Assembly: GCF_025629245.1 (NCBI RefSeq)
Contig: NZ_JANZXN010000016.1
Coordinates: 1 to 37,574, forward strand
Direction: 5' to 3'
DNA from: Natronobiforma cellulositropha
GTDB taxonomy: Archaea > Halobacteriota > Halobacteria > Halobacteriales > Natrialbaceae
Length of the DNA: 37,574 nt
The translations under genes were made by a program, and so were the position numbers. Under the pieces are notes generated by a model that worked only from the letters and a program-made list of their open reading frames with translations, did not search any database and was not told where the DNA came from. Shown here one piece after another: positions 1 through 37,574 of this stretch. Positions within the stretch are counted from its first letter, which is position 1. The number at the start of each line of letters is the position of its first letter.

Positions 1-285
1 CAGAGCGAGGAGGGTCGCCGCAATCCGGTCGGGATTTCTGTTCGCTGGAAGCGTCTGATAGCCACGCTCGCGATAGACGGTGTACTTCGCGAAGAGGCGA
101 GCCTCGGCTATCGATTCTTTTTCTTCGATTGTCCGCTCCTCTGCGTTGTCTGGGTACCCATTTTGCTTGTGGTATACTACCTTCCAATCGTCTTTTCTGA
201 TCGACATTTCGTGTACTACACCCGAATTATCGACAACGTCTATACCAACCCCTTCTTGGTTTTCACCAACCACCTCACCTTTCAT
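1..285 (-). CDS. Cassette partner protein, headless left cassette (3' part outside window)
   Basis: Partial gene of the partner family that follows every DUF4157 gene in this window; 95 codons are visible and the C-terminus lies beyond base 1. The reading begins MKGEVVGENQEGVGIDVVDN and contains the family hallmarks: a VDNSGVVHE segment near residue 22, a YHKQNGYP segment near 40 and a YRERGY motif near 76. The ATG overlaps the stop of the preceding tail gene (TGA 282-284 inside ATGA), so translation is probably coupled to it. The first 150 bases are AT-richer than the surrounding DNA, as in the other partners. No function is known to me. From the context it could be an immunity protein or a loading/chaperone partner for the upstream tail. 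Confidence 0.8.
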   Translation of the reverse strand, partial: MKGEVVGENQEGVGIDVVDNSGVVHEMSIRKDDWKVVYHKQNGYPDNAEERTIEEKESIAEARLFAKYTVYRERGYQTLPANRNPDRIAATLLAL

Positions 286-875
286 TTATTTTCACCACGA
301 ACCCCCGTTGGGTCTTCTTCGCTAGATACCTCGTGGCTCTGTCTCACAGACTCAACAGCTCCAGCCCACGCCTCAGCGAGCTGTTTGTATCCAACGTCGA
401 CCAGCAGGTCGTACACCTGACCTGCGCTCGCGCTACTGAGCGACCGAATTGGTTCGGCTCCAACGCGCTTGATGACCGCCGCCGCCCCGACGTGTGCGCC
501 AGCGGCGACTTCCGTCTGACCCGTGGTCGTCCAGATTGGACCACTTACGCCGACGAGTGCTAGCAAGTTCGCCGCTGCCCCGACGACCGTATCACTCTCC
601 GCCCGGTCCTCGACCATGTCACGACCACTATCTCTGACTGCTTCTCGAGGGTCGAGGCGCTCGAGCAGTGCCCCGAGGGTACTGTCGTCGGCTGTCGTTC
701 CGTCGAACTCCCCGTCTTCGAAGGCATCGAGCGTCGACTGTTGCGGGCCGTCGTCACCGATCGACAGACGCTGCACGTGAACGTCCATCCCTAATCGGTG
801 AGCTACCACCGGCACCTCTCCCTCGAGTGCCTTCCTCGCCACCTCGTCCGCTTCGCGCTCGAGTAGACACACCAT
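282..875 (-). CDS. Headless DUF4157-cassette tail (orphan C-terminal module)
   Basis: A 197-codon frame that keeps only the last piece of the DUF4157 domain: [13 protein letters not shown], then the [13 protein letters not shown] boundary at about residues 27-37. A variable tail of about 160 residues follows. The HELAH part is missing entirely. The tail has a hydrophobic run (VVGAAANLLALVGVSG) and a second Ala/Gly-rich stretch. It starts at an ATG only 8 bases after the stop of the previous partner gene and overlaps the next partner gene by ATGA, so the three genes read as one transcript. This is the layout of the orphan toxin-tail plus immunity modules found downstream of Rhs and CdiA genes. 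It may be translated by coupling or be a silent reservoir for recombination. No enzymatic motif is recognised. Confidence 0.65.
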   Translation of the reverse strand: MVCLLEREADEVARKALEGEVPVVAHRLGMDVHVQRLSIGDDGPQQSTLDAFEDGEFDGTTADDSTLGALLERLDPREAVRDSGRDMVEDRAESDTVVGAAANLLALVGVSGPIWTTTGQTEVAAGAHVGAAAVIKRVGAEPIRSLSSASAGQVYDLLVDVGYKQLAEAWAGAVESVRQSHEVSSEEDPTGVRGENK

Positions 876-883
876 CGAGACAC

Positions 884-1780
884 CTAAGAGGGGTCCCAGG
901 AGGTGATCGTCGCCTCCGGCGACCAGTACTCCTCGTAGAGGTCACAGAACGTCTGTGCCTGGAAACCGTCGTAGGTGCCCCAGCCCTGTGCCTGAAACGC
1001 TACTGGTGGCGTCAGCCCCATCAACAGAAAGCGGTCGCGAATCTGGTAGGCCAGGTGCGAGACGAGGTAGTGCTGGAAGGAGTCGACCTCGTCGGGATCG
1101 AACGCCAGCAGTTCGATCCGCGCGTCCGGTGCCCGCTCGAGCGGCTGGTCGGTGGGAATCGTCTGCTGGCTACCACGGCCGTCGTTGTACAGATAGCCCA
1201 GCCCAGAAACCGCCTCGAGGTCGAACTCGAGTGCGTCGAGGTCGTCGTCGGTCAGGTCACCGGCCTGGGTGAACAGCGAGGAGTCGAGTGGGCCATCGAA
1301 GTGAGCCCGAAACTGCTCGAGAACCGGCGGGTCGAACTCGAGCGGGTCCGGTTCGAGATAGAGGTCCTGCCGGTAGACGATCGCCCCGTCCGGATCGGCG
1401 TCGGCGAACGGCAACTCGACGCTCGAGCCGTCGTAGTGGCTCCGTAACTGCCTCTCGAGGTCGCCGAACGACGCCTCGAACGACGCACTCGAGAGGCGCG
1501 TCAGTGCCAACAGGGCGGCGAGAATCCGGTCGGGGTTCTCCGTCGACGGCACGGTGTCGTAGCCGCGCTCGCGGTAGACGTACCACTGTGCGTAGCGGCG
1601 GGCCTGTTCACCGTACTCGGTCTGGGTTCTGGTGCGCTTGGCAGGGTTGTTGGGATATGGGTCGCACTTATGGAACCTAATCTCACCAGTAGCCGTCATC
1701 TCGATCAAATGCTCTACATCATTGTTATCGATGATGCTGAGGCCAACACGTTCGGATTCTCCTGTTATGAGTGCGTCCAT
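884..1780 (-). CDS. Cassette partner protein, left full cassette
   Basis: 298-aa acidic protein without signal peptide or membrane segment, starting 2 bases after the stop of the left DUF4157 gene. The N-terminal third is shared with the other partners (IIDNNDVEHLIEM near residue 17, QARRYAQWYVYRERGY near 59-74, FGDL near 107). The middle is variable. The C-terminal part is again conserved (PLERAPDARIELL, then a YQIRDRFLLMGLTPP stretch near 250). The closest relative in the window is the partner at 33628-34533; both begin MDA-I-TGES. Constant ends with a variable middle suggest a common fold adapted to different tails. An immunity protein or an effector chaperone/adaptor are the main options; the sequence alone does not decide. 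Confidence 0.8.
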   Translation of the reverse strand: MDALITGESERVGLSIIDNNDVEHLIEMTATGEIRFHKCDPYPNNPAKRTRTQTEYGEQARRYAQWYVYRERGYDTVPSTENPDRILAALLALTRLSSASFEASFGDLERQLRSHYDGSSVELPFADADPDGAIVYRQDLYLEPDPLEFDPPVLEQFRAHFDGPLDSSLFTQAGDLTDDDLDALEFDLEAVSGLGYLYNDGRGSQQTIPTDQPLERAPDARIELLAFDPDEVDSFQHYLVSHLAYQIRDRFLLMGLTPPVAFQAQGWGTYDGFQAQTFCDLYEEYWSPEATITSWDPS

Positions 1781-1782
1781 TG

Positions 1783-3240
1783 CTACTCTCTCCTCGATCG
1801 TGCGTCGCCAGTCGATTCTGTATCACCGTACCAGGTGCCTGCACGAATTTCTTTTTCGATCTGTTTTGCGCGCTCGGCCAGCGAGCCGCTCGAGTTCGAC
1901 CAGATCTGACGGACATCGTCCCAGCCAGAGATCGCTCTGCGGCGAACGCGGCCGACTGCCTGGGTTCCGATCTCGTCGACATCGACGCCTTTCGCCTTCC
2001 CTGCGAGCGAAGAGGCTGCAACGAACGTTCCGAGTGTCGTCGCCGAGAGGACGCCCTTGACCACCGACCAGGAGAGGCTATCCCACCGGTCGGTACTGAT
2101 GTTGCCGTGTAACTCGAGTCGCTGGTCCTCGGTGAGACCGACATCCGAGAGGTCGGCATTGACCGATGCAGCCAGGGCGTCGACTTCGGATTTGAGATCG
2201 CCGATAGACGGACCACGTTGTGCCAGTTCGGCCGCAACGGGTGACTCGGAAGCAGCGGCCTGCACCGACTCTTTCTTTTTCACCTGGCTCTGAACGTCCT
2301 GTTTCTCGAGGACCTCACCGGCGACACCGTGGAGGAAGCCGATGCGGTTGGCGTTCTGGCCCTGTCGGAACTCACTGACCTCACCGCTGTCGTTCTCGCT
2401 CTCGAAGAGTGCCAGCGCCTCGAACGTCTTCTCCTCTGGAATTCGTTGTACGTGGACATCCATCCCCAGTCGGTGAGCTACCACTGGCTCCTCACCTTCG
2501 AGTGCCTTCCTCGCCACCTCGTCCGCTTCGCGCTCGAGCGCTGGGTCGGGGTCGATCACCAGCGAACTCCCCTCCTGCGGGAGCATACTGATCTGACCGC
2601 CGGTCTGCTGTCGCACGTGAGCCAGCTCGTGCGCGAGCAGATATTTGCCTTCAGGACTCTCCGGCTTGTACTCGCCGCGGTTGAACACCACGTGGTTACC
2701 AGTCGTGAAGGCGCGTGCCTCGAGTGCGCTCGCGGCTTTCGCCGCTTCTGGACCGGTGTGAAGCTGCACGTCACTGAAGGACTCGCCCATGCGCGTTTCC
2801 ATCTCCTCGCGGACGGAACCCTCGAGCGGCTTTCCAGGCTGTGAAATCACGCGCCGAACCACGTCGGGTGTCGCGGTCTCACCTGCTAAATCGCTCTCGG
2901 CCTGCGCCTCCACCGAGCGCATGGCACTCGGTGTGTCGAGTTCGACGCCCGCCGCCCGGCTCCGCGCTCGAGCGACGCGAACATGCTCGCCCGTCGGCGT
3001 GTTTATGCCTTCAGGCAGTTCACCGCGTTCGCCCCACCGTTGGACCTGCTCGAAGCCACGGGTCTGGATCAGCCGGTCGAGCTGGGCCGCCTGCTCGGGC
3101 GAGGGTCGCAGTACGCTCGAGAGATACTGGTGTGGGCGAGTTCCGCCCTGTGTCTGGGGCTGCGCTCGAGCGCGCCGTGTTCGTTCGTTGTTCTCACTAT
3201 CGTCGTTCGACCGGTCGCGCCGATCACGGTCGAAACTCAC
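1783..3240 (-). CDS. DUF4157 polymorphic toxin-like protein, left copy
   Basis: 485 aa. Residues 1-130 are a charged, conserved leader (SFDRDRRDRSNDD at the start). Residues about 131-245 form the DUF4157 domain, with the zinc-protease-like motif HELAH at 204-208 and a possible third ligand in EREAD at 236-240. The constant part ends at HVQR (263-266). A unique tail of 219 residues follows, with a lysine/glutamine-rich stretch, then a hydrophobic Gly/Ala run (VVKGVLSATTLGTFVAASS) and a basic helical end. The start is GTG: an in-frame TGA lies two codons upstream, and GAGGTG sits six bases before the GTG. DUF4157 is known from polymorphic toxins and from effectors of extracellular contractile injection systems. 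No catalytic motif is recognised in the tail; a membrane-active role is a guess. Confidence 0.85.
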   Translation of the reverse strand: MSFDRDRRDRSNDDSENNERTRRARAQPQTQGGTRPHQYLSSVLRPSPEQAAQLDRLIQTRGFEQVQRWGERGELPEGINTPTGEHVRVARARSRAAGVELDTPSAMRSVEAQAESDLAGETATPDVVRRVISQPGKPLEGSVREEMETRMGESFSDVQLHTGPEAAKAASALEARAFTTGNHVVFNRGEYKPESPEGKYLLAHELAHVRQQTGGQISMLPQEGSSLVIDPDPALEREADEVARKALEGEEPVVAHRLGMDVHVQRIPEEKTFEALALFESENDSGEVSEFRQGQNANRIGFLHGVAGEVLEKQDVQSQVKKKESVQAAASESPVAAELAQRGPSIGDLKSEVDALAASVNADLSDVGLTEDQRLELHGNISTDRWDSLSWSVVKGVLSATTLGTFVAASSLAGKAKGVDVDEIGTQAVGRVRRRAISGWDDVRQIWSNSSGSLAERAKQIEKEIRAGTWYGDTESTGDARSRRE

Positions 3241-3299
3241 CTGTCACACCTCGACTGTGGGGACATCGGTAATTATCTCTCCGTTACGAGTCGGTTGTA

Positions 3300-3326
3300 T
3301 TAACTGTTGGTAATCGAACACTCGAG
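3300..3326 (-). promoter_or_regulatory. 27-bp conserved cassette upstream element, left copy
   Basis: On the minus strand it reads CTCGAGTGTTCG, a short variable stretch, then CAACAGTTAA. Its final TTAA begins exactly 63 bases before the GTG of the left DUF4157 gene, as in the three right-hand copies. A second conserved block (GATAATTACC, then G or A, then ATG) and GAGGTG lie between it and the gene. It is probably the promoter or an operator. Confidence 0.6.
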
Positions 3327-3419
3327 CGGACACGCGCTCTCACTCGAGTCCGTCGACGCCGCCCATCACCAACACCCATTTCCAGAAATTATATGTATCT
3401 CTTCGTGAAACTCACACCT

Positions 3420-3516
3420 GGAAGCCGCGCCCACCGCACGCCGGTTGGGGTACGCCTTCAGAAAGTACCCCGGGTGCTAGCACCACCCGAGGCGTGGCTT
3501 CCAACCCGCAAGGGTT
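3420..3516 (+). ncRNA. Candidate structured RNA (possibly an IS200/IS605-type right-end relic)
   Basis: This is the main content of the 449-bp gap 3304-3752. Bases 3420-3431 pair with 3491-3502 in a 12-pair stem with one G-U. Inside are a 7-pair hairpin (GGGGTAC 3447-3453 with GTACCCC 3465-3471) and the palindrome GGTGCTAGCACC (3473-3484). Next to the stem is AACCC-GCAA-GGGTT (3503-3516), a perfect GNRA tetraloop hairpin. A TATA-like TTATATGTA at 3389-3397 lies the right distance upstream for a start at the stem. A CCTTTTAAGG box on the minus strand near 3549-3558 leaves the opposite orientation open. I do not recognise the RNA family. The GAGGAGCCATGAC after the last hairpin vaguely resembles right ends of haloarchaeal TnpB elements; no tnpB is present. 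Confidence 0.4.
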
Positions 3517-3752
3517 CGAGGAGCCATGACTCTATACCAACCACGCGACCTTAAAAGGCTCGCATACGCACGATACAGCCCGCGAAACGCCCATTTGCAG
3601 AGTGACGACGCCCGCCCACGGAGCGACGGGTTCCCGGTGGCTCGAGCAGATGCACGACACACTCGAGTCGCGACTCGCATCCGACAGTCGTCGCTGACAC
3701 GTGAGGAACGTGATTCGGGACGATCCTCGAGAGTGAGAATCGCGGGGAGACG

Positions 3753-3962
3753 ATGACCGAAGAGTACGGCCGCTGGGGTGGCGAGGAGTGGAATCCGCCG
3801 CGCTGTCCCCACTGTGAGAGCGTGGTCGTCGGCGTGACCGCCACCGGCCCGTTCACCATCGTCGCCTCCTGTGGCTGTTATCTCAGCCAGAACGAAGCAG
3901 CGCGGTTGCGAACCGAAGACGACGGTGAACGGGAGTCCTCGAGCGACTCTTCAGCCGTCTAA
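3753..3962 (+). CDS. Small zinc-ribbon protein
   Basis: 69-aa protein with CPHC at residues 18-21 and CGC at 40-42, which could bind one zinc ion, followed by an acidic Ser/Glu-rich tail. Small CPxC proteins of this type are common and largely uncharacterised in haloarchaea. The ATG follows GGGGAG at a good ribosome-binding distance. It stands alone, upstream of the MFS gene with about 75 bases between. Real coding is likely from the conserved cysteine pattern and codon usage; the function is unknown. Confidence 0.7.
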   Translation: MTEEYGRWGGEEWNPPRCPHCESVVVGVTATGPFTIVASCGCYLSQNEAARLRTEDDGERESSSDSSAV

Positions 3963-4036
3963 CACGGGTCTCGAGACGTTTCAGCCACGAAACCGGTGGC
4001 CCCAAGAGAGACGGTCTCTCGAGTGAGAAACGGGCT

Positions 4037-5227
4037 ATGGCAGGGGGAGCTAGCGAGGCGCTTCGGGGACGGACGGGCGTGTTCGTCTCGATCTGTGCGC
4101 TCTCGTTTCTGGTGAATTTCGGACGCATCTCGTTCGCACCGCTGGTCGACGTCTTCATCCGCTCGGGGGTGAGTCCGGCGACGGCGGGTCTCGCGGCGAC
4201 GGCCGTCTGGGTGGGGAGTGCGCTCACCCGCCTCCCGACGGGCTACCTGCTCACGTTCGTCGAGCGCCACCGCGTCATCGTCGGCATGGGGGTCTTTCTG
4301 ACCGCGGCGGCGGCGTTCACCGCCCTCTCGCCGGACATCTGGTTCACCATCGGCGGGGCGTTCCTGATCGGTCTCGCCACCGGCGTCTTCTTCATCGCGG
4401 CGAACCCCCTGGTGAGCGAACTCTACCCCGAGCGGGTCGGCATGGCCGTCAGCCTCCGGGGGATGTCCTCACAGATCGCGGCGGTCACGGCCCCATTCCT
4501 GGTCGCGCTCGCCATCGTCCTCGGCTCCTGGCGCTACGGCTTCTGGGGGCTGACGGTGCTCGCCGCGTTCGTGACCGTCGTCTTCGCGCTCGCGGTGAGG
4601 CGTGCGGAGTTACCGACGGCGGGCGTCGACGACCGCGACCTCTTCGGAGCCATCCGCGACCAACAGCAGTTGATCCTCACCGGCATCCTCTTCGTCGGCG
4701 TCGCTGGCTTCGTCTGGCAGGGTGTGTTCAACTTCTACGTCACCTACCTCGGCACCCAGGGACTCTCGGCGGGCGTCGCGAGCAGCCTCCTGACCGTCAC
4801 CTTCGCCGCGGGCGTCCCCTCCTTTCTCGTCGCCGGCCGTCTCGCCGACCGCGTCCCGTACCTCACGCTCCTGTGTGGGATTCTCACCGGCTTCGTCGTC
4901 TGCCTGTTCGCACTCACCCTCGTCGAGGGCCTGCTCGCCATCGCGCTGGTCTCGATCACCCTCGGGTTCGTCGTCCACGGTCTCTTCCCCATCGCCGACG
5001 CCTACCTCTTAGAGACCCTCCCCGACGAGAACCGCTCGAGCGCCTACTCGGGGTTCAGCGCGACGATGATGCTGATGCAAGCGCCGGGGAGCGTCGCGGT
5101 CGGTGCCCTGGCCCAGGCAGGGGTCACGTACACGGCCGTCTTCCGGGCGTACGCCGTCGTCGTCGCACTCCTCACGCTCTGTCTCGCCCTCGCCGCACGC
5201 CGGGGGCGACTCCCGACGGGCGGGTGA
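4037..5227 (+). CDS. Major facilitator superfamily transporter
   Basis: 396-aa hydrophobic protein with about 12 membrane helices in two halves separated by a polar loop around residues 190-215 (ELPTAGVDDRDLFGAIRDQQ). This is the usual MFS layout and length. The short cytoplasmic loop after helix 2 (TRLPTGYLLTFVERHR) and its counterpart in the second half (FLVAGRLADRVPY) match the MFS loop 2-3 and 8-9 signatures. The substrate cannot be told from sequence. It has its own intergenic regions on both sides and no obvious operon partner. Confidence 0.9.
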   Translation: MAGGASEALRGRTGVFVSICALSFLVNFGRISFAPLVDVFIRSGVSPATAGLAATAVWVGSALTRLPTGYLLTFVERHRVIVGMGVFLTAAAAFTALSPDIWFTIGGAFLIGLATGVFFIAANPLVSELYPERVGMAVSLRGMSSQIAAVTAPFLVALAIVLGSWRYGFWGLTVLAAFVTVVFALAVRRAELPTAGVDDRDLFGAIRDQQQLILTGILFVGVAGFVWQGVFNFYVTYLGTQGLSAGVASSLLTVTFAAGVPSFLVAGRLADRVPYLTLLCGILTGFVVCLFALTLVEGLLAIALVSITLGFVVHGLFPIADAYLLETLPDENRSSAYSGFSATMMLMQAPGSVAVGALAQAGVTYTAVFRAYAVVVALLTLCLALAARRGRLPTGG

Positions 5228-5328
5228 GCGTACGCGGGGACTCGCTCGAGCGAGCATACACGACCGTGGTGTAACCACGTGTTCAGAACGACCGAAATAC
5301 CCATACTTGTGGAATTGTGCGTATCCGT

Positions 5329-6039
5329 ATGAACCGAGCCGAGAAGGCCGCCCTCCAGCTGCGTGCCGTCGACGTGTTACGGATGCTCAAACAGACACGC
5401 ACCTACGACGAACTCGCGGCGCGGACCGACCTGCCGGCGGGCGACCTCAACCGCTACGTCAACGGCCACGTCCTCCCGAGTGCCGACCGCGCTCGAGCGG
5501 TCGTCGAGGACATCGGCCGCGAGGCGCTCGCGGCGGAACTCGACGCGCGCATCCGCGTCGACGCGGAGGGCTACGTCGACAACACCGGCGTCGTCTTCGA
5601 CCAGCCGTTTCTCGACCTCGTCGCGCCGGTCGTCGCCGAGGCGTTCGACTTCGGCCGCCCGGACGTGGTGCTGACGGCGGCAACCGACGGGATCACCGTC
5701 GCCTCCTCGCTCGCGGGCTACTACGGTGTGCGGTGTGCCTACGCGAAGAAACACAAAGAGACCGCCGTCGAGGAGTTCATCGAAGCCAGAGCGCGCCTCG
5801 AGTCGGGAATCGAACTCACCTACTACCTCCCGGCGTCGGCGATTCGCCCCGGCGAGTCGGTGCTCGTCGTCGACGACCTGATCCGCTCGGGCGAGACGCA
5901 GGAACTCCTCTTAGACATCGTCGGAACCGCCGACGCCGAGGTCGCCGGTGTCTTCGCGCTCATCGCCGCGGGCGCGGACGGCATCGACCGGGCGGCAGAG
6001 CGAACCCGCGCGCCGGTCGGTGCGCTGACGACGGTCTGA
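5329..6039 (+). CDS. HTH plus phosphoribosyltransferase-fold regulator
   Basis: 236 aa from ATG 5329; a GTG 12 bases upstream would add four residues. The N-terminal 60 residues form a helix-turn-helix-like region (TYDELAARTDLPAGDLNRYV). The rest is a type I phosphoribosyltransferase fold with the PRPP-binding loop VLVVDDLIRSGET near residue 180. Fusion of a DNA-binding domain to a PRTase usually marks a purine- or sugar-responsive transcription regulator; archaeal GfcR is a known relative in concept. The N-terminus differs from GfcR as I remember it, so no symbol is given. An enzymatic purine PRTase role is the alternative. Confidence 0.8.
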   Translation: MNRAEKAALQLRAVDVLRMLKQTRTYDELAARTDLPAGDLNRYVNGHVLPSADRARAVVEDIGREALAAELDARIRVDAEGYVDNTGVVFDQPFLDLVAPVVAEAFDFGRPDVVLTAATDGITVASSLAGYYGVRCAYAKKHKETAVEEFIEARARLESGIELTYYLPASAIRPGESVLVVDDLIRSGETQELLLDIVGTADAEVAGVFALIAAGADGIDRAAERTRAPVGALTTV

Positions 6040-6112
6040 GAACGGAGGTTCCGAACGCGAACACACCCACCGACCGGGAAGCGTATAGTCGGCGCGTTCG
6101 AACCGCACAGTC

Positions 6113-7525
6113 ATGCGAGAGCGGGCGGATACACCACGAGAACGGAGTGAGGGCCAGCGCAGTGGGGTCCGCGAGTGCGACGGAACCGACCACACCGGTC
6201 TCAGCAGACGCCGCGTACTGCAGGCGGCGGGACTCGCGAGCGTCGGCACGGTCGGGCTCGCGGGGTGTACGGCCCTGCGCTCGAGCGGGACCTACGACCC
6301 GGACCAGGCGGCGTTCGACCCGCCGGTTCGCGCCCCCGAGGAGTCCTACCTCGAGAACGCGACGATGTTCCGTGGCGGATTGCGCAGGCTCGGCTACTAC
6401 CCCGATGAGACCGTCCCCGAGGCGGTGCGCGTCGACTGGCAGCTCCCGGTCAACTACGTCAGACACAACGCCGCGAAGGCGAGTCCGGTCCCCACACCGG
6501 ACGGGGGGACGGTCGTGATCCCGGCCGATACGGGGCGCGTCCACGCCGTCTCACCGCGTGGGGAGTTCCGCTGGACGCTCGAGACGGCGGCGACGGTCCA
6601 GGGCTTTCACGCGAGTCCGATCGTCGTCGACGGCGTCGCCTACGTGGGCGACTACGGCGGGGCGGACCGGGGCAACACCGCCTCGATGCACGCCATCGAC
6701 ACCGAGACGGGCGAGCACGTCTGGGAGGCCGACGGCTTCGACAGCGCGGTCGCCATCGGCTCGAGTGCGGCCTACTGGGACGGCTACCTCTACGTCGTCT
6801 GTGAGTACCGGCGCACCGAGTCGGGTGCGCTCTACGTCCTCGACGCCGAGACGGGCGACGAACTGTGGAGCGACCACCGGATCGACGGGATGCCCCACCC
6901 GACCGTCGCGATCGATCCGGCAGCAGAACGGCTGCTCACCGGGTCGAACGACGGCGTCTGTTACTGCTGGGAGTTCCCCTCACTCGAGTTCGAGTGGGGC
7001 TTCCAGACCGGCGGCGAGATCAAAGGGCCAATCGCGACCCACGACGGGGGCGCGTTCGTCGGCTCGTGGGACGGGTCGGTCTACCGGGTGTCGCTCGCCG
7101 ACGGCACGGAGGAGTGGTCGTTCGAGACCGAGAACATCGTCATGTCGGCACCCGCCGTCGACCCCGAGGCGGGCATCGTCTACGTCGGCAGCGACGACTG
7201 GCGCGTCTACGCCCTCGAGACCGACACCGGCGACGAGGTGTGGTCGCGGACGCTCGACGGCCGCGTGATGAGCGCCGTCTCGGTCACCGCGGACGCCGTC
7301 CTCGCCGGAACCAACGGGAACAGCCTCTACGCGCTCGAGAAAGACACCGGCGAGGTTCGCTGGCGGGTGACGGGCACCGGCGACGCGACGAGCGAGGCGC
7401 GCGTTCACGATGGCCGGATCTACTACGCAGAGCGCGCGGCGCTCTCGAACGAGTGGGACGACGACCCCGAGACGACCGTACTCGAGGCACCCGGCCACGC
7501 CTACTGTCTGGTCGCCGACGAGTAG
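6113..7525 (+). CDS. Tat-exported PQQ-type beta-propeller lipoprotein
   Basis: 470 aa. The N-terminus has a twin-arginine motif (SRRRVLQ near residue 34) followed by a hydrophobic stretch and a lipobox LAGC, so it is probably exported folded and lipid-anchored. The remainder is a series of PQQ-enzyme/BamB-like repeats, each near 40 residues, with the typical DTETGEHVW, DAETGDELW, DTDTGDEVW and KDTGEVRW blade ends. It looks like an eight-bladed-type propeller used as a scaffold. There are no quinoprotein dehydrogenase catalytic motifs, so a scaffolding or binding role is more likely than an enzyme. Confidence 0.9.
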   Translation: MRERADTPRERSEGQRSGVRECDGTDHTGLSRRRVLQAAGLASVGTVGLAGCTALRSSGTYDPDQAAFDPPVRAPEESYLENATMFRGGLRRLGYYPDETVPEAVRVDWQLPVNYVRHNAAKASPVPTPDGGTVVIPADTGRVHAVSPRGEFRWTLETAATVQGFHASPIVVDGVAYVGDYGGADRGNTASMHAIDTETGEHVWEADGFDSAVAIGSSAAYWDGYLYVVCEYRRTESGALYVLDAETGDELWSDHRIDGMPHPTVAIDPAAERLLTGSNDGVCYCWEFPSLEFEWGFQTGGEIKGPIATHDGGAFVGSWDGSVYRVSLADGTEEWSFETENIVMSAPAVDPEAGIVYVGSDDWRVYALETDTGDEVWSRTLDGRVMSAVSVTADAVLAGTNGNSLYALEKDTGEVRWRVTGTGDATSEARVHDGRIYYAERAALSNEWDDDPETTVLEAPGHAYCLVADE

Positions 7526-7960
7526 TTAGCGGACGATGGTGACCGGGACGGGCGAGCGCCGGGCGACCGTCTCGGCGACGCTCCCGAGGAGGAGGCGACT
7601 CGCGCCCGTCCGGCCGTGGCTGCCGATGACGACGTGGTCGACGTCGTGTTCCTCGACGTACTCGACGATCGACCGGGGGACGTTGCCGATGACTTCGTCG
7701 GTCTCGAGTTCGACGCCCGCCTCTCCGGCCTGTTTCGCCGCCCGCTCGAGTAGCTCCGCCGAACGGCGTCGGTGACTCTCGAGGACCTGCTCGTAGTTGG
7801 CCATCGCACCCATCTCGAGACCGGTCGCCGCGTAGAAGTCTGCGGGGTCCAGCACGTGGACGGCGGTGAGTGTCGCGTCGCCGTACGTTTCGATGGCGAA
7901 CTCGAGGGCCTGTGCGGCGTGGTCGGAGTTATCGATCGGGACGAGAACGTGTGTCGTCAT
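7526..7960 (-). CDS. Universal stress protein UspA family
   Basis: 144 aa, a single Usp domain. It begins MTTHVLVPIDNSDHA and ends with the ATP-binding signature GSHGRTGASRLLLGS followed by PVPVTIVR. Usp domains of this subclass bind ATP and are linked to stress survival; haloarchaea carry many paralogues. The gene converges on the propeller lipoprotein with no intergenic gap. The open frame extends far upstream of ATG 7960, but that part has shadow-like composition and lies antisense to the rhodanese gene, so the ATG start is preferred. Confidence 0.95.
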   Translation of the reverse strand: MTTHVLVPIDNSDHAAQALEFAIETYGDATLTAVHVLDPADFYAATGLEMGAMANYEQVLESHRRRSAELLERAAKQAGEAGVELETDEVIGNVPRSIVEYVEEHDVDHVVIGSHGRTGASRLLLGSVAETVARRSPVPVTIVR

Positions 7961-8137
7961 GACCGAGACGACACCCGCGCGGAGAATAAGTACTCGCCTT
8001 CCAGCCATCCGCAGGAACGACGAGGACGCAGGTGGGCAAAAACTGAGGGACGAAGCGACGGAATCGAGCGCAGGACACCACGTGCGGGCGAGGTGGTCTA
8101 CGGACCGGGATATAACGGTACCGAACGCCAACAGTCG

Positions 8138-8818
8138 ATGAAACTCACGAGAATTGATATTCCTCTCGTCGTGGTCGGACGAACCGTGAACCGCAGACCA
8201 CCCCTCCGCCGTCGCCACTTCCTCGCAGGCACCGTCAGCGCTGCAATCGCCGTGACCGCAGGCTGTACGAGCAGCGGCGAGGACGACGACACGAACGGAT
8301 CGGACGACGACAACGCCACCGACGACGACGCCGACGCGGAAGACACGAACCCGAGTGCGGCCGACGACGCCGGTACTGGCGAGAACGAAACCGACGACGA
8401 GGAACTCGACGAAGACGACGGACTCGAGGTCGCCGGACGTAGCTACGACGTCGACGGCTACGACACCGAAGCCTACGACGGCACCGACGTCCCGCTGGTT
8501 CCGGTCGCCGACGCCCACGACTGGTTCGGCGCGGACGACGTCCACTTCGTCGACACCCGCGGCCAGTCGCAGTTCGCAGAGCGACGTATCGACGGTGCCG
8601 TCTCGAGTCCCGCAGACGACGGACTCGAGGACGACCCCATCGACGACTGGTCTCGAGACAAAGTGCTCGTCACCTACTGTGACTGTCCCCACAGCATCGC
8701 CGCACGCCGGTCGGTCTCGCTGCTCGAGGACGGCTTCGAGAACGTCTTCATCCTCGAAGGCGGTCTCGAGGCGTGGGCCGACAACGACTACCCCGTCGCC
8801 GGGGGAAGCGCCGACTGA
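8138..8818 (+). CDS. Rhodanese-domain lipoprotein (Tat signal)
   Basis: 226 aa. RRRHFLAG near residue 24 and the lipobox VTAGC mark a Tat lipoprotein signal. A very acidic, low-complexity Asp/Glu/Asn linker of about 70 residues follows, typical of haloarchaeal surface lipoproteins. The C-terminal 110 residues form a rhodanese domain (HFVDTRGQSQFAERRIDGA) with the active-site loop YCDCPHSIAARR. The loop has cysteines two apart where one catalytic Cys is standard. A TATA-like GATATAACGG about 28 bases before ATG 8138 suggests a leaderless transcript; the GTG at 8186 is an alternative start. Probable role: sulfur or persulfide handling outside the cytoplasmic membrane. Confidence 0.85.
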   Translation: MKLTRIDIPLVVVGRTVNRRPPLRRRHFLAGTVSAAIAVTAGCTSSGEDDDTNGSDDDNATDDDADAEDTNPSAADDAGTGENETDDEELDEDDGLEVAGRSYDVDGYDTEAYDGTDVPLVPVADAHDWFGADDVHFVDTRGQSQFAERRIDGAVSSPADDGLEDDPIDDWSRDKVLVTYCDCPHSIAARRSVSLLEDGFENVFILEGGLEAWADNDYPVAGGSAD

Positions 8819-8953
8819 CCCGCAGACGGCCGACAACCCACGTTCCACCACCGCTCTCGCTCTCGCTGGCTACCGTCCGCTCGAGTGGTGACACTGGATC
8901 GGCTGGAGACGGCCGCGACTCGAGCGTACTCGACGGTCGAGCGGAGCCACCGG

Positions 8954-8958
8954 AAAAA
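8954..8958 (-). terminator. T-tract terminator after L15e gene
   Basis: On the minus strand a run of five T within CGGTTTTTCCGG follows the L15e stop by about 14 bases. Archaeal termination uses such T tracts. Confidence 0.4.
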
Positions 8959-8971
8959 CCGAATGGGGTCG

Positions 8972-9544
8972 TTATCGCTCGTTGCGCGGGCGGGTCTTCT
9001 CGGTCCCCTTCCCGCGGTTGTAGAGACCGCGGTTGGACTTCCCGGCGTTCGTCAGGCCGCGGAAGGCGCGGTTGGTGTGGGTGTCGTCACAGATCCAGTT
9101 GAGGTCGTCGTCGTTCTGGATGGCCGGGTGGTTCGGATCGACGAGGATCACTTCGAACCACTTCTGGCTGCCGTCTTCGCCGACCCAGTAGCTGCCGAGG
9201 ACGCGGAGGTTGGGGTACTTTCGCGAGACGCGCTCCTCGCCGATGCGCTGGATGTTCTTCCGGCGGCCGATGCGGCGGACACCCTGGCGCTTGGTTCGGC
9301 GGCCAGCCTTGTGTCGCTGCTTGCGGGCGGTCCCCTTCCGGACGGCGACGCGCGTGAGGACGATGCCCTGCTTGGCCTTGTAGCCGAGTTCGCGCGCCTT
9401 GTCGAGTCGCGTCGGGCGGTCGATGCGTTCGATCGCACCCTGCTTGCGCCACTCCTGTTTGCGCTGCCACTGCAGTTCGCCCAGTTTGCCGTCGCCGGGG
9501 TTCTTCCATGCCTCCTTGATGTGGGAGTAGAAGCTTCGTGCCAT
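8972..9544 (-). CDS. rpl15e: 50S ribosomal protein L15e
   Basis: 190 aa, a full-length match to the archaeal/eukaryotic L15e family. It begins MARSFYSHIKEAW and carries the basic central stretch (RKQRHKAGRRTKRQGVRR), then RKYPNLRVLGSYWVGEDG, WFEVILVDP and the conserved NRAFRGLTNAGK near the end. It is a structural component of the large ribosomal subunit that contacts 23S rRNA. It is monocistronic here. The upstream 160 bases hold no gene; a TTATAC box near 9675-9680 on the minus strand would give a leader of roughly 100 bases. Confidence 0.97.
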   Translation of the reverse strand: MARSFYSHIKEAWKNPGDGKLGELQWQRKQEWRKQGAIERIDRPTRLDKARELGYKAKQGIVLTRVAVRKGTARKQRHKAGRRTKRQGVRRIGRRKNIQRIGEERVSRKYPNLRVLGSYWVGEDGSQKWFEVILVDPNHPAIQNDDDLNWICDDTHTNRAFRGLTNAGKSNRGLYNRGKGTEKTRPRNER

Positions 9545-9704
9545 AGTGTATACCTGCGGGCGCGTGCTGGTTCAATCTGCGCTCGCAGATCACATCCCGA
9601 CCTGTGGCGTGAGCCGAACAGGTGCCCACTGGTGCCCGCCTCCAGTAAGTCACTCGAACCTATCTGACTCGAGTGTATAAGCCCTTCGAAGCGCCTGCAG
9701 CCGC

Positions 9705-11414
9705 TCACCACTGGTCGTGGGCGGGGTTCGAGGACATGTCGAAGAAGACCAGCAGCGCGAACGGTACCACGAAGACGAACAGGAAGAAGACGACGTGGCC
9801 GTAGCCGAGGGCGACCAGCGCGACGGAGGTGGCCAACACGAGGACTGCCCCGCCCGTGAGTCGAGACGTGACACGCGAGGAACGGAGCCAGTCGTAACCG
9901 CCGCGCAGGCCGCTCGAGACGCCCCGGTTGAGGACGACCGCCGCGGCGAAGACGACCAGCGCCGCCAGCGCCAGGACGAGCGGGGCGAGCGCCTGCCAGC
10001 GCTCACTCGGCGGGGGGACGTGTCCGAGACCGTACAGCGCGAGCGTTGCGACGGCGATGCCGAGGGCGCCGACCAGCCCACTCGCAGTCGCGTGGACGAG
10101 TTCGACCTGGCGTGTGTCGACGCGACCGAGTCGCTCGCGCAGCGTCAACGCGTTCTCGCCGAGGTCCCAGACGAGCACGGAGACGGCGGCAGCGACGAAC
10201 ACGACGAGCGGTGTGATCCCCTCGAGTGCGGCGAGTGCGACCGCCCCACACAGGGTGGCGACACCGAGCGTGAGTGCGTACCGAGGGAGCCGAGCGGAGG
10301 CGTCAGACACCGGCCGGAGGGTGAACGGGGCGAACAGCAGGGCCAGATAGGCACCGACGAGCAGGGCGGCGAACCCGACGACCGCGAACGGCGCCGTGAC
10401 CGCCGGTGAGAACAGCGCCACCCCGACGACGAGCGGCCCACAGAGCGCCCCACCCGCACCCAGGGCGAGCGTTCGCAGCGGGTAGGATCCGAGCCACAGT
10501 CGGCCGCCCATCGCGACCGGGCGAGACGCGTTCGCACCGAGTGCGATCACGCCAGCACCGACGAGCAGGGCGTGGAGGGCACCGGACTGGAGCGTCCACG
10601 CGATGGCCACACCGAACTGGCCGAGGCTCTCGAGGACGCTGTGGAACGCCCGCGGAAGGAGAAGCAACGCGGAGTAACTGGCGTAGGAGACGAGTATTCC
10701 AACGAACAGTAGCACGACGCCGAGAAACTCCCGCGCTTCGCTCGACATGGAGCCGAGTGTGGACGTGAACGACTCGAACGCGGAGCCGAGACGCCCGAAC
10801 ACGTCGGTCACGGGCGTCGGCGTCGTGACGCCCTCGGGGAGCCACGGGTCGATGACCGACGACGCCAGGTCGAACAGGAGGAGGACGAGACCGAACAGAC
10901 AGGTCGCCGTGAGCAGGCCGACGAACGGCGTCGGTGCGAGCAGCGCGAGCGACTGGACGAACAGCGTACGGAAGGTCTCGGTACCGACGGCCGCGAACGC
11001 GAAGAGGACGCCAGCAGTCGTCCCGCAGACGACGGCCAGGACGAACGAGTCGCGAAACACGCGACGGACGACGACGGCGCGCGGCCCGTCGGCCGCGAGC
11101 GCGTAGCCGAGGGTACAGACGGCGAGCGCACCGACGGCGACGGCGGCGAGCGACGAAGTGAGGGCAACGCCCACCAGCGCGGTGACACCGCCGACGAGCC
11201 CGACGCTCCCGAGTGCACGCCTCGAGAGCGAGACCGTCTCGAGCGCGCCGAGAGCCGCGACGACGACCAGCGCCGAGACCACCAGCGCGGCCGTCTCGAG
11301 CGGCGCGCCGAGTCCGAGTCCCAGTGCGACGACGAGGAGCGTCGCGAGGGCGAGCGAGGTGCGTCCGAGATCGGTCGCAGACGCATCGCCGGTCGACTCG
11401 AGTGGCTCACTCAT
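9705..11414 (-). CDS. Polytopic membrane protein, last gene of the DUF4129/DUF58 operon (DUF7519-like)
   Basis: 569 aa from ATG 11414, which overlaps the stop of the DUF58 gene by ATGA. It has about 14-16 hydrophobic segments, rich in Ala, Leu and Val, with few conserved polar motifs. Haloarchaeal genomes carry this type of protein after DUF4129, DUF7269 and DUF58 genes, often beside a MoxR ATPase; I assign it to that set by position and topology. The function is unknown. No MoxR gene is next to the operon here. Confidence 0.8.
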   Translation of the reverse strand: MSEPLESTGDASATDLGRTSLALATLLVVALGLGLGAPLETAALVVSALVVVAALGALETVSLSRRALGSVGLVGGVTALVGVALTSSLAAVAVGALAVCTLGYALAADGPRAVVVRRVFRDSFVLAVVCGTTAGVLFAFAAVGTETFRTLFVQSLALLAPTPFVGLLTATCLFGLVLLLFDLASSVIDPWLPEGVTTPTPVTDVFGRLGSAFESFTSTLGSMSSEAREFLGVVLLFVGILVSYASYSALLLLPRAFHSVLESLGQFGVAIAWTLQSGALHALLVGAGVIALGANASRPVAMGGRLWLGSYPLRTLALGAGGALCGPLVVGVALFSPAVTAPFAVVGFAALLVGAYLALLFAPFTLRPVSDASARLPRYALTLGVATLCGAVALAALEGITPLVVFVAAAVSVLVWDLGENALTLRERLGRVDTRQVELVHATASGLVGALGIAVATLALYGLGHVPPPSERWQALAPLVLALAALVVFAAAVVLNRGVSSGLRGGYDWLRSSRVTSRLTGGAVLVLATSVALVALGYGHVVFFLFVFVVPFALLVFFDMSSNPAHDQW

Positions 11415-12823
11415 CGCGACCACATCCTGTTGGCGCGGTCGACGGCGACGTGCAGCGGGTCGTCGGGCGGCCACTCGACGACGCGAACGCCGTGTTCGCG
11501 CAGTTCACGCAGGCGTGGTTCGTGCTCGAGACGGGCGACCGTCCCGCCGGGTGTGTCGCCGTCGGCGACGATCGGACAGAGGACGGTCACCTCGTGGCCG
11601 TAGGCACGGAACCGTTTGGCCGAATCGATCGGTGCGCCGTCGAGTGCGGGCGTGACGAAGACGATCTGTTTCTCGTCGGCGAGGTTCGTACAGAAGCGGC
11701 CGACGTGGACGTGTGCCCGCCGCAGCCAACCCGAGCGGCCGTAGGAGCCACACCACTCGCCGTCGAGGAGACGCCTGGCGCGGGTCGCCTGGTCGCGTCC
11801 CGACCGCGGGAGGAGGTAGTGGCCGCTGCCGCCGTAGCAGGCGACGCCGACCCGGTTGTTCTCGCCGAGCAGCGAGGAGACCACCCACGCAGCAGCGTGT
11901 TTCGAGAGCGTCCGTCCATCGAGGGCCGTCTCCTCCGGCGCGACCGTCGTCGACTCACGGCAGTCGACGACGACCACGACGCTCGCCGCGCGCTCCTCGC
12001 GGAACTCGACGGTCGTCAGTTCACCCGTGCGCGCCAGGCGGTTCCAGTCGACACGGTTCATCGGATCCGTCGGGTGGTACGAGCGAATCGAGTAGAACTC
12101 GAGACCCTCCCCGCCGATATCGGTCTCGACGCGACCGGTGTGCTGGTTGGTCTGTCCGGCGAGAGGCAGTCGCTCGAGGTAGTCCGTACACTCGAGGGTG
12201 GTCTCGAGTGAGAGCCGCGTCGTCACCGCGCTCGAGGCGTTGAGGTTTCGCGCGAGGAGGGTGACGTCGCCGAAGGTGTAGGTTCCGCGGCGAACGCGGA
12301 GGGTGTACTCGAGCGTCGTCGACTCACCGGGCTGGAGCGCCGCCGCGGTCGTCGTCTCGCCCGATTCGACCGCGAGGGACGCAGGTGGCTCGTCGGCCAC
12401 CGAGACCTCGGCGAGCGGGTCGTCACCCTCGTTCGTCACCGTGAGCACGACCACGACGGTGTCGCCGGGCGCCGGCGACTGCGTCGAGAGACGCCGGTCG
12501 ACGGCGAGCGTCGGCTCCGGCGGGCGAATCGCGTAGCCGTAGGCGGCGTAGCTCAGCCCGACGACCGACGAGAGGAATATCGCGGTGTTGCCCGCGGCGA
12601 TTCCGACGCCGACCGCGAACAGCGCGACGACGAGTCCGACCGTCCAGCGACTGCTGGCCGTCTCGAGGGTCTCGACCTGCGGTCCCGCCTGAGTCGGGTC
12701 GGGGTCGGTCTCCGAGAGGCGGTCGTGGGCGTCGTCACCGCCCGTCTCGGCCGCCCGGTCTGTGGAGTCGGCGTCGGACGGGTGCTCGTCAGCGTCGTCG
12801 ACCGCCGCGACGGCGCCCGTCAT
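11411..12823 (-). CDS. DUF58 domain protein
   Basis: 470 aa. An acidic N-terminus of about 60 residues is followed by two membrane helices (VGLVVALFAVGVGIAAGNTA and the next). Next is a beta-rich domain resembling a CARDB/DUF11-like fold (VLTVTNEGDDPLAEVSV). The DUF58 core carries the signature YHPTDPMNRVDWNRLARTG, then TTVEFREER and a von Willebrand-like VVVVVDCRES. DUF58 proteins usually pair with MoxR AAA ATPases in chaperone-like or envelope-maturation systems. ATG 12823 overlaps the stop of the upstream gene; a longer frame exists but is unlikely. Confidence 0.88.
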   Translation of the reverse strand: MTGAVAAVDDADEHPSDADSTDRAAETGGDDAHDRLSETDPDPTQAGPQVETLETASSRWTVGLVVALFAVGVGIAAGNTAIFLSSVVGLSYAAYGYAIRPPEPTLAVDRRLSTQSPAPGDTVVVVLTVTNEGDDPLAEVSVADEPPASLAVESGETTTAAALQPGESTTLEYTLRVRRGTYTFGDVTLLARNLNASSAVTTRLSLETTLECTDYLERLPLAGQTNQHTGRVETDIGGEGLEFYSIRSYHPTDPMNRVDWNRLARTGELTTVEFREERAASVVVVVDCRESTTVAPEETALDGRTLSKHAAAWVVSSLLGENNRVGVACYGGSGHYLLPRSGRDQATRARRLLDGEWCGSYGRSGWLRRAHVHVGRFCTNLADEKQIVFVTPALDGAPIDSAKRFRAYGHEVTVLCPIVADGDTPGGTVARLEHEPRLRELREHGVRVVEWPPDDPLHVAVDRANRMWSR

Positions 12824-13431
12824 CGCTCCACCTCGGCCGGTTCGCGACGCCGCTCGAGTTCGGCGAGCGTCGCCTCGAGTCCCCGCTGGTATCGCCGTCC
12901 CCAGAGCCAGTCGAGAAACCGAATCCGACGCGGGAGGTCGGTCTCGTCGCTCAGAAACGCGTTCGCACGGGGGTCGTCGCTCCAGGTCCCCTCCTCGAGT
13001 CGCTCGAGTGCCTCGGCACGCGAGAGACCACAGCACTCGACGAGCGTGCGGGTCGCCACCTCGCTGAGCGCGTTGCGTGCGTCTCGGCGGTTCTTGAGCC
13101 GCGTTCGATAGCCGTGCTGACTCTCGTCGAGCGGCGGCCGCTCGAGCGCGTCGTCGACGGCTGCGACCGTCTCCGGGCGCGCCGGCGGCGTCGTCGCCAC
13201 CGAACCGGCCGTCCGCGGTTCCGGGAGGTCGACCTCCCGGTCAGTTCCGACACCGGTCCCAACGCCGACGGCGAGTGCGACGACGGCGGCGACGGCGGCG
13301 AGTGTGAGCACCAGCGCGTCGAGCGCGAGGAACTCGAGCGCTGGTGGAGAGACGGTCCCGAAGGTGATCGCGAGCGCCAGCGCGAGGATGCCGACGCCGA
13401 CGACAGCGGTGACGGCACGGAGTCGGCTCAC
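12820..13431 (-). CDS. DUF7269-like membrane protein
   Basis: 203 aa with GTG start overlapping the DUF4129 stop. Two hydrophobic helices occupy residues 5-60. A cytoplasmic part follows with a helical, basic domain (YRTRLKNRRDARNALSEV near 107) and the sequence CCGLSRAEALERLEEGTWSD, where the paired cysteines stand out. Family assignment is by gene order (third-party neighbours DUF4129 and DUF58) and length; the function is unknown. Confidence 0.75.
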   Translation of the reverse strand: MSRLRAVTAVVGVGILALALAITFGTVSPPALEFLALDALVLTLAAVAAVVALAVGVGTGVGTDREVDLPEPRTAGSVATTPPARPETVAAVDDALERPPLDESQHGYRTRLKNRRDARNALSEVATRTLVECCGLSRAEALERLEEGTWSDDPRANAFLSDETDLPRRIRFLDWLWGRRYQRGLEATLAELERRREPAEVER

Positions 13432-14567
13432 GGCCGACCACCGTCCTCGGAGTCGTCTCGCGCGCGTTCGATCTCGGAGAACGCCTCGCGTGCGCGCCGC
13501 GTCCGGTCCGGCGACGGCGGATAGCCGCCGTAGCGGACGTCACGGAACGCCGCCGTGAGGTCGGAGACCGCGCGGGAGGGAAAGCCGGCGTCCGTCGCGG
13601 TCCGTGCGTACTCTCCCGGCGTGCGCGCGTGTCGCCTGCGCACGGGGAGGTTCTCGACCATCGCCTCCCACGCCTCCTCGACGGTCTGTGGACCGAGGTC
13701 GGGTTCGGACTGGCTAGCAGCGTGTTCCGCAGGAGCGTCTCCCGAGTCTCGAGCGCTCGAGCGTCGCGTGCGACGGTGCGGAGAGAGCAACGAGGAGAGC
13801 CCGCCGGTGATCGAAGCGAGTCCGGCGAAGAATCCACCGCCGGAGCGGCCGAACGAGAACGGAGCAGCGAGGAGGGTCGTCGTGAAGCCACCGACGCCGC
13901 GTGAGAGGAGTCGCGTGCCGCTCGAGGCGGCGCTCACGACACCGCCCGCGGTCGTCAGTAGCTGGTCGGTGACCGGCGGGACGACGCGTGCGAGTCCGAT
14001 CGTCGCGGCCATCGCGGCCTGTGGAATGCGCTGGAAACGGAGCCTGAGCCGGGGGAGAAAGCCGGCGGGGAGGTCACCGCTCGAGACGTCCGACGAACGC
14101 GTCTGGTCCGACAGTACGAAAAAGAGAACGACGACGACCACGGCGAACGACCCGAGGATGAGCCAGAAGAAGCCGCTGAGCAGGGGCGTGATGGACTCGA
14201 GTTGGCTGGAGACCGGTCCGCCGTCGTCACTCGTCGCCGCCGACCCGTCGTCAGCGTCGTCCGCATCGTCCGTGTCGTCGTCCGGAGATTCGTCGGCGGC
14301 GTCGGGCTCCGAGTCGTCGTCCGTGGAGGACTCGTCACGCTCCTCGTCGGTCCCAGGGCCCTCGCTGTCTTCGGGTTCGGTGTCGTCCGGTCCGTCGGTC
14401 GGTGCTGTCGGTCCGTCGGTCGACTGTTCACCGTCGTAAAAGCCGCTGTCGACGGTCCCCGAACCGGGGTACTCGCCGTAACCTGCCGCGGGGAACAACG
14501 ACGCCGCGACGACGACCGCGAAAACGCAACAGGCGATCAGGGCGACGCGCTGGAGGTCGTATGCCAC
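13428..14567 (-). CDS. DUF4129 domain membrane protein
   Basis: 379 aa from GTG 14567, with AGGTGA just upstream as ribosome-binding site. An N-terminal signal-like helix is followed by a long Asp/Glu/Ser/Thr-rich extracellular linker (about residues 35-125). A membrane helix near 138-155 (LSGFFWLILGSFAVVVVVLF) comes next, then a Gly-rich region. The C-terminal DUF4129-type helical domain (EEAWEAMVENL, TPGEYARTATDAGFP, FRDVRYGG) completes it. It is the first gene of a four-gene operon whose members overlap by 4 bases. DUF4129 occurs in transglutaminase- and MoxR-linked envelope systems. Confidence 0.85.
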   Translation of the reverse strand: MAYDLQRVALIACCVFAVVVAASLFPAAGYGEYPGSGTVDSGFYDGEQSTDGPTAPTDGPDDTEPEDSEGPGTDEERDESSTDDDSEPDAADESPDDDTDDADDADDGSAATSDDGGPVSSQLESITPLLSGFFWLILGSFAVVVVVLFFVLSDQTRSSDVSSGDLPAGFLPRLRLRFQRIPQAAMAATIGLARVVPPVTDQLLTTAGGVVSAASSGTRLLSRGVGGFTTTLLAAPFSFGRSGGGFFAGLASITGGLSSLLSPHRRTRRSSARDSGDAPAEHAASQSEPDLGPQTVEEAWEAMVENLPVRRRHARTPGEYARTATDAGFPSRAVSDLTAAFRDVRYGGYPPSPDRTRRAREAFSEIERARDDSEDGGRP

Positions 14568-14683
14568 AGGTCACCTAAAATCCGTCTGAACAAATACATT
14601 ACTGTTGACGAATGCGCGGTGGCCGGCTGAGGTGTAGCGAGAGACGAAACTGTTTTGCTCGAACATCTGTATTCGTAAGACGA

Positions 14684-15733
14684 ATGACGAGAAGCGATCT
14701 CACAGCGCACATCGGCGGCACCCTCGCGCTCGTGCTGGCCGTCGACTTCGCGTTCGCACTGTTCCTCGCGACGCTGTTCGAGCCCTGGTTCGGGCCGTCG
14801 ATCAACGCGCTCGTCGGCGGATCGACGCTCCGGGCCTACGCCGCCCTCGTCGCGCTGATCGTGTTCGCGCTCGTCTGGGCACAACTGCTCTACACCCGCC
14901 ACAGCCTCCTCGCCGAAGTCGACGCCACACCGGCCACCGACGAGACACACCCCGACCTGCTCGCGCGGGTCACTCGCCTCGCGGCGCTCGCCGACATGCG
15001 CGTCCCGACCGTCGCCGTCGCCGACACCGACGTGCCCAACAGTTTCGCCATCGGTGGCGTCCGCTCCGGGACGGTCGTCGTCAGCGAGGGCTTACTCGAG
15101 TCGCTCGAGAGCGACGAACTCGAGACCGTCCTCGCACACGAACTCGTCCACCTGAAAAACCACGACGCCGCGGTCATGACGCTCGCCTCGTTCCTCCCGG
15201 CGCTGGTCTCCGACGAGTACTCCCTGCTCGAAGACGGGTTGCCCAGCGGGGCGAAGCCCGCCGTTCTCACCCTCGGTCTCGTCGGCTGGTTCGTCCTGAG
15301 CGCCACGTTCATCGACGCGCCGTTCGCGAGTCCGAGCTACATCCTCCAGTTCGTCGTCGCCACGGGCGTCGTCATCTTCTTCGGTGGCGTCGCCCTCGGC
15401 GTGCTCGCGACGCCCGTCGTCTTCCTCAGCCGGAGTCTCTCGAGACAGCGCGAGTTCGTCGCCGACCGCGACGGCGCACGCCTGACGGGCAACCCGGGAG
15501 CGCTCGTCCGGGCGCTGCAGACCCTCGACGACGCGGTGGCGCTGCCGACACAGGACGCGCGCAAACGCTACGACAGTCTCGAGGGCATGTGTTTTCTCCC
15601 ACACGGCTTCCTCGAACGTGACGAGGACGCACCGACAGAGGCGATGCCCGTCGGCTTCCGCACACACCCACCGACCGAAGACCGGATCGAGAGGCTGCGA
15701 GACGTGGCTGCGGAACTCGAGACGGCCAACTGA
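14684..15733 (+). CDS. M48 family zinc metallopeptidase (HtpX-like)
   Basis: 349 aa. Two membrane helices at the N-terminus, then the zinc-binding motif AHELVHLKNHD with HELVH near residue 167, two further membrane helices, and the third ligand region (REFVADRDGARLTGNP) near 260. It ends with GFRTHPPTEDRIERLR, a conserved M48 C-terminal motif. HtpX proteases sit in the cytoplasmic membrane and cut misfolded membrane proteins. The ATG at 14684 is preferred over an in-frame start 72 bases upstream because the membrane helix follows directly. Divergent from the DUF4129 operon. Confidence 0.92.
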   Translation: MTRSDLTAHIGGTLALVLAVDFAFALFLATLFEPWFGPSINALVGGSTLRAYAALVALIVFALVWAQLLYTRHSLLAEVDATPATDETHPDLLARVTRLAALADMRVPTVAVADTDVPNSFAIGGVRSGTVVVSEGLLESLESDELETVLAHELVHLKNHDAAVMTLASFLPALVSDEYSLLEDGLPSGAKPAVLTLGLVGWFVLSATFIDAPFASPSYILQFVVATGVVIFFGGVALGVLATPVVFLSRSLSRQREFVADRDGARLTGNPGALVRALQTLDDAVALPTQDARKRYDSLEGMCFLPHGFLERDEDAPTEAMPVGFRTHPPTEDRIERLRDVAAELETAN

Positions 15734-16037
15734 AACCGCGGCTACCGACGAGTTCTCGGCTGACGACCGGACCGCTGCCCGACGAGCCTCGGCCACGGTC
15801 TCGAGGACCGAGTGGCCGGGTAGTCCAGTCCGGCCTGGCCGGCTACGGAGACTCGAGTCACCCGGGTGAGACTGGCCGTCGTCCGCCCTCACCCGACGAC
15901 CCGCAGGTGGCTGTCACTGTGGCCGACGGCGTCGCCGGGGCAGTCCCCGGGACCGAGACAGCCGATCCCAGGGAGACGGCGCTCGACCGACCGGTGACTG
16001 AGCGGACGGACCAGTATTCGATATAGCGAAAGAGGGT
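15734..16037. other. Intergenic region without a recognised gene
   Basis: 304 bases between two converging genes. It contains a hairpin (GGCCAC near 15790 pairing with GTGGCC near 15811, interrupted by GGTC/GACC) and further GC-rich inverted segments, one loosely resembling a tRNA D-arm. No convincing ORF or tRNA is visible. Confidence 0.4.
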
Positions 16038-16955
16038 TTATTGCTCGTCGGCAGCGAGCGTCGCCAACGAGTCGAACGATCCGTCGGTGATGGCTCGAGC
16101 GACCGTCTCAGCGTCACACGAGGGGACGACACGCGGGTACTTCCGGCGGAAGTACCCCAGGAGGTTGCGCAGGTCACGCCGGAGGAACTCGTCGGCGTTC
16201 TCGTGGTCGGTGGGCACGGCCTGCGGCCAGTCGAAGATCGTCACCCCCGCCTCGCTGACGAAGACGTTGTACTCGCTCATGTCGGCGTGGACGTAGCCGA
16301 TATCGTACGCGCGGGTGAGTTCGCGAAGGAGCAGCTCGAGGACGGGAACGACCTGCTCGTCCTCGAGTTTCGTCCGCGAGAGTTCGACGCCGTCCATCTT
16401 CTCCATCACGATGGCGTGGCGGTTCTGATCGATCGGCCGGGGGACGCGCACGTCGGGGTAGAGCGTCTCGATGACCTCGTACTCGCGTTCGGCGGCCTTC
16501 CGGGCGGTGTACATCCAGGAGACGTGGCGGTTCTCCGCGGTGTAATCGCGCTCGCGGTTGACCTCGCGGAAGTTCGTATAGCCCTCCCGGTGATACTTCA
16601 GTGCGAGCGGTTTGTAGGATTTGACCTCGTAGACGTCGCTCTCCTTGCCGACGCCGAGCGGGGAGCCGAACTCCGCGATGGTATCGCGCTCGGCGAAGGC
16701 GTTGAGCGCCAGCAGGTCGTAGCCCTCGAACTGGAGGGTGTAGCCCTCGTACTGGATGGTCTTCTTCTGGATGAGTTTGCGCTTCAGACAGCGCTCTAGC
16801 CGGTAGTCGACCTCCTCGGGGGTGAGCCCCGAGAAGTCGGGCAGTTTCTCGCGGCTGACCCACTCGGAGAATCGCATCCCCTGTTCGACGCCCGAGAGGA
16901 GGTAGAGATCTTCTGACTCGAGTTCCGCCAGTAAGGCGGCGACGTTCCGCACCAT
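16038..16955 (-). CDS. rio2: Rio2 serine/threonine protein kinase
   Basis: 305 aa. An N-terminal winged-helix domain (residues 1-90, MRFSEWVSREKLPDFSGLT) is diagnostic of Rio2. The RIO kinase domain follows, with the nucleotide loop GVGKESDVYEV near 101, the catalytic lysine in ALKYHREG near 119, the catalytic loop YVHADMSEYNVFV near 214 and the metal-binding IFDWPQAV near 232. Rio2 acts in maturation of the small ribosomal subunit. Length and architecture are normal. The stop is TAA at 16038-16040. Confidence 0.96.
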   Translation of the reverse strand: MVRNVAALLAELESEDLYLLSGVEQGMRFSEWVSREKLPDFSGLTPEEVDYRLERCLKRKLIQKKTIQYEGYTLQFEGYDLLALNAFAERDTIAEFGSPLGVGKESDVYEVKSYKPLALKYHREGYTNFREVNRERDYTAENRHVSWMYTARKAAEREYEVIETLYPDVRVPRPIDQNRHAIVMEKMDGVELSRTKLEDEQVVPVLELLLRELTRAYDIGYVHADMSEYNVFVSEAGVTIFDWPQAVPTDHENADEFLRRDLRNLLGYFRRKYPRVVPSCDAETVARAITDGSFDSLATLAADEQ

Positions 16956-17211
16956 GGGCGTGGTAGCCGGTGTGAACGTAAAAAGCGTCGCCTCGCCGGT
17001 GGTCAGCGGGCGAAGCGAGGCGGAAAACGGATGTCTGCGCCGAAACGGGCAGCTGGTGGCGCATTCCGGCGGTGTGCAGCGAGCGGGGGCATTTCCAATG
17101 AACTATATGATGCGATATCAAATGTGGTTTGAGACCGCTCAGACAACGAGACACGGGCCGCGAAGACGAGAGCGTACAGAGGACGACAGTCTGGCCACTC
17201 AATGATAACTC

Positions 17212-17700
17212 ATGACCACAGCCGACGACCCTGTAGACGACGAAACGTACAGCGACCTCGAGCGGGCGATTCTCGCCGGTGATCGCGCCGCAGTCGAGAC
17301 CGAACTCGAGACCGGTGAGACCGGCGAGGGCCACCGGATGGCCGTTCACACGGCACTCCTCGGCGGGCGGACCGACATCGCGCTCGAGTTGGTCGACCGC
17401 CGAATCGGCATCGACACACGCGACAATGCGGGAGCGACACCGCTCCACCGAGCGCTCGAACTGGACGAACTCGGGGTGGCGAAGGCGCTCGTTCAGGCGG
17501 GTGCGGACGTGACAGTCGAAGACGAGCACGGAAACCAACCACTGTGGCGCGCCGTCTTCAGGGGCCAGACCGAACTGGTGGCGACACTCGTCGAACACGG
17601 GGCGGACCCCCACCACGAGAACGTCGCCGGACGGAGTCCGTACAGCCTCGCAACGGAGTACGACGTCGCGGAGATACTCGAGGCGCTCGAGCGAGCGTGA
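17212..17700 (+). CDS. Ankyrin-repeat protein
   Basis: 162 aa with about four ankyrin repeats. The best-preserved blocks are GATPLHRALELDELGVAKAL, QAGADVTVEDEHGNQPLWRA and EHGADPHHENVAGRSPYSLA. There is no signal peptide or other domain, so it is probably a cytoplasmic protein-binding module. The upstream 256-base gap shared with rio2 contains an AT-rich patch (AACTATATGATGCGATATCA near 17100) that could serve as promoter for either gene. Confidence 0.88.
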   Translation: MTTADDPVDDETYSDLERAILAGDRAAVETELETGETGEGHRMAVHTALLGGRTDIALELVDRRIGIDTRDNAGATPLHRALELDELGVAKALVQAGADVTVEDEHGNQPLWRAVFRGQTELVATLVEHGADPHHENVAGRSPYSLATEYDVAEILEALERA

Positions 17701-17769
17701 GACGGCCCGCACTCGAGCGCCAGCCGACGCGTCGGAAGCGACTTGCCGCCGCCCGGCGTGAGAGCCGGT

Positions 17770-18585
17770 ATGACGGAACTCGCCGAGTACGACTGGCGAC
17801 TCGTTCGCGACGAGGCGCGCGACGGGGCGACGCAGATGGCGCTCGAGGAGGTCGCTGGCCGAACCGCCGTCGAAGACGACGTGCGGACGGTCCGGGTCTT
17901 CTCGTGGGAGCCGAGTACGCTCTCGCTGGGGTACAAACAGGAGGCGGAGACGGTCGACTGGGACTACTGCGAGCGCGAGGGGGTCGACGTCACCCGTCGC
18001 CAGACCGGCGGCGGCGGCATCTACCACGACTCGCACGGAGACATTTCGTATACCATCGTCGCACCCGCAGCCGAGGTTCCCGGCGACCTGATGGACTGTT
18101 ACGCGCTGTTCTGTGAGCCGATACTCGAGGCGTTCTCGCGGATGGGCGTCGAGGCGGCCTTCGCGAGTGAGCCACAGCCGTCGCTGTACGAGCCGTCGTG
18201 TTTCCTCCGGGACGTCCACCCCGCTCACGACGTGCTCGCCGACGGCAAGAAGATCAGCGGCAACGCACAGTACCGCCAGCGCGACGTCGTCATCCAGCAC
18301 GGGTCGCTACGCTACGACCTCGTCCCCGACCACCACCGCGGCGTCTTCGAAACCGACTGCGAGCGCGGGACGTTCACCGACCGGGTGACGAGCATCCGCG
18401 AAGAGGCAGGTATCAGCCGCGAGGAGGCGGTGGCGGCGCTCGAAGGAGCGCTTCGGGAGTGGTGTGGAGCGACCCTCGGCGGGTGGCGCGAGGAGGAACT
18501 CGAGCGAGCGAGCGCGCTCGCAGAGCGAAAGTACGGAGCCGACGAGTGGGTGCGCGAGCGCGTGGTCCTCGAGCGGGCCGAGTGA
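17770..18585 (+). CDS. Lipoate-protein ligase family (LplA/LipB-like) protein
   Basis: 271 aa. It carries the biotin/lipoate ligase (BPL_LplA_LipB) fold with RRQTGGGGIYHDSHGDISYT near residue 77, the conserved lysine in ADGKKISGNAQYRQRDVVIQ near 157, and HGSL. It attaches lipoyl or octanoyl groups to lysines of 2-oxoacid dehydrogenase E2 or GcvH, or transfers them. The ATG at 17770 is chosen over an earlier in-frame codon because MTELAEYDWRL begins the family alignment. No lipoyl-dependent complex genes are next to it. Confidence 0.88.
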   Translation: MTELAEYDWRLVRDEARDGATQMALEEVAGRTAVEDDVRTVRVFSWEPSTLSLGYKQEAETVDWDYCEREGVDVTRRQTGGGGIYHDSHGDISYTIVAPAAEVPGDLMDCYALFCEPILEAFSRMGVEAAFASEPQPSLYEPSCFLRDVHPAHDVLADGKKISGNAQYRQRDVVIQHGSLRYDLVPDHHRGVFETDCERGTFTDRVTSIREEAGISREEAVAALEGALREWCGATLGGWREEELERASALAERKYGADEWVRERVVLERAE

Positions 18586-18668
18586 GAAGACACACGCGAG
18601 ACCGAGCGCAACGCCAGTGGTGAGCGGCGGTCGAAGTACCTATCACACCCGAGTACCGACACCGGGGC

Positions 18669-19538
18669 ATGAACGTCGGTGCACACGTTTCGATCTCCGG
18701 GTCGCGCGTCTCTTCGGACGAAGAGACCCCACCGTTCGACGACATCCGCAACGCCGTCCACCGCCAGGTCGCCTTCGGCGGCAACTGCGGCCAGCTCTTT
18801 ACGGCCTCACCGCGGGTCTGGGCCGAACCGGCCATCGACGAGACGGCCGCCGAAGGGTTCAGAGCCGAGACTGAGGAACAGCTCGAGGGACCGTGGGTGA
18901 TCCACTCGGCGTACCTCGTCAACCTCTGTACACCGAAAGACGACCTCCGGGCGAAGTCGGTCTCGAGTCTCCAGGCGGACCTCGACGCGGCCGACGCCCT
19001 CGGCGTCCCGTACGTGAACGTCCACCTGGGTGCCCACACCGGCGCGGGCGTCGAGGGCGGTCTCGACAACGCCGCGGGCGTGATCGACGGTCTCGAGATT
19101 CCCGACGGCGTCCAGCTGCTGATCGAGTCCGACGCGGGCAGCGGGACGAAACTCGGCGGCGAGTTCGCACACCTCGCGGGGATCATCGAGCGCACCGAGA
19201 CCGACATCGGCATCTGTATCGACACCGCCCACACCCTCGTCGCGGGCAACAACCTGACCACGCCCGCGGCCGTCGACGAGACGGTCGCCCGTTTCGACGA
19301 GGAGGTCGGTCTCGAGTACCTCGAGTACATCCACCTCAACGACTCGAAACACGACGTGGGGACGCACAAGGACGAACACGCCCTCATCGGCGAGGGCTAC
19401 ATCGGTGAGGACGGGATGCGCGCCATCGTCAACCACCCCGACCTCCGGGACCTGCCGTTCGCCCTCGAGACGCCGACCGAGGACGGCAAGGGCTTCGCGT
19501 GGAACATCGCGAAGGTGAAGGAACTGCGCGAATCCTGA
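18669..19538 (+). CDS. nfo: Endonuclease IV (AP endonuclease)
   Basis: 289 aa, a TIM-barrel AP endonuclease of normal length. Metal-ligand regions are visible: HSAYLVNL near 79, NVHLGAHTG near 117, IESDAGSG near 155, [11 protein letters not shown] near 184, [16 protein letters not shown] near 219-234 and ALETPTEDG near 267. It cuts DNA at abasic sites in base-excision repair, in the cytoplasm. A T-rich terminator follows directly. Confidence 0.95.
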
Positions 19539-19553
19539 ACGCGAACCCACGCG

Positions 19554-19559
19554 TTTTTT
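19554..19559 (+). terminator. T6 terminator after nfo
   Basis: Six T residues after CACGCG, 16 bases downstream of the nfo stop and 25 bases before the next start codon. Confidence 0.5.
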
Positions 19560-19583
19560 AGCCGAGACGGCCCAAGCCCGCCC

Positions 19584-20378
19584 GTGCGATCGTTCTCGGC
19601 CGACTACCTGACGCGGACGCGCGAGGGCATGTGGGCGGACTCCCGCGAGGCGCTCTCGGCACTCGACCTCGAGCGTCGCGAGCGCGTCCTCGACGTGGGC
19701 TGTGGCACCGGCGAACTGACCCGGGTGCTCGAGGCGGAGTCGCCCGGCGACGTAGTCGGCTGTGACGCCGACCGGCGGCTGCTCGAGCACGCGGCCAGCC
19801 ACGTACCGGCCGTCGCCGGTGACGCGACGAGACTCCCCTTCGCCGACGACGCCGTCGACCTCGTGGTGTGTCAGGCGCTGTTGATCAACCTCCCCGATCC
19901 GGCCGCGGCGGTCAGCGAGTTCGCCCGCGTCTCGAGCGACCTCGTGGCGGCGGTCGAACCCGACAACGCGAACGTCACGGTCGACTCGAGCGTGGGGCAG
20001 GAAGCGGCGCTCGAGAGCCGGGCGCGACGGGCCTACCTCGACGGGGTCGACACCGACGTCGCGCTCGGCTCGCGCGCGAGCGAGACGTTCGAGGAGGCCG
20101 GACTCGAGGTCCTCGACACGCGACGGTACGACCACACGCGGACGGTCGGCCCGCCGTACGACGAACACGCGTTGCGGATGGCCCACCGGAAGGCGACGGG
20201 CGCGGGACTCGCCGACGACCGGGAAACGATGCTCGCGAGCGCGCTGACCGCCGAGGGGTACGACGACCTCCGCGGGGCGTGGCGCGAGATGGGCAGGGAC
20301 GTGATCGAACAGATGCGCGAGGAGACCTACGTCAGACGCGAGACCGTGCCGTTTTACGTCACCGTCGGACGCGTCTGA
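19584..20378 (+). CDS. Class I SAM-dependent methyltransferase
   Basis: 264 aa from GTG. Motif I is VLDVGCGTGELTRVLE near residue 38, followed by the acidic loop GCDADRRLLEHA, motif II/III (GDATRLPFADDAVDLVVCQA) and LINLPDPAAAVSEFARV. This is a Rossmann methyltransferase of the type that often acts on small molecules; the substrate is unknown. It begins 45 bases after nfo and its terminator, so it is probably transcribed separately. Confidence 0.88.
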   Translation: MRSFSADYLTRTREGMWADSREALSALDLERRERVLDVGCGTGELTRVLEAESPGDVVGCDADRRLLEHAASHVPAVAGDATRLPFADDAVDLVVCQALLINLPDPAAAVSEFARVSSDLVAAVEPDNANVTVDSSVGQEAALESRARRAYLDGVDTDVALGSRASETFEEAGLEVLDTRRYDHTRTVGPPYDEHALRMAHRKATGAGLADDRETMLASALTAEGYDDLRGAWREMGRDVIEQMREETYVRRETVPFYVTVGRV

Positions 20379-20403
20379 CGGGCGTATACGCGGGAGAGAA
20401 CCG

Positions 20404-20571
20404 TCACGCCGAGCGCATGCCGAGAATCGAGACGGCGACGCCAGCGAAGCCGAGGACGACCATGAGCGCCGCCGCAGTGACACTGATCAGCTCGAGCAGC
20501 GCCAGCACCGAGGCAGTGATGACGAGACCGAGATTGGCGTAGAGCGCAGTTCGCGGCGTCGAGAGGTCCAT
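20404..20571 (-). CDS. Small two-helix membrane protein
   Basis: 55-aa protein with two hydrophobic helices (ANLGLVITASVLALLELISV and TAAALMVVLGFAGVAVSIL) and almost nothing else. ATG 20571 is preferred to an upstream start in the same frame because a TATA-like TTATTC lies about 30 bases before it, giving a leaderless mRNA. No function is known. Confidence 0.6.
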   Translation of the reverse strand: MDLSTPRTALYANLGLVITASVLALLELISVTAAALMVVLGFAGVAVSILGMRSA

Positions 20572-20660
20572 GACGGGTGATTCGAGCGACGGGAGAATAA
20601 CGGTTTTGTGAACGGCGGCGGCCGACGTCGCGAGTGACGCCGCGAGCGGTAGCCGGCCCA

Positions 20661-21341
20661 TCAGACGACGTCGCCGCGGACGCTCGCGCCCTCCTGGTCG
20701 GTGCGCCAGGCCTGAACGTCTGCGGTAGCCCGGTCGGCCTCCTCCTCGTCCATGCCGAGCATGACGAGCGCGTCGGCGAGCGTCGGTAAGACGAACGAGC
20801 CCTCGCGGAGTTTCGCGAACGCCTCGTCGCTGCGGACGCCGTCGACCCAGAGACAGGCCCCGCGCGGGTCGAGTAGCTGCGTGTAGTCCTCGCGTAGCTG
20901 TGCGCCGCGCAAGCGCTGGGTGACGTTGTCCTCGAAACTCGCGTTACACACCTCGAGGTGGACCGGTGCGTCGGCGACGGCGGCCCGCTCGAAGAGGTGG
21001 GCGGCGAGACACTTCTCGGGGGCGGCGTAGCCGTTGGGGTTCGAACGGAGGAACTCGGGGTTGGCGTCCGCCCAGTCGGCGCGGACGGACTTGCCGACGC
21101 CGCGAACCCCGTGTGACTCGAGGAAGCGCTCGGCGGCGTCCTCACGTCCCGCCGGCGTGTCGTCGCGCAACAGCACGTCTTTCGTGAGGTAAATATCGAG
21201 GCGCTCGACGGGGTCGAGACCGAGGGCGACGTCGCCGAAGGCCCACACCTCGCGGACGGGCACCGGCATCCGCTCTGTGTCGACGGCTTCGACGACCCGT
21301 TCGACGATGGAGACGGCCCGGTCGCGCTCGAGTCCAGTCAT
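20661..21341 (-). CDS. Haloarchaeal conserved protein, DUF7095-like
   Basis: 226 aa, acidic and soluble. The N-terminal half has a nucleotidyltransferase-like feel (REVWAFGDVALGLDPVERLDIYLTKDV). The middle holds SNPNGYAAPEKCLAAHLFER and the C-terminus ends LPTLADALVMLGMDEEEADR. I recall this as a conserved haloarchaeal family of unknown function, but the number is from memory. ATG 21341 (MTGLERDRAVSIVERV) is the preferred start. Confidence 0.7.
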   Translation of the reverse strand: MTGLERDRAVSIVERVVEAVDTERMPVPVREVWAFGDVALGLDPVERLDIYLTKDVLLRDDTPAGREDAAERFLESHGVRGVGKSVRADWADANPEFLRSNPNGYAAPEKCLAAHLFERAAVADAPVHLEVCNASFEDNVTQRLRGAQLREDYTQLLDPRGACLWVDGVRSDEAFAKLREGSFVLPTLADALVMLGMDEEEADRATADVQAWRTDQEGASVRGDVV

Positions 21342-21469
21342 CGACGGGCCGTTCGCGCGGCGGTGGGAAAACGGTTGTCCTCGGAGGCGGTGATCGACGT
21401 GACACCGTGTGTCGCGGTGACTCGTGTCAAGCATCCACATTTTTGACTGTCCCCCGCAAATGGATGGCT

Positions 21470-22189
21470 ATGAGACATCGACTCTTCAACGAAGACGGGG
21501 ACGAGGAACTCGTCTTCGTGATGGGCTGGGGCAACCGCTGGACGCACGAGAACGTCAGCTGGCTCATCGGTGCCTGTGCAGACGCCGGCTACCGAGTCCA
21601 CGCGTTCGAACTCCCCACCAACATCGACGACTTCAAAGCCGACTGGCTCGAGCCGGTCGCCGAGTACGTCGTCGACCTCGAGCACTACCAGCTGCTCGCC
21701 CACAGCGCGGGTGCGCTGGTCGCCCAGGCGCTCGACGGCGCGGAGAACCACGTCTACCTGAGTCCGTGGTGGGGCTATGCGGGCACACCCCGAAACTTCG
21801 TCGGCGAGGTGCTCTCGGCGATCCCGACGAGCGCGCCGTTCCTCCCGGTCGGCGAGCCACGCCGGGCGGACTTCGGCGACCTCGCCACCGACCACCAGCT
21901 CGCGACGCGCCCGCGGTGGGTCTCACCCGCGTTCGTCCGCGAAACCCGCCACGCACAGGCCGAGCTGCTCGCCATCGACCACGACGCCGTCGTCTTCTGC
22001 TCGCTGCGCGACCCGCTGATCGACCACCGCCCCATCGGCGAACGCGTCCCGCCCGAACACGTCGTCCTCTACGACGGGGGCCACGAGCTGTTCTCCTCGC
22101 GCGTCAGAGACGAGTACGTCGACGCCATCCTCGCGACGCTCGAGGAGGGAGCCAGCGCGGTCGAAGAGCGGCCGACGGTCACCGTCTGA
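21470..22189 (+). CDS. Alpha/beta hydrolase-fold protein
   Basis: 239 aa. After MRHRLFNEDGDEELVFVMGWGNR comes an oxyanion-type loop, then LLAHSAGALVAQAL near 72-86 with the nucleophile Ser in HSAGA. An acidic residue in FCSLRDPLIDHRP and a His in YDGGHELFSSR near 213 could complete the triad. The substrate is unknown. ATG 21464, two codons upstream, is equally possible. Confidence 0.8.
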   Translation: MRHRLFNEDGDEELVFVMGWGNRWTHENVSWLIGACADAGYRVHAFELPTNIDDFKADWLEPVAEYVVDLEHYQLLAHSAGALVAQALDGAENHVYLSPWWGYAGTPRNFVGEVLSAIPTSAPFLPVGEPRRADFGDLATDHQLATRPRWVSPAFVRETRHAQAELLAIDHDAVVFCSLRDPLIDHRPIGERVPPEHVVLYDGGHELFSSRVRDEYVDAILATLEEGASAVEERPTVTV

Positions 22190-22242
22190 TCGGTCCCGCG
22201 CGAGCGAAACGGGTTTCCCCACCAGGTGACTACGTCGAAGCG

Positions 22243-23208
22243 ATGGAGTGTGACCGCTGTGGAGCCGACGCCGTCATGCACGCCGCCTACTCCGGGGCCC
22301 ACCTCTGTGAGGAACACTTCCGCGAGTCGCTCGAGCGCCGCGTCCGTCGGCGCGTCAGACGCGACGACCTCGTCCCGAAAGACGCCTCACCGGCGAACCC
22401 ACAGACCTGGGTGATCGGTCTCTCCGGCGGCAAAGACAGCATCGTCCTCACGCAGGTCCTCTCCGAGACGTTCGCGGAGGACCCTCGCATCGAACTCGTC
22501 TGTCTGACGATTCACGAGGGCATCGAAGGCTACCGCGACCGCTCGCTCGAGGCCTGTCTCGACCTCACGGAGACGCTCGACCTCCGCCACGAGGTCGTCA
22601 GCTACGAAGACGAGTTCGGCGTCCGCATGGACGACGTCGTCGAGGACGACCCGGAGAACATGGCCGCCTGCGCCTACTGCGGCGTCTTCCGCCGTGACGT
22701 CCTCTCGCGCTACGCCGAGGCGTTCGACGCCGACCTCCTGCTCACCGGCCACAACCTCGACGACGAGGCCCAGTCGGCGCTGATGAACTTCTTAGAGGGC
22801 GACGTCTCACAGATGGCGAAACACTTCGAGGCGAGTCTGGGCCCGCTCTCCGAACGGCGCGCCCAGGAGGAGTTCGTCCCCCGGGCGAAGCCGTTGCGTG
22901 ACGTCCCCGAGAAGGAGGTCGCCCTCTACGCCCACCTCAGAGACCTCCCCGCACACATCAGCGAGTGTCCCCACTCGAGCGAGGCCTACCGCGGCGAGAT
23001 CCAGCGACTGCTGTACGGACTCGAGGAGAACCACCCCGGCACCCGCCACTCGATTCTCTCGGGGTACGAAGAACTCGCCCGCCTGGCTACCGACCGCTAC
23101 CACGGCGACGACCACGCCGAGTTACGCGAGTGCGTCGAGTGTGGGTCGACGACCACGCAGGAGCGTTGTCGGAAGTGCTCGCTGCTCGAGTCGATCCGCG
23201 CGGTGTGA
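22243..23208 (+). CDS. ncsA: tRNA 2-thiolation protein NcsA (TtuA/Ncs6 family)
   Basis: 321 aa. The N-terminal zinc finger is CDRCG with HLCEEHF. The PP-loop ATPase motif GLSGGKDSIVL lies near residue 60. CAYCGVFRRD (near 143) supplies cysteines for the Fe-S or catalytic site, with ECPHSSEAYRGE further on. The C-terminal zinc ribbon is CVECG and CRKC. NcsA thiolates U34 of tRNAs for Lys, Glu and Gln, using SAMP2-type sulfur carriers in haloarchaea. All expected cysteines are present. Confidence 0.93.
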   Translation: MECDRCGADAVMHAAYSGAHLCEEHFRESLERRVRRRVRRDDLVPKDASPANPQTWVIGLSGGKDSIVLTQVLSETFAEDPRIELVCLTIHEGIEGYRDRSLEACLDLTETLDLRHEVVSYEDEFGVRMDDVVEDDPENMAACAYCGVFRRDVLSRYAEAFDADLLLTGHNLDDEAQSALMNFLEGDVSQMAKHFEASLGPLSERRAQEEFVPRAKPLRDVPEKEVALYAHLRDLPAHISECPHSSEAYRGEIQRLLYGLEENHPGTRHSILSGYEELARLATDRYHGDDHAELRECVECGSTTTQERCRKCSLLESIRAV

Positions 23209-23338
23209 ATCGGCCACGCGACCGGGTCGAACGAGCGTATACGTTCGCTAGCGAGGCGTATACAGTGCCGTGAGTGAGACGGAGACGGTTGGCTGACGAG
23301 GCGGAGGCAGCGCTCAGCAGGTGTAGTGCGTTCTCAAG

Positions 23339-23343
23339 AAAAA
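23339..23343 (-). terminator. T-tract terminator after ftsZ2
   Basis: Minus strand reads GCGCGATTTTTCTTG 15 bases past the ftsZ2 stop; a run of five T after a GC-rich stretch. Confidence 0.4.
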
Positions 23344-23357
23344 TCGCGCGGCCCGGA

Positions 23358-24545
23358 TTACCGGATGACGTCGACGCCGTTCTCGCGTTCGACCTGGTTG
23401 CGCCCGCCGTCGCTCTGTGCCCCGTAGTTCGAGCGAGTGCGTTCGACGTCCCTGCTGGCGTCGAAGTCGACGTCCGAGATCCCTTCGATGCTCGCACGCG
23501 ACTTGTCGGCCTGTTTCTGCGTGGTCGGGCCGAGCACCTGTGCGCTCTGGACGCCGGTCATGATCGCCATGACGCGGACCTTGCCCTTGTAGTTCTCCTG
23601 GATGCGCGCGCCCCAGATGACGTTCGCGCTGGCCTCGAGACGCTCGGTGATGTTGTCGGCGATGCCCTCGGCCTCTTTCAGCGTGAGGTCCGGGCCGCCG
23701 GTGATGTGGACGAGTCCACCCGACGCGCCGCGGTAGTCGACGTCCAACAGCGGGTGGTTCATCGCATCGCGCACGACCTCCTCGGTCTTGTTCTTGTCCT
23801 GGGTCTCCCCGACGAGCATGACGGCGACGCCACCCTGGTTCATGATCGTGGACATGTCCGCGTAGTCCAGGTTGATCAGACTCGGCTGGGTGATCGTCTC
23901 CGAGATGCCCTTGACGGTCTCGGCGATGATCTGGTCCATCACCGAGAACGCCTTTCCTATTGGTAAGTTCGGGACGTAATCGAGCAGACGGTTGTTGTCG
24001 AGGACGATGATCGAGTCGGCCTGCTCGCGCAGTCGCTCGAGTCCCTCCTCGGCTTTCACCGTGCGGGCACGCTCGACGTTGAACGGCGTCGAGACCATCC
24101 CGACGACGATCGCACCCTGCTCTTTGGCGATCTTGGCCGCGACGGGGGCGGCACCCGTGCCGGTGCCACCGCCCATCCCCGCCGTCACGAAGACGAGATC
24201 CGCGTCGCCGAGGACGTCTTTGACGGTGCTCTGGGCCATCTCGGTGGCGCGCTCGCCCATCGAGGGGTCGCCACCGGCCCCGAGACCGTTCGTCAGCGAC
24301 TTGCCGACGAGGATCTTCGTGTCCGCCTCGATCATCTTCAGGTGCTGTTTGTCCGTATTGATCGCGACGGTGTCAGCACCCTCGACGCCGATGTTGTACA
24401 GCCGGTTGATCGTGTTGTTACCCGCGCCACCACAGCCGATGATGACGATCCGGGGGTCGCCGAACTCGTCGTCGTCGAACGACACGTCCATCTCCCGGGC
24501 CTCTTCCTCTGCGTTCTGGAGTGCTTCTTGTACGATGTCCTGCAT
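23358..24545 (-). CDS. ftsZ2: Cell division GTPase FtsZ2
   Basis: 395 aa. FtsZ core: [18 protein letters not shown] near 33, the tubulin signature [18 protein letters not shown] near 123, [19 protein letters not shown] near 181 and the T7 loop NLDYADM near 224. The C-terminal tail is short and charged. Haloarchaea have two FtsZ proteins with distinct roles; assignment to FtsZ2 rests on the small RHH gene cdrS placed 3 bases upstream, the known cdrS-ftsZ2 operon. FtsZ2 is needed for constriction of the division ring. Confidence 0.95.
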
Positions 24546-24548
24546 CGG

Positions 24549-24728
24549 TTACACCTTCGCCCAGCCGCGTTTGCCCGTCTGCTCCGGTGGGCTCTCGCTC
24601 TGCTCGTTGATCATTTCTCTGACGGCTGAGCGAATCGCCTCGCTCCGATTCGGGAACTCGCCCGAATCGACCATCTGTTCGACCTCCTCGATCTGCTGTT
24701 TTGGGATTCGCAGTGTCACACGCTCCAT
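24549..24728 (-). CDS. cdrS: CdrS, short ribbon-helix-helix regulator of cell division
   Basis: 59-aa protein, almost entirely a ribbon-helix-helix domain ([20 protein letters not shown], then [19 protein letters not shown]). Such proteins dimerise and bind DNA with the N-terminal beta strand. It is cotranscribed with ftsZ2 (3-base gap) as described for Halobacterium and Haloferax, where CdrS controls cell-division genes. The promoter region carries GTAAGAC repeats that may be its operators or those of CdrL. Confidence 0.93.
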
Positions 24729-24748
24729 TGTTGTATTCCCCGTTGTGG

Positions 24749-24921
24749 GTAAGACGGCGCGCGCCCCTGTCAGACGCGCCGTGTCTTACACCCGAAACCA
24801 CCATACAACGGGCCGGTTGCCCGCACCAGCTTCGGTCTGTAAGACGATCGTCTTACGCGACTATAGCCAACTTTGTCATACATAATAAAGATTCCGGCGG
24901 CGGCGACGTTCTCCGTCTTAC
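24749..24921. promoter_or_regulatory. Cluster of GTAAGAC/GTCTTAC operator-like sites
   Basis: Between cdrS and cdrL lie GTAAGAC at 24749-24755, GTCTTAC at 24783-24789, the perfect 18-bp palindrome GTAAGACGATCGTCTTAC at 24839-24856 and GTCTTAC at 24915-24921. AT-rich boxes (CTATAG, TTTATTATG on the minus strand) sit next to the palindrome. RHH proteins bind short inverted repeats like this, so CdrL and/or CdrS are natural candidates. Confidence 0.65.
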
Positions 24922-24938
24922 GACGGTCCCGGAAACGC

Positions 24939-25493
24939 CTATTTCGCGTCCAACACGCTCCCTGCCGGTGTCCGACGCCCACAGCTGGGACAGAACGCCC
25001 AGTCCGAACGGACCTCGTCACCACACTCACAGAACACGCGTCTCGAGGCCTTCTCCCCACAGTTCGGACAGTATACGTGCGACTGCTCGAGCGCCTCCCC
25101 ACACTGGACGCACTCGTGGTCACCACCGGTGTCTGCCACCGGTGTCTTACGTTCCGTTTCGTCCTCGACGGCCGTCGTCGCCTCGAGACCCTCGAGCGTG
25201 ATCGAGACGTTCACGTCCTGCGGGGAGTTCGTTTCGCGCGTGTGTGACAGCCGCCGCTCGAGGTGGTCGTCGACCAGCGCGCGGATACGGTCGTCGATCG
25301 ACGACGGCCCGTCGTACGAAGGCGCTTCGGCGTCCGGACTCGCAGGCGCACTCGAGGGTGACTCGGTGTGCTCGCGTTCGTGCGACGTCAGATAGAGGCG
25401 GAGCGCCTCGCGCATGACCTCGCTCTTCGAGGCGTCGAATGCCTCGAGCTGGTCGACGAGGTCGTCGTCCGCGCGAAACGTGATCTTGCTCAT
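24939..25493 (-). CDS. cdrL: CdrL, long ribbon-helix-helix regulator with zinc ribbons
   Basis: 184 aa. The N-terminal RHH domain is MSKITFRADDDLVDQLEAFD with SKSEVMREALRLYL. An acidic linker follows. The C-terminal half has double zinc ribbons: CVQCG, YCPNCG, then CECG and FCPSCG. Position directly upstream of cdrS-ftsZ2 on the same strand and the RHH plus zinc-ribbon layout fit CdrL, reported to bind the cdrS-ftsZ2 promoter region. It is separated from cdrS by about 210 bases with its own operator-like repeats, so it is probably a separate unit. Confidence 0.9.
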   Translation of the reverse strand: MSKITFRADDDLVDQLEAFDASKSEVMREALRLYLTSHEREHTESPSSAPASPDAEAPSYDGPSSIDDRIRALVDDHLERRLSHTRETNSPQDVNVSITLEGLEATTAVEDETERKTPVADTGGDHECVQCGEALEQSHVYCPNCGEKASRRVFCECGDEVRSDWAFCPSCGRRTPAGSVLDAK

Positions 25494-25581
25494 GGCTCTC
25501 GCGTATCCACCCTGTTGCGAGGGAACCCATATGAATGCTTCTGCCGTGTCAGACGTTCGTCACACCCCTCGATCGGGGTCA

Positions 25582-25600
25582 AATAATAACCCTTATGTCG
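25582..25600 (+). promoter_or_regulatory. Promoter of tRNA-Tyr
   Basis: AT-rich stretch AATAATAACCCTTATG about 30-40 bases before the mature tRNA 5' end, fitting an archaeal TATA box with a short leader. Confidence 0.45.
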
Positions 25601-25624
25601 CCGTCGGCTGCTACTCTAAACTGC

Positions 25625-25698
25625 CCGCTCTTAGCTCAGCCTGGTAGAGCAGCCGACTGTAGATCGGCATGCCCCCCGTTCAAATCGGGGAGAGCGGA
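25625..25698 (+). tRNA. tRNA-Tyr (anticodon GUA)
   Basis: Cloverleaf is clear: acceptor CCGCTCT pairs with AGAGCGG, the D arm contains TTAGCTCAGCCTGGTAGAGC, the anticodon stem CCGAC-CTGTAGA-type loop reads GTA, and the T arm is CCCCGTTCAAATCGGGG. No intron and no encoded CCA (discriminator A at 25698). Its 3' end begins a 32-bp sequence that is repeated 113 bases downstream. Confidence 0.95.
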
Positions 25699-25709
25699 CT
25701 TTCTTCGAA
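25678..25709 (+). repeat. 32-bp direct repeat, copy 1, inside the tRNA-Tyr 3' end (attachment-site-like)
   Basis: Starts at GTTCAAATCGGGG of the T arm and runs through the tRNA end to CTTTCTTCGAA. An identical copy lies at 25791-25822. Integrases of haloarchaeal elements commonly use tRNA 3' ends as attB and duplicate them. Confidence 0.75.
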
Positions 25710-25790
25710 AATCCGACCGACACGATTTGAGCTTGTGAGTCGCAGCCCCGGAACGGCGCGAAGCGTCGCACGCCCGGAACGTCTCACAGC

Positions 25791-25822
25791 GTTCAAATCG
25801 GGGAGAGCGGACTTTCTTCGAA
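25791..25822 (+). repeat. 32-bp direct repeat, copy 2 (attachment-site-like)
   Basis: Perfect second copy of the tRNA-Tyr 3' end. Only 81 bases separate the copies, so the pair itself is a scar or a tandem integration site rather than a whole element. No integrase gene is visible in the window. Confidence 0.7.
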
Positions 25823-25879
25823 CCGGTTCGGATCGACAGGGCGGCGTAGACGTATATCCGACCCTCACCTGGTGGGCGT

Positions 25880-26017
25880 ATGCAGGACGGAAACGAACTC
25901 GCGCCGTGTCCCCAGTGTGGAGACCGCTACAAGGGGTTCGAGCATACCAGGGATGGGACCCTGTATATTCACCAGACTGACGACGGAGAAGAGCGGCGGT
26001 GTCTCGTTAGCAGGTAG
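25880..26017 (+). CDS. Tiny zinc-finger protein
   Basis: 45-aa protein starting MQDGNELAPCPQCGDRYKGF, with CPQC at residues 10-13 and a single later Cys at 41 near the end; a His at 31 might serve as another ligand. CTGGTGGG just before the ATG could act as a ribosome-binding site. Small CPxCG proteins of this sort are common in haloarchaea. It lies directly after the tRNA-linked repeat. Confidence 0.5.
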   Translation: MQDGNELAPCPQCGDRYKGFEHTRDGTLYIHQTDDGEERRCLVSR

Positions 26018-26139
26018 GCCGTGGACGACTCCCACCACGCGCGGTGGGCGTGTCGAACGCTCGCGAAGGAGCACCGTCTGACGGGCAGCCCCATCAGACC
26101 AATCGGTACCAACGGTATCCGACGTCCACGATTACGACC

Positions 26140-26201
26140 TATTCCTCCAATATATAATAGCAAAAATATATTTGTGATATCAATGGATGTAAGTATGGGC
26201 T
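26140..26201 (+). promoter_or_regulatory. AT-rich promoter region of the sugar dehydrogenase gene
   Basis: A strongly AT-rich stretch (AATATATAATAGC, then AAAAATATATTTGTGATATC) directly before the ATG at 26202; several possible TATA boxes. Much lower GC than its surroundings. Confidence 0.5.
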
Positions 26202-28781
26202 ATGTCCACACCAGACCCAGACGAGCAGACGGCAGATCGTACAGGCGACGACTCCCCACCGGTCGGCTCACTCAGCCGTCGGCGGATCCTCCAGAGCGCG
26301 GGTGCACTGGGGCTGGCGCTGGCCGCCGGTTCCGAGAGCGTGGTCGCTCAGCCAACCGGAAACGGGGGCGACACCTCCGGTGCGGACCTCCAGTGGGAGG
26401 AGGTCGGAGCCGACGCCGCGAATCCCACGGCCATCGATTTCGACCCCCAGGGGCGGCTCTGGATCGCGAACAAGGAGGGACGCGTCGACGTGTTCGACCC
26501 CGAGAGTGGTGAATCGACGGTGGCGCTGACCCTCTCGGTGTTCGAGGAGTTCGAACACGGCCTGGTCGGGCTGACGGTCGATCCCGACTTCGCCGAGAAC
26601 AACTGGATCTTCGTCTTCTACTCGCCCGTCGAGGGCGACCTGGATCCGACGTTTGGCGGCACCTACAACCTGGTCTCGCGCTTTACGGTCGACGGCGACG
26701 AGATCGATCCGGCGTCGGAGGAGGAGATCATCCGAATCGAAGGCCAGCGCGAACAGCCGTTTCACATCGGCGGCGGTCTCGACTTCGGGCCGGAGGGCGC
26801 ACTCTACATCGCCCTGGGTGACAACACGCACGCGCTCGGGAACCACGTCTCGTACTACCTCCACCCACAGGACAGCGCGAACACCGGCGACTCGCGCGGG
26901 ACCTCGATGGACACTTCGGACCTGCGCGGATCGATCCTCCGGATCGTCCCCGAAGCCGACGGCTCGTACTCGATTCCCGAGGGTAACCTCTTTCCCGAAG
27001 ACGAGTACGCCGCCGAGATCGACGACGGAACCGTCCGCCCGGAGATCTACGCGATGGGCTTTCGAAACCCCTACCAGATCGACGTCGACCCAGAAACCGG
27101 CTGGCTCTACTCGGCGGGGCAGGCCACCCAGGCGACGGACTGGGACGCAAACTACGGCCCGCCGGGTCTCGGTCCCGTTTTCCGGTTCCGCGAACCCGGC
27201 GTTCTGGGCTGGCCCATGTTCCGCGGCGGACACGCCTACATCCGCCCGGACGAGGTCGTCAGCGAGTACCAGCACCTCGTGGGCGAGCAGTACGACCCGA
27301 GCGGGCCGATCAACGCCTCGCCGCGCAACGACGGTCTCAGGGAACTCCCGCCGGTCAGCGAGGACGCCCTGCTGGCGTACGCCCCCGCCGAGGGCAACTG
27401 GGACGCCTACCTCTCACCGCCTGCGGGCGGTCCCTGGGAGGTCCCCGACGACCCGCCGGGCTATCCGGAGCTGACGGACTACTCGCCGATCGCCGGAACG
27501 CTGATCCGGGCCGACGAGACCGCCATCGACGGCATTCCCGACCACTACGACGGGACGTTCGTCTTCGGTCTCTGGAACACCGGCGACCTCTACCTGATGT
27601 CGTTCGACGACGAGGGCGAGATGACCAGCCTCGAGCCCTTCCTCACCGACATGCCGAACGCGAGCTTTACGGACGCCGCGATGGGACCGGACAACCGGCT
27701 CTACATCGTCGACTGGGGCGGCCAGGACTTCACCGGTGCGAACAACAGGATCTACCGACTCGAGGCCGCAGACGACACGGAACCCGAGATCGAGACCGAG
27801 TTCGTCCTCGAAGGAGAGTTCAGCGGCTGGTACGGCGTCTCCCCGCCAGAGATCGCCGGCGAGGAGAACCCGACGCTCGAGCTCGAGCCCGGAGCGGCCT
27901 ACCGCGTCGAGTGGACGAACACCGACGGCATTCCCCACAACTTCGAGATCCGCGACGAAGACGAGACGGAACTGCTCGCGACCGAGTTGATCGGCGAGGA
28001 GGGCGAGACGCAGACGGTGGAGTTCGTCGCGACCGAGGAGATGGACCACTACCTCTGTACGCCCCACCCGAACACGATGCTCGGACAGATCGGCGAGGGC
28101 GAGGACGACGAGGAGCCAGAACGCGAGGACAACCTGGGTGAGCCCGTCGAGTCGATCACCGTCGAGATGACCGCCGGAAACGAGTTCGTCCCGCGAATCG
28201 CCCACGTCGAGGTGGGCGGGACGGTCACCTGGGAGTTCGAGGGCGGCCAGCCCCACGACACCGTCGCCTACCACCCCGACACCTACGGCGACCAGGAGCG
28301 GATTCCGGACGGGGCAACGCCCTGGGCGAGCGACGTCCTCGGCGCTGGCGGGACCTTCGAACACACCTTCGAGGAACCCGGCGTCTACGACTACGTCTGC
28401 ACCCCCCACGAGCCAGCGGGCATGGTCGGAACCGTCGTCGTCGGCTGGCCCGATCCCGACGGCCAGCCAGCGCTCGAGCCCGTCTCGTCTGCCATCCACG
28501 ACAACGCCGCGGAGATACTCGAGACCGACGGCGAGGACATCGCGGCGGTCCTGGAAGCGGGACCCGCACTCGAGTTGAACGGCTACGAGCCGGGACCGTA
28601 CGATGGCAGCGACCTCTACTACGACGTTACGGGTGACGGGAACCTCGGGTTCAACGACGTGGTGACGTTCTTCGAGCACGTCAACGACCCCGTCGTCCAG
28701 AACAACCCCCAGTACTTCGACTTCTCGGGGTCGGGAAGCGTCGGCTTCAACGACGTGGTGGCGCTGTTCGAGCAGGTGTAA
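26202..28781 (+). CDS. Tat-exported PQQ-dependent sugar dehydrogenase-like protein with two cupredoxin domains and a dockerin-like tail
   Basis: 859 aa. SRRRILQ near residue 25 marks a Tat signal. Residues about 60-540 form a soluble glucose/sorbosone dehydrogenase-type propeller (FHIGGGLDFGPEGALYIALG, MGFRNPYQIDVDPETGW). Two cupredoxin domains follow, each with a full type-1 copper set: GIPHNFEI with LCTPHPNTMLG, and QPHDTVAY with VCTPHEPAGMVG. The last 60 residues hold two dockerin-like calcium repeats (DVTGDGNLGFNDVVTFF and DFSGSGSVGFNDVVALF). Expected role: extracellular sugar oxidation passing electrons to attached blue-copper domains. It has its own promoter. The three-part fusion is unusual. 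Confidence 0.88.
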   Translation: MSTPDPDEQTADRTGDDSPPVGSLSRRRILQSAGALGLALAAGSESVVAQPTGNGGDTSGADLQWEEVGADAANPTAIDFDPQGRLWIANKEGRVDVFDPESGESTVALTLSVFEEFEHGLVGLTVDPDFAENNWIFVFYSPVEGDLDPTFGGTYNLVSRFTVDGDEIDPASEEEIIRIEGQREQPFHIGGGLDFGPEGALYIALGDNTHALGNHVSYYLHPQDSANTGDSRGTSMDTSDLRGSILRIVPEADGSYSIPEGNLFPEDEYAAEIDDGTVRPEIYAMGFRNPYQIDVDPETGWLYSAGQATQATDWDANYGPPGLGPVFRFREPGVLGWPMFRGGHAYIRPDEVVSEYQHLVGEQYDPSGPINASPRNDGLRELPPVSEDALLAYAPAEGNWDAYLSPPAGGPWEVPDDPPGYPELTDYSPIAGTLIRADETAIDGIPDHYDGTFVFGLWNTGDLYLMSFDDEGEMTSLEPFLTDMPNASFTDAAMGPDNRLYIVDWGGQDFTGANNRIYRLEAADDTEPEIETEFVLEGEFSGWYGVSPPEIAGEENPTLELEPGAAYRVEWTNTDGIPHNFEIRDEDETELLATELIGEEGETQTVEFVATEEMDHYLCTPHPNTMLGQIGEGEDDEEPEREDNLGEPVESITVEMTAGNEFVPRIAHVEVGGTVTWEFEGGQPHDTVAYHPDTYGDQERIPDGATPWASDVLGAGGTFEHTFEEPGVYDYVCTPHEPAGMVGTVVVGWPDPDGQPALEPVSSAIHDNAAEILETDGEDIAAVLEAGPALELNGYEPGPYDGSDLYYDVTGDGNLGFNDVVTFFEHVNDPVVQNNPQYFDFSGSGSVGFNDVVALFEQV

Positions 28782-28964
28782 GCCGCTGGGGCTTACGAGA
28801 CGGCCGTCTCGTCGTATTCGAGGCGATCTGAGCGCCCCGTCAGGGTCGCTCGAGCATCGTCCACTCCGGCGTCTTCGTATCGGTCGGGTCCGCCGAGCGT
28901 ACGTCTCGAGTGGTGTGTGGATCGTTCGGGTGTTTTATCACGTTCCGTGTGCAACCTTGTAAAG

Positions 28965-29153
28965 ATGGCAAAGGCCGAGAAGCGAATTCCGGTTCGTGAG
29001 GAGACGTTCGAGCGACTCGGAGAGTTCAAAGGCGCCGGTGAGACGTGGGACGATGTCGTCAACGCATTGATCGAGGTGCGACAGCGGCAGAACCGCCGCG
29101 ACTTACTCGAGCGGACTGACGACGACGAGTACGTCGCACTCGGCGATCTCTGA
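28965..29153 (+). CDS. Antitoxin of a RelE-type pair (DUF7557/VapB-like)
   Basis: 62 aa from ATG 28965, beginning MAKAEKRIPVREETFERLGE with a ribbon-helix-helix-like strand and helices (GETWDDVVNALIEV). A TTTTAT box about 30 bases upstream suggests a leaderless start. It ends 5 bases before the toxin start. The antitoxin role is inferred from pairing and from similarity to haloarchaeal antitoxins of this type. Confidence 0.8.
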   Translation: MAKAEKRIPVREETFERLGEFKGAGETWDDVVNALIEVRQRQNRRDLLERTDDDEYVALGDL

Positions 29154-29158
29154 GACGG

Positions 29159-29449
29159 ATGGCGTTCACCGTCCTCCTCGCCGAGCAGCCGCGCGAATTT
29201 CTAACAGACGCCGACGAAAAGACGGGTCGGATCGTTCGGACGAACCTCGAGAAGCTAGCGAGTGAACCGTATCCCCGTCCCGGTACCGGACGCGGTGATC
29301 GGGAAAAACTCCCCGTCGACGGGCGGGAGTTGTACCGAATGCACATCGGGCGAACGTACACCGCGTTCTACACGATTCACGACGGAGCGGATGAGGTTCG
29401 CGTTCGTGAAATTCTGCCGATCGACGACGCCCACAAGCGGTACGGCTGA
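29159..29449 (+). CDS. RelE/ParE-family toxin
   Basis: 96 aa. The RelE/ParE fold is indicated by FLTDADEKTGRIVRTNLEKL, the basic loop GRGDREKLPVDGRELYRMHI and the closing strand YTAFYTIHDGADEVRVREI with a final ILPIDDAHKRY. Family members cut mRNA on the ribosome or poison gyrase; which applies is not clear. It follows its antitoxin by 5 bases and stands just before the first right-hand cassette. Confidence 0.88.
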   Translation: MAFTVLLAEQPREFLTDADEKTGRIVRTNLEKLASEPYPRPGTGRGDREKLPVDGRELYRMHIGRTYTAFYTIHDGADEVRVREILPIDDAHKRYG

Positions 29450-29477
29450 GACCAGGGTGGTGCGTTAGGTGAGCACG

Positions 29478-29504
29478 CTCGAGTGTTCGATTATCAACAG
29501 TTAA
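29478..29504 (+). promoter_or_regulatory. 27-bp conserved cassette upstream element, right copy 1
   Basis: Same CTCGAGTGTTCG ... CAACAGTTAA arrangement; the TTAA starts 63 bases before GTG 29564. Here no small membrane-protein gene overlaps it, so its conservation is not explained by coding. Confidence 0.6.
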
Positions 29505-29563
29505 GAAGAGCGAGCAGTAACGATTCGATAATTACCAATGCAACGATACACGAGGTGGGGCGT

Positions 29564-30736
29564 GTGAGTTTCGACCGGGACCGGCGCGACCGGTCGAACG
29601 ACGACAGTGAGCGGAACGAGCACGTCCGGCGCGCTCGAGCGGGGCCACATCAGTATCTCTCGAGTGTACTACGACCCTCGCCCGAGCAGGCGGCCCAGCT
29701 CGACCAGCTAATCCAGACCCGCGGATTCGATCAGGTCCAGGCGTGGGGCGAACGCGGTGAGTTGCCCGAAGGCTGTAACACGCCGACGGGCGAGCAGGTT
29801 CGTATCGCTCGAGTGCGGAGCTCCCTGGGAGCGGGCGTCGAACTCGACACCGAGAGTGCCATGCGCTCGGTGGAGGCGCAAGCCGATACTGGTCTCGCGG
29901 GTGAGACGGCCACACCCGAGGTCGTCCGGCGCGTGCTCTCGAGACCGGGGAAACCGCTCGAGGGAGCCGTCCGAGACGAGATGGAGCAACGGATGGGCGA
30001 CTCGTTTTCGGATGTACAGCTACACACTGGACCGGAGGCCGCGAAGGCGGCGAGCGCGCTCGAGGCACGCGCTTTCACGACCGGGAATCACGTGGTGTTC
30101 AACCGCGGGGAGTACGACCCTGAGAGCGCGGAAGGGAAATATCTGCTCGCGCACGAATTAGCTCACGTGCGACAGCAGACCGCTGGCCGAATCAGTTTGC
30201 TCTCGCAAGAGCGCCGTTCACTGGTGATCGAACCGAACCCAGCACTCGAGCGCAATGCCACGGGGTACATCGTCCGGGGGAGCGAACTCGAAATTCAGCG
30301 CCTCGCCACGACGACGGTCCACGTCCAGCGAGTCGATAAAACTCGCCGAGAGGTGCTCCAGGGCGATGTCTCGACGGAGGAGATAGAGGCAGGAATCGAA
30401 GACACTGACCTCCTGAGCGTCGGTCCCGACCGGTTGCGCGACGCCTACAAGTACGCCGAGTACGCGGTCACACTCGGCACGACTCAGAGCGTTGTCCAGC
30501 CGCTCGTCTCGGAGTACGGACTGACTCAGCCCGAAGCGATGGCGGTGACGCTCGCCGTCGGCGGAACCATCCACGTCGGCAAAGACCGACTCCACCGCGA
30601 AGACATCTACCTCACGCTCGAGGTCGCTCGAGTGCTCGGACAAGAAGAGCGAGTGATCGAGTTCTTCCGGAGGATGGATATCGACATGCCGTGGGATGTT
30701 GAGGACCCATATGATGGTGGTGGTGAATCACCATGA
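29564..30736 (+). CDS. DUF4157 polymorphic toxin-like protein, right copy 1
   Basis: 390 aa from GTG 29564 with GAGGTG upstream; an ATG 81 bases earlier lies inside the conserved upstream element and is not preferred. The constant region is shorter in the leader. It keeps the DUF4157 core with HELAH near residue 197. However, it replaces the EREAD motif by ERNATGYIVRG, losing the probable third metal ligand. Two boundary-like motifs occur (LEIQR and VHVQR at about 252-256). The 134-residue tail starts TRREVLQGDVSTEEIE, resembling the tail start of right copy 3, and holds AMAVTLAVGGTIHVGK. It overlaps the partner gene by ATGA. It may be catalytically inactive. Confidence 0.85.
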   Translation: MSFDRDRRDRSNDDSERNEHVRRARAGPHQYLSSVLRPSPEQAAQLDQLIQTRGFDQVQAWGERGELPEGCNTPTGEQVRIARVRSSLGAGVELDTESAMRSVEAQADTGLAGETATPEVVRRVLSRPGKPLEGAVRDEMEQRMGDSFSDVQLHTGPEAAKAASALEARAFTTGNHVVFNRGEYDPESAEGKYLLAHELAHVRQQTAGRISLLSQERRSLVIEPNPALERNATGYIVRGSELEIQRLATTTVHVQRVDKTRREVLQGDVSTEEIEAGIEDTDLLSVGPDRLRDAYKYAEYAVTLGTTQSVVQPLVSEYGLTQPEAMAVTLAVGGTIHVGKDRLHREDIYLTLEVARVLGQEERVIEFFRRMDIDMPWDVEDPYDGGGESP

Positions 30737-31773
30737 AAGCGGATGTCGATGGAGATGACGGTGAATATGTGAAGATCTATGTCACAGACCAAAATGACGT
30801 AGAGCATAATCTTACTGTCGAGATAATGTCTGGAAGAATATCATACCACAAACAGGATTACTACCCAAACAGAACGTCCAAACAATCGAGTAACGATGTA
30901 GTCTATCTCAGTCAAGTCCAGGAGTATGCTAAGTATACGGTTCAGCGGACGTTAGGATACCCAACGCTCCCCCCACGCCTAACCCCGGAGTGGATTCCCT
31001 ACACGCTCGGCGCGGTGTTCGGTCTCGAGTTCGATAGTTTCGAACGACAGTTCGGTCCCTACGCCCAGCAGTACCACAGTGCGCTCCACCCCAAGGTTCC
31101 CCCCATCGTGGAGATGCCCGAGGAGACCGCCCCCGTCGGCGGTATCGTCTACCGCGCCGACGTGTTTCTCGCCCTCGAGTTCGACGCCTATCTCGAGGAT
31201 CCAGTGGCTGCGTCACCGATAGAAGCCTTCGCGGGAACCACCGACGCGTACGACCTCTACGAGGCGCTGGCGGCCGAACTCGAGGCGCGCCTGCCGCCGG
31301 ACACGGCACCGATCACCGAAGTGTCGGCGCTCGATCTCCAGTACCAGCGCCGCGCCAACGACGGCAGTGTCGAGGAGCCGGTCGTTGGCGAGCGCAGTCA
31401 CACCAGCGCGGGACCACCCGACGCACAGCTCCAGATGACGCCTCCACAGGCCACCCTCGAGTCGGAACTGACGGCCGAGATCGTTCAGGGTCTGCTCTGT
31501 CACCACCTCCAGTGTCAGGTCCGCGATGCGTATCTCCGGCTCGGACTCGAGCCCCCGGAGGCGTTTCGCGTCCTCGGCCAGGGCTTCGCCGAACAGACGA
31601 TGCACTACCAGCACGCCGATGTCTACCCGCCGTACCACCTCACCGACGCCGAGATTGAAGGCTACCGGCCGCCGGGTATCGAACACGGGGCACTGGCGAG
31701 CGGAGGGTTCGCCGGGCCGGGCCAGCCCGGCCCACTGCTGCGGCGCATCGTCCGCGCGCTGTTTGGCCGGTAG
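30733..31773 (+). CDS. Cassette partner protein, right copy 1
   Basis: 346 aa, the longest and most divergent partner. The N-terminus keeps TDQNDVEHNL and YHKQDYYP, but YRERGY has become VQRTLGYPTL. The conserved C-terminal block is recognisable (LQCQVRDAYLRLGLEPPEAF). It has an extra C-terminal extension ending in a Gly/Pro-rich linker and a basic amphipathic helix (PLLRRIVRALFGR). The first 200 bases are clearly AT-rich compared with the rest of the gene. The ATG overlaps the stop of its DUF4157 partner, so the two are co-translated. Divergence matches that of its paired DUF4157 protein. Confidence 0.8.
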   Translation: MKADVDGDDGEYVKIYVTDQNDVEHNLTVEIMSGRISYHKQDYYPNRTSKQSSNDVVYLSQVQEYAKYTVQRTLGYPTLPPRLTPEWIPYTLGAVFGLEFDSFERQFGPYAQQYHSALHPKVPPIVEMPEETAPVGGIVYRADVFLALEFDAYLEDPVAASPIEAFAGTTDAYDLYEALAAELEARLPPDTAPITEVSALDLQYQRRANDGSVEEPVVGERSHTSAGPPDAQLQMTPPQATLESELTAEIVQGLLCHHLQCQVRDAYLRLGLEPPEAFRVLGQGFAEQTMHYQHADVYPPYHLTDAEIEGYRPPGIEHGALASGGFAGPGQPGPLLRRIVRALFGR

Positions 31774-31885
31774 TGACCACGGCCGAGCGAGCGCTGAAAC
31801 GAGAACGGACGTGCGAGACGGGCGATGTTGACTACGGCTCGAGACGTGAGCACCGGTCACGCGGTCTCGGCTACTGGTGGGTGTC

Positions 31886-32287
31886 TCACTCGCGAAGCAT
31901 CGTCTGGAGGAAGGTGAGAATCGCGCCGAAGAGCGTCCCGAGGACGAAGGTGAACGCGTCACCGCTGAGTGCGCCCTGGGCAGTCATCCCGGCGGCGATC
32001 AGCACGACGGCGAGAAAGGTCCCCGCGGCGGTGTAGACGATCCGGCGCTGGTGGGCGAAGTGGCGGCGCTGGGCGTCGTGGTCGACGCGTTTCGTCTCTC
32101 GAGTCTCCTCGAGATACGACGTGATCAGCCCGGTGATGTCGCCGAGGTGGTCCAGAATCGGCTGGAGGTCGGAGGCCTGGTCGTCGGCGCGGTCGGGCGA
32201 CTCGTCGTACTCGAGTGTCGAGTGCGCTTTCGGCTCTTCGACGCCGCTGAAGAGGGGCTTGTACCCCTCGCTCGAGTGTTCGGTCAC
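31886..32287 (-). CDS. Two-helix membrane protein with coiled-coil head, copy A
   Basis: 133 aa from GTG 32287 (TTG 32290 also possible). An acidic N-terminus of about 38 residues is followed by a helical, probably coiled-coil region (ILDHLGDITGLITSYLEETR). Two membrane helices (TAAGTFLAVVLIAAGMTAQG and FTFVLGTLFGAILTFLQTML) close the protein. From about residue 39 on it is identical to copy B at 34615. It faces away from the next DUF4157 gene and its start lies inside the 27-bp element. Possible roles are self-protection at the membrane or a release factor (holin-like topology). Both are guesses. Confidence 0.75.
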   Translation of the reverse strand: MTEHSSEGYKPLFSGVEEPKAHSTLEYDESPDRADDQASDLQPILDHLGDITGLITSYLEETRETKRVDHDAQRRHFAHQRRIVYTAAGTFLAVVLIAAGMTAQGALSGDAFTFVLGTLFGAILTFLQTMLRE

Positions 32288-32297
32288 CAACAGTTAA
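32271..32297 (+). promoter_or_regulatory. 27-bp conserved cassette upstream element, right copy 2
   Basis: CTCGAGTGTTCG ... CAACAGTTAA with TTAA 63 bases before GTG 32357. It also contains the start codon of the divergent small membrane-protein gene, so the two genes share this control region. Confidence 0.6.
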
Positions 32298-32356
32298 GAT
32301 GAGCGAGTAGTAACGCTTCGATAATTACCAATGCAACGACACACGAGGTGGAGCGT

Positions 32357-33625
32357 GTGAGCTTCGACCGGGACCGACGCGACCGCTCGAACGACGACAG
32401 TGAGCGAAACGAACGAACACGGCGCGCTCGAGTGCAGGCCCAGGCCGCGCGCGGAGCGCGCCCCCACCACCATCTCTCGAGCGTGCGACAGCCCTCACCC
32501 GAGCACGCGGCCATCCTCGATCAGATGATCCTGAGGCGTGGTCTCGAGGACGTCCAGGAGTTGGGCGAACGGGGTGAACTCCCGCGCGGCTGTAACACGC
32601 CGACGGGCGAACAGGTCCGTGATGCTCGAGTGCGTAGCTCCTGGAAAGCGGGTGTCGAACTCGATACGCCGAGTGCGATGCGTTCGGTCCAGGCGCAGGC
32701 GGAGAGTGATCTGGTAGGTGAGACAGCCACACCAGAGGTGGTGCGGCGGGTGATCTCCCAACCAGGAAAGCCGCTCGAGGGAGCCGTCCGCGAGGAGATG
32801 GAAGCGCGGATGGGGGACTCGTTTTCTGACGTACAGCTGCACACGGGGCCGGAGGCTGCGAAAGCAGCGAGTGCGCTCGAGGCACGGGCGTTCACGACCG
32901 GCAATCACGTGGTGTTCAACCGCGGGGAGTACGACCCAGAGAGTGCGGAGGGGAAGTACCTGCTCGCGCACGAGTTAGCTCACGTCCGCCAGCAGACCGG
33001 TGGCCAGGTCAGTATGCTTCCGCAGGAAGGGAGTTCGCTCGTGATCGATCCGGACCCCGAACTCGAGCGTGAAGCTGACGAGGTAGCGAGGAAGGCGCTC
33101 GATGCAGAAGCGATTCCGATCGCTCGCCTTCCGTCGGGTGTCGAGGTTCACGTCCAACGGTTCCAGGGACCGGGTGGTGTCCACTCGAGCGGCGGGACGC
33201 TTCCGGCCCATCAGGATGCCAAGGAGAAATTTCATACCGAGGACGGCCAGTTGCGCTCACCGCACCGTCCAGCAGGACCGTCAGTAACGCTGACTGATAT
33301 CAAAGCGGAGTACGGTCTCAGTGACCACGAGTTGACACTCCTGTACGAGGACCATTTCGGCCAGCAAATCCAGACAGACACCGAGTACGAGTTCTCCGAT
33401 TCGGTCGAAGCAGCGGCATTGAGCCTGACCAAAGCGGCCCTAGCGGATGTCGTTCCGGGGCTGAGTTTCGCCTACGCTGCCCACTCGGGATACAAAGCTT
33501 GGGCGGACCAGACCGATAGCAATGTGAAAGACCGACTCAAACAACTCATCGGCTCCGCCATCGAACACGCGAAGACTGGAGCAGGTGACTCGACTGGTGA
33601 TGCAGTATCCAGAGAGGATTTGTAA
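32357..33625 (+). CDS. DUF4157 polymorphic toxin-like protein, right copy 2
   Basis: 422 aa from GTG 32357 (GTG 32348 is in frame but overlaps the GAGGTG ribosome-binding site). Leader MSFDRDRRDRSNDD-type, DUF4157 domain with HELAH near 205-209 and EREAD near 237, boundary HVQR at 265-268. The 154-residue tail is unlike the others: His/Gly-rich start, then a helical part (TLTDIKAEYGLSDHELTLLY) and a hydrophobic stretch (ALSLTKAALADVVPGLSFAY). The constant region lies in the 2729-base-offset repeat shared with right copy 3, while the tails do not match. The partner gene follows after 2 bases. Confidence 0.86.
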   Translation: MSFDRDRRDRSNDDSERNERTRRARVQAQAARGARPHHHLSSVRQPSPEHAAILDQMILRRGLEDVQELGERGELPRGCNTPTGEQVRDARVRSSWKAGVELDTPSAMRSVQAQAESDLVGETATPEVVRRVISQPGKPLEGAVREEMEARMGDSFSDVQLHTGPEAAKAASALEARAFTTGNHVVFNRGEYDPESAEGKYLLAHELAHVRQQTGGQVSMLPQEGSSLVIDPDPELEREADEVARKALDAEAIPIARLPSGVEVHVQRFQGPGGVHSSGGTLPAHQDAKEKFHTEDGQLRSPHRPAGPSVTLTDIKAEYGLSDHELTLLYEDHFGQQIQTDTEYEFSDSVEAAALSLTKAALADVVPGLSFAYAAHSGYKAWADQTDSNVKDRLKQLIGSAIEHAKTGAGDSTGDAVSREDL

Positions 33626-33627
33626 AT

Positions 33628-34533
33628 ATGGACGCAATTATCACCGGCGAATCCAAGCGGGTTGGCCTCAGCGTGCTCGACAACAACCAAGTAGAACACC
33701 TGATCGAAATGGACGAGTTTGGCAATATCAAATATCACGATCAGGATGGCTACGCCGACAGCCCGAACGAACGAACAGACGAAGAGAACGAACACGTCAA
33801 CCAGGCACGTCGCTACGCCAGATACCACGTCTACCGCGAACGCGGCTACGAGACGCTCGAGCGGGTCGACAATCCCGACTGTATTCTGGCGGCGATGATC
33901 GCCGTTGGGTGTCTTTCTGGCTCTGCATTCGAACGTCACTTCGGTGATCTCTACGACCGACTTCGAGAGCACGTCAGTGGCTCGAGGATCGACCTACCGG
34001 TTGATGGGGCCAATCCCGATGGGATCGTCGTTTACCGAAAAGACCTCTACCTCGAGCCAGACCCAACTGCCGTCCAAAAGGCTGCCAGGACTGCCCTCAC
34101 GACGTACGGCGCAGAACCCGGAGACTCGATCGACGGCGAAACGCTCACCGCGGCACTCGAGAAACTCGCCACCGACTCCACGCTCGAAGGCGCTCTCGCG
34201 TTCGAGATCGAGGCAACCTCTCCGTGTTATGCACTCTACAACGACGGCTACAACAACGAACACGTCGAACCCGTCGGCCAGCCACTCGAGCGAGAGCCCG
34301 ACGCGCGAGTCGAACCGATGCCGATCAGTGTCGACAGTCTACCAGCGTTTCAGGAGTACCTCCTCGCACACCTTGCTTACCAAGTACGCGATTGCTACGT
34401 CTGTATGGGTGTCACGCCACCAGCCGGATTCAGAGATACCGGCTACGGGAAGTACCGGTGTTCGCTCTACCAACAGTCGACCGACCTCTACGAGAACTAC
34501 TACGACGAGTCCGAGTCGATCGACTCCTGGTGA
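33628..34533 (+). CDS. Cassette partner protein, right copy 2
   Basis: 301 aa, beginning MDAIITGESKRVGLSVLDNN. It is very close at the N-terminus to the left partner (884-1780) although their tails differ. VYRERGYETL near 74, FGDLYDRL near 107, then a variable middle of about 90 residues, and the C-terminal block PLEREPDARVEPMP, YQVRDCYVCMGVTPP. No signal peptide or membrane helix. N-terminal similarity across unlike tails argues that part of the protein serves a shared function, for instance binding the constant head or delivery machinery. Confidence 0.82.
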   Translation: MDAIITGESKRVGLSVLDNNQVEHLIEMDEFGNIKYHDQDGYADSPNERTDEENEHVNQARRYARYHVYRERGYETLERVDNPDCILAAMIAVGCLSGSAFERHFGDLYDRLREHVSGSRIDLPVDGANPDGIVVYRKDLYLEPDPTAVQKAARTALTTYGAEPGDSIDGETLTAALEKLATDSTLEGALAFEIEATSPCYALYNDGYNNEHVEPVGQPLEREPDARVEPMPISVDSLPAFQEYLLAHLAYQVRDCYVCMGVTPPAGFRDTGYGKYRCSLYQQSTDLYENYYDESESIDSW

Positions 34534-34614
34534 GGGTGCGTCGCTGGTGTCGACCCCAATCTGGCGCTCGAGACGTGAGCACCGGTCACGCGGTCTCGGC
34601 TACTGGTGGGTGTC

Positions 34615-35016
34615 TCACTCCCGGAGCATCGTCTGGAGGAAGGTGAGAATCGCGCCGAAGAGCGTTCCGAGGACGAAGGTGAACGCATCACCGCTGAGTG
34701 CGCCCTGGGCGGTCATCCCGGCGGCGATCAGCACGACAGCGAGAAAGGTCCCCGCGGCGGTGTAGACGATCCGGCGCTGGTGGGCGAAGTGGCGGCGCTG
34801 GGCGTCGTGGTCGACGCGTTTCGTCTCTCGAGTCTCCTCGAGATAGGACGTGATCAGCCCGGTGATGTCGCCGAGGTGGTCCAGAATCGGCTGGAGGTCG
34901 GAGACCTGGTCGTCGTCGCGGTCGGGCGACTCGTCGTACTCGAGTGTCGAGCGCGCTGTCGGCCCTTCGTCGCCGCTGAACAGCGGCTTGTACTCCTCGC
35001 TCGAGTGTTCGATCAT
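34615..35016 (-). CDS. Two-helix membrane protein with coiled-coil head, copy B
   Basis: 133 aa from ATG 35016. Same architecture as copy A; differences are confined to roughly the first 38 residues (for example FSGDEGPTARSTLEY against FSGVEEPKAHSTLEY). The identical remainder includes both membrane helices and HFAHQRRIVYTAAG. The copies lie only before right copies 2 and 3, not before right copy 1 or the left cassette, so they are not essential for every cassette. Confidence 0.75.
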   Translation of the reverse strand: MIEHSSEEYKPLFSGDEGPTARSTLEYDESPDRDDDQVSDLQPILDHLGDITGLITSYLEETRETKRVDHDAQRRHFAHQRRIVYTAAGTFLAVVLIAAGMTAQGALSGDAFTFVLGTLFGAILTFLQTMLRE

Positions 35017-35026
35017 CAACAGTTAA
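35000..35026 (+). promoter_or_regulatory. 27-bp conserved cassette upstream element, right copy 3
   Basis: CTCGAGTGTTCG ... CAACAGTTAA, TTAA 63 bases before GTG 35086; also holds the start of the divergent small membrane-protein gene. Confidence 0.6.
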
Positions 35027-35085
35027 GATGAGAGAGCAGTAACGCTTCGATAATTACCAATGCAACGACACACGAGGTGGAGCGT

Positions 35086-36192
35086 GTGAGCTTCGACCGG
35101 GACCGACGCGACCGCTCGAACGACGACAGTGAGCGAAACGAACGAACACGGCGCACTCGAGCGCAGGCCCAGACCCAGCGCGGGGCGCGGCCGTACCAGT
35201 ACCTGAACCGAGTGGGCCAACCCTCGCGCGACCAGGCGGCCATCCTCGATCAGATGATCCTGCGGCGTGGTCTCGAGAACGTCCAGGAGTTGGGCGAACG
35301 CGGTGAACTCCCCGAAGGCTGTAACACGCCGATGGGCGAGCAGGTTCGCGTCGCTCGAGTGCGTAGCTCCTGGAAAGCGGGCGTCGAACTCGACACCGAG
35401 AGCGCGATGCGCTCGGTGGAGGCGCAGGCCGAGAGCGACCTGGCAGGTGAGACCGCGACACCCGACGTGGTGCGGCGGGTGATTTCCCAGCCAGGACGGC
35501 CGCTCGAGGGATCCGTCCGCAAAGAGATGGAAGCGCGGATGGGGGACTCGTTTTCTGACGTACAGCTGCACACTGGGCCGGAGGCCGCGAAGGCGGCGAG
35601 CGCGCTCGAGGCGCGGGCGTTCACCACCGGGAACCACGTGGTGTTCAACCGCGGCGAGTACGATCCGGAGAGTCCCGACGGGAAATATCTGCTCGCGCAC
35701 GAATTAGCTCACGTGCGACAGCAGACTGGTGGTGCGATTAGTATGCTCCCCCAGGAAGGGAGTTCACTGGTCATCGATCCCGACCCCGAACTCGAGCGTG
35801 AGGCCGACGAGGTGGCGAGGAAGGCACTCGAAGGTGAGGAGCCAGTGGTGGCTCACCGACTCGGGCCCAATGTCTCGATCCAGCGTACGCCTGAAGTGAG
35901 TCGCCGCGGGGTGCTCAAAGGCGACTTCGGCCTGGAAGAAGTCGAAGAAGCCACGGACGACCTCGAGTTTGGCGAGGTCGATCACAGCAAAGTCGCCGCT
36001 GCGGGGCTCACTTCGCTCCTCCCCGTCATCGGTCCGATGCTGGATCAGTACGTCGATCAGAAGTTTGCACCACAGCAGTTGCACGCCAGGCTTCGACAGA
36101 TCGATCCACCTGAAGAGTGGGTCGAACAGACTGCCAGGCGGGCAGTCACCATGGTTGATAATATCGCAACCAGTGGAACACGGTTCGATTAA
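35086..36192 (+). CDS. DUF4157 polymorphic toxin-like protein, right copy 3
   Basis: 368 aa from GTG 35086. Constant head with HELAH near 205-209, EREAD near 237 and a variant boundary VSIQR ending at 267. The short 101-residue tail starts SRRGVLKGDFGLEEVEE, which resembles the tail start of right copy 1. It continues with a hydrophobic helix (AAAGLTSLLPVIGPMLDQYV) and an amphipathic C-terminus. The gene ends 5 bases before its partner. Head and upstream region are the repeat shared with copy 2. Confidence 0.86.
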   Translation: MSFDRDRRDRSNDDSERNERTRRTRAQAQTQRGARPYQYLNRVGQPSRDQAAILDQMILRRGLENVQELGERGELPEGCNTPMGEQVRVARVRSSWKAGVELDTESAMRSVEAQAESDLAGETATPDVVRRVISQPGRPLEGSVRKEMEARMGDSFSDVQLHTGPEAAKAASALEARAFTTGNHVVFNRGEYDPESPDGKYLLAHELAHVRQQTGGAISMLPQEGSSLVIDPDPELEREADEVARKALEGEEPVVAHRLGPNVSIQRTPEVSRRGVLKGDFGLEEVEEATDDLEFGEVDHSKVAAAGLTSLLPVIGPMLDQYVDQKFAPQQLHARLRQIDPPEEWVEQTARRAVTMVDNIATSGTRFD

Positions 36193-36197
36193 CCACA

Positions 36198-37196
36198 ATG
36201 AATGCAGCAATCATTGACCAAGACGAACGCGGCATTGGTGTTAGAATCACGGACAATAACGGCGTGAAACACACTGTCGCGATCGGTTTTGATGGGAGTT
36301 TGCAGGGGCACTCACAGAACGGCTATCCTGATGACCCAGCCGAGCGCTCGATGATCGACGAAGTCGAACCCATCAACCAGGCCCGGCGCTTCGCGAAGTA
36401 CTGGGTCTACCGTGAGCGCGGTTACGACACCCTCTCGCTCAACGAAAACCCTCACCGCATCGCCGCGGTGGCGCTCGTCCTCGCGGGCCTCTCTGCAGAA
36501 ACCTTCGAAGAACACTTCACCGACCTCTACTTGCAGGTCGCCAGCCACTACGGCGAGACCGAACCATCCGTGACACTACCGGAGGGTGCCCGCCCGACAC
36601 ACGTCACCTACCGAACGGACGTCTACCTCGGTCTCGATGACGACGCGCTCGCAACGCTCGCACGTGCAGTCACCGACCCTGATGCGACTGCCTTCCTCCG
36701 AACAGTGCACAACGGCGACGTTACCCACCGCTCTTTCGAGGCGGTTCTCACACCCATACTCGAGGCGGGCGAGGCTGACGCCGTCGGCGATCTGTCCGCC
36801 GACGACCTTCTCGAGGCCGTCTCAGGCATCCACGTCCACTGGGACGACAGCGCTGGTGTCTACCACACCGAATGGGGCGACCAGCCATCGCTCGAGCGTG
36901 ATCCAGATGCACGAATCGACCTGTTGCCGTACGACCCTGCGTCGTTCGCGGAGTTTCGCGCCCAACTCATTAGAATCCTCTACTGTCAGGTTCGGGATTG
37001 CTACCTCGGCATGGGAATCGCGCCGCCCGATGCCTTCCGACTCCAGGGTCACGGCATCCACGAGTTCGCCACCTGGTACGAGCACTACGACTTCTACGAG
37101 CGCTACCACGACCCGAACGCCACAGTCTCGACCTGGTACGACGAACACACACCCGAGGGCGTCTACGACCTGCCTGCATTTGCAGGCGGTGAATGA
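36198..37196 (+). CDS. Cassette partner protein, right copy 3
   Basis: 332 aa. N-terminus ITDNNGVKHTVAI near 17, GYPDDPAER near 42, QARRFAKYWVYRERGYDTL near 59-77. The middle is longer and unlike the other partners. The C-terminal block is SLERDPDARIDLLPYD with YCQVRDCYLGMGIAPPDAFR near 265. It ends in an acidic tail. Stop TGA at 37194-37196 is followed after three bases by the truncated DUF4157 copy. Function as for the family: immunity or adaptor, undecided. Confidence 0.82.
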   Translation: MNAAIIDQDERGIGVRITDNNGVKHTVAIGFDGSLQGHSQNGYPDDPAERSMIDEVEPINQARRFAKYWVYRERGYDTLSLNENPHRIAAVALVLAGLSAETFEEHFTDLYLQVASHYGETEPSVTLPEGARPTHVTYRTDVYLGLDDDALATLARAVTDPDATAFLRTVHNGDVTHRSFEAVLTPILEAGEADAVGDLSADDLLEAVSGIHVHWDDSAGVYHTEWGDQPSLERDPDARIDLLPYDPASFAEFRAQLIRILYCQVRDCYLGMGIAPPDAFRLQGHGIHEFATWYEHYDFYERYHDPNATVSTWYDEHTPEGVYDLPAFAGGE

Positions 37197-37199
37197 CGA

Positions 37200-37574
37200 T
37201 TGTCTACAATCTCACTGCAACGCCGGTCGCTCGAGGCACGCGCCTTCACGATCGGCAACCACGTGGTGTTCAACCGCGGTGAGTACAATCCTGAGAGTCC
37301 GGAGGGGAAGTACCTCTTGGCGCACGAGCTGGCTCACGTCCGCCAGCAGACCGGCGGTCAGGTCAGTATGCTTCCACAGGAGGGGAGTTCGCTGGTCATC
37401 GACCCCGATCCAGCACTCGAGCGCGAAGCGGACGAGGTAGCGAGGAAGGCACTCGAGGGCGAGGAGCCGGTGGTGGCTCACCGCCTGGGGATGGACGTTC
37501 ACGTCCAGCGCTCAGCCGAGGGCGGGATTGGACCCATCGCCAAAGAGACCGAGGACGGCACGGTCGTGGCCGAC
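37200..37574 (+). pseudogene. Truncated DUF4157 cassette (orphan head-fragment plus tail, continues past window)
   Basis: Frame beginning at a possible TTG (37200) just after the previous partner's stop. Constant-domain homology starts abruptly at [19 protein letters not shown], so the leader and first half of DUF4157 are missing. HELAH, EREAD and GMDVHVQR are intact, followed by a new tail ([16 protein letters not shown]) that runs off the end. No ATG or GTG start and no 27-bp upstream element. It is best read as an orphan module like that at 282-875, either silent or expressed by coupling. Confidence 0.7.

What the first reader, a model, noticed from the sequence alone, without database searches (positions are those of the whole stretch)
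1783..3240. Sharp constant/variable switch at a V-Q-R motif
In every copy the shared sequence ends at H-V-Q-R or S-I-Q-R and unrelated sequence begins within one or two residues (tails start IPEE, LSIG, VDKT, FQGP, TPEV, SAEG). Such a fixed junction could be a processing site for release of the tail by the DUF4157 peptidase or a host protease, and it also marks the recombination boundary. The same boundary is seen at 282-875, 29564-30736, 32357-33625, 35086-36192 and 37200-37574.
Basis: partly seen in the sequence, partly recalled or inferred. Interest (0 to 1): 0.75.

Follow-up and report, generated by a model that had tools for sequence, protein, structure and literature searches.

The report
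Swappable toxin tails with paired tags
A salt-loving archaeon carries about 34 injected-toxin genes built from one shared front part and interchangeable tails; the fixed Val-Gln-Arg joint is a conserved motif of this toxin-carrier family and travels with the tail, and the tail's tip is swapped together with the front end of the neighbouring, probably protective, protein.

Summary
The junction is real. All six copies in the window, and 58 of 61 haloarchaeal DUF4157 (eCIS_core) proteins chosen only by HExxH, carry [VI]QR 57-63 residues after HExxH (shuffle expectation 1.8). Column entropy jumps from 0.1-0.4 bit at Q and R to at least 3 bits just after. Codons for Q and R vary, so the constraint is on the protein.

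VQR is not the exchange boundary. Tail identity and head residues stay linked about 30 residues upstream, to the LEREAD block where many tail-only orphan cassettes also begin; VQR travels with the tail.

The motif is family-wide. [VIL]QR is about ninefold enriched on both sides of the peptidase core in 58 non-redundant bacterial proteins, and the residue after R is small or hydrophobic in 84 of 87 tails. Processing by the peptidase is plausible but unproven; a docking motif is the main rival.

An unexpected second mosaic appeared. Each tail is followed by a companion (probable immunity) gene. Tail body and companion body are inherited together, while the tail's last ~15 residues and the companion's first ~40 residues form a separate unit that reassorts independently, in haloarchaea from several genera. 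I read this as an interchangeable tag-and-reader pair.

The parts
1783..3240 (-). Unit B effector: head with eCIS_core (HELAH about 2617-2631), VQR, tail class IPEE
   Evidence: PF13699 E=8.9e-32; translation; tail class
2443..2451 (-). VQR junction of unit B
1786..1830 (-). Tail tip (last 15 residues, ..GDTESTGDARSRRE) of unit B, part of the second exchange block
1664..1780 (-). Companion N-terminal 'reader' block of unit B (codons 1-39), a predicted four-stranded beta domain, exchanged with the tail tip
884..1780 (-). Companion gene of unit B, probable immunity protein; its body covaries with the tail body
282..875 (-). Unit A orphan cassette: only the last ~33 residues of the head (768-866), VQR 768-776, tail class LSIG
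1..285 (-). Companion of unit A, cut by the contig end
29483..30736 (+). Unit C effector, VQR 30323-30331 (extra IQR ten residues upstream), tail class VDKT
30733..31773 (+). Companion of unit C
32348..33625 (+). Unit D effector, VQR 33152-33160, tail class FQGP
33628..34533 (+). Companion of unit D; reader block close to that of unit B although tails and bodies differ
35077..36192 (+). Unit E effector, IQR 35878-35886, tail class TPEV
36198..37196 (+). Companion of unit E
37200..37574 (+). Unit F truncated copy (head from LEARAF on), VQR 37503-37511, tail SAEG cut by the contig end

Best explanation
These are interchangeable effector and probable immunity cassettes of a haloarchaeal contractile injection system. 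Each effector has a shared head (N-terminal part plus the eCIS_core zincin-like peptidase), a [VI]QR joint, and a toxin tail; a downstream companion gene most likely encodes the matching immunity protein. Shown by comparison: new tails are put on heads by homologous exchange in the block around LEREADEVA, about 30 codons upstream of VQR, so VQR belongs to the travelling module and is held fixed by selection on the protein. Shown by comparison: [VIL]QR is a recurrent short motif in the linkers on both sides of the peptidase core across bacterial phyla. Inferred: VQR is a processing site, cut by the effector's own peptidase or another protease between R and the small/hydrophobic next residue, freeing the tail. 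Shown by comparison: a second block (tail tip, stop/start, first ~40 codons of the companion) reassorts independently of tail body and companion body. Inferred: the tip is a tag recognised by the companion's N-terminal beta domain, so tag and reader must be exchanged together.
For: 34 eCIS_core matches in one genome and a CIS locus there: sheath, spike, hub and AAA ATPase. Tail classes recur on different heads and on orphans with 90-100% tail DNA identity against mostly 80-90% in heads. Tail-head association 0.29, 0.22 and 0.20 in the three 10-residue bins upstream of QR, then 0.04 and about 0. Q codons CAG30/CAA8, R codons CGG13/CGT10/CGC10/CGA5. [VI]QR 58/61 by HExxH-only choice. In 58 non-redundant bacterial proteins 42 vs 4.5 expected downstream, 37 vs 4.1 upstream, 6 vs 2.7 in a control region; VQR, IQR and LQR rank 2, 3 and 5 among enriched tripeptides, the others in the top six being parts of the core itself (VQQ, EAD, IQQ). 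Residue after R small/hydrophobic 84/87 vs 46% at +2..+12. One tail in the genome is a Colicin D domain, E=5.4e-25. Companion body tracks tail body: Mantel r=0.89 in this genome, 0.62 over 63 units. Tip tracks companion N-terminus r=0.51, p=0.0005, cross-comparisons at most 0.05. Hypervariable island flanked by 90-100% identity in nearly all of 13 same-tail pairs. In H. larsenii the same pairs lie inside the CIS gene cluster. In H. borinquense DUF4157 effectors are secreted CIS-dependently and downstream partners prevent toxicity (PMC11566945).
Against: No cleavage has been observed. L027 lost HELAH but keeps VQR, and Cgo1 toxicity does not need the metalloprotease motifs (PMC8894135). Bacterial proteins often carry several [VIL]QR copies in acidic linkers, also N-terminal to the peptidase, which fits multivalent docking as well. 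The AlphaFold model of unit E is poor and gives the junction pLDDT 20-35, so there is no structural support for the motif in the active site. Tip and reader are adjacent in DNA, so co-assortment alone does not prove contact; charge complementarity is weak once families are collapsed. That the companion is an immunity protein is by analogy; homology to the tested H. borinquense partners was not checked.
Confidence: 0.6

Rival explanations
1. [VIL]QR is a docking motif, not a cut site: a short strand-like segment that the CIS spike, tube or a loading factor binds, present in one copy after the core in haloarchaea and in several copies in bacteria.
For: Enriched on both sides of the core and in tandem with acidic linkers in bacteria. 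DUF4157 proteins bind or co-purify with the spike/baseplate in Streptomyces (PMC13277306, PMC11126660). L027 without HELAH keeps it.
Against: A docking motif does not by itself explain the near-fixed position at the peptidase-tail joint or the small/hydrophobic residue right after R.
Confidence: 0.3
2. VQR is simply the structural end of the conserved peptidase domain (last strand of a hairpin, V-x-N-R-M-G-x-x-V-H-I-Q-R), kept for folding; tails start after it because the domain ends there.
For: R at about -9 and the V/H/V pattern are also conserved. The motif pairs with an upstream R-[LM]-G turn in most copies.
Against: In bacteria the motif lies at very different distances from HExxH (10 to about 100 residues) and also upstream of the core. 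In copy C the preceding 40 residues are replaced but HVQR stays.
Confidence: 0.2
3. VQR marks a site-specific or homologous recombination boundary and is conserved as DNA.
For: Sequence similarity between different tail classes ends at VQR in most pairs.
Against: All Arg CGN codons and both Gln codons are used. Linkage to the tail extends about 30 residues upstream. Orphans start at LEREAD or earlier.
Confidence: 0.04
4. The tail tip and companion N-terminus are just a weakly constrained, fast-drifting stretch between two genes, not an exchanged unit.
For: Same-tail pairs are no more alike there than unrelated pairs.
Against: Near-identical tip plus N-terminus units recur with unrelated tails in different genera, e.g. 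L267 and L269 with 80-100% DNA identity over about 200 nt between dissimilar flanks; 96 of 98 pairs sharing the N-terminus have different tails.
Confidence: 0.05

Closest known systems
PVC-metallopeptidase (DUF4157/eCIS_core) polymorphic toxins, Zhang et al. 2012 (PMC3482391)
   Same: Constant N-terminal peptidase plus variable C-terminal toxins; autoproteolytic release predicted there; Halogeometricum borinquense named as a rich example.
   Different: In the passages I read no junction motif, no tail-only orphan cassettes for this family and no second tip/companion exchange block are described.
Haloarchaeal T6SS-like CIS of Halogeometricum borinquense (PMC11566945)
   Same: DUF4157 effectors secreted in a CIS-dependent way; several toxic in Haloferax volcanii; the downstream partner gene prevents toxicity.
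   Different: A handful of pairs there, 34 matches here; mosaic structure and VQR are not discussed in the passages read; sequence homology of those partners to this companion family was not tested.
Rhs and CDI polymorphic toxins with orphan toxin/immunity modules (PMC3150448, PMC3967940)
   Same: Constant carrier, variable C-terminal toxin, linked immunity gene, displaced tail modules with a short stretch of carrier homology (from general knowledge and the abstracts).
   Different: Different carrier and delivery machine; and here the joint motif lies inside the travelling module rather than at its edge.

Membership tests
eCIS_core / DUF4157 effectors of contractile injection systems | PF13699 domain above curated cut-off | tested here: met
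   B, C, D, E at E about 1e-31 and F (partial) at 4.7e-19
eCIS_core / DUF4157 effectors of contractile injection systems | HExxHxxQ plus downstream glutamate (third zinc ligand) | tested here: met
   HELAHVRQQ and LEREAD/LERNA block; C has a degenerate LERNAT block
eCIS_core / DUF4157 effectors of contractile injection systems | CIS structural genes in the genome | tested here: met
   Sheath PF04984/PF17482, Phage_base_V spike, GPD hub (below cut-off), AAA ATPase on C60; window units are on another contig
eCIS_core / DUF4157 effectors of contractile injection systems | C-terminal toxin domain | tested here: inconclusive
   Window tails match no Pfam family; other copies in the genome carry Colicin D (above cut-off), SLT (above cut-off) and a sub-threshold PBECR1 nuclease match
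eCIS_core / DUF4157 effectors of contractile injection systems | Autoproteolytic release of the tail | not testable with these tools
   Predicted in PMC3482391; sequence evidence only
Polymorphic toxin-immunity system | Toxin tail and neighbouring immunity gene inherited together | tested here: met
   Mantel r=0.89 (25 units) and 0.62 (63 units) between tail body and companion body
Polymorphic toxin-immunity system | Companion neutralises the toxin | not testable with these tools
   By analogy with H. borinquense pairs (PMC11566945)
Rhs or CDI carrier | RHS repeats or two-partner-secretion/filamentous haemagglutinin carrier | tested here: not met
   Pfam finds only eCIS_core above cut-off in the window proteins

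The most novel reading that the evidence does not exclude
A two-part recognition system: the toxin body is matched by the companion body, and the toxin's C-terminal tag is matched by the companion's N-terminal beta domain; the tag/reader pair is exchanged as one ~200-nt unit across the stop/start junction among otherwise unrelated toxins, giving combinatorial barcodes that keep dozens of parallel pairs apart or change immunity specificity. Upstream, [VIL]QR is a family-wide cleavage motif of DUF4157 peptidases.
Probability: 0.35. Interest if true: 0.85.

Novelty: new variant of a known kind. Interest (0 to 1): 0.68.

Why it matters
DUF4157 is the hallmark domain of CIS effectors and its job is an open question (PMC8213781, PMC11297309). 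A near-invariant, family-wide [VIL]QR motif on both sides of its catalytic core gives a precise, testable site. The second mosaic block shows that a toxin's last residues and its neighbour's first domain move as one unit independently of the rest, an arrangement I did not find described for toxin-immunity pairs; it would explain how a cell keeps some 34 parallel toxin pairs apart.

Tried and rejected
VQR as exchange point or DNA site: rejected by codon usage and linkage decay. My first conservation counts (A1, last columns) were circular because rows had been trimmed at QR; replaced by the HExxH-only test. First bacterial sample was redundant; recounted on 58 non-redundant proteins. AlphaFold of unit E was too poor to place VQR and its Foldseek search found nothing. 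The companion model is good (pLDDT 83.7, pTM 0.87) but matched no solved structure convincingly. PDB by sequence: nothing. Electrostatic complementarity of tip and reader: rho -0.42 over all units but -0.14 to -0.44, mostly not significant, once families are collapsed. A misassembly origin of the mosaics is unlikely because they recur in single-contig genomes (G034, G030, G033, G061) and a complete plasmid. Literature searches for 'VQR motif' and for CIS metalloprotease autoproteolysis returned nothing; the 2019 mBio review on archaeal polymorphic toxins is not held.

Full report
What is there. The window is an entire contig (G000:C8) of a 3.76-Mb, 60-contig draft genome. It lies in the same family as Natrinema pallidum, judging from a relative whose match coordinates coincide with that named record. 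Both ends of the contig hold copies of one cassette type: an effector with an eCIS_core (DUF4157) peptidase and a variable tail, followed by a companion gene. Units B-E have full heads. A is a tail-only orphan with the last ~33 residues of the head, and F is a truncated copy cut by the contig end. The genome has 34 eCIS_core matches, 45 matches to the 49 residues ending in VQR and about 40 companion genes (61 matches). It has a CIS locus with sheath, spike, hub and AAA ATPase on contig C60.

The junction is real and strongly constrained. Among 61 haloarchaeal proteins selected only by HExxH, 58 have [VI]QR 57-63 residues later (expected 1.8). In an unanchored alignment Q is 58/61, R is 60/61, and the next columns have 3.0-3.5 bits of entropy. 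The codons for Q and R vary freely, so selection is on the protein. An earlier count from alignment A1 was circular, because rows were trimmed at QR, and is not used.

It is not where tails are exchanged. Pairs with the same tail on different heads have 90-100% tail DNA identity and mostly 80-90% head identity. The association of tail class with head residues is 0.29, 0.22 and 0.20 for the three 10-residue bins upstream of QR, 0.04-0.08 in the next two and about zero further up; label shuffles never reached the first three values. This places the usual crossover at or upstream of LEREADEVA. Orphan cassettes begin at this block (window A, L036, L037, L038, L040) or at other points upstream of it. 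In copy C most of the head between HELAH and the junction is replaced, yet HVQR is kept.

The motif is general. Downstream of HExxH, [VIL]QR occurs 42 times in 58 non-redundant bacterial proteins (expected 4.5), upstream of the core 37 times (expected 4.1), and 6 times in a control stretch further along the tail (expected 2.7). In an unbiased ranking of tripeptides VQR, IQR and LQR are second, third and fifth; the other leaders (VQQ, EAD, IQQ) are parts of the peptidase core. The reversed motif is not enriched. In haloarchaea the residue after R is small or hydrophobic in 84 of 87 tails, against 46% at the following positions (Fisher p=5e-23, not corrected for relatedness). These facts fit a cleavage site whose following residue is read by the peptidase. 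They do not prove it, and a docking motif remains a serious rival. L027 lost HELAH and keeps VQR, and Cgo1 toxicity does not need the metalloprotease motifs (PMC8894135).

Tails and companions. The window tails match no Pfam family, but one tail in the same genome is a Colicin D domain directly after YIQR, another protein carries an SLT domain, and a third has a sub-threshold PBECR1 nuclease match. Companion bodies track tail bodies (Mantel r=0.89; 0.62 over 63 units). In Haloferax larsenii plasmid pHl5678-1 DUF4157-companion pairs sit inside the CIS gene cluster, next to sheath, AAA ATPase and baseplate genes. In Halogeometricum borinquense such effectors are secreted CIS-dependently and their downstream partners prevent toxicity (PMC11566945). 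I therefore read the companion as an immunity protein, by analogy.

The second mosaic block. In 13 same-tail pairs compared, DNA identity is high in the tail body, falls to about 40-70% from the last ~45 nt of the tail to about codon 40 of the companion, then returns to about 90-100% in the companion body; pairs L036_2902/L036_4459 and window_35032/L030_3 recover only partly. The tip and the companion N-terminus of same-tail pairs are no more alike than those of unrelated pairs (22% vs 23% and 42% vs 42%). Over 63 units from this genome and other haloarchaeal genomes, tip and N-terminus track each other (r=0.51, p=0.0005), tail body and companion body track each other (r=0.62), and all four cross-comparisons are at most 0.05 and not significant. 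96 of 98 pairs that share the N-terminus have unrelated tails. Examples..STGDAxSRR with MDAIITGESERVGLSVIDNNDVEHLIEM in at least six genomes..TRFG/TRFD with a GVRVTDNNG..HTVAVGFDGEIQGHSQ block..GEGGQV with MKAVITGETEELVGINLRDNNGTEH. Between L267 and L269 the shared unit is about 200 nt with 80-100% identity and dissimilar flanks. AlphaFold predicts companion residues 1-39 to be a discrete four-stranded beta domain, just the exchanged piece. I infer a tag (tail tip) and reader (beta domain) that must match; contact is not shown, and charge complementarity is weak after collapsing families.

Limits. Mantel tests treat units as exchangeable and do not correct for phylogeny. Most genomes here are drafts, but the mosaics recur in single-contig genomes and a complete plasmid. 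Tail toxicity, cleavage and protection are untested for these proteins.

Noticed in passing
L289 (G000:C46:1-9555): An eCIS_core effector with a 443-residue tail is followed by a tandem array of about six diverged companion paralogues of two alternating kinds, which looks like an immunity array.
   Followed up: partly
window 35887-35925 and other tails (L024, L028, L030, L032, L033, L036, L113): Eleven of 87 distinct tails have a twin-arginine-like RRxFLxG motif 4-10 residues after QR (e.g. TPEVSRRGVLKG, ALSATRRGFLRG), but without the hydrophobic stretch of a true Tat signal.
   Followed up: partly
window 31837-32136 and 34566-34865: 98% identical 300-nt intergenic repeats between cassettes, inside 425-nt open frames of doubtful coding value.
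   Followed up: no
L041:4351-5670: A haloarchaeal eCIS_core protein with an SLT transglycosylase domain (above cut-off) and no VQR; archaea have no murein, so it may target bacteria.
   Followed up: partly
L023:3314-3619: Colicin D (tRNase) domain as tail directly after YIQR.
   Followed up: partly
L027:3044-4843: eCIS_core copy in which HELAH is deleted (LLAHVRQQ) while VQR and a 301-residue tail are intact.
   Followed up: partly
window 37512-37574 and L033 start (G000:C12): Two contigs end at the same residue of the same tail ([21 protein letters not shown]), an assembly break in a repeated tail.
   Followed up: partly
L286:27731-28258 and 41200-42140: H. larsenii CIS cluster also holds orphan cassettes, one annotated from MQQSGVHVQR on and one unannotated with a tail related to class IPEE.
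   Followed up: partly
L286:26748-27524 and 42133-42789: Annotated companions that seem to lack the N-terminal reader block; possibly start-site errors or truncations.
   Followed up: no
window 1-1000, 30001-31000, 33001-34000, 36001-37000: GC falls to 0.57-0.60 over tails and companions against 0.65-0.72 in most of the rest, as expected for imported tails.
   Followed up: no

What the first reader, a model, noticed from the sequence alone, without database searches (positions are those of the whole stretch)
33628..34533. Partner family with constant ends and variable middle
All five partners share an N-terminal block (DNN-VEH, YHKQDGYP-like, YRERGY) and a C-terminal block (LER-PDAR, QVRDCYL-MG--PP), while the middle differs. 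Typical immunity proteins for unlike toxins are unrelated to each other; here one scaffold is kept. That points to an adaptor that binds the shared head or a loading apparatus, with the middle reading the tail, or to an immunity scaffold with a variable recognition surface. The other members are at 1-285, 884-1780, 30733-31773 and 36198-37196.
Basis: partly seen in the sequence, partly recalled or inferred. Interest (0 to 1): 0.7.

Follow-up and report, generated by a model that had tools for sequence, protein, structure and literature searches.

The report
Two-key toxin and antidote code
Salt-loving archaea pair each injected toxin with a neighbouring partner protein that appears to check the toxin twice, its killing tail with the partner's body and a short swappable tag at the toxin's end with two residues near the partner's start, so that new toxin and antidote combinations could be made by shuffling parts.

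Summary
The partner family is real. The 'constant ends, variable middle' picture is half right. The middle and C-terminal body track the toxin tail (r 0.74). The N-terminal 45 residues are not constant: they vary independently of tail and body and track the last ~9 residues of the toxin, a tag shared by unrelated tails (r 0.46; cross-terms at most 0.18; 168 pairs). The signal maps to two partner residues, 15 and 25 (z 18 and 20, others below 5), which the predicted fold (pLDDT 90) places as cross-strand neighbours. The rule held in 52 new pairs. Synonymous codons are near-saturated and residues 15/25 do not predict the adjacent toxin segment, so DNA hitchhiking does not explain it. Best reading: two-key immunity proteins, body against tail plus a two-residue reader against a swappable C-terminal tag. 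Direct binding and immunity of this family are inferred; downstream partners of such toxins are proven antidotes in Halogeometricum (Zachs 2024). Binding the shared head, or addressing several machines, is not supported.

The parts
33628..34533 (+). partner protein, 301 aa (the finding)
   Evidence: own-genome homologues; AF2 model pLDDT 90.5, pTM 0.90
33628..33762 (+). partner residues 1-45: four-stranded N-terminal sheet, proposed reader of the toxin tag
   Evidence: covaries with toxin tip, not with tail; strands 2-8, 12-17, 23-28, 34-39
33670..33672 (+). specificity residue 15 (Ser)
   Evidence: ridge z 18.2; top two in every subset and tip length tried
33700..33702 (+). specificity residue 25 (Leu)
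   Evidence: ridge z 20.3; controls
33763..34530 (+). partner body, tracks the toxin tail
   Evidence: windows 111-250 against tail r 0.58-0.69
32348..33625 (+). upstream toxin: eCIS_core head, tail, tag
   Evidence: PF13699 E 8e-32; tail after head
33593..33622 (+). toxin C-terminal tag, last ten residues TGDAVSREDL, SL-code type
   Evidence: same motif with the same N-term type in 20 pairs, 14 tail classes
30733..31773 (+). partner, code Y15/N25; toxin tag DPYDGGGESP
29483..30736 (+). its toxin, eCIS_core, DKTRRE-class tail
   Evidence: PF13699 E 1.1e-31
36198..37196 (+). partner, code R15/T25; toxin tag SGTRFD
35077..36192 (+). its toxin, eCIS_core, PEVSRR-class tail
   Evidence: PF13699 E 1e-31
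884..1780 (-). partner, code S15/L25; toxin tag TGDARSRRE
1783..3240 (-). its toxin, eCIS_core, PEEKTF-class tail
   Evidence: PF13699 E 8.9e-32
1..285 (-). partner cut by contig end, code D15/E25; toxin tag PTGVRGENK
282..875 (-). orphan toxin cassette with truncated head (tail plus tag)
   Evidence: only the last part of the head profile matches
37200..37574 (+). orphan toxin cassette, truncated head, cut by contig end

Best explanation
The partners are cytoplasmic immunity proteins for injected toxins of a haloarchaeal T6SS-like contractile injection system, and they recognise the cognate toxin with two independent keys. Key 1: the partner body (about residue 60 to the end) matches the toxin tail, the probable killing part. 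Key 2: the N-terminal four-stranded sheet, through residues 15 and 25, matches a short motif in the last ~9 residues of the toxin. Because the tag lies at the end of the toxin gene and its reader at the start of the partner gene, one DNA block holds both. Moving that block onto another tail and body changes the specificity of toxin and antidote together and keeps them matched. Shown by sequence: homology, the two separate covariations, the two-residue mapping, recurrence across genera, old protein-level selection. Inferred: physical contact, neutralisation, and escape from rivals' immunity as the driving force.
For: Upstream proteins carry PF13699 eCIS_core at E ~1e-31. The genome holds 34 such heads and a CIS cluster with one sheath gene, a hub-like protein and an AAA ATPase. 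Across 146 genomes the partner occurs in 14, of which 14 have eCIS_core and 12 a sheath (Fisher p 2.5e-16 and 3.4e-11). Double dissociation in 168 pairs: tail-body r 0.74, tip-Nterm 0.46, all cross-terms 0.07-0.18; tip-Nterm stays 0.456 between unrelated tails (null maximum 0.063). In 52 newly fetched pairs the predicted tag ranked in the top 5% in 35 (2.6 expected), and in 24 of 26 with close N-terms. The signal is confined to the toxin end and partner 1-45 and to residues 15 and 25. These residues do not predict toxin -18..-10, the body, or partner 46-60. Identical tag residues use different codons in 57% of cases, with 61% expected at saturation. The model is confident, and 15 and 25 fall opposite each other in the strand 12-17/23-28 hairpin. 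Zachs et al. (PMC11566945) showed that genes downstream of DUF4157 toxins prevent toxicity. Haloferax elongans, whose T6SS-like CIS was imaged there and which kills on contact, carries such pairs (L055, L088). A tandem array of partners without toxins on contig C46 looks like an immunity bank.
Against: No binding, complex structure or protection assay exists for this family. The Halogeometricum antidotes could not be fetched, so their membership is unknown. A read-through single-chain model of tag plus partner left the tag at pLDDT below 50, which is uninformative. Same-tail pairs within a genome do not share codes significantly less than chance (1 observed, 1.4 expected), so the escape argument has no statistical support. 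Related sequences inflate the permutation z values, although not the contrast between positions.
Confidence: 0.7

Rival explanations
1. The partner is a loading chaperone or adaptor: it shields the hydrophobic tail, reads the tag and hands the toxin to the injection machine. Protection would be a side effect of shielding.
For: Most tail classes contain an Ala/Gly/Val/Leu-rich hydrophobic stretch (median best 19-residue KD 1.42 in tails, 0.41 in heads), as chaperoned T6SS effectors do (own knowledge). The partner gene overlaps or nearly abuts the toxin gene (gap distribution).
Against: One sheath gene per genome gives no reason for more than 20 tag types. Partners occur in an array without toxins. 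Downstream genes of such toxins act as antidotes in Haloferax volcanii, which was assayed by toxicity rather than loading.
Confidence: 0.15
2. The tag-reader pair serves pairing fidelity inside the producer, keeping dozens of paralogous toxins and antidotes from mispairing, rather than escape from rivals' immunity.
For: The genome holds 36 adjacent pairs with 22 codes. Same-tail paralogues in this genome all carry different codes, apart from one couple in the partner array.
Against: Same-tail paralogues have near-identical bodies, so mispairing among them should be harmless, yet these are the ones with different tags. The same code recurs on many tails, 20 pairs and 14 tail classes for SL, which insulation alone would not favour.
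Confidence: 0.2
3. Tag and N-terminus do not touch; they travel together because they are neighbours on one recombining DNA block.
For: Tag and partner start lie within a few tens of base pairs of each other and do move as a block between unrelated tails.
Against: Near-saturated synonymous divergence with conserved tag amino acids. The signal sits in two residues only and is absent for toxin -18..-10 and for partner 46-60 next to the block.
Confidence: 0.06

Closest known systems
Haloarchaeal T6SS-like CIS toxin-immunity pairs (Zachs et al. 2024, PMC11566945)
   Same: DUF4157/eCIS_core toxin followed directly by a partner gene; CIS cluster in the genome; H. elongans, shown there to kill by contact, carries this family
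   Different: the report shows protection by pairs but, in the passages read, describes no shared partner family, no C-terminal tag and no specificity code; membership of its antidotes here is untested
SLiM / beta-hairpin docking domains of NRPS and PKS (review PMC9113145)
   Same: a short motif at the C-terminus of the upstream gene product matched to a small beta domain at the N-terminus of the downstream one; few residues decide specificity
   Different: [quoted passage not shown] here a four-strand meander followed by helices, in a toxin and partner, with a second tail-body key
Colicin/pyocin DNase-Im 'dual recognition' (literature cited in PMC4548480; details from own knowledge)
   Same: one immunity scaffold, conserved part plus variable specificity residues
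   Different: both contacts lie on one nuclease domain; here two separately inherited toxin parts are matched by two separately inherited partner parts
Polymorphic toxins with orphan cassettes (Zhang et al. 2012, PMC3482391)
   Same: shared head, swappable tails, truncated orphan toxin-partner cassettes behind a full unit
   Different: the partner scaffold is conserved across unlike tails and carries its own code

Membership tests
CIS effectors with eCIS_core (PF13699) | eCIS_core domain in the toxin | tested here: met
   four full-length window toxins at E ~1e-31, 109 bits against cut-off 22
Haloarchaeal CIS toxin-immunity pairs | contractile injection cluster in the genome | tested here: met
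   sheath PF04984/PF17482, hub-like protein, AAA ATPase on C60
Haloarchaeal CIS toxin-immunity pairs | partner gene immediately downstream of the toxin | tested here: met
   gaps of -25 to +15 nt in 168 pairs, mostly -4 to +6; pairs were collected within -30 to +60 nt
Haloarchaeal CIS toxin-immunity pairs | partner prevents toxicity | not testable with these tools
   needs expression; shown for four Halogeometricum pairs, whose membership here is unknown
SLiM/beta-hairpin docking domains | C-terminal motif of upstream protein matched to N-terminal domain of downstream protein | tested here: met
   statistical match only
[quoted passage not shown]
   model starts with four strands, then helices
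Curated immunity or T6SS chaperone families in Pfam and NCBIfam | sequence match to the family model | tested here: not met
   no credible match for any partner up to E 1; the only hits were isolated ones far below cut-off
Any fold in the PDB | structural match to a solved protein | tested here: inconclusive
   no Foldseek match below E 0.2; best VIA Z 5.5, residues 1-76 only
Polymorphic toxin arrays | truncated-head orphan cassettes behind full units | tested here: met
   full head followed by truncated heads, each with tail and partner, on C2, C60 and others

The most novel reading that the evidence does not exclude
A combinatorial toxin-immunity system: specificity is the product of two freely exchanged modules (tail/body and tag/reader), with a two-residue reader code, so that a few dozen parts give hundreds of mutually non-protecting pairs and one recombination step makes a new matched pair.
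Probability: 0.5. Interest if true: 0.92.

Novelty: new variant of a known kind. Interest (0 to 1): 0.83.

Why it matters
How toxin and antidote can change together without passing through an unprotected state is an open question. Here one DNA block carries the toxin's tag and the antidote's reader, so both change in one step. The two-residue code can be tested directly with peptides and point changes. It would also give archaeal warfare a readable specificity code, predictable from sequence across haloarchaeal genera.

Tried and rejected
H. borinquense plasmids tried under three accession numbers were not held, and none of the plasmid records that matched the partner is Halogeometricum. Sequence families in Pfam and NCBIfam: nothing credible for the partners. 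Solved folds: nothing reliable; best VIA Z 5.5 on the N-terminal part only, generic beta-meander matches. Read-through model of the toxin end joined to its partner: tag disordered, not informative. Test whether same-tail pairs avoid sharing a code: not significant. A 594-aa 'fusion' in L076 contains a masked gap and is not evidence of a fusion. The small membrane protein upstream of two window toxins was considered as an alternative immunity gene and dropped, because no copy was found elsewhere in the DNA held. Searches of the open-access library found no report of such a tag-reader code; that library is incomplete, and Makarova 2019 was not held.

Full report
WHAT IS THERE. The window is a whole contig of a haloarchaeal genome (3.76 Mb in 60 contigs). 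One relative in the same family-level group, G007, has the contig lengths of the Natrinema altunense AJ2 loci fetched by name, so the genome is probably of the Natrialba-Natrinema family (inference). The five partners are real and homologous. Each lies directly downstream of a protein with a shared head and a variable tail; the four full-length heads match PF13699, eCIS_core, formerly DUF4157 (E ~1e-31). The genome holds 34 eCIS_core stretches, 53 partner matches including fragments, and one sheath gene in a CIS cluster with a hub-like protein and an AAA ATPase. Full units are followed by cassettes with truncated heads, each with its own tail and partner.

THE ENDS ARE NOT CONSTANT. On 37 full-length partners from this genome the least conserved part is indeed the middle. 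But copies with the same tail have near-identical bodies and different first ~45 residues, and toxins of one tail class differ in their last ~10-20 residues. These toxin ends recur on unrelated tails, and each time the partner start is of the same type: for example TGDAxSRR with MDAIITGESxRxGLSxxDNN..EHLIEM, and xGxGGxV with MKAVITGE...GVNLxDN..EHV. So the gene pair is a mosaic: head, tail, tag, then partner reader, partner body.

TWO SEPARATE MATCHES. 168 non-redundant adjacent pairs were collected from this genome, from named haloarchaeal genomes (Natrialba, Natrinema, Haloferax, Halomicrobium, Halohasta, Halopiger and others) and from a later set. Similarity correlations: tail with body 0.737, tag with N-terminus 0.463; tail-tag 0.073, tail-Nterm 0.096, tag-body 0.093, Nterm-body 0.181. 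Between unrelated tails the tag-Nterm value is 0.456, against a maximum of 0.063 in 500 permutations. In the later set of 52 pairs, the tag of the pair with the nearest N-terminus and an unrelated tail ranked in the top 5% in 35 cases (2.6 expected) and in 24 of 26 where the N-termini were close. The toxin signal falls from 0.456 at -9..-1 to 0.119 at -21..-13, and the partner signal from 0.23-0.39 over residues 1-45 to 0.05 at 46-55. The tail signal in the partner peaks at residues 151-210.

TWO RESIDUES. Regressing tag similarity on identity at each N-terminal position singles out residues 15 and 25 (z 18.2 and 20.3; all others below 5). They are the two largest coefficients for every tag length from 6 to 12 and in three disjoint data sets. 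They are not simply the most variable positions: position 30 is more variable and carries little signal (z 2.4). Couples 50-70% identical at the other variable positions have similar tags in 86% of cases if 15 and 25 agree and in 6% if both differ. Code examples: SL with GDAxSRR (20 pairs, 14 tail classes), NV/NI with xGxGGxV (15), LK with [VT]DF (9), DE with TG[VL]R (8), RT with TRF (6), YD/YN with DPYxGG (6), YW with DELGR (5), KQ with TKF (5), HK with SEGLT (4). The code is not perfect: some tags of the RG, RR and RK types do not agree with each other.

NOT HITCHHIKING. Where unrelated tails share a tag, identical amino acids use different codons in 57% of cases, against 61% expected at saturation, so the match is old and kept at protein level. 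Residues 15 and 25 predict only the tag, not toxin -18..-10, not the body and not partner residues 46-60. A co-travelling DNA block would not give that pattern.

STRUCTURE. The partner model is confident (pLDDT 90.5, pTM 0.90): strands 2-8, 12-17, 23-28, 34-39, then helices and a second small strand region. No solved structure matches reliably.

FUNCTION. Zachs et al. 2024 (PMC11566945) showed in Haloferax volcanii that genes downstream of DUF4157 toxins prevent toxicity, and that Haloferax elongans has a T6SS-like CIS and lyses H. volcanii on contact. H. elongans carries pairs of the present family (L055, L088). Whether the Halogeometricum antidotes belong to this family could not be tested. 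Most tail classes carry a hydrophobic stretch, so the tails may share one membrane-directed way of killing, which would explain why one partner scaffold serves them all (inference). With one sheath gene per genome the tags cannot address different machines. An array of eight partners with no toxins between them on contig C46 fits immunity better than loading.

WHY TWO KEYS. The tag ends one gene and its reader begins the next, so a single exchange changes both. I think this lets lineages make new matched pairs that rivals' antidotes do not fully neutralise. This step is inference: same-tail pairs in one genome all carry different codes apart from one couple of the partner array, but that is not significant against shuffling.

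LIMITS. No binding data. Pairs are related, so z values are inflated, though not the contrast between positions. The read-through model of a tag joined to its partner was uninformative. The literature library held is partial.

Noticed in passing
L045 (contig C46) 1759-9459: One eCIS_core protein with a ~440-aa tail is followed by eight tandem divergent partners of two alternating subtypes with no toxins between them, like an immunity bank.
   Followed up: partly
window 31889-32293 and 34618-35022 (-): Two near-identical copies of a 135-aa protein with a C-terminal hydrophobic hairpin sit divergently upstream of two toxins; weak DUF3040 similarity below cut-off; no other copy in the DNA held.
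   Followed up: partly
L038 3702-6125 (-): An 808-aa helical-repeat-like protein carries a partner-like domain at residues 490-766 and lies next to another partner.
   Followed up: partly
toxin tails in 56 classes: Most unrelated tail classes contain an Ala/Gly/Val/Leu-rich hydrophobic stretch, suggesting a common membrane-directed mechanism.
   Followed up: partly
window 29159-29449 (+): A ParE-type toxin gene (PF05016, just above cut-off) lies immediately before the first toxin unit.
   Followed up: no
window 26202-28781 (+): A large glucose/sorbosone dehydrogenase with two plastocyanin-like domains and an apparent Tat signal.
   Followed up: no
toxin ends, all loci: Many tags are preceded by a Thr-Gly linker (often ACTGG at DNA level) shared by unrelated tails, a possible left-hand recombination point.
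   Followed up: no
window ends 1 and 37574: The contig breaks inside a partner and inside a truncated head, as expected where repeated cassettes collapse in assembly; the genome's true number of pairs may be higher.
   Followed up: no
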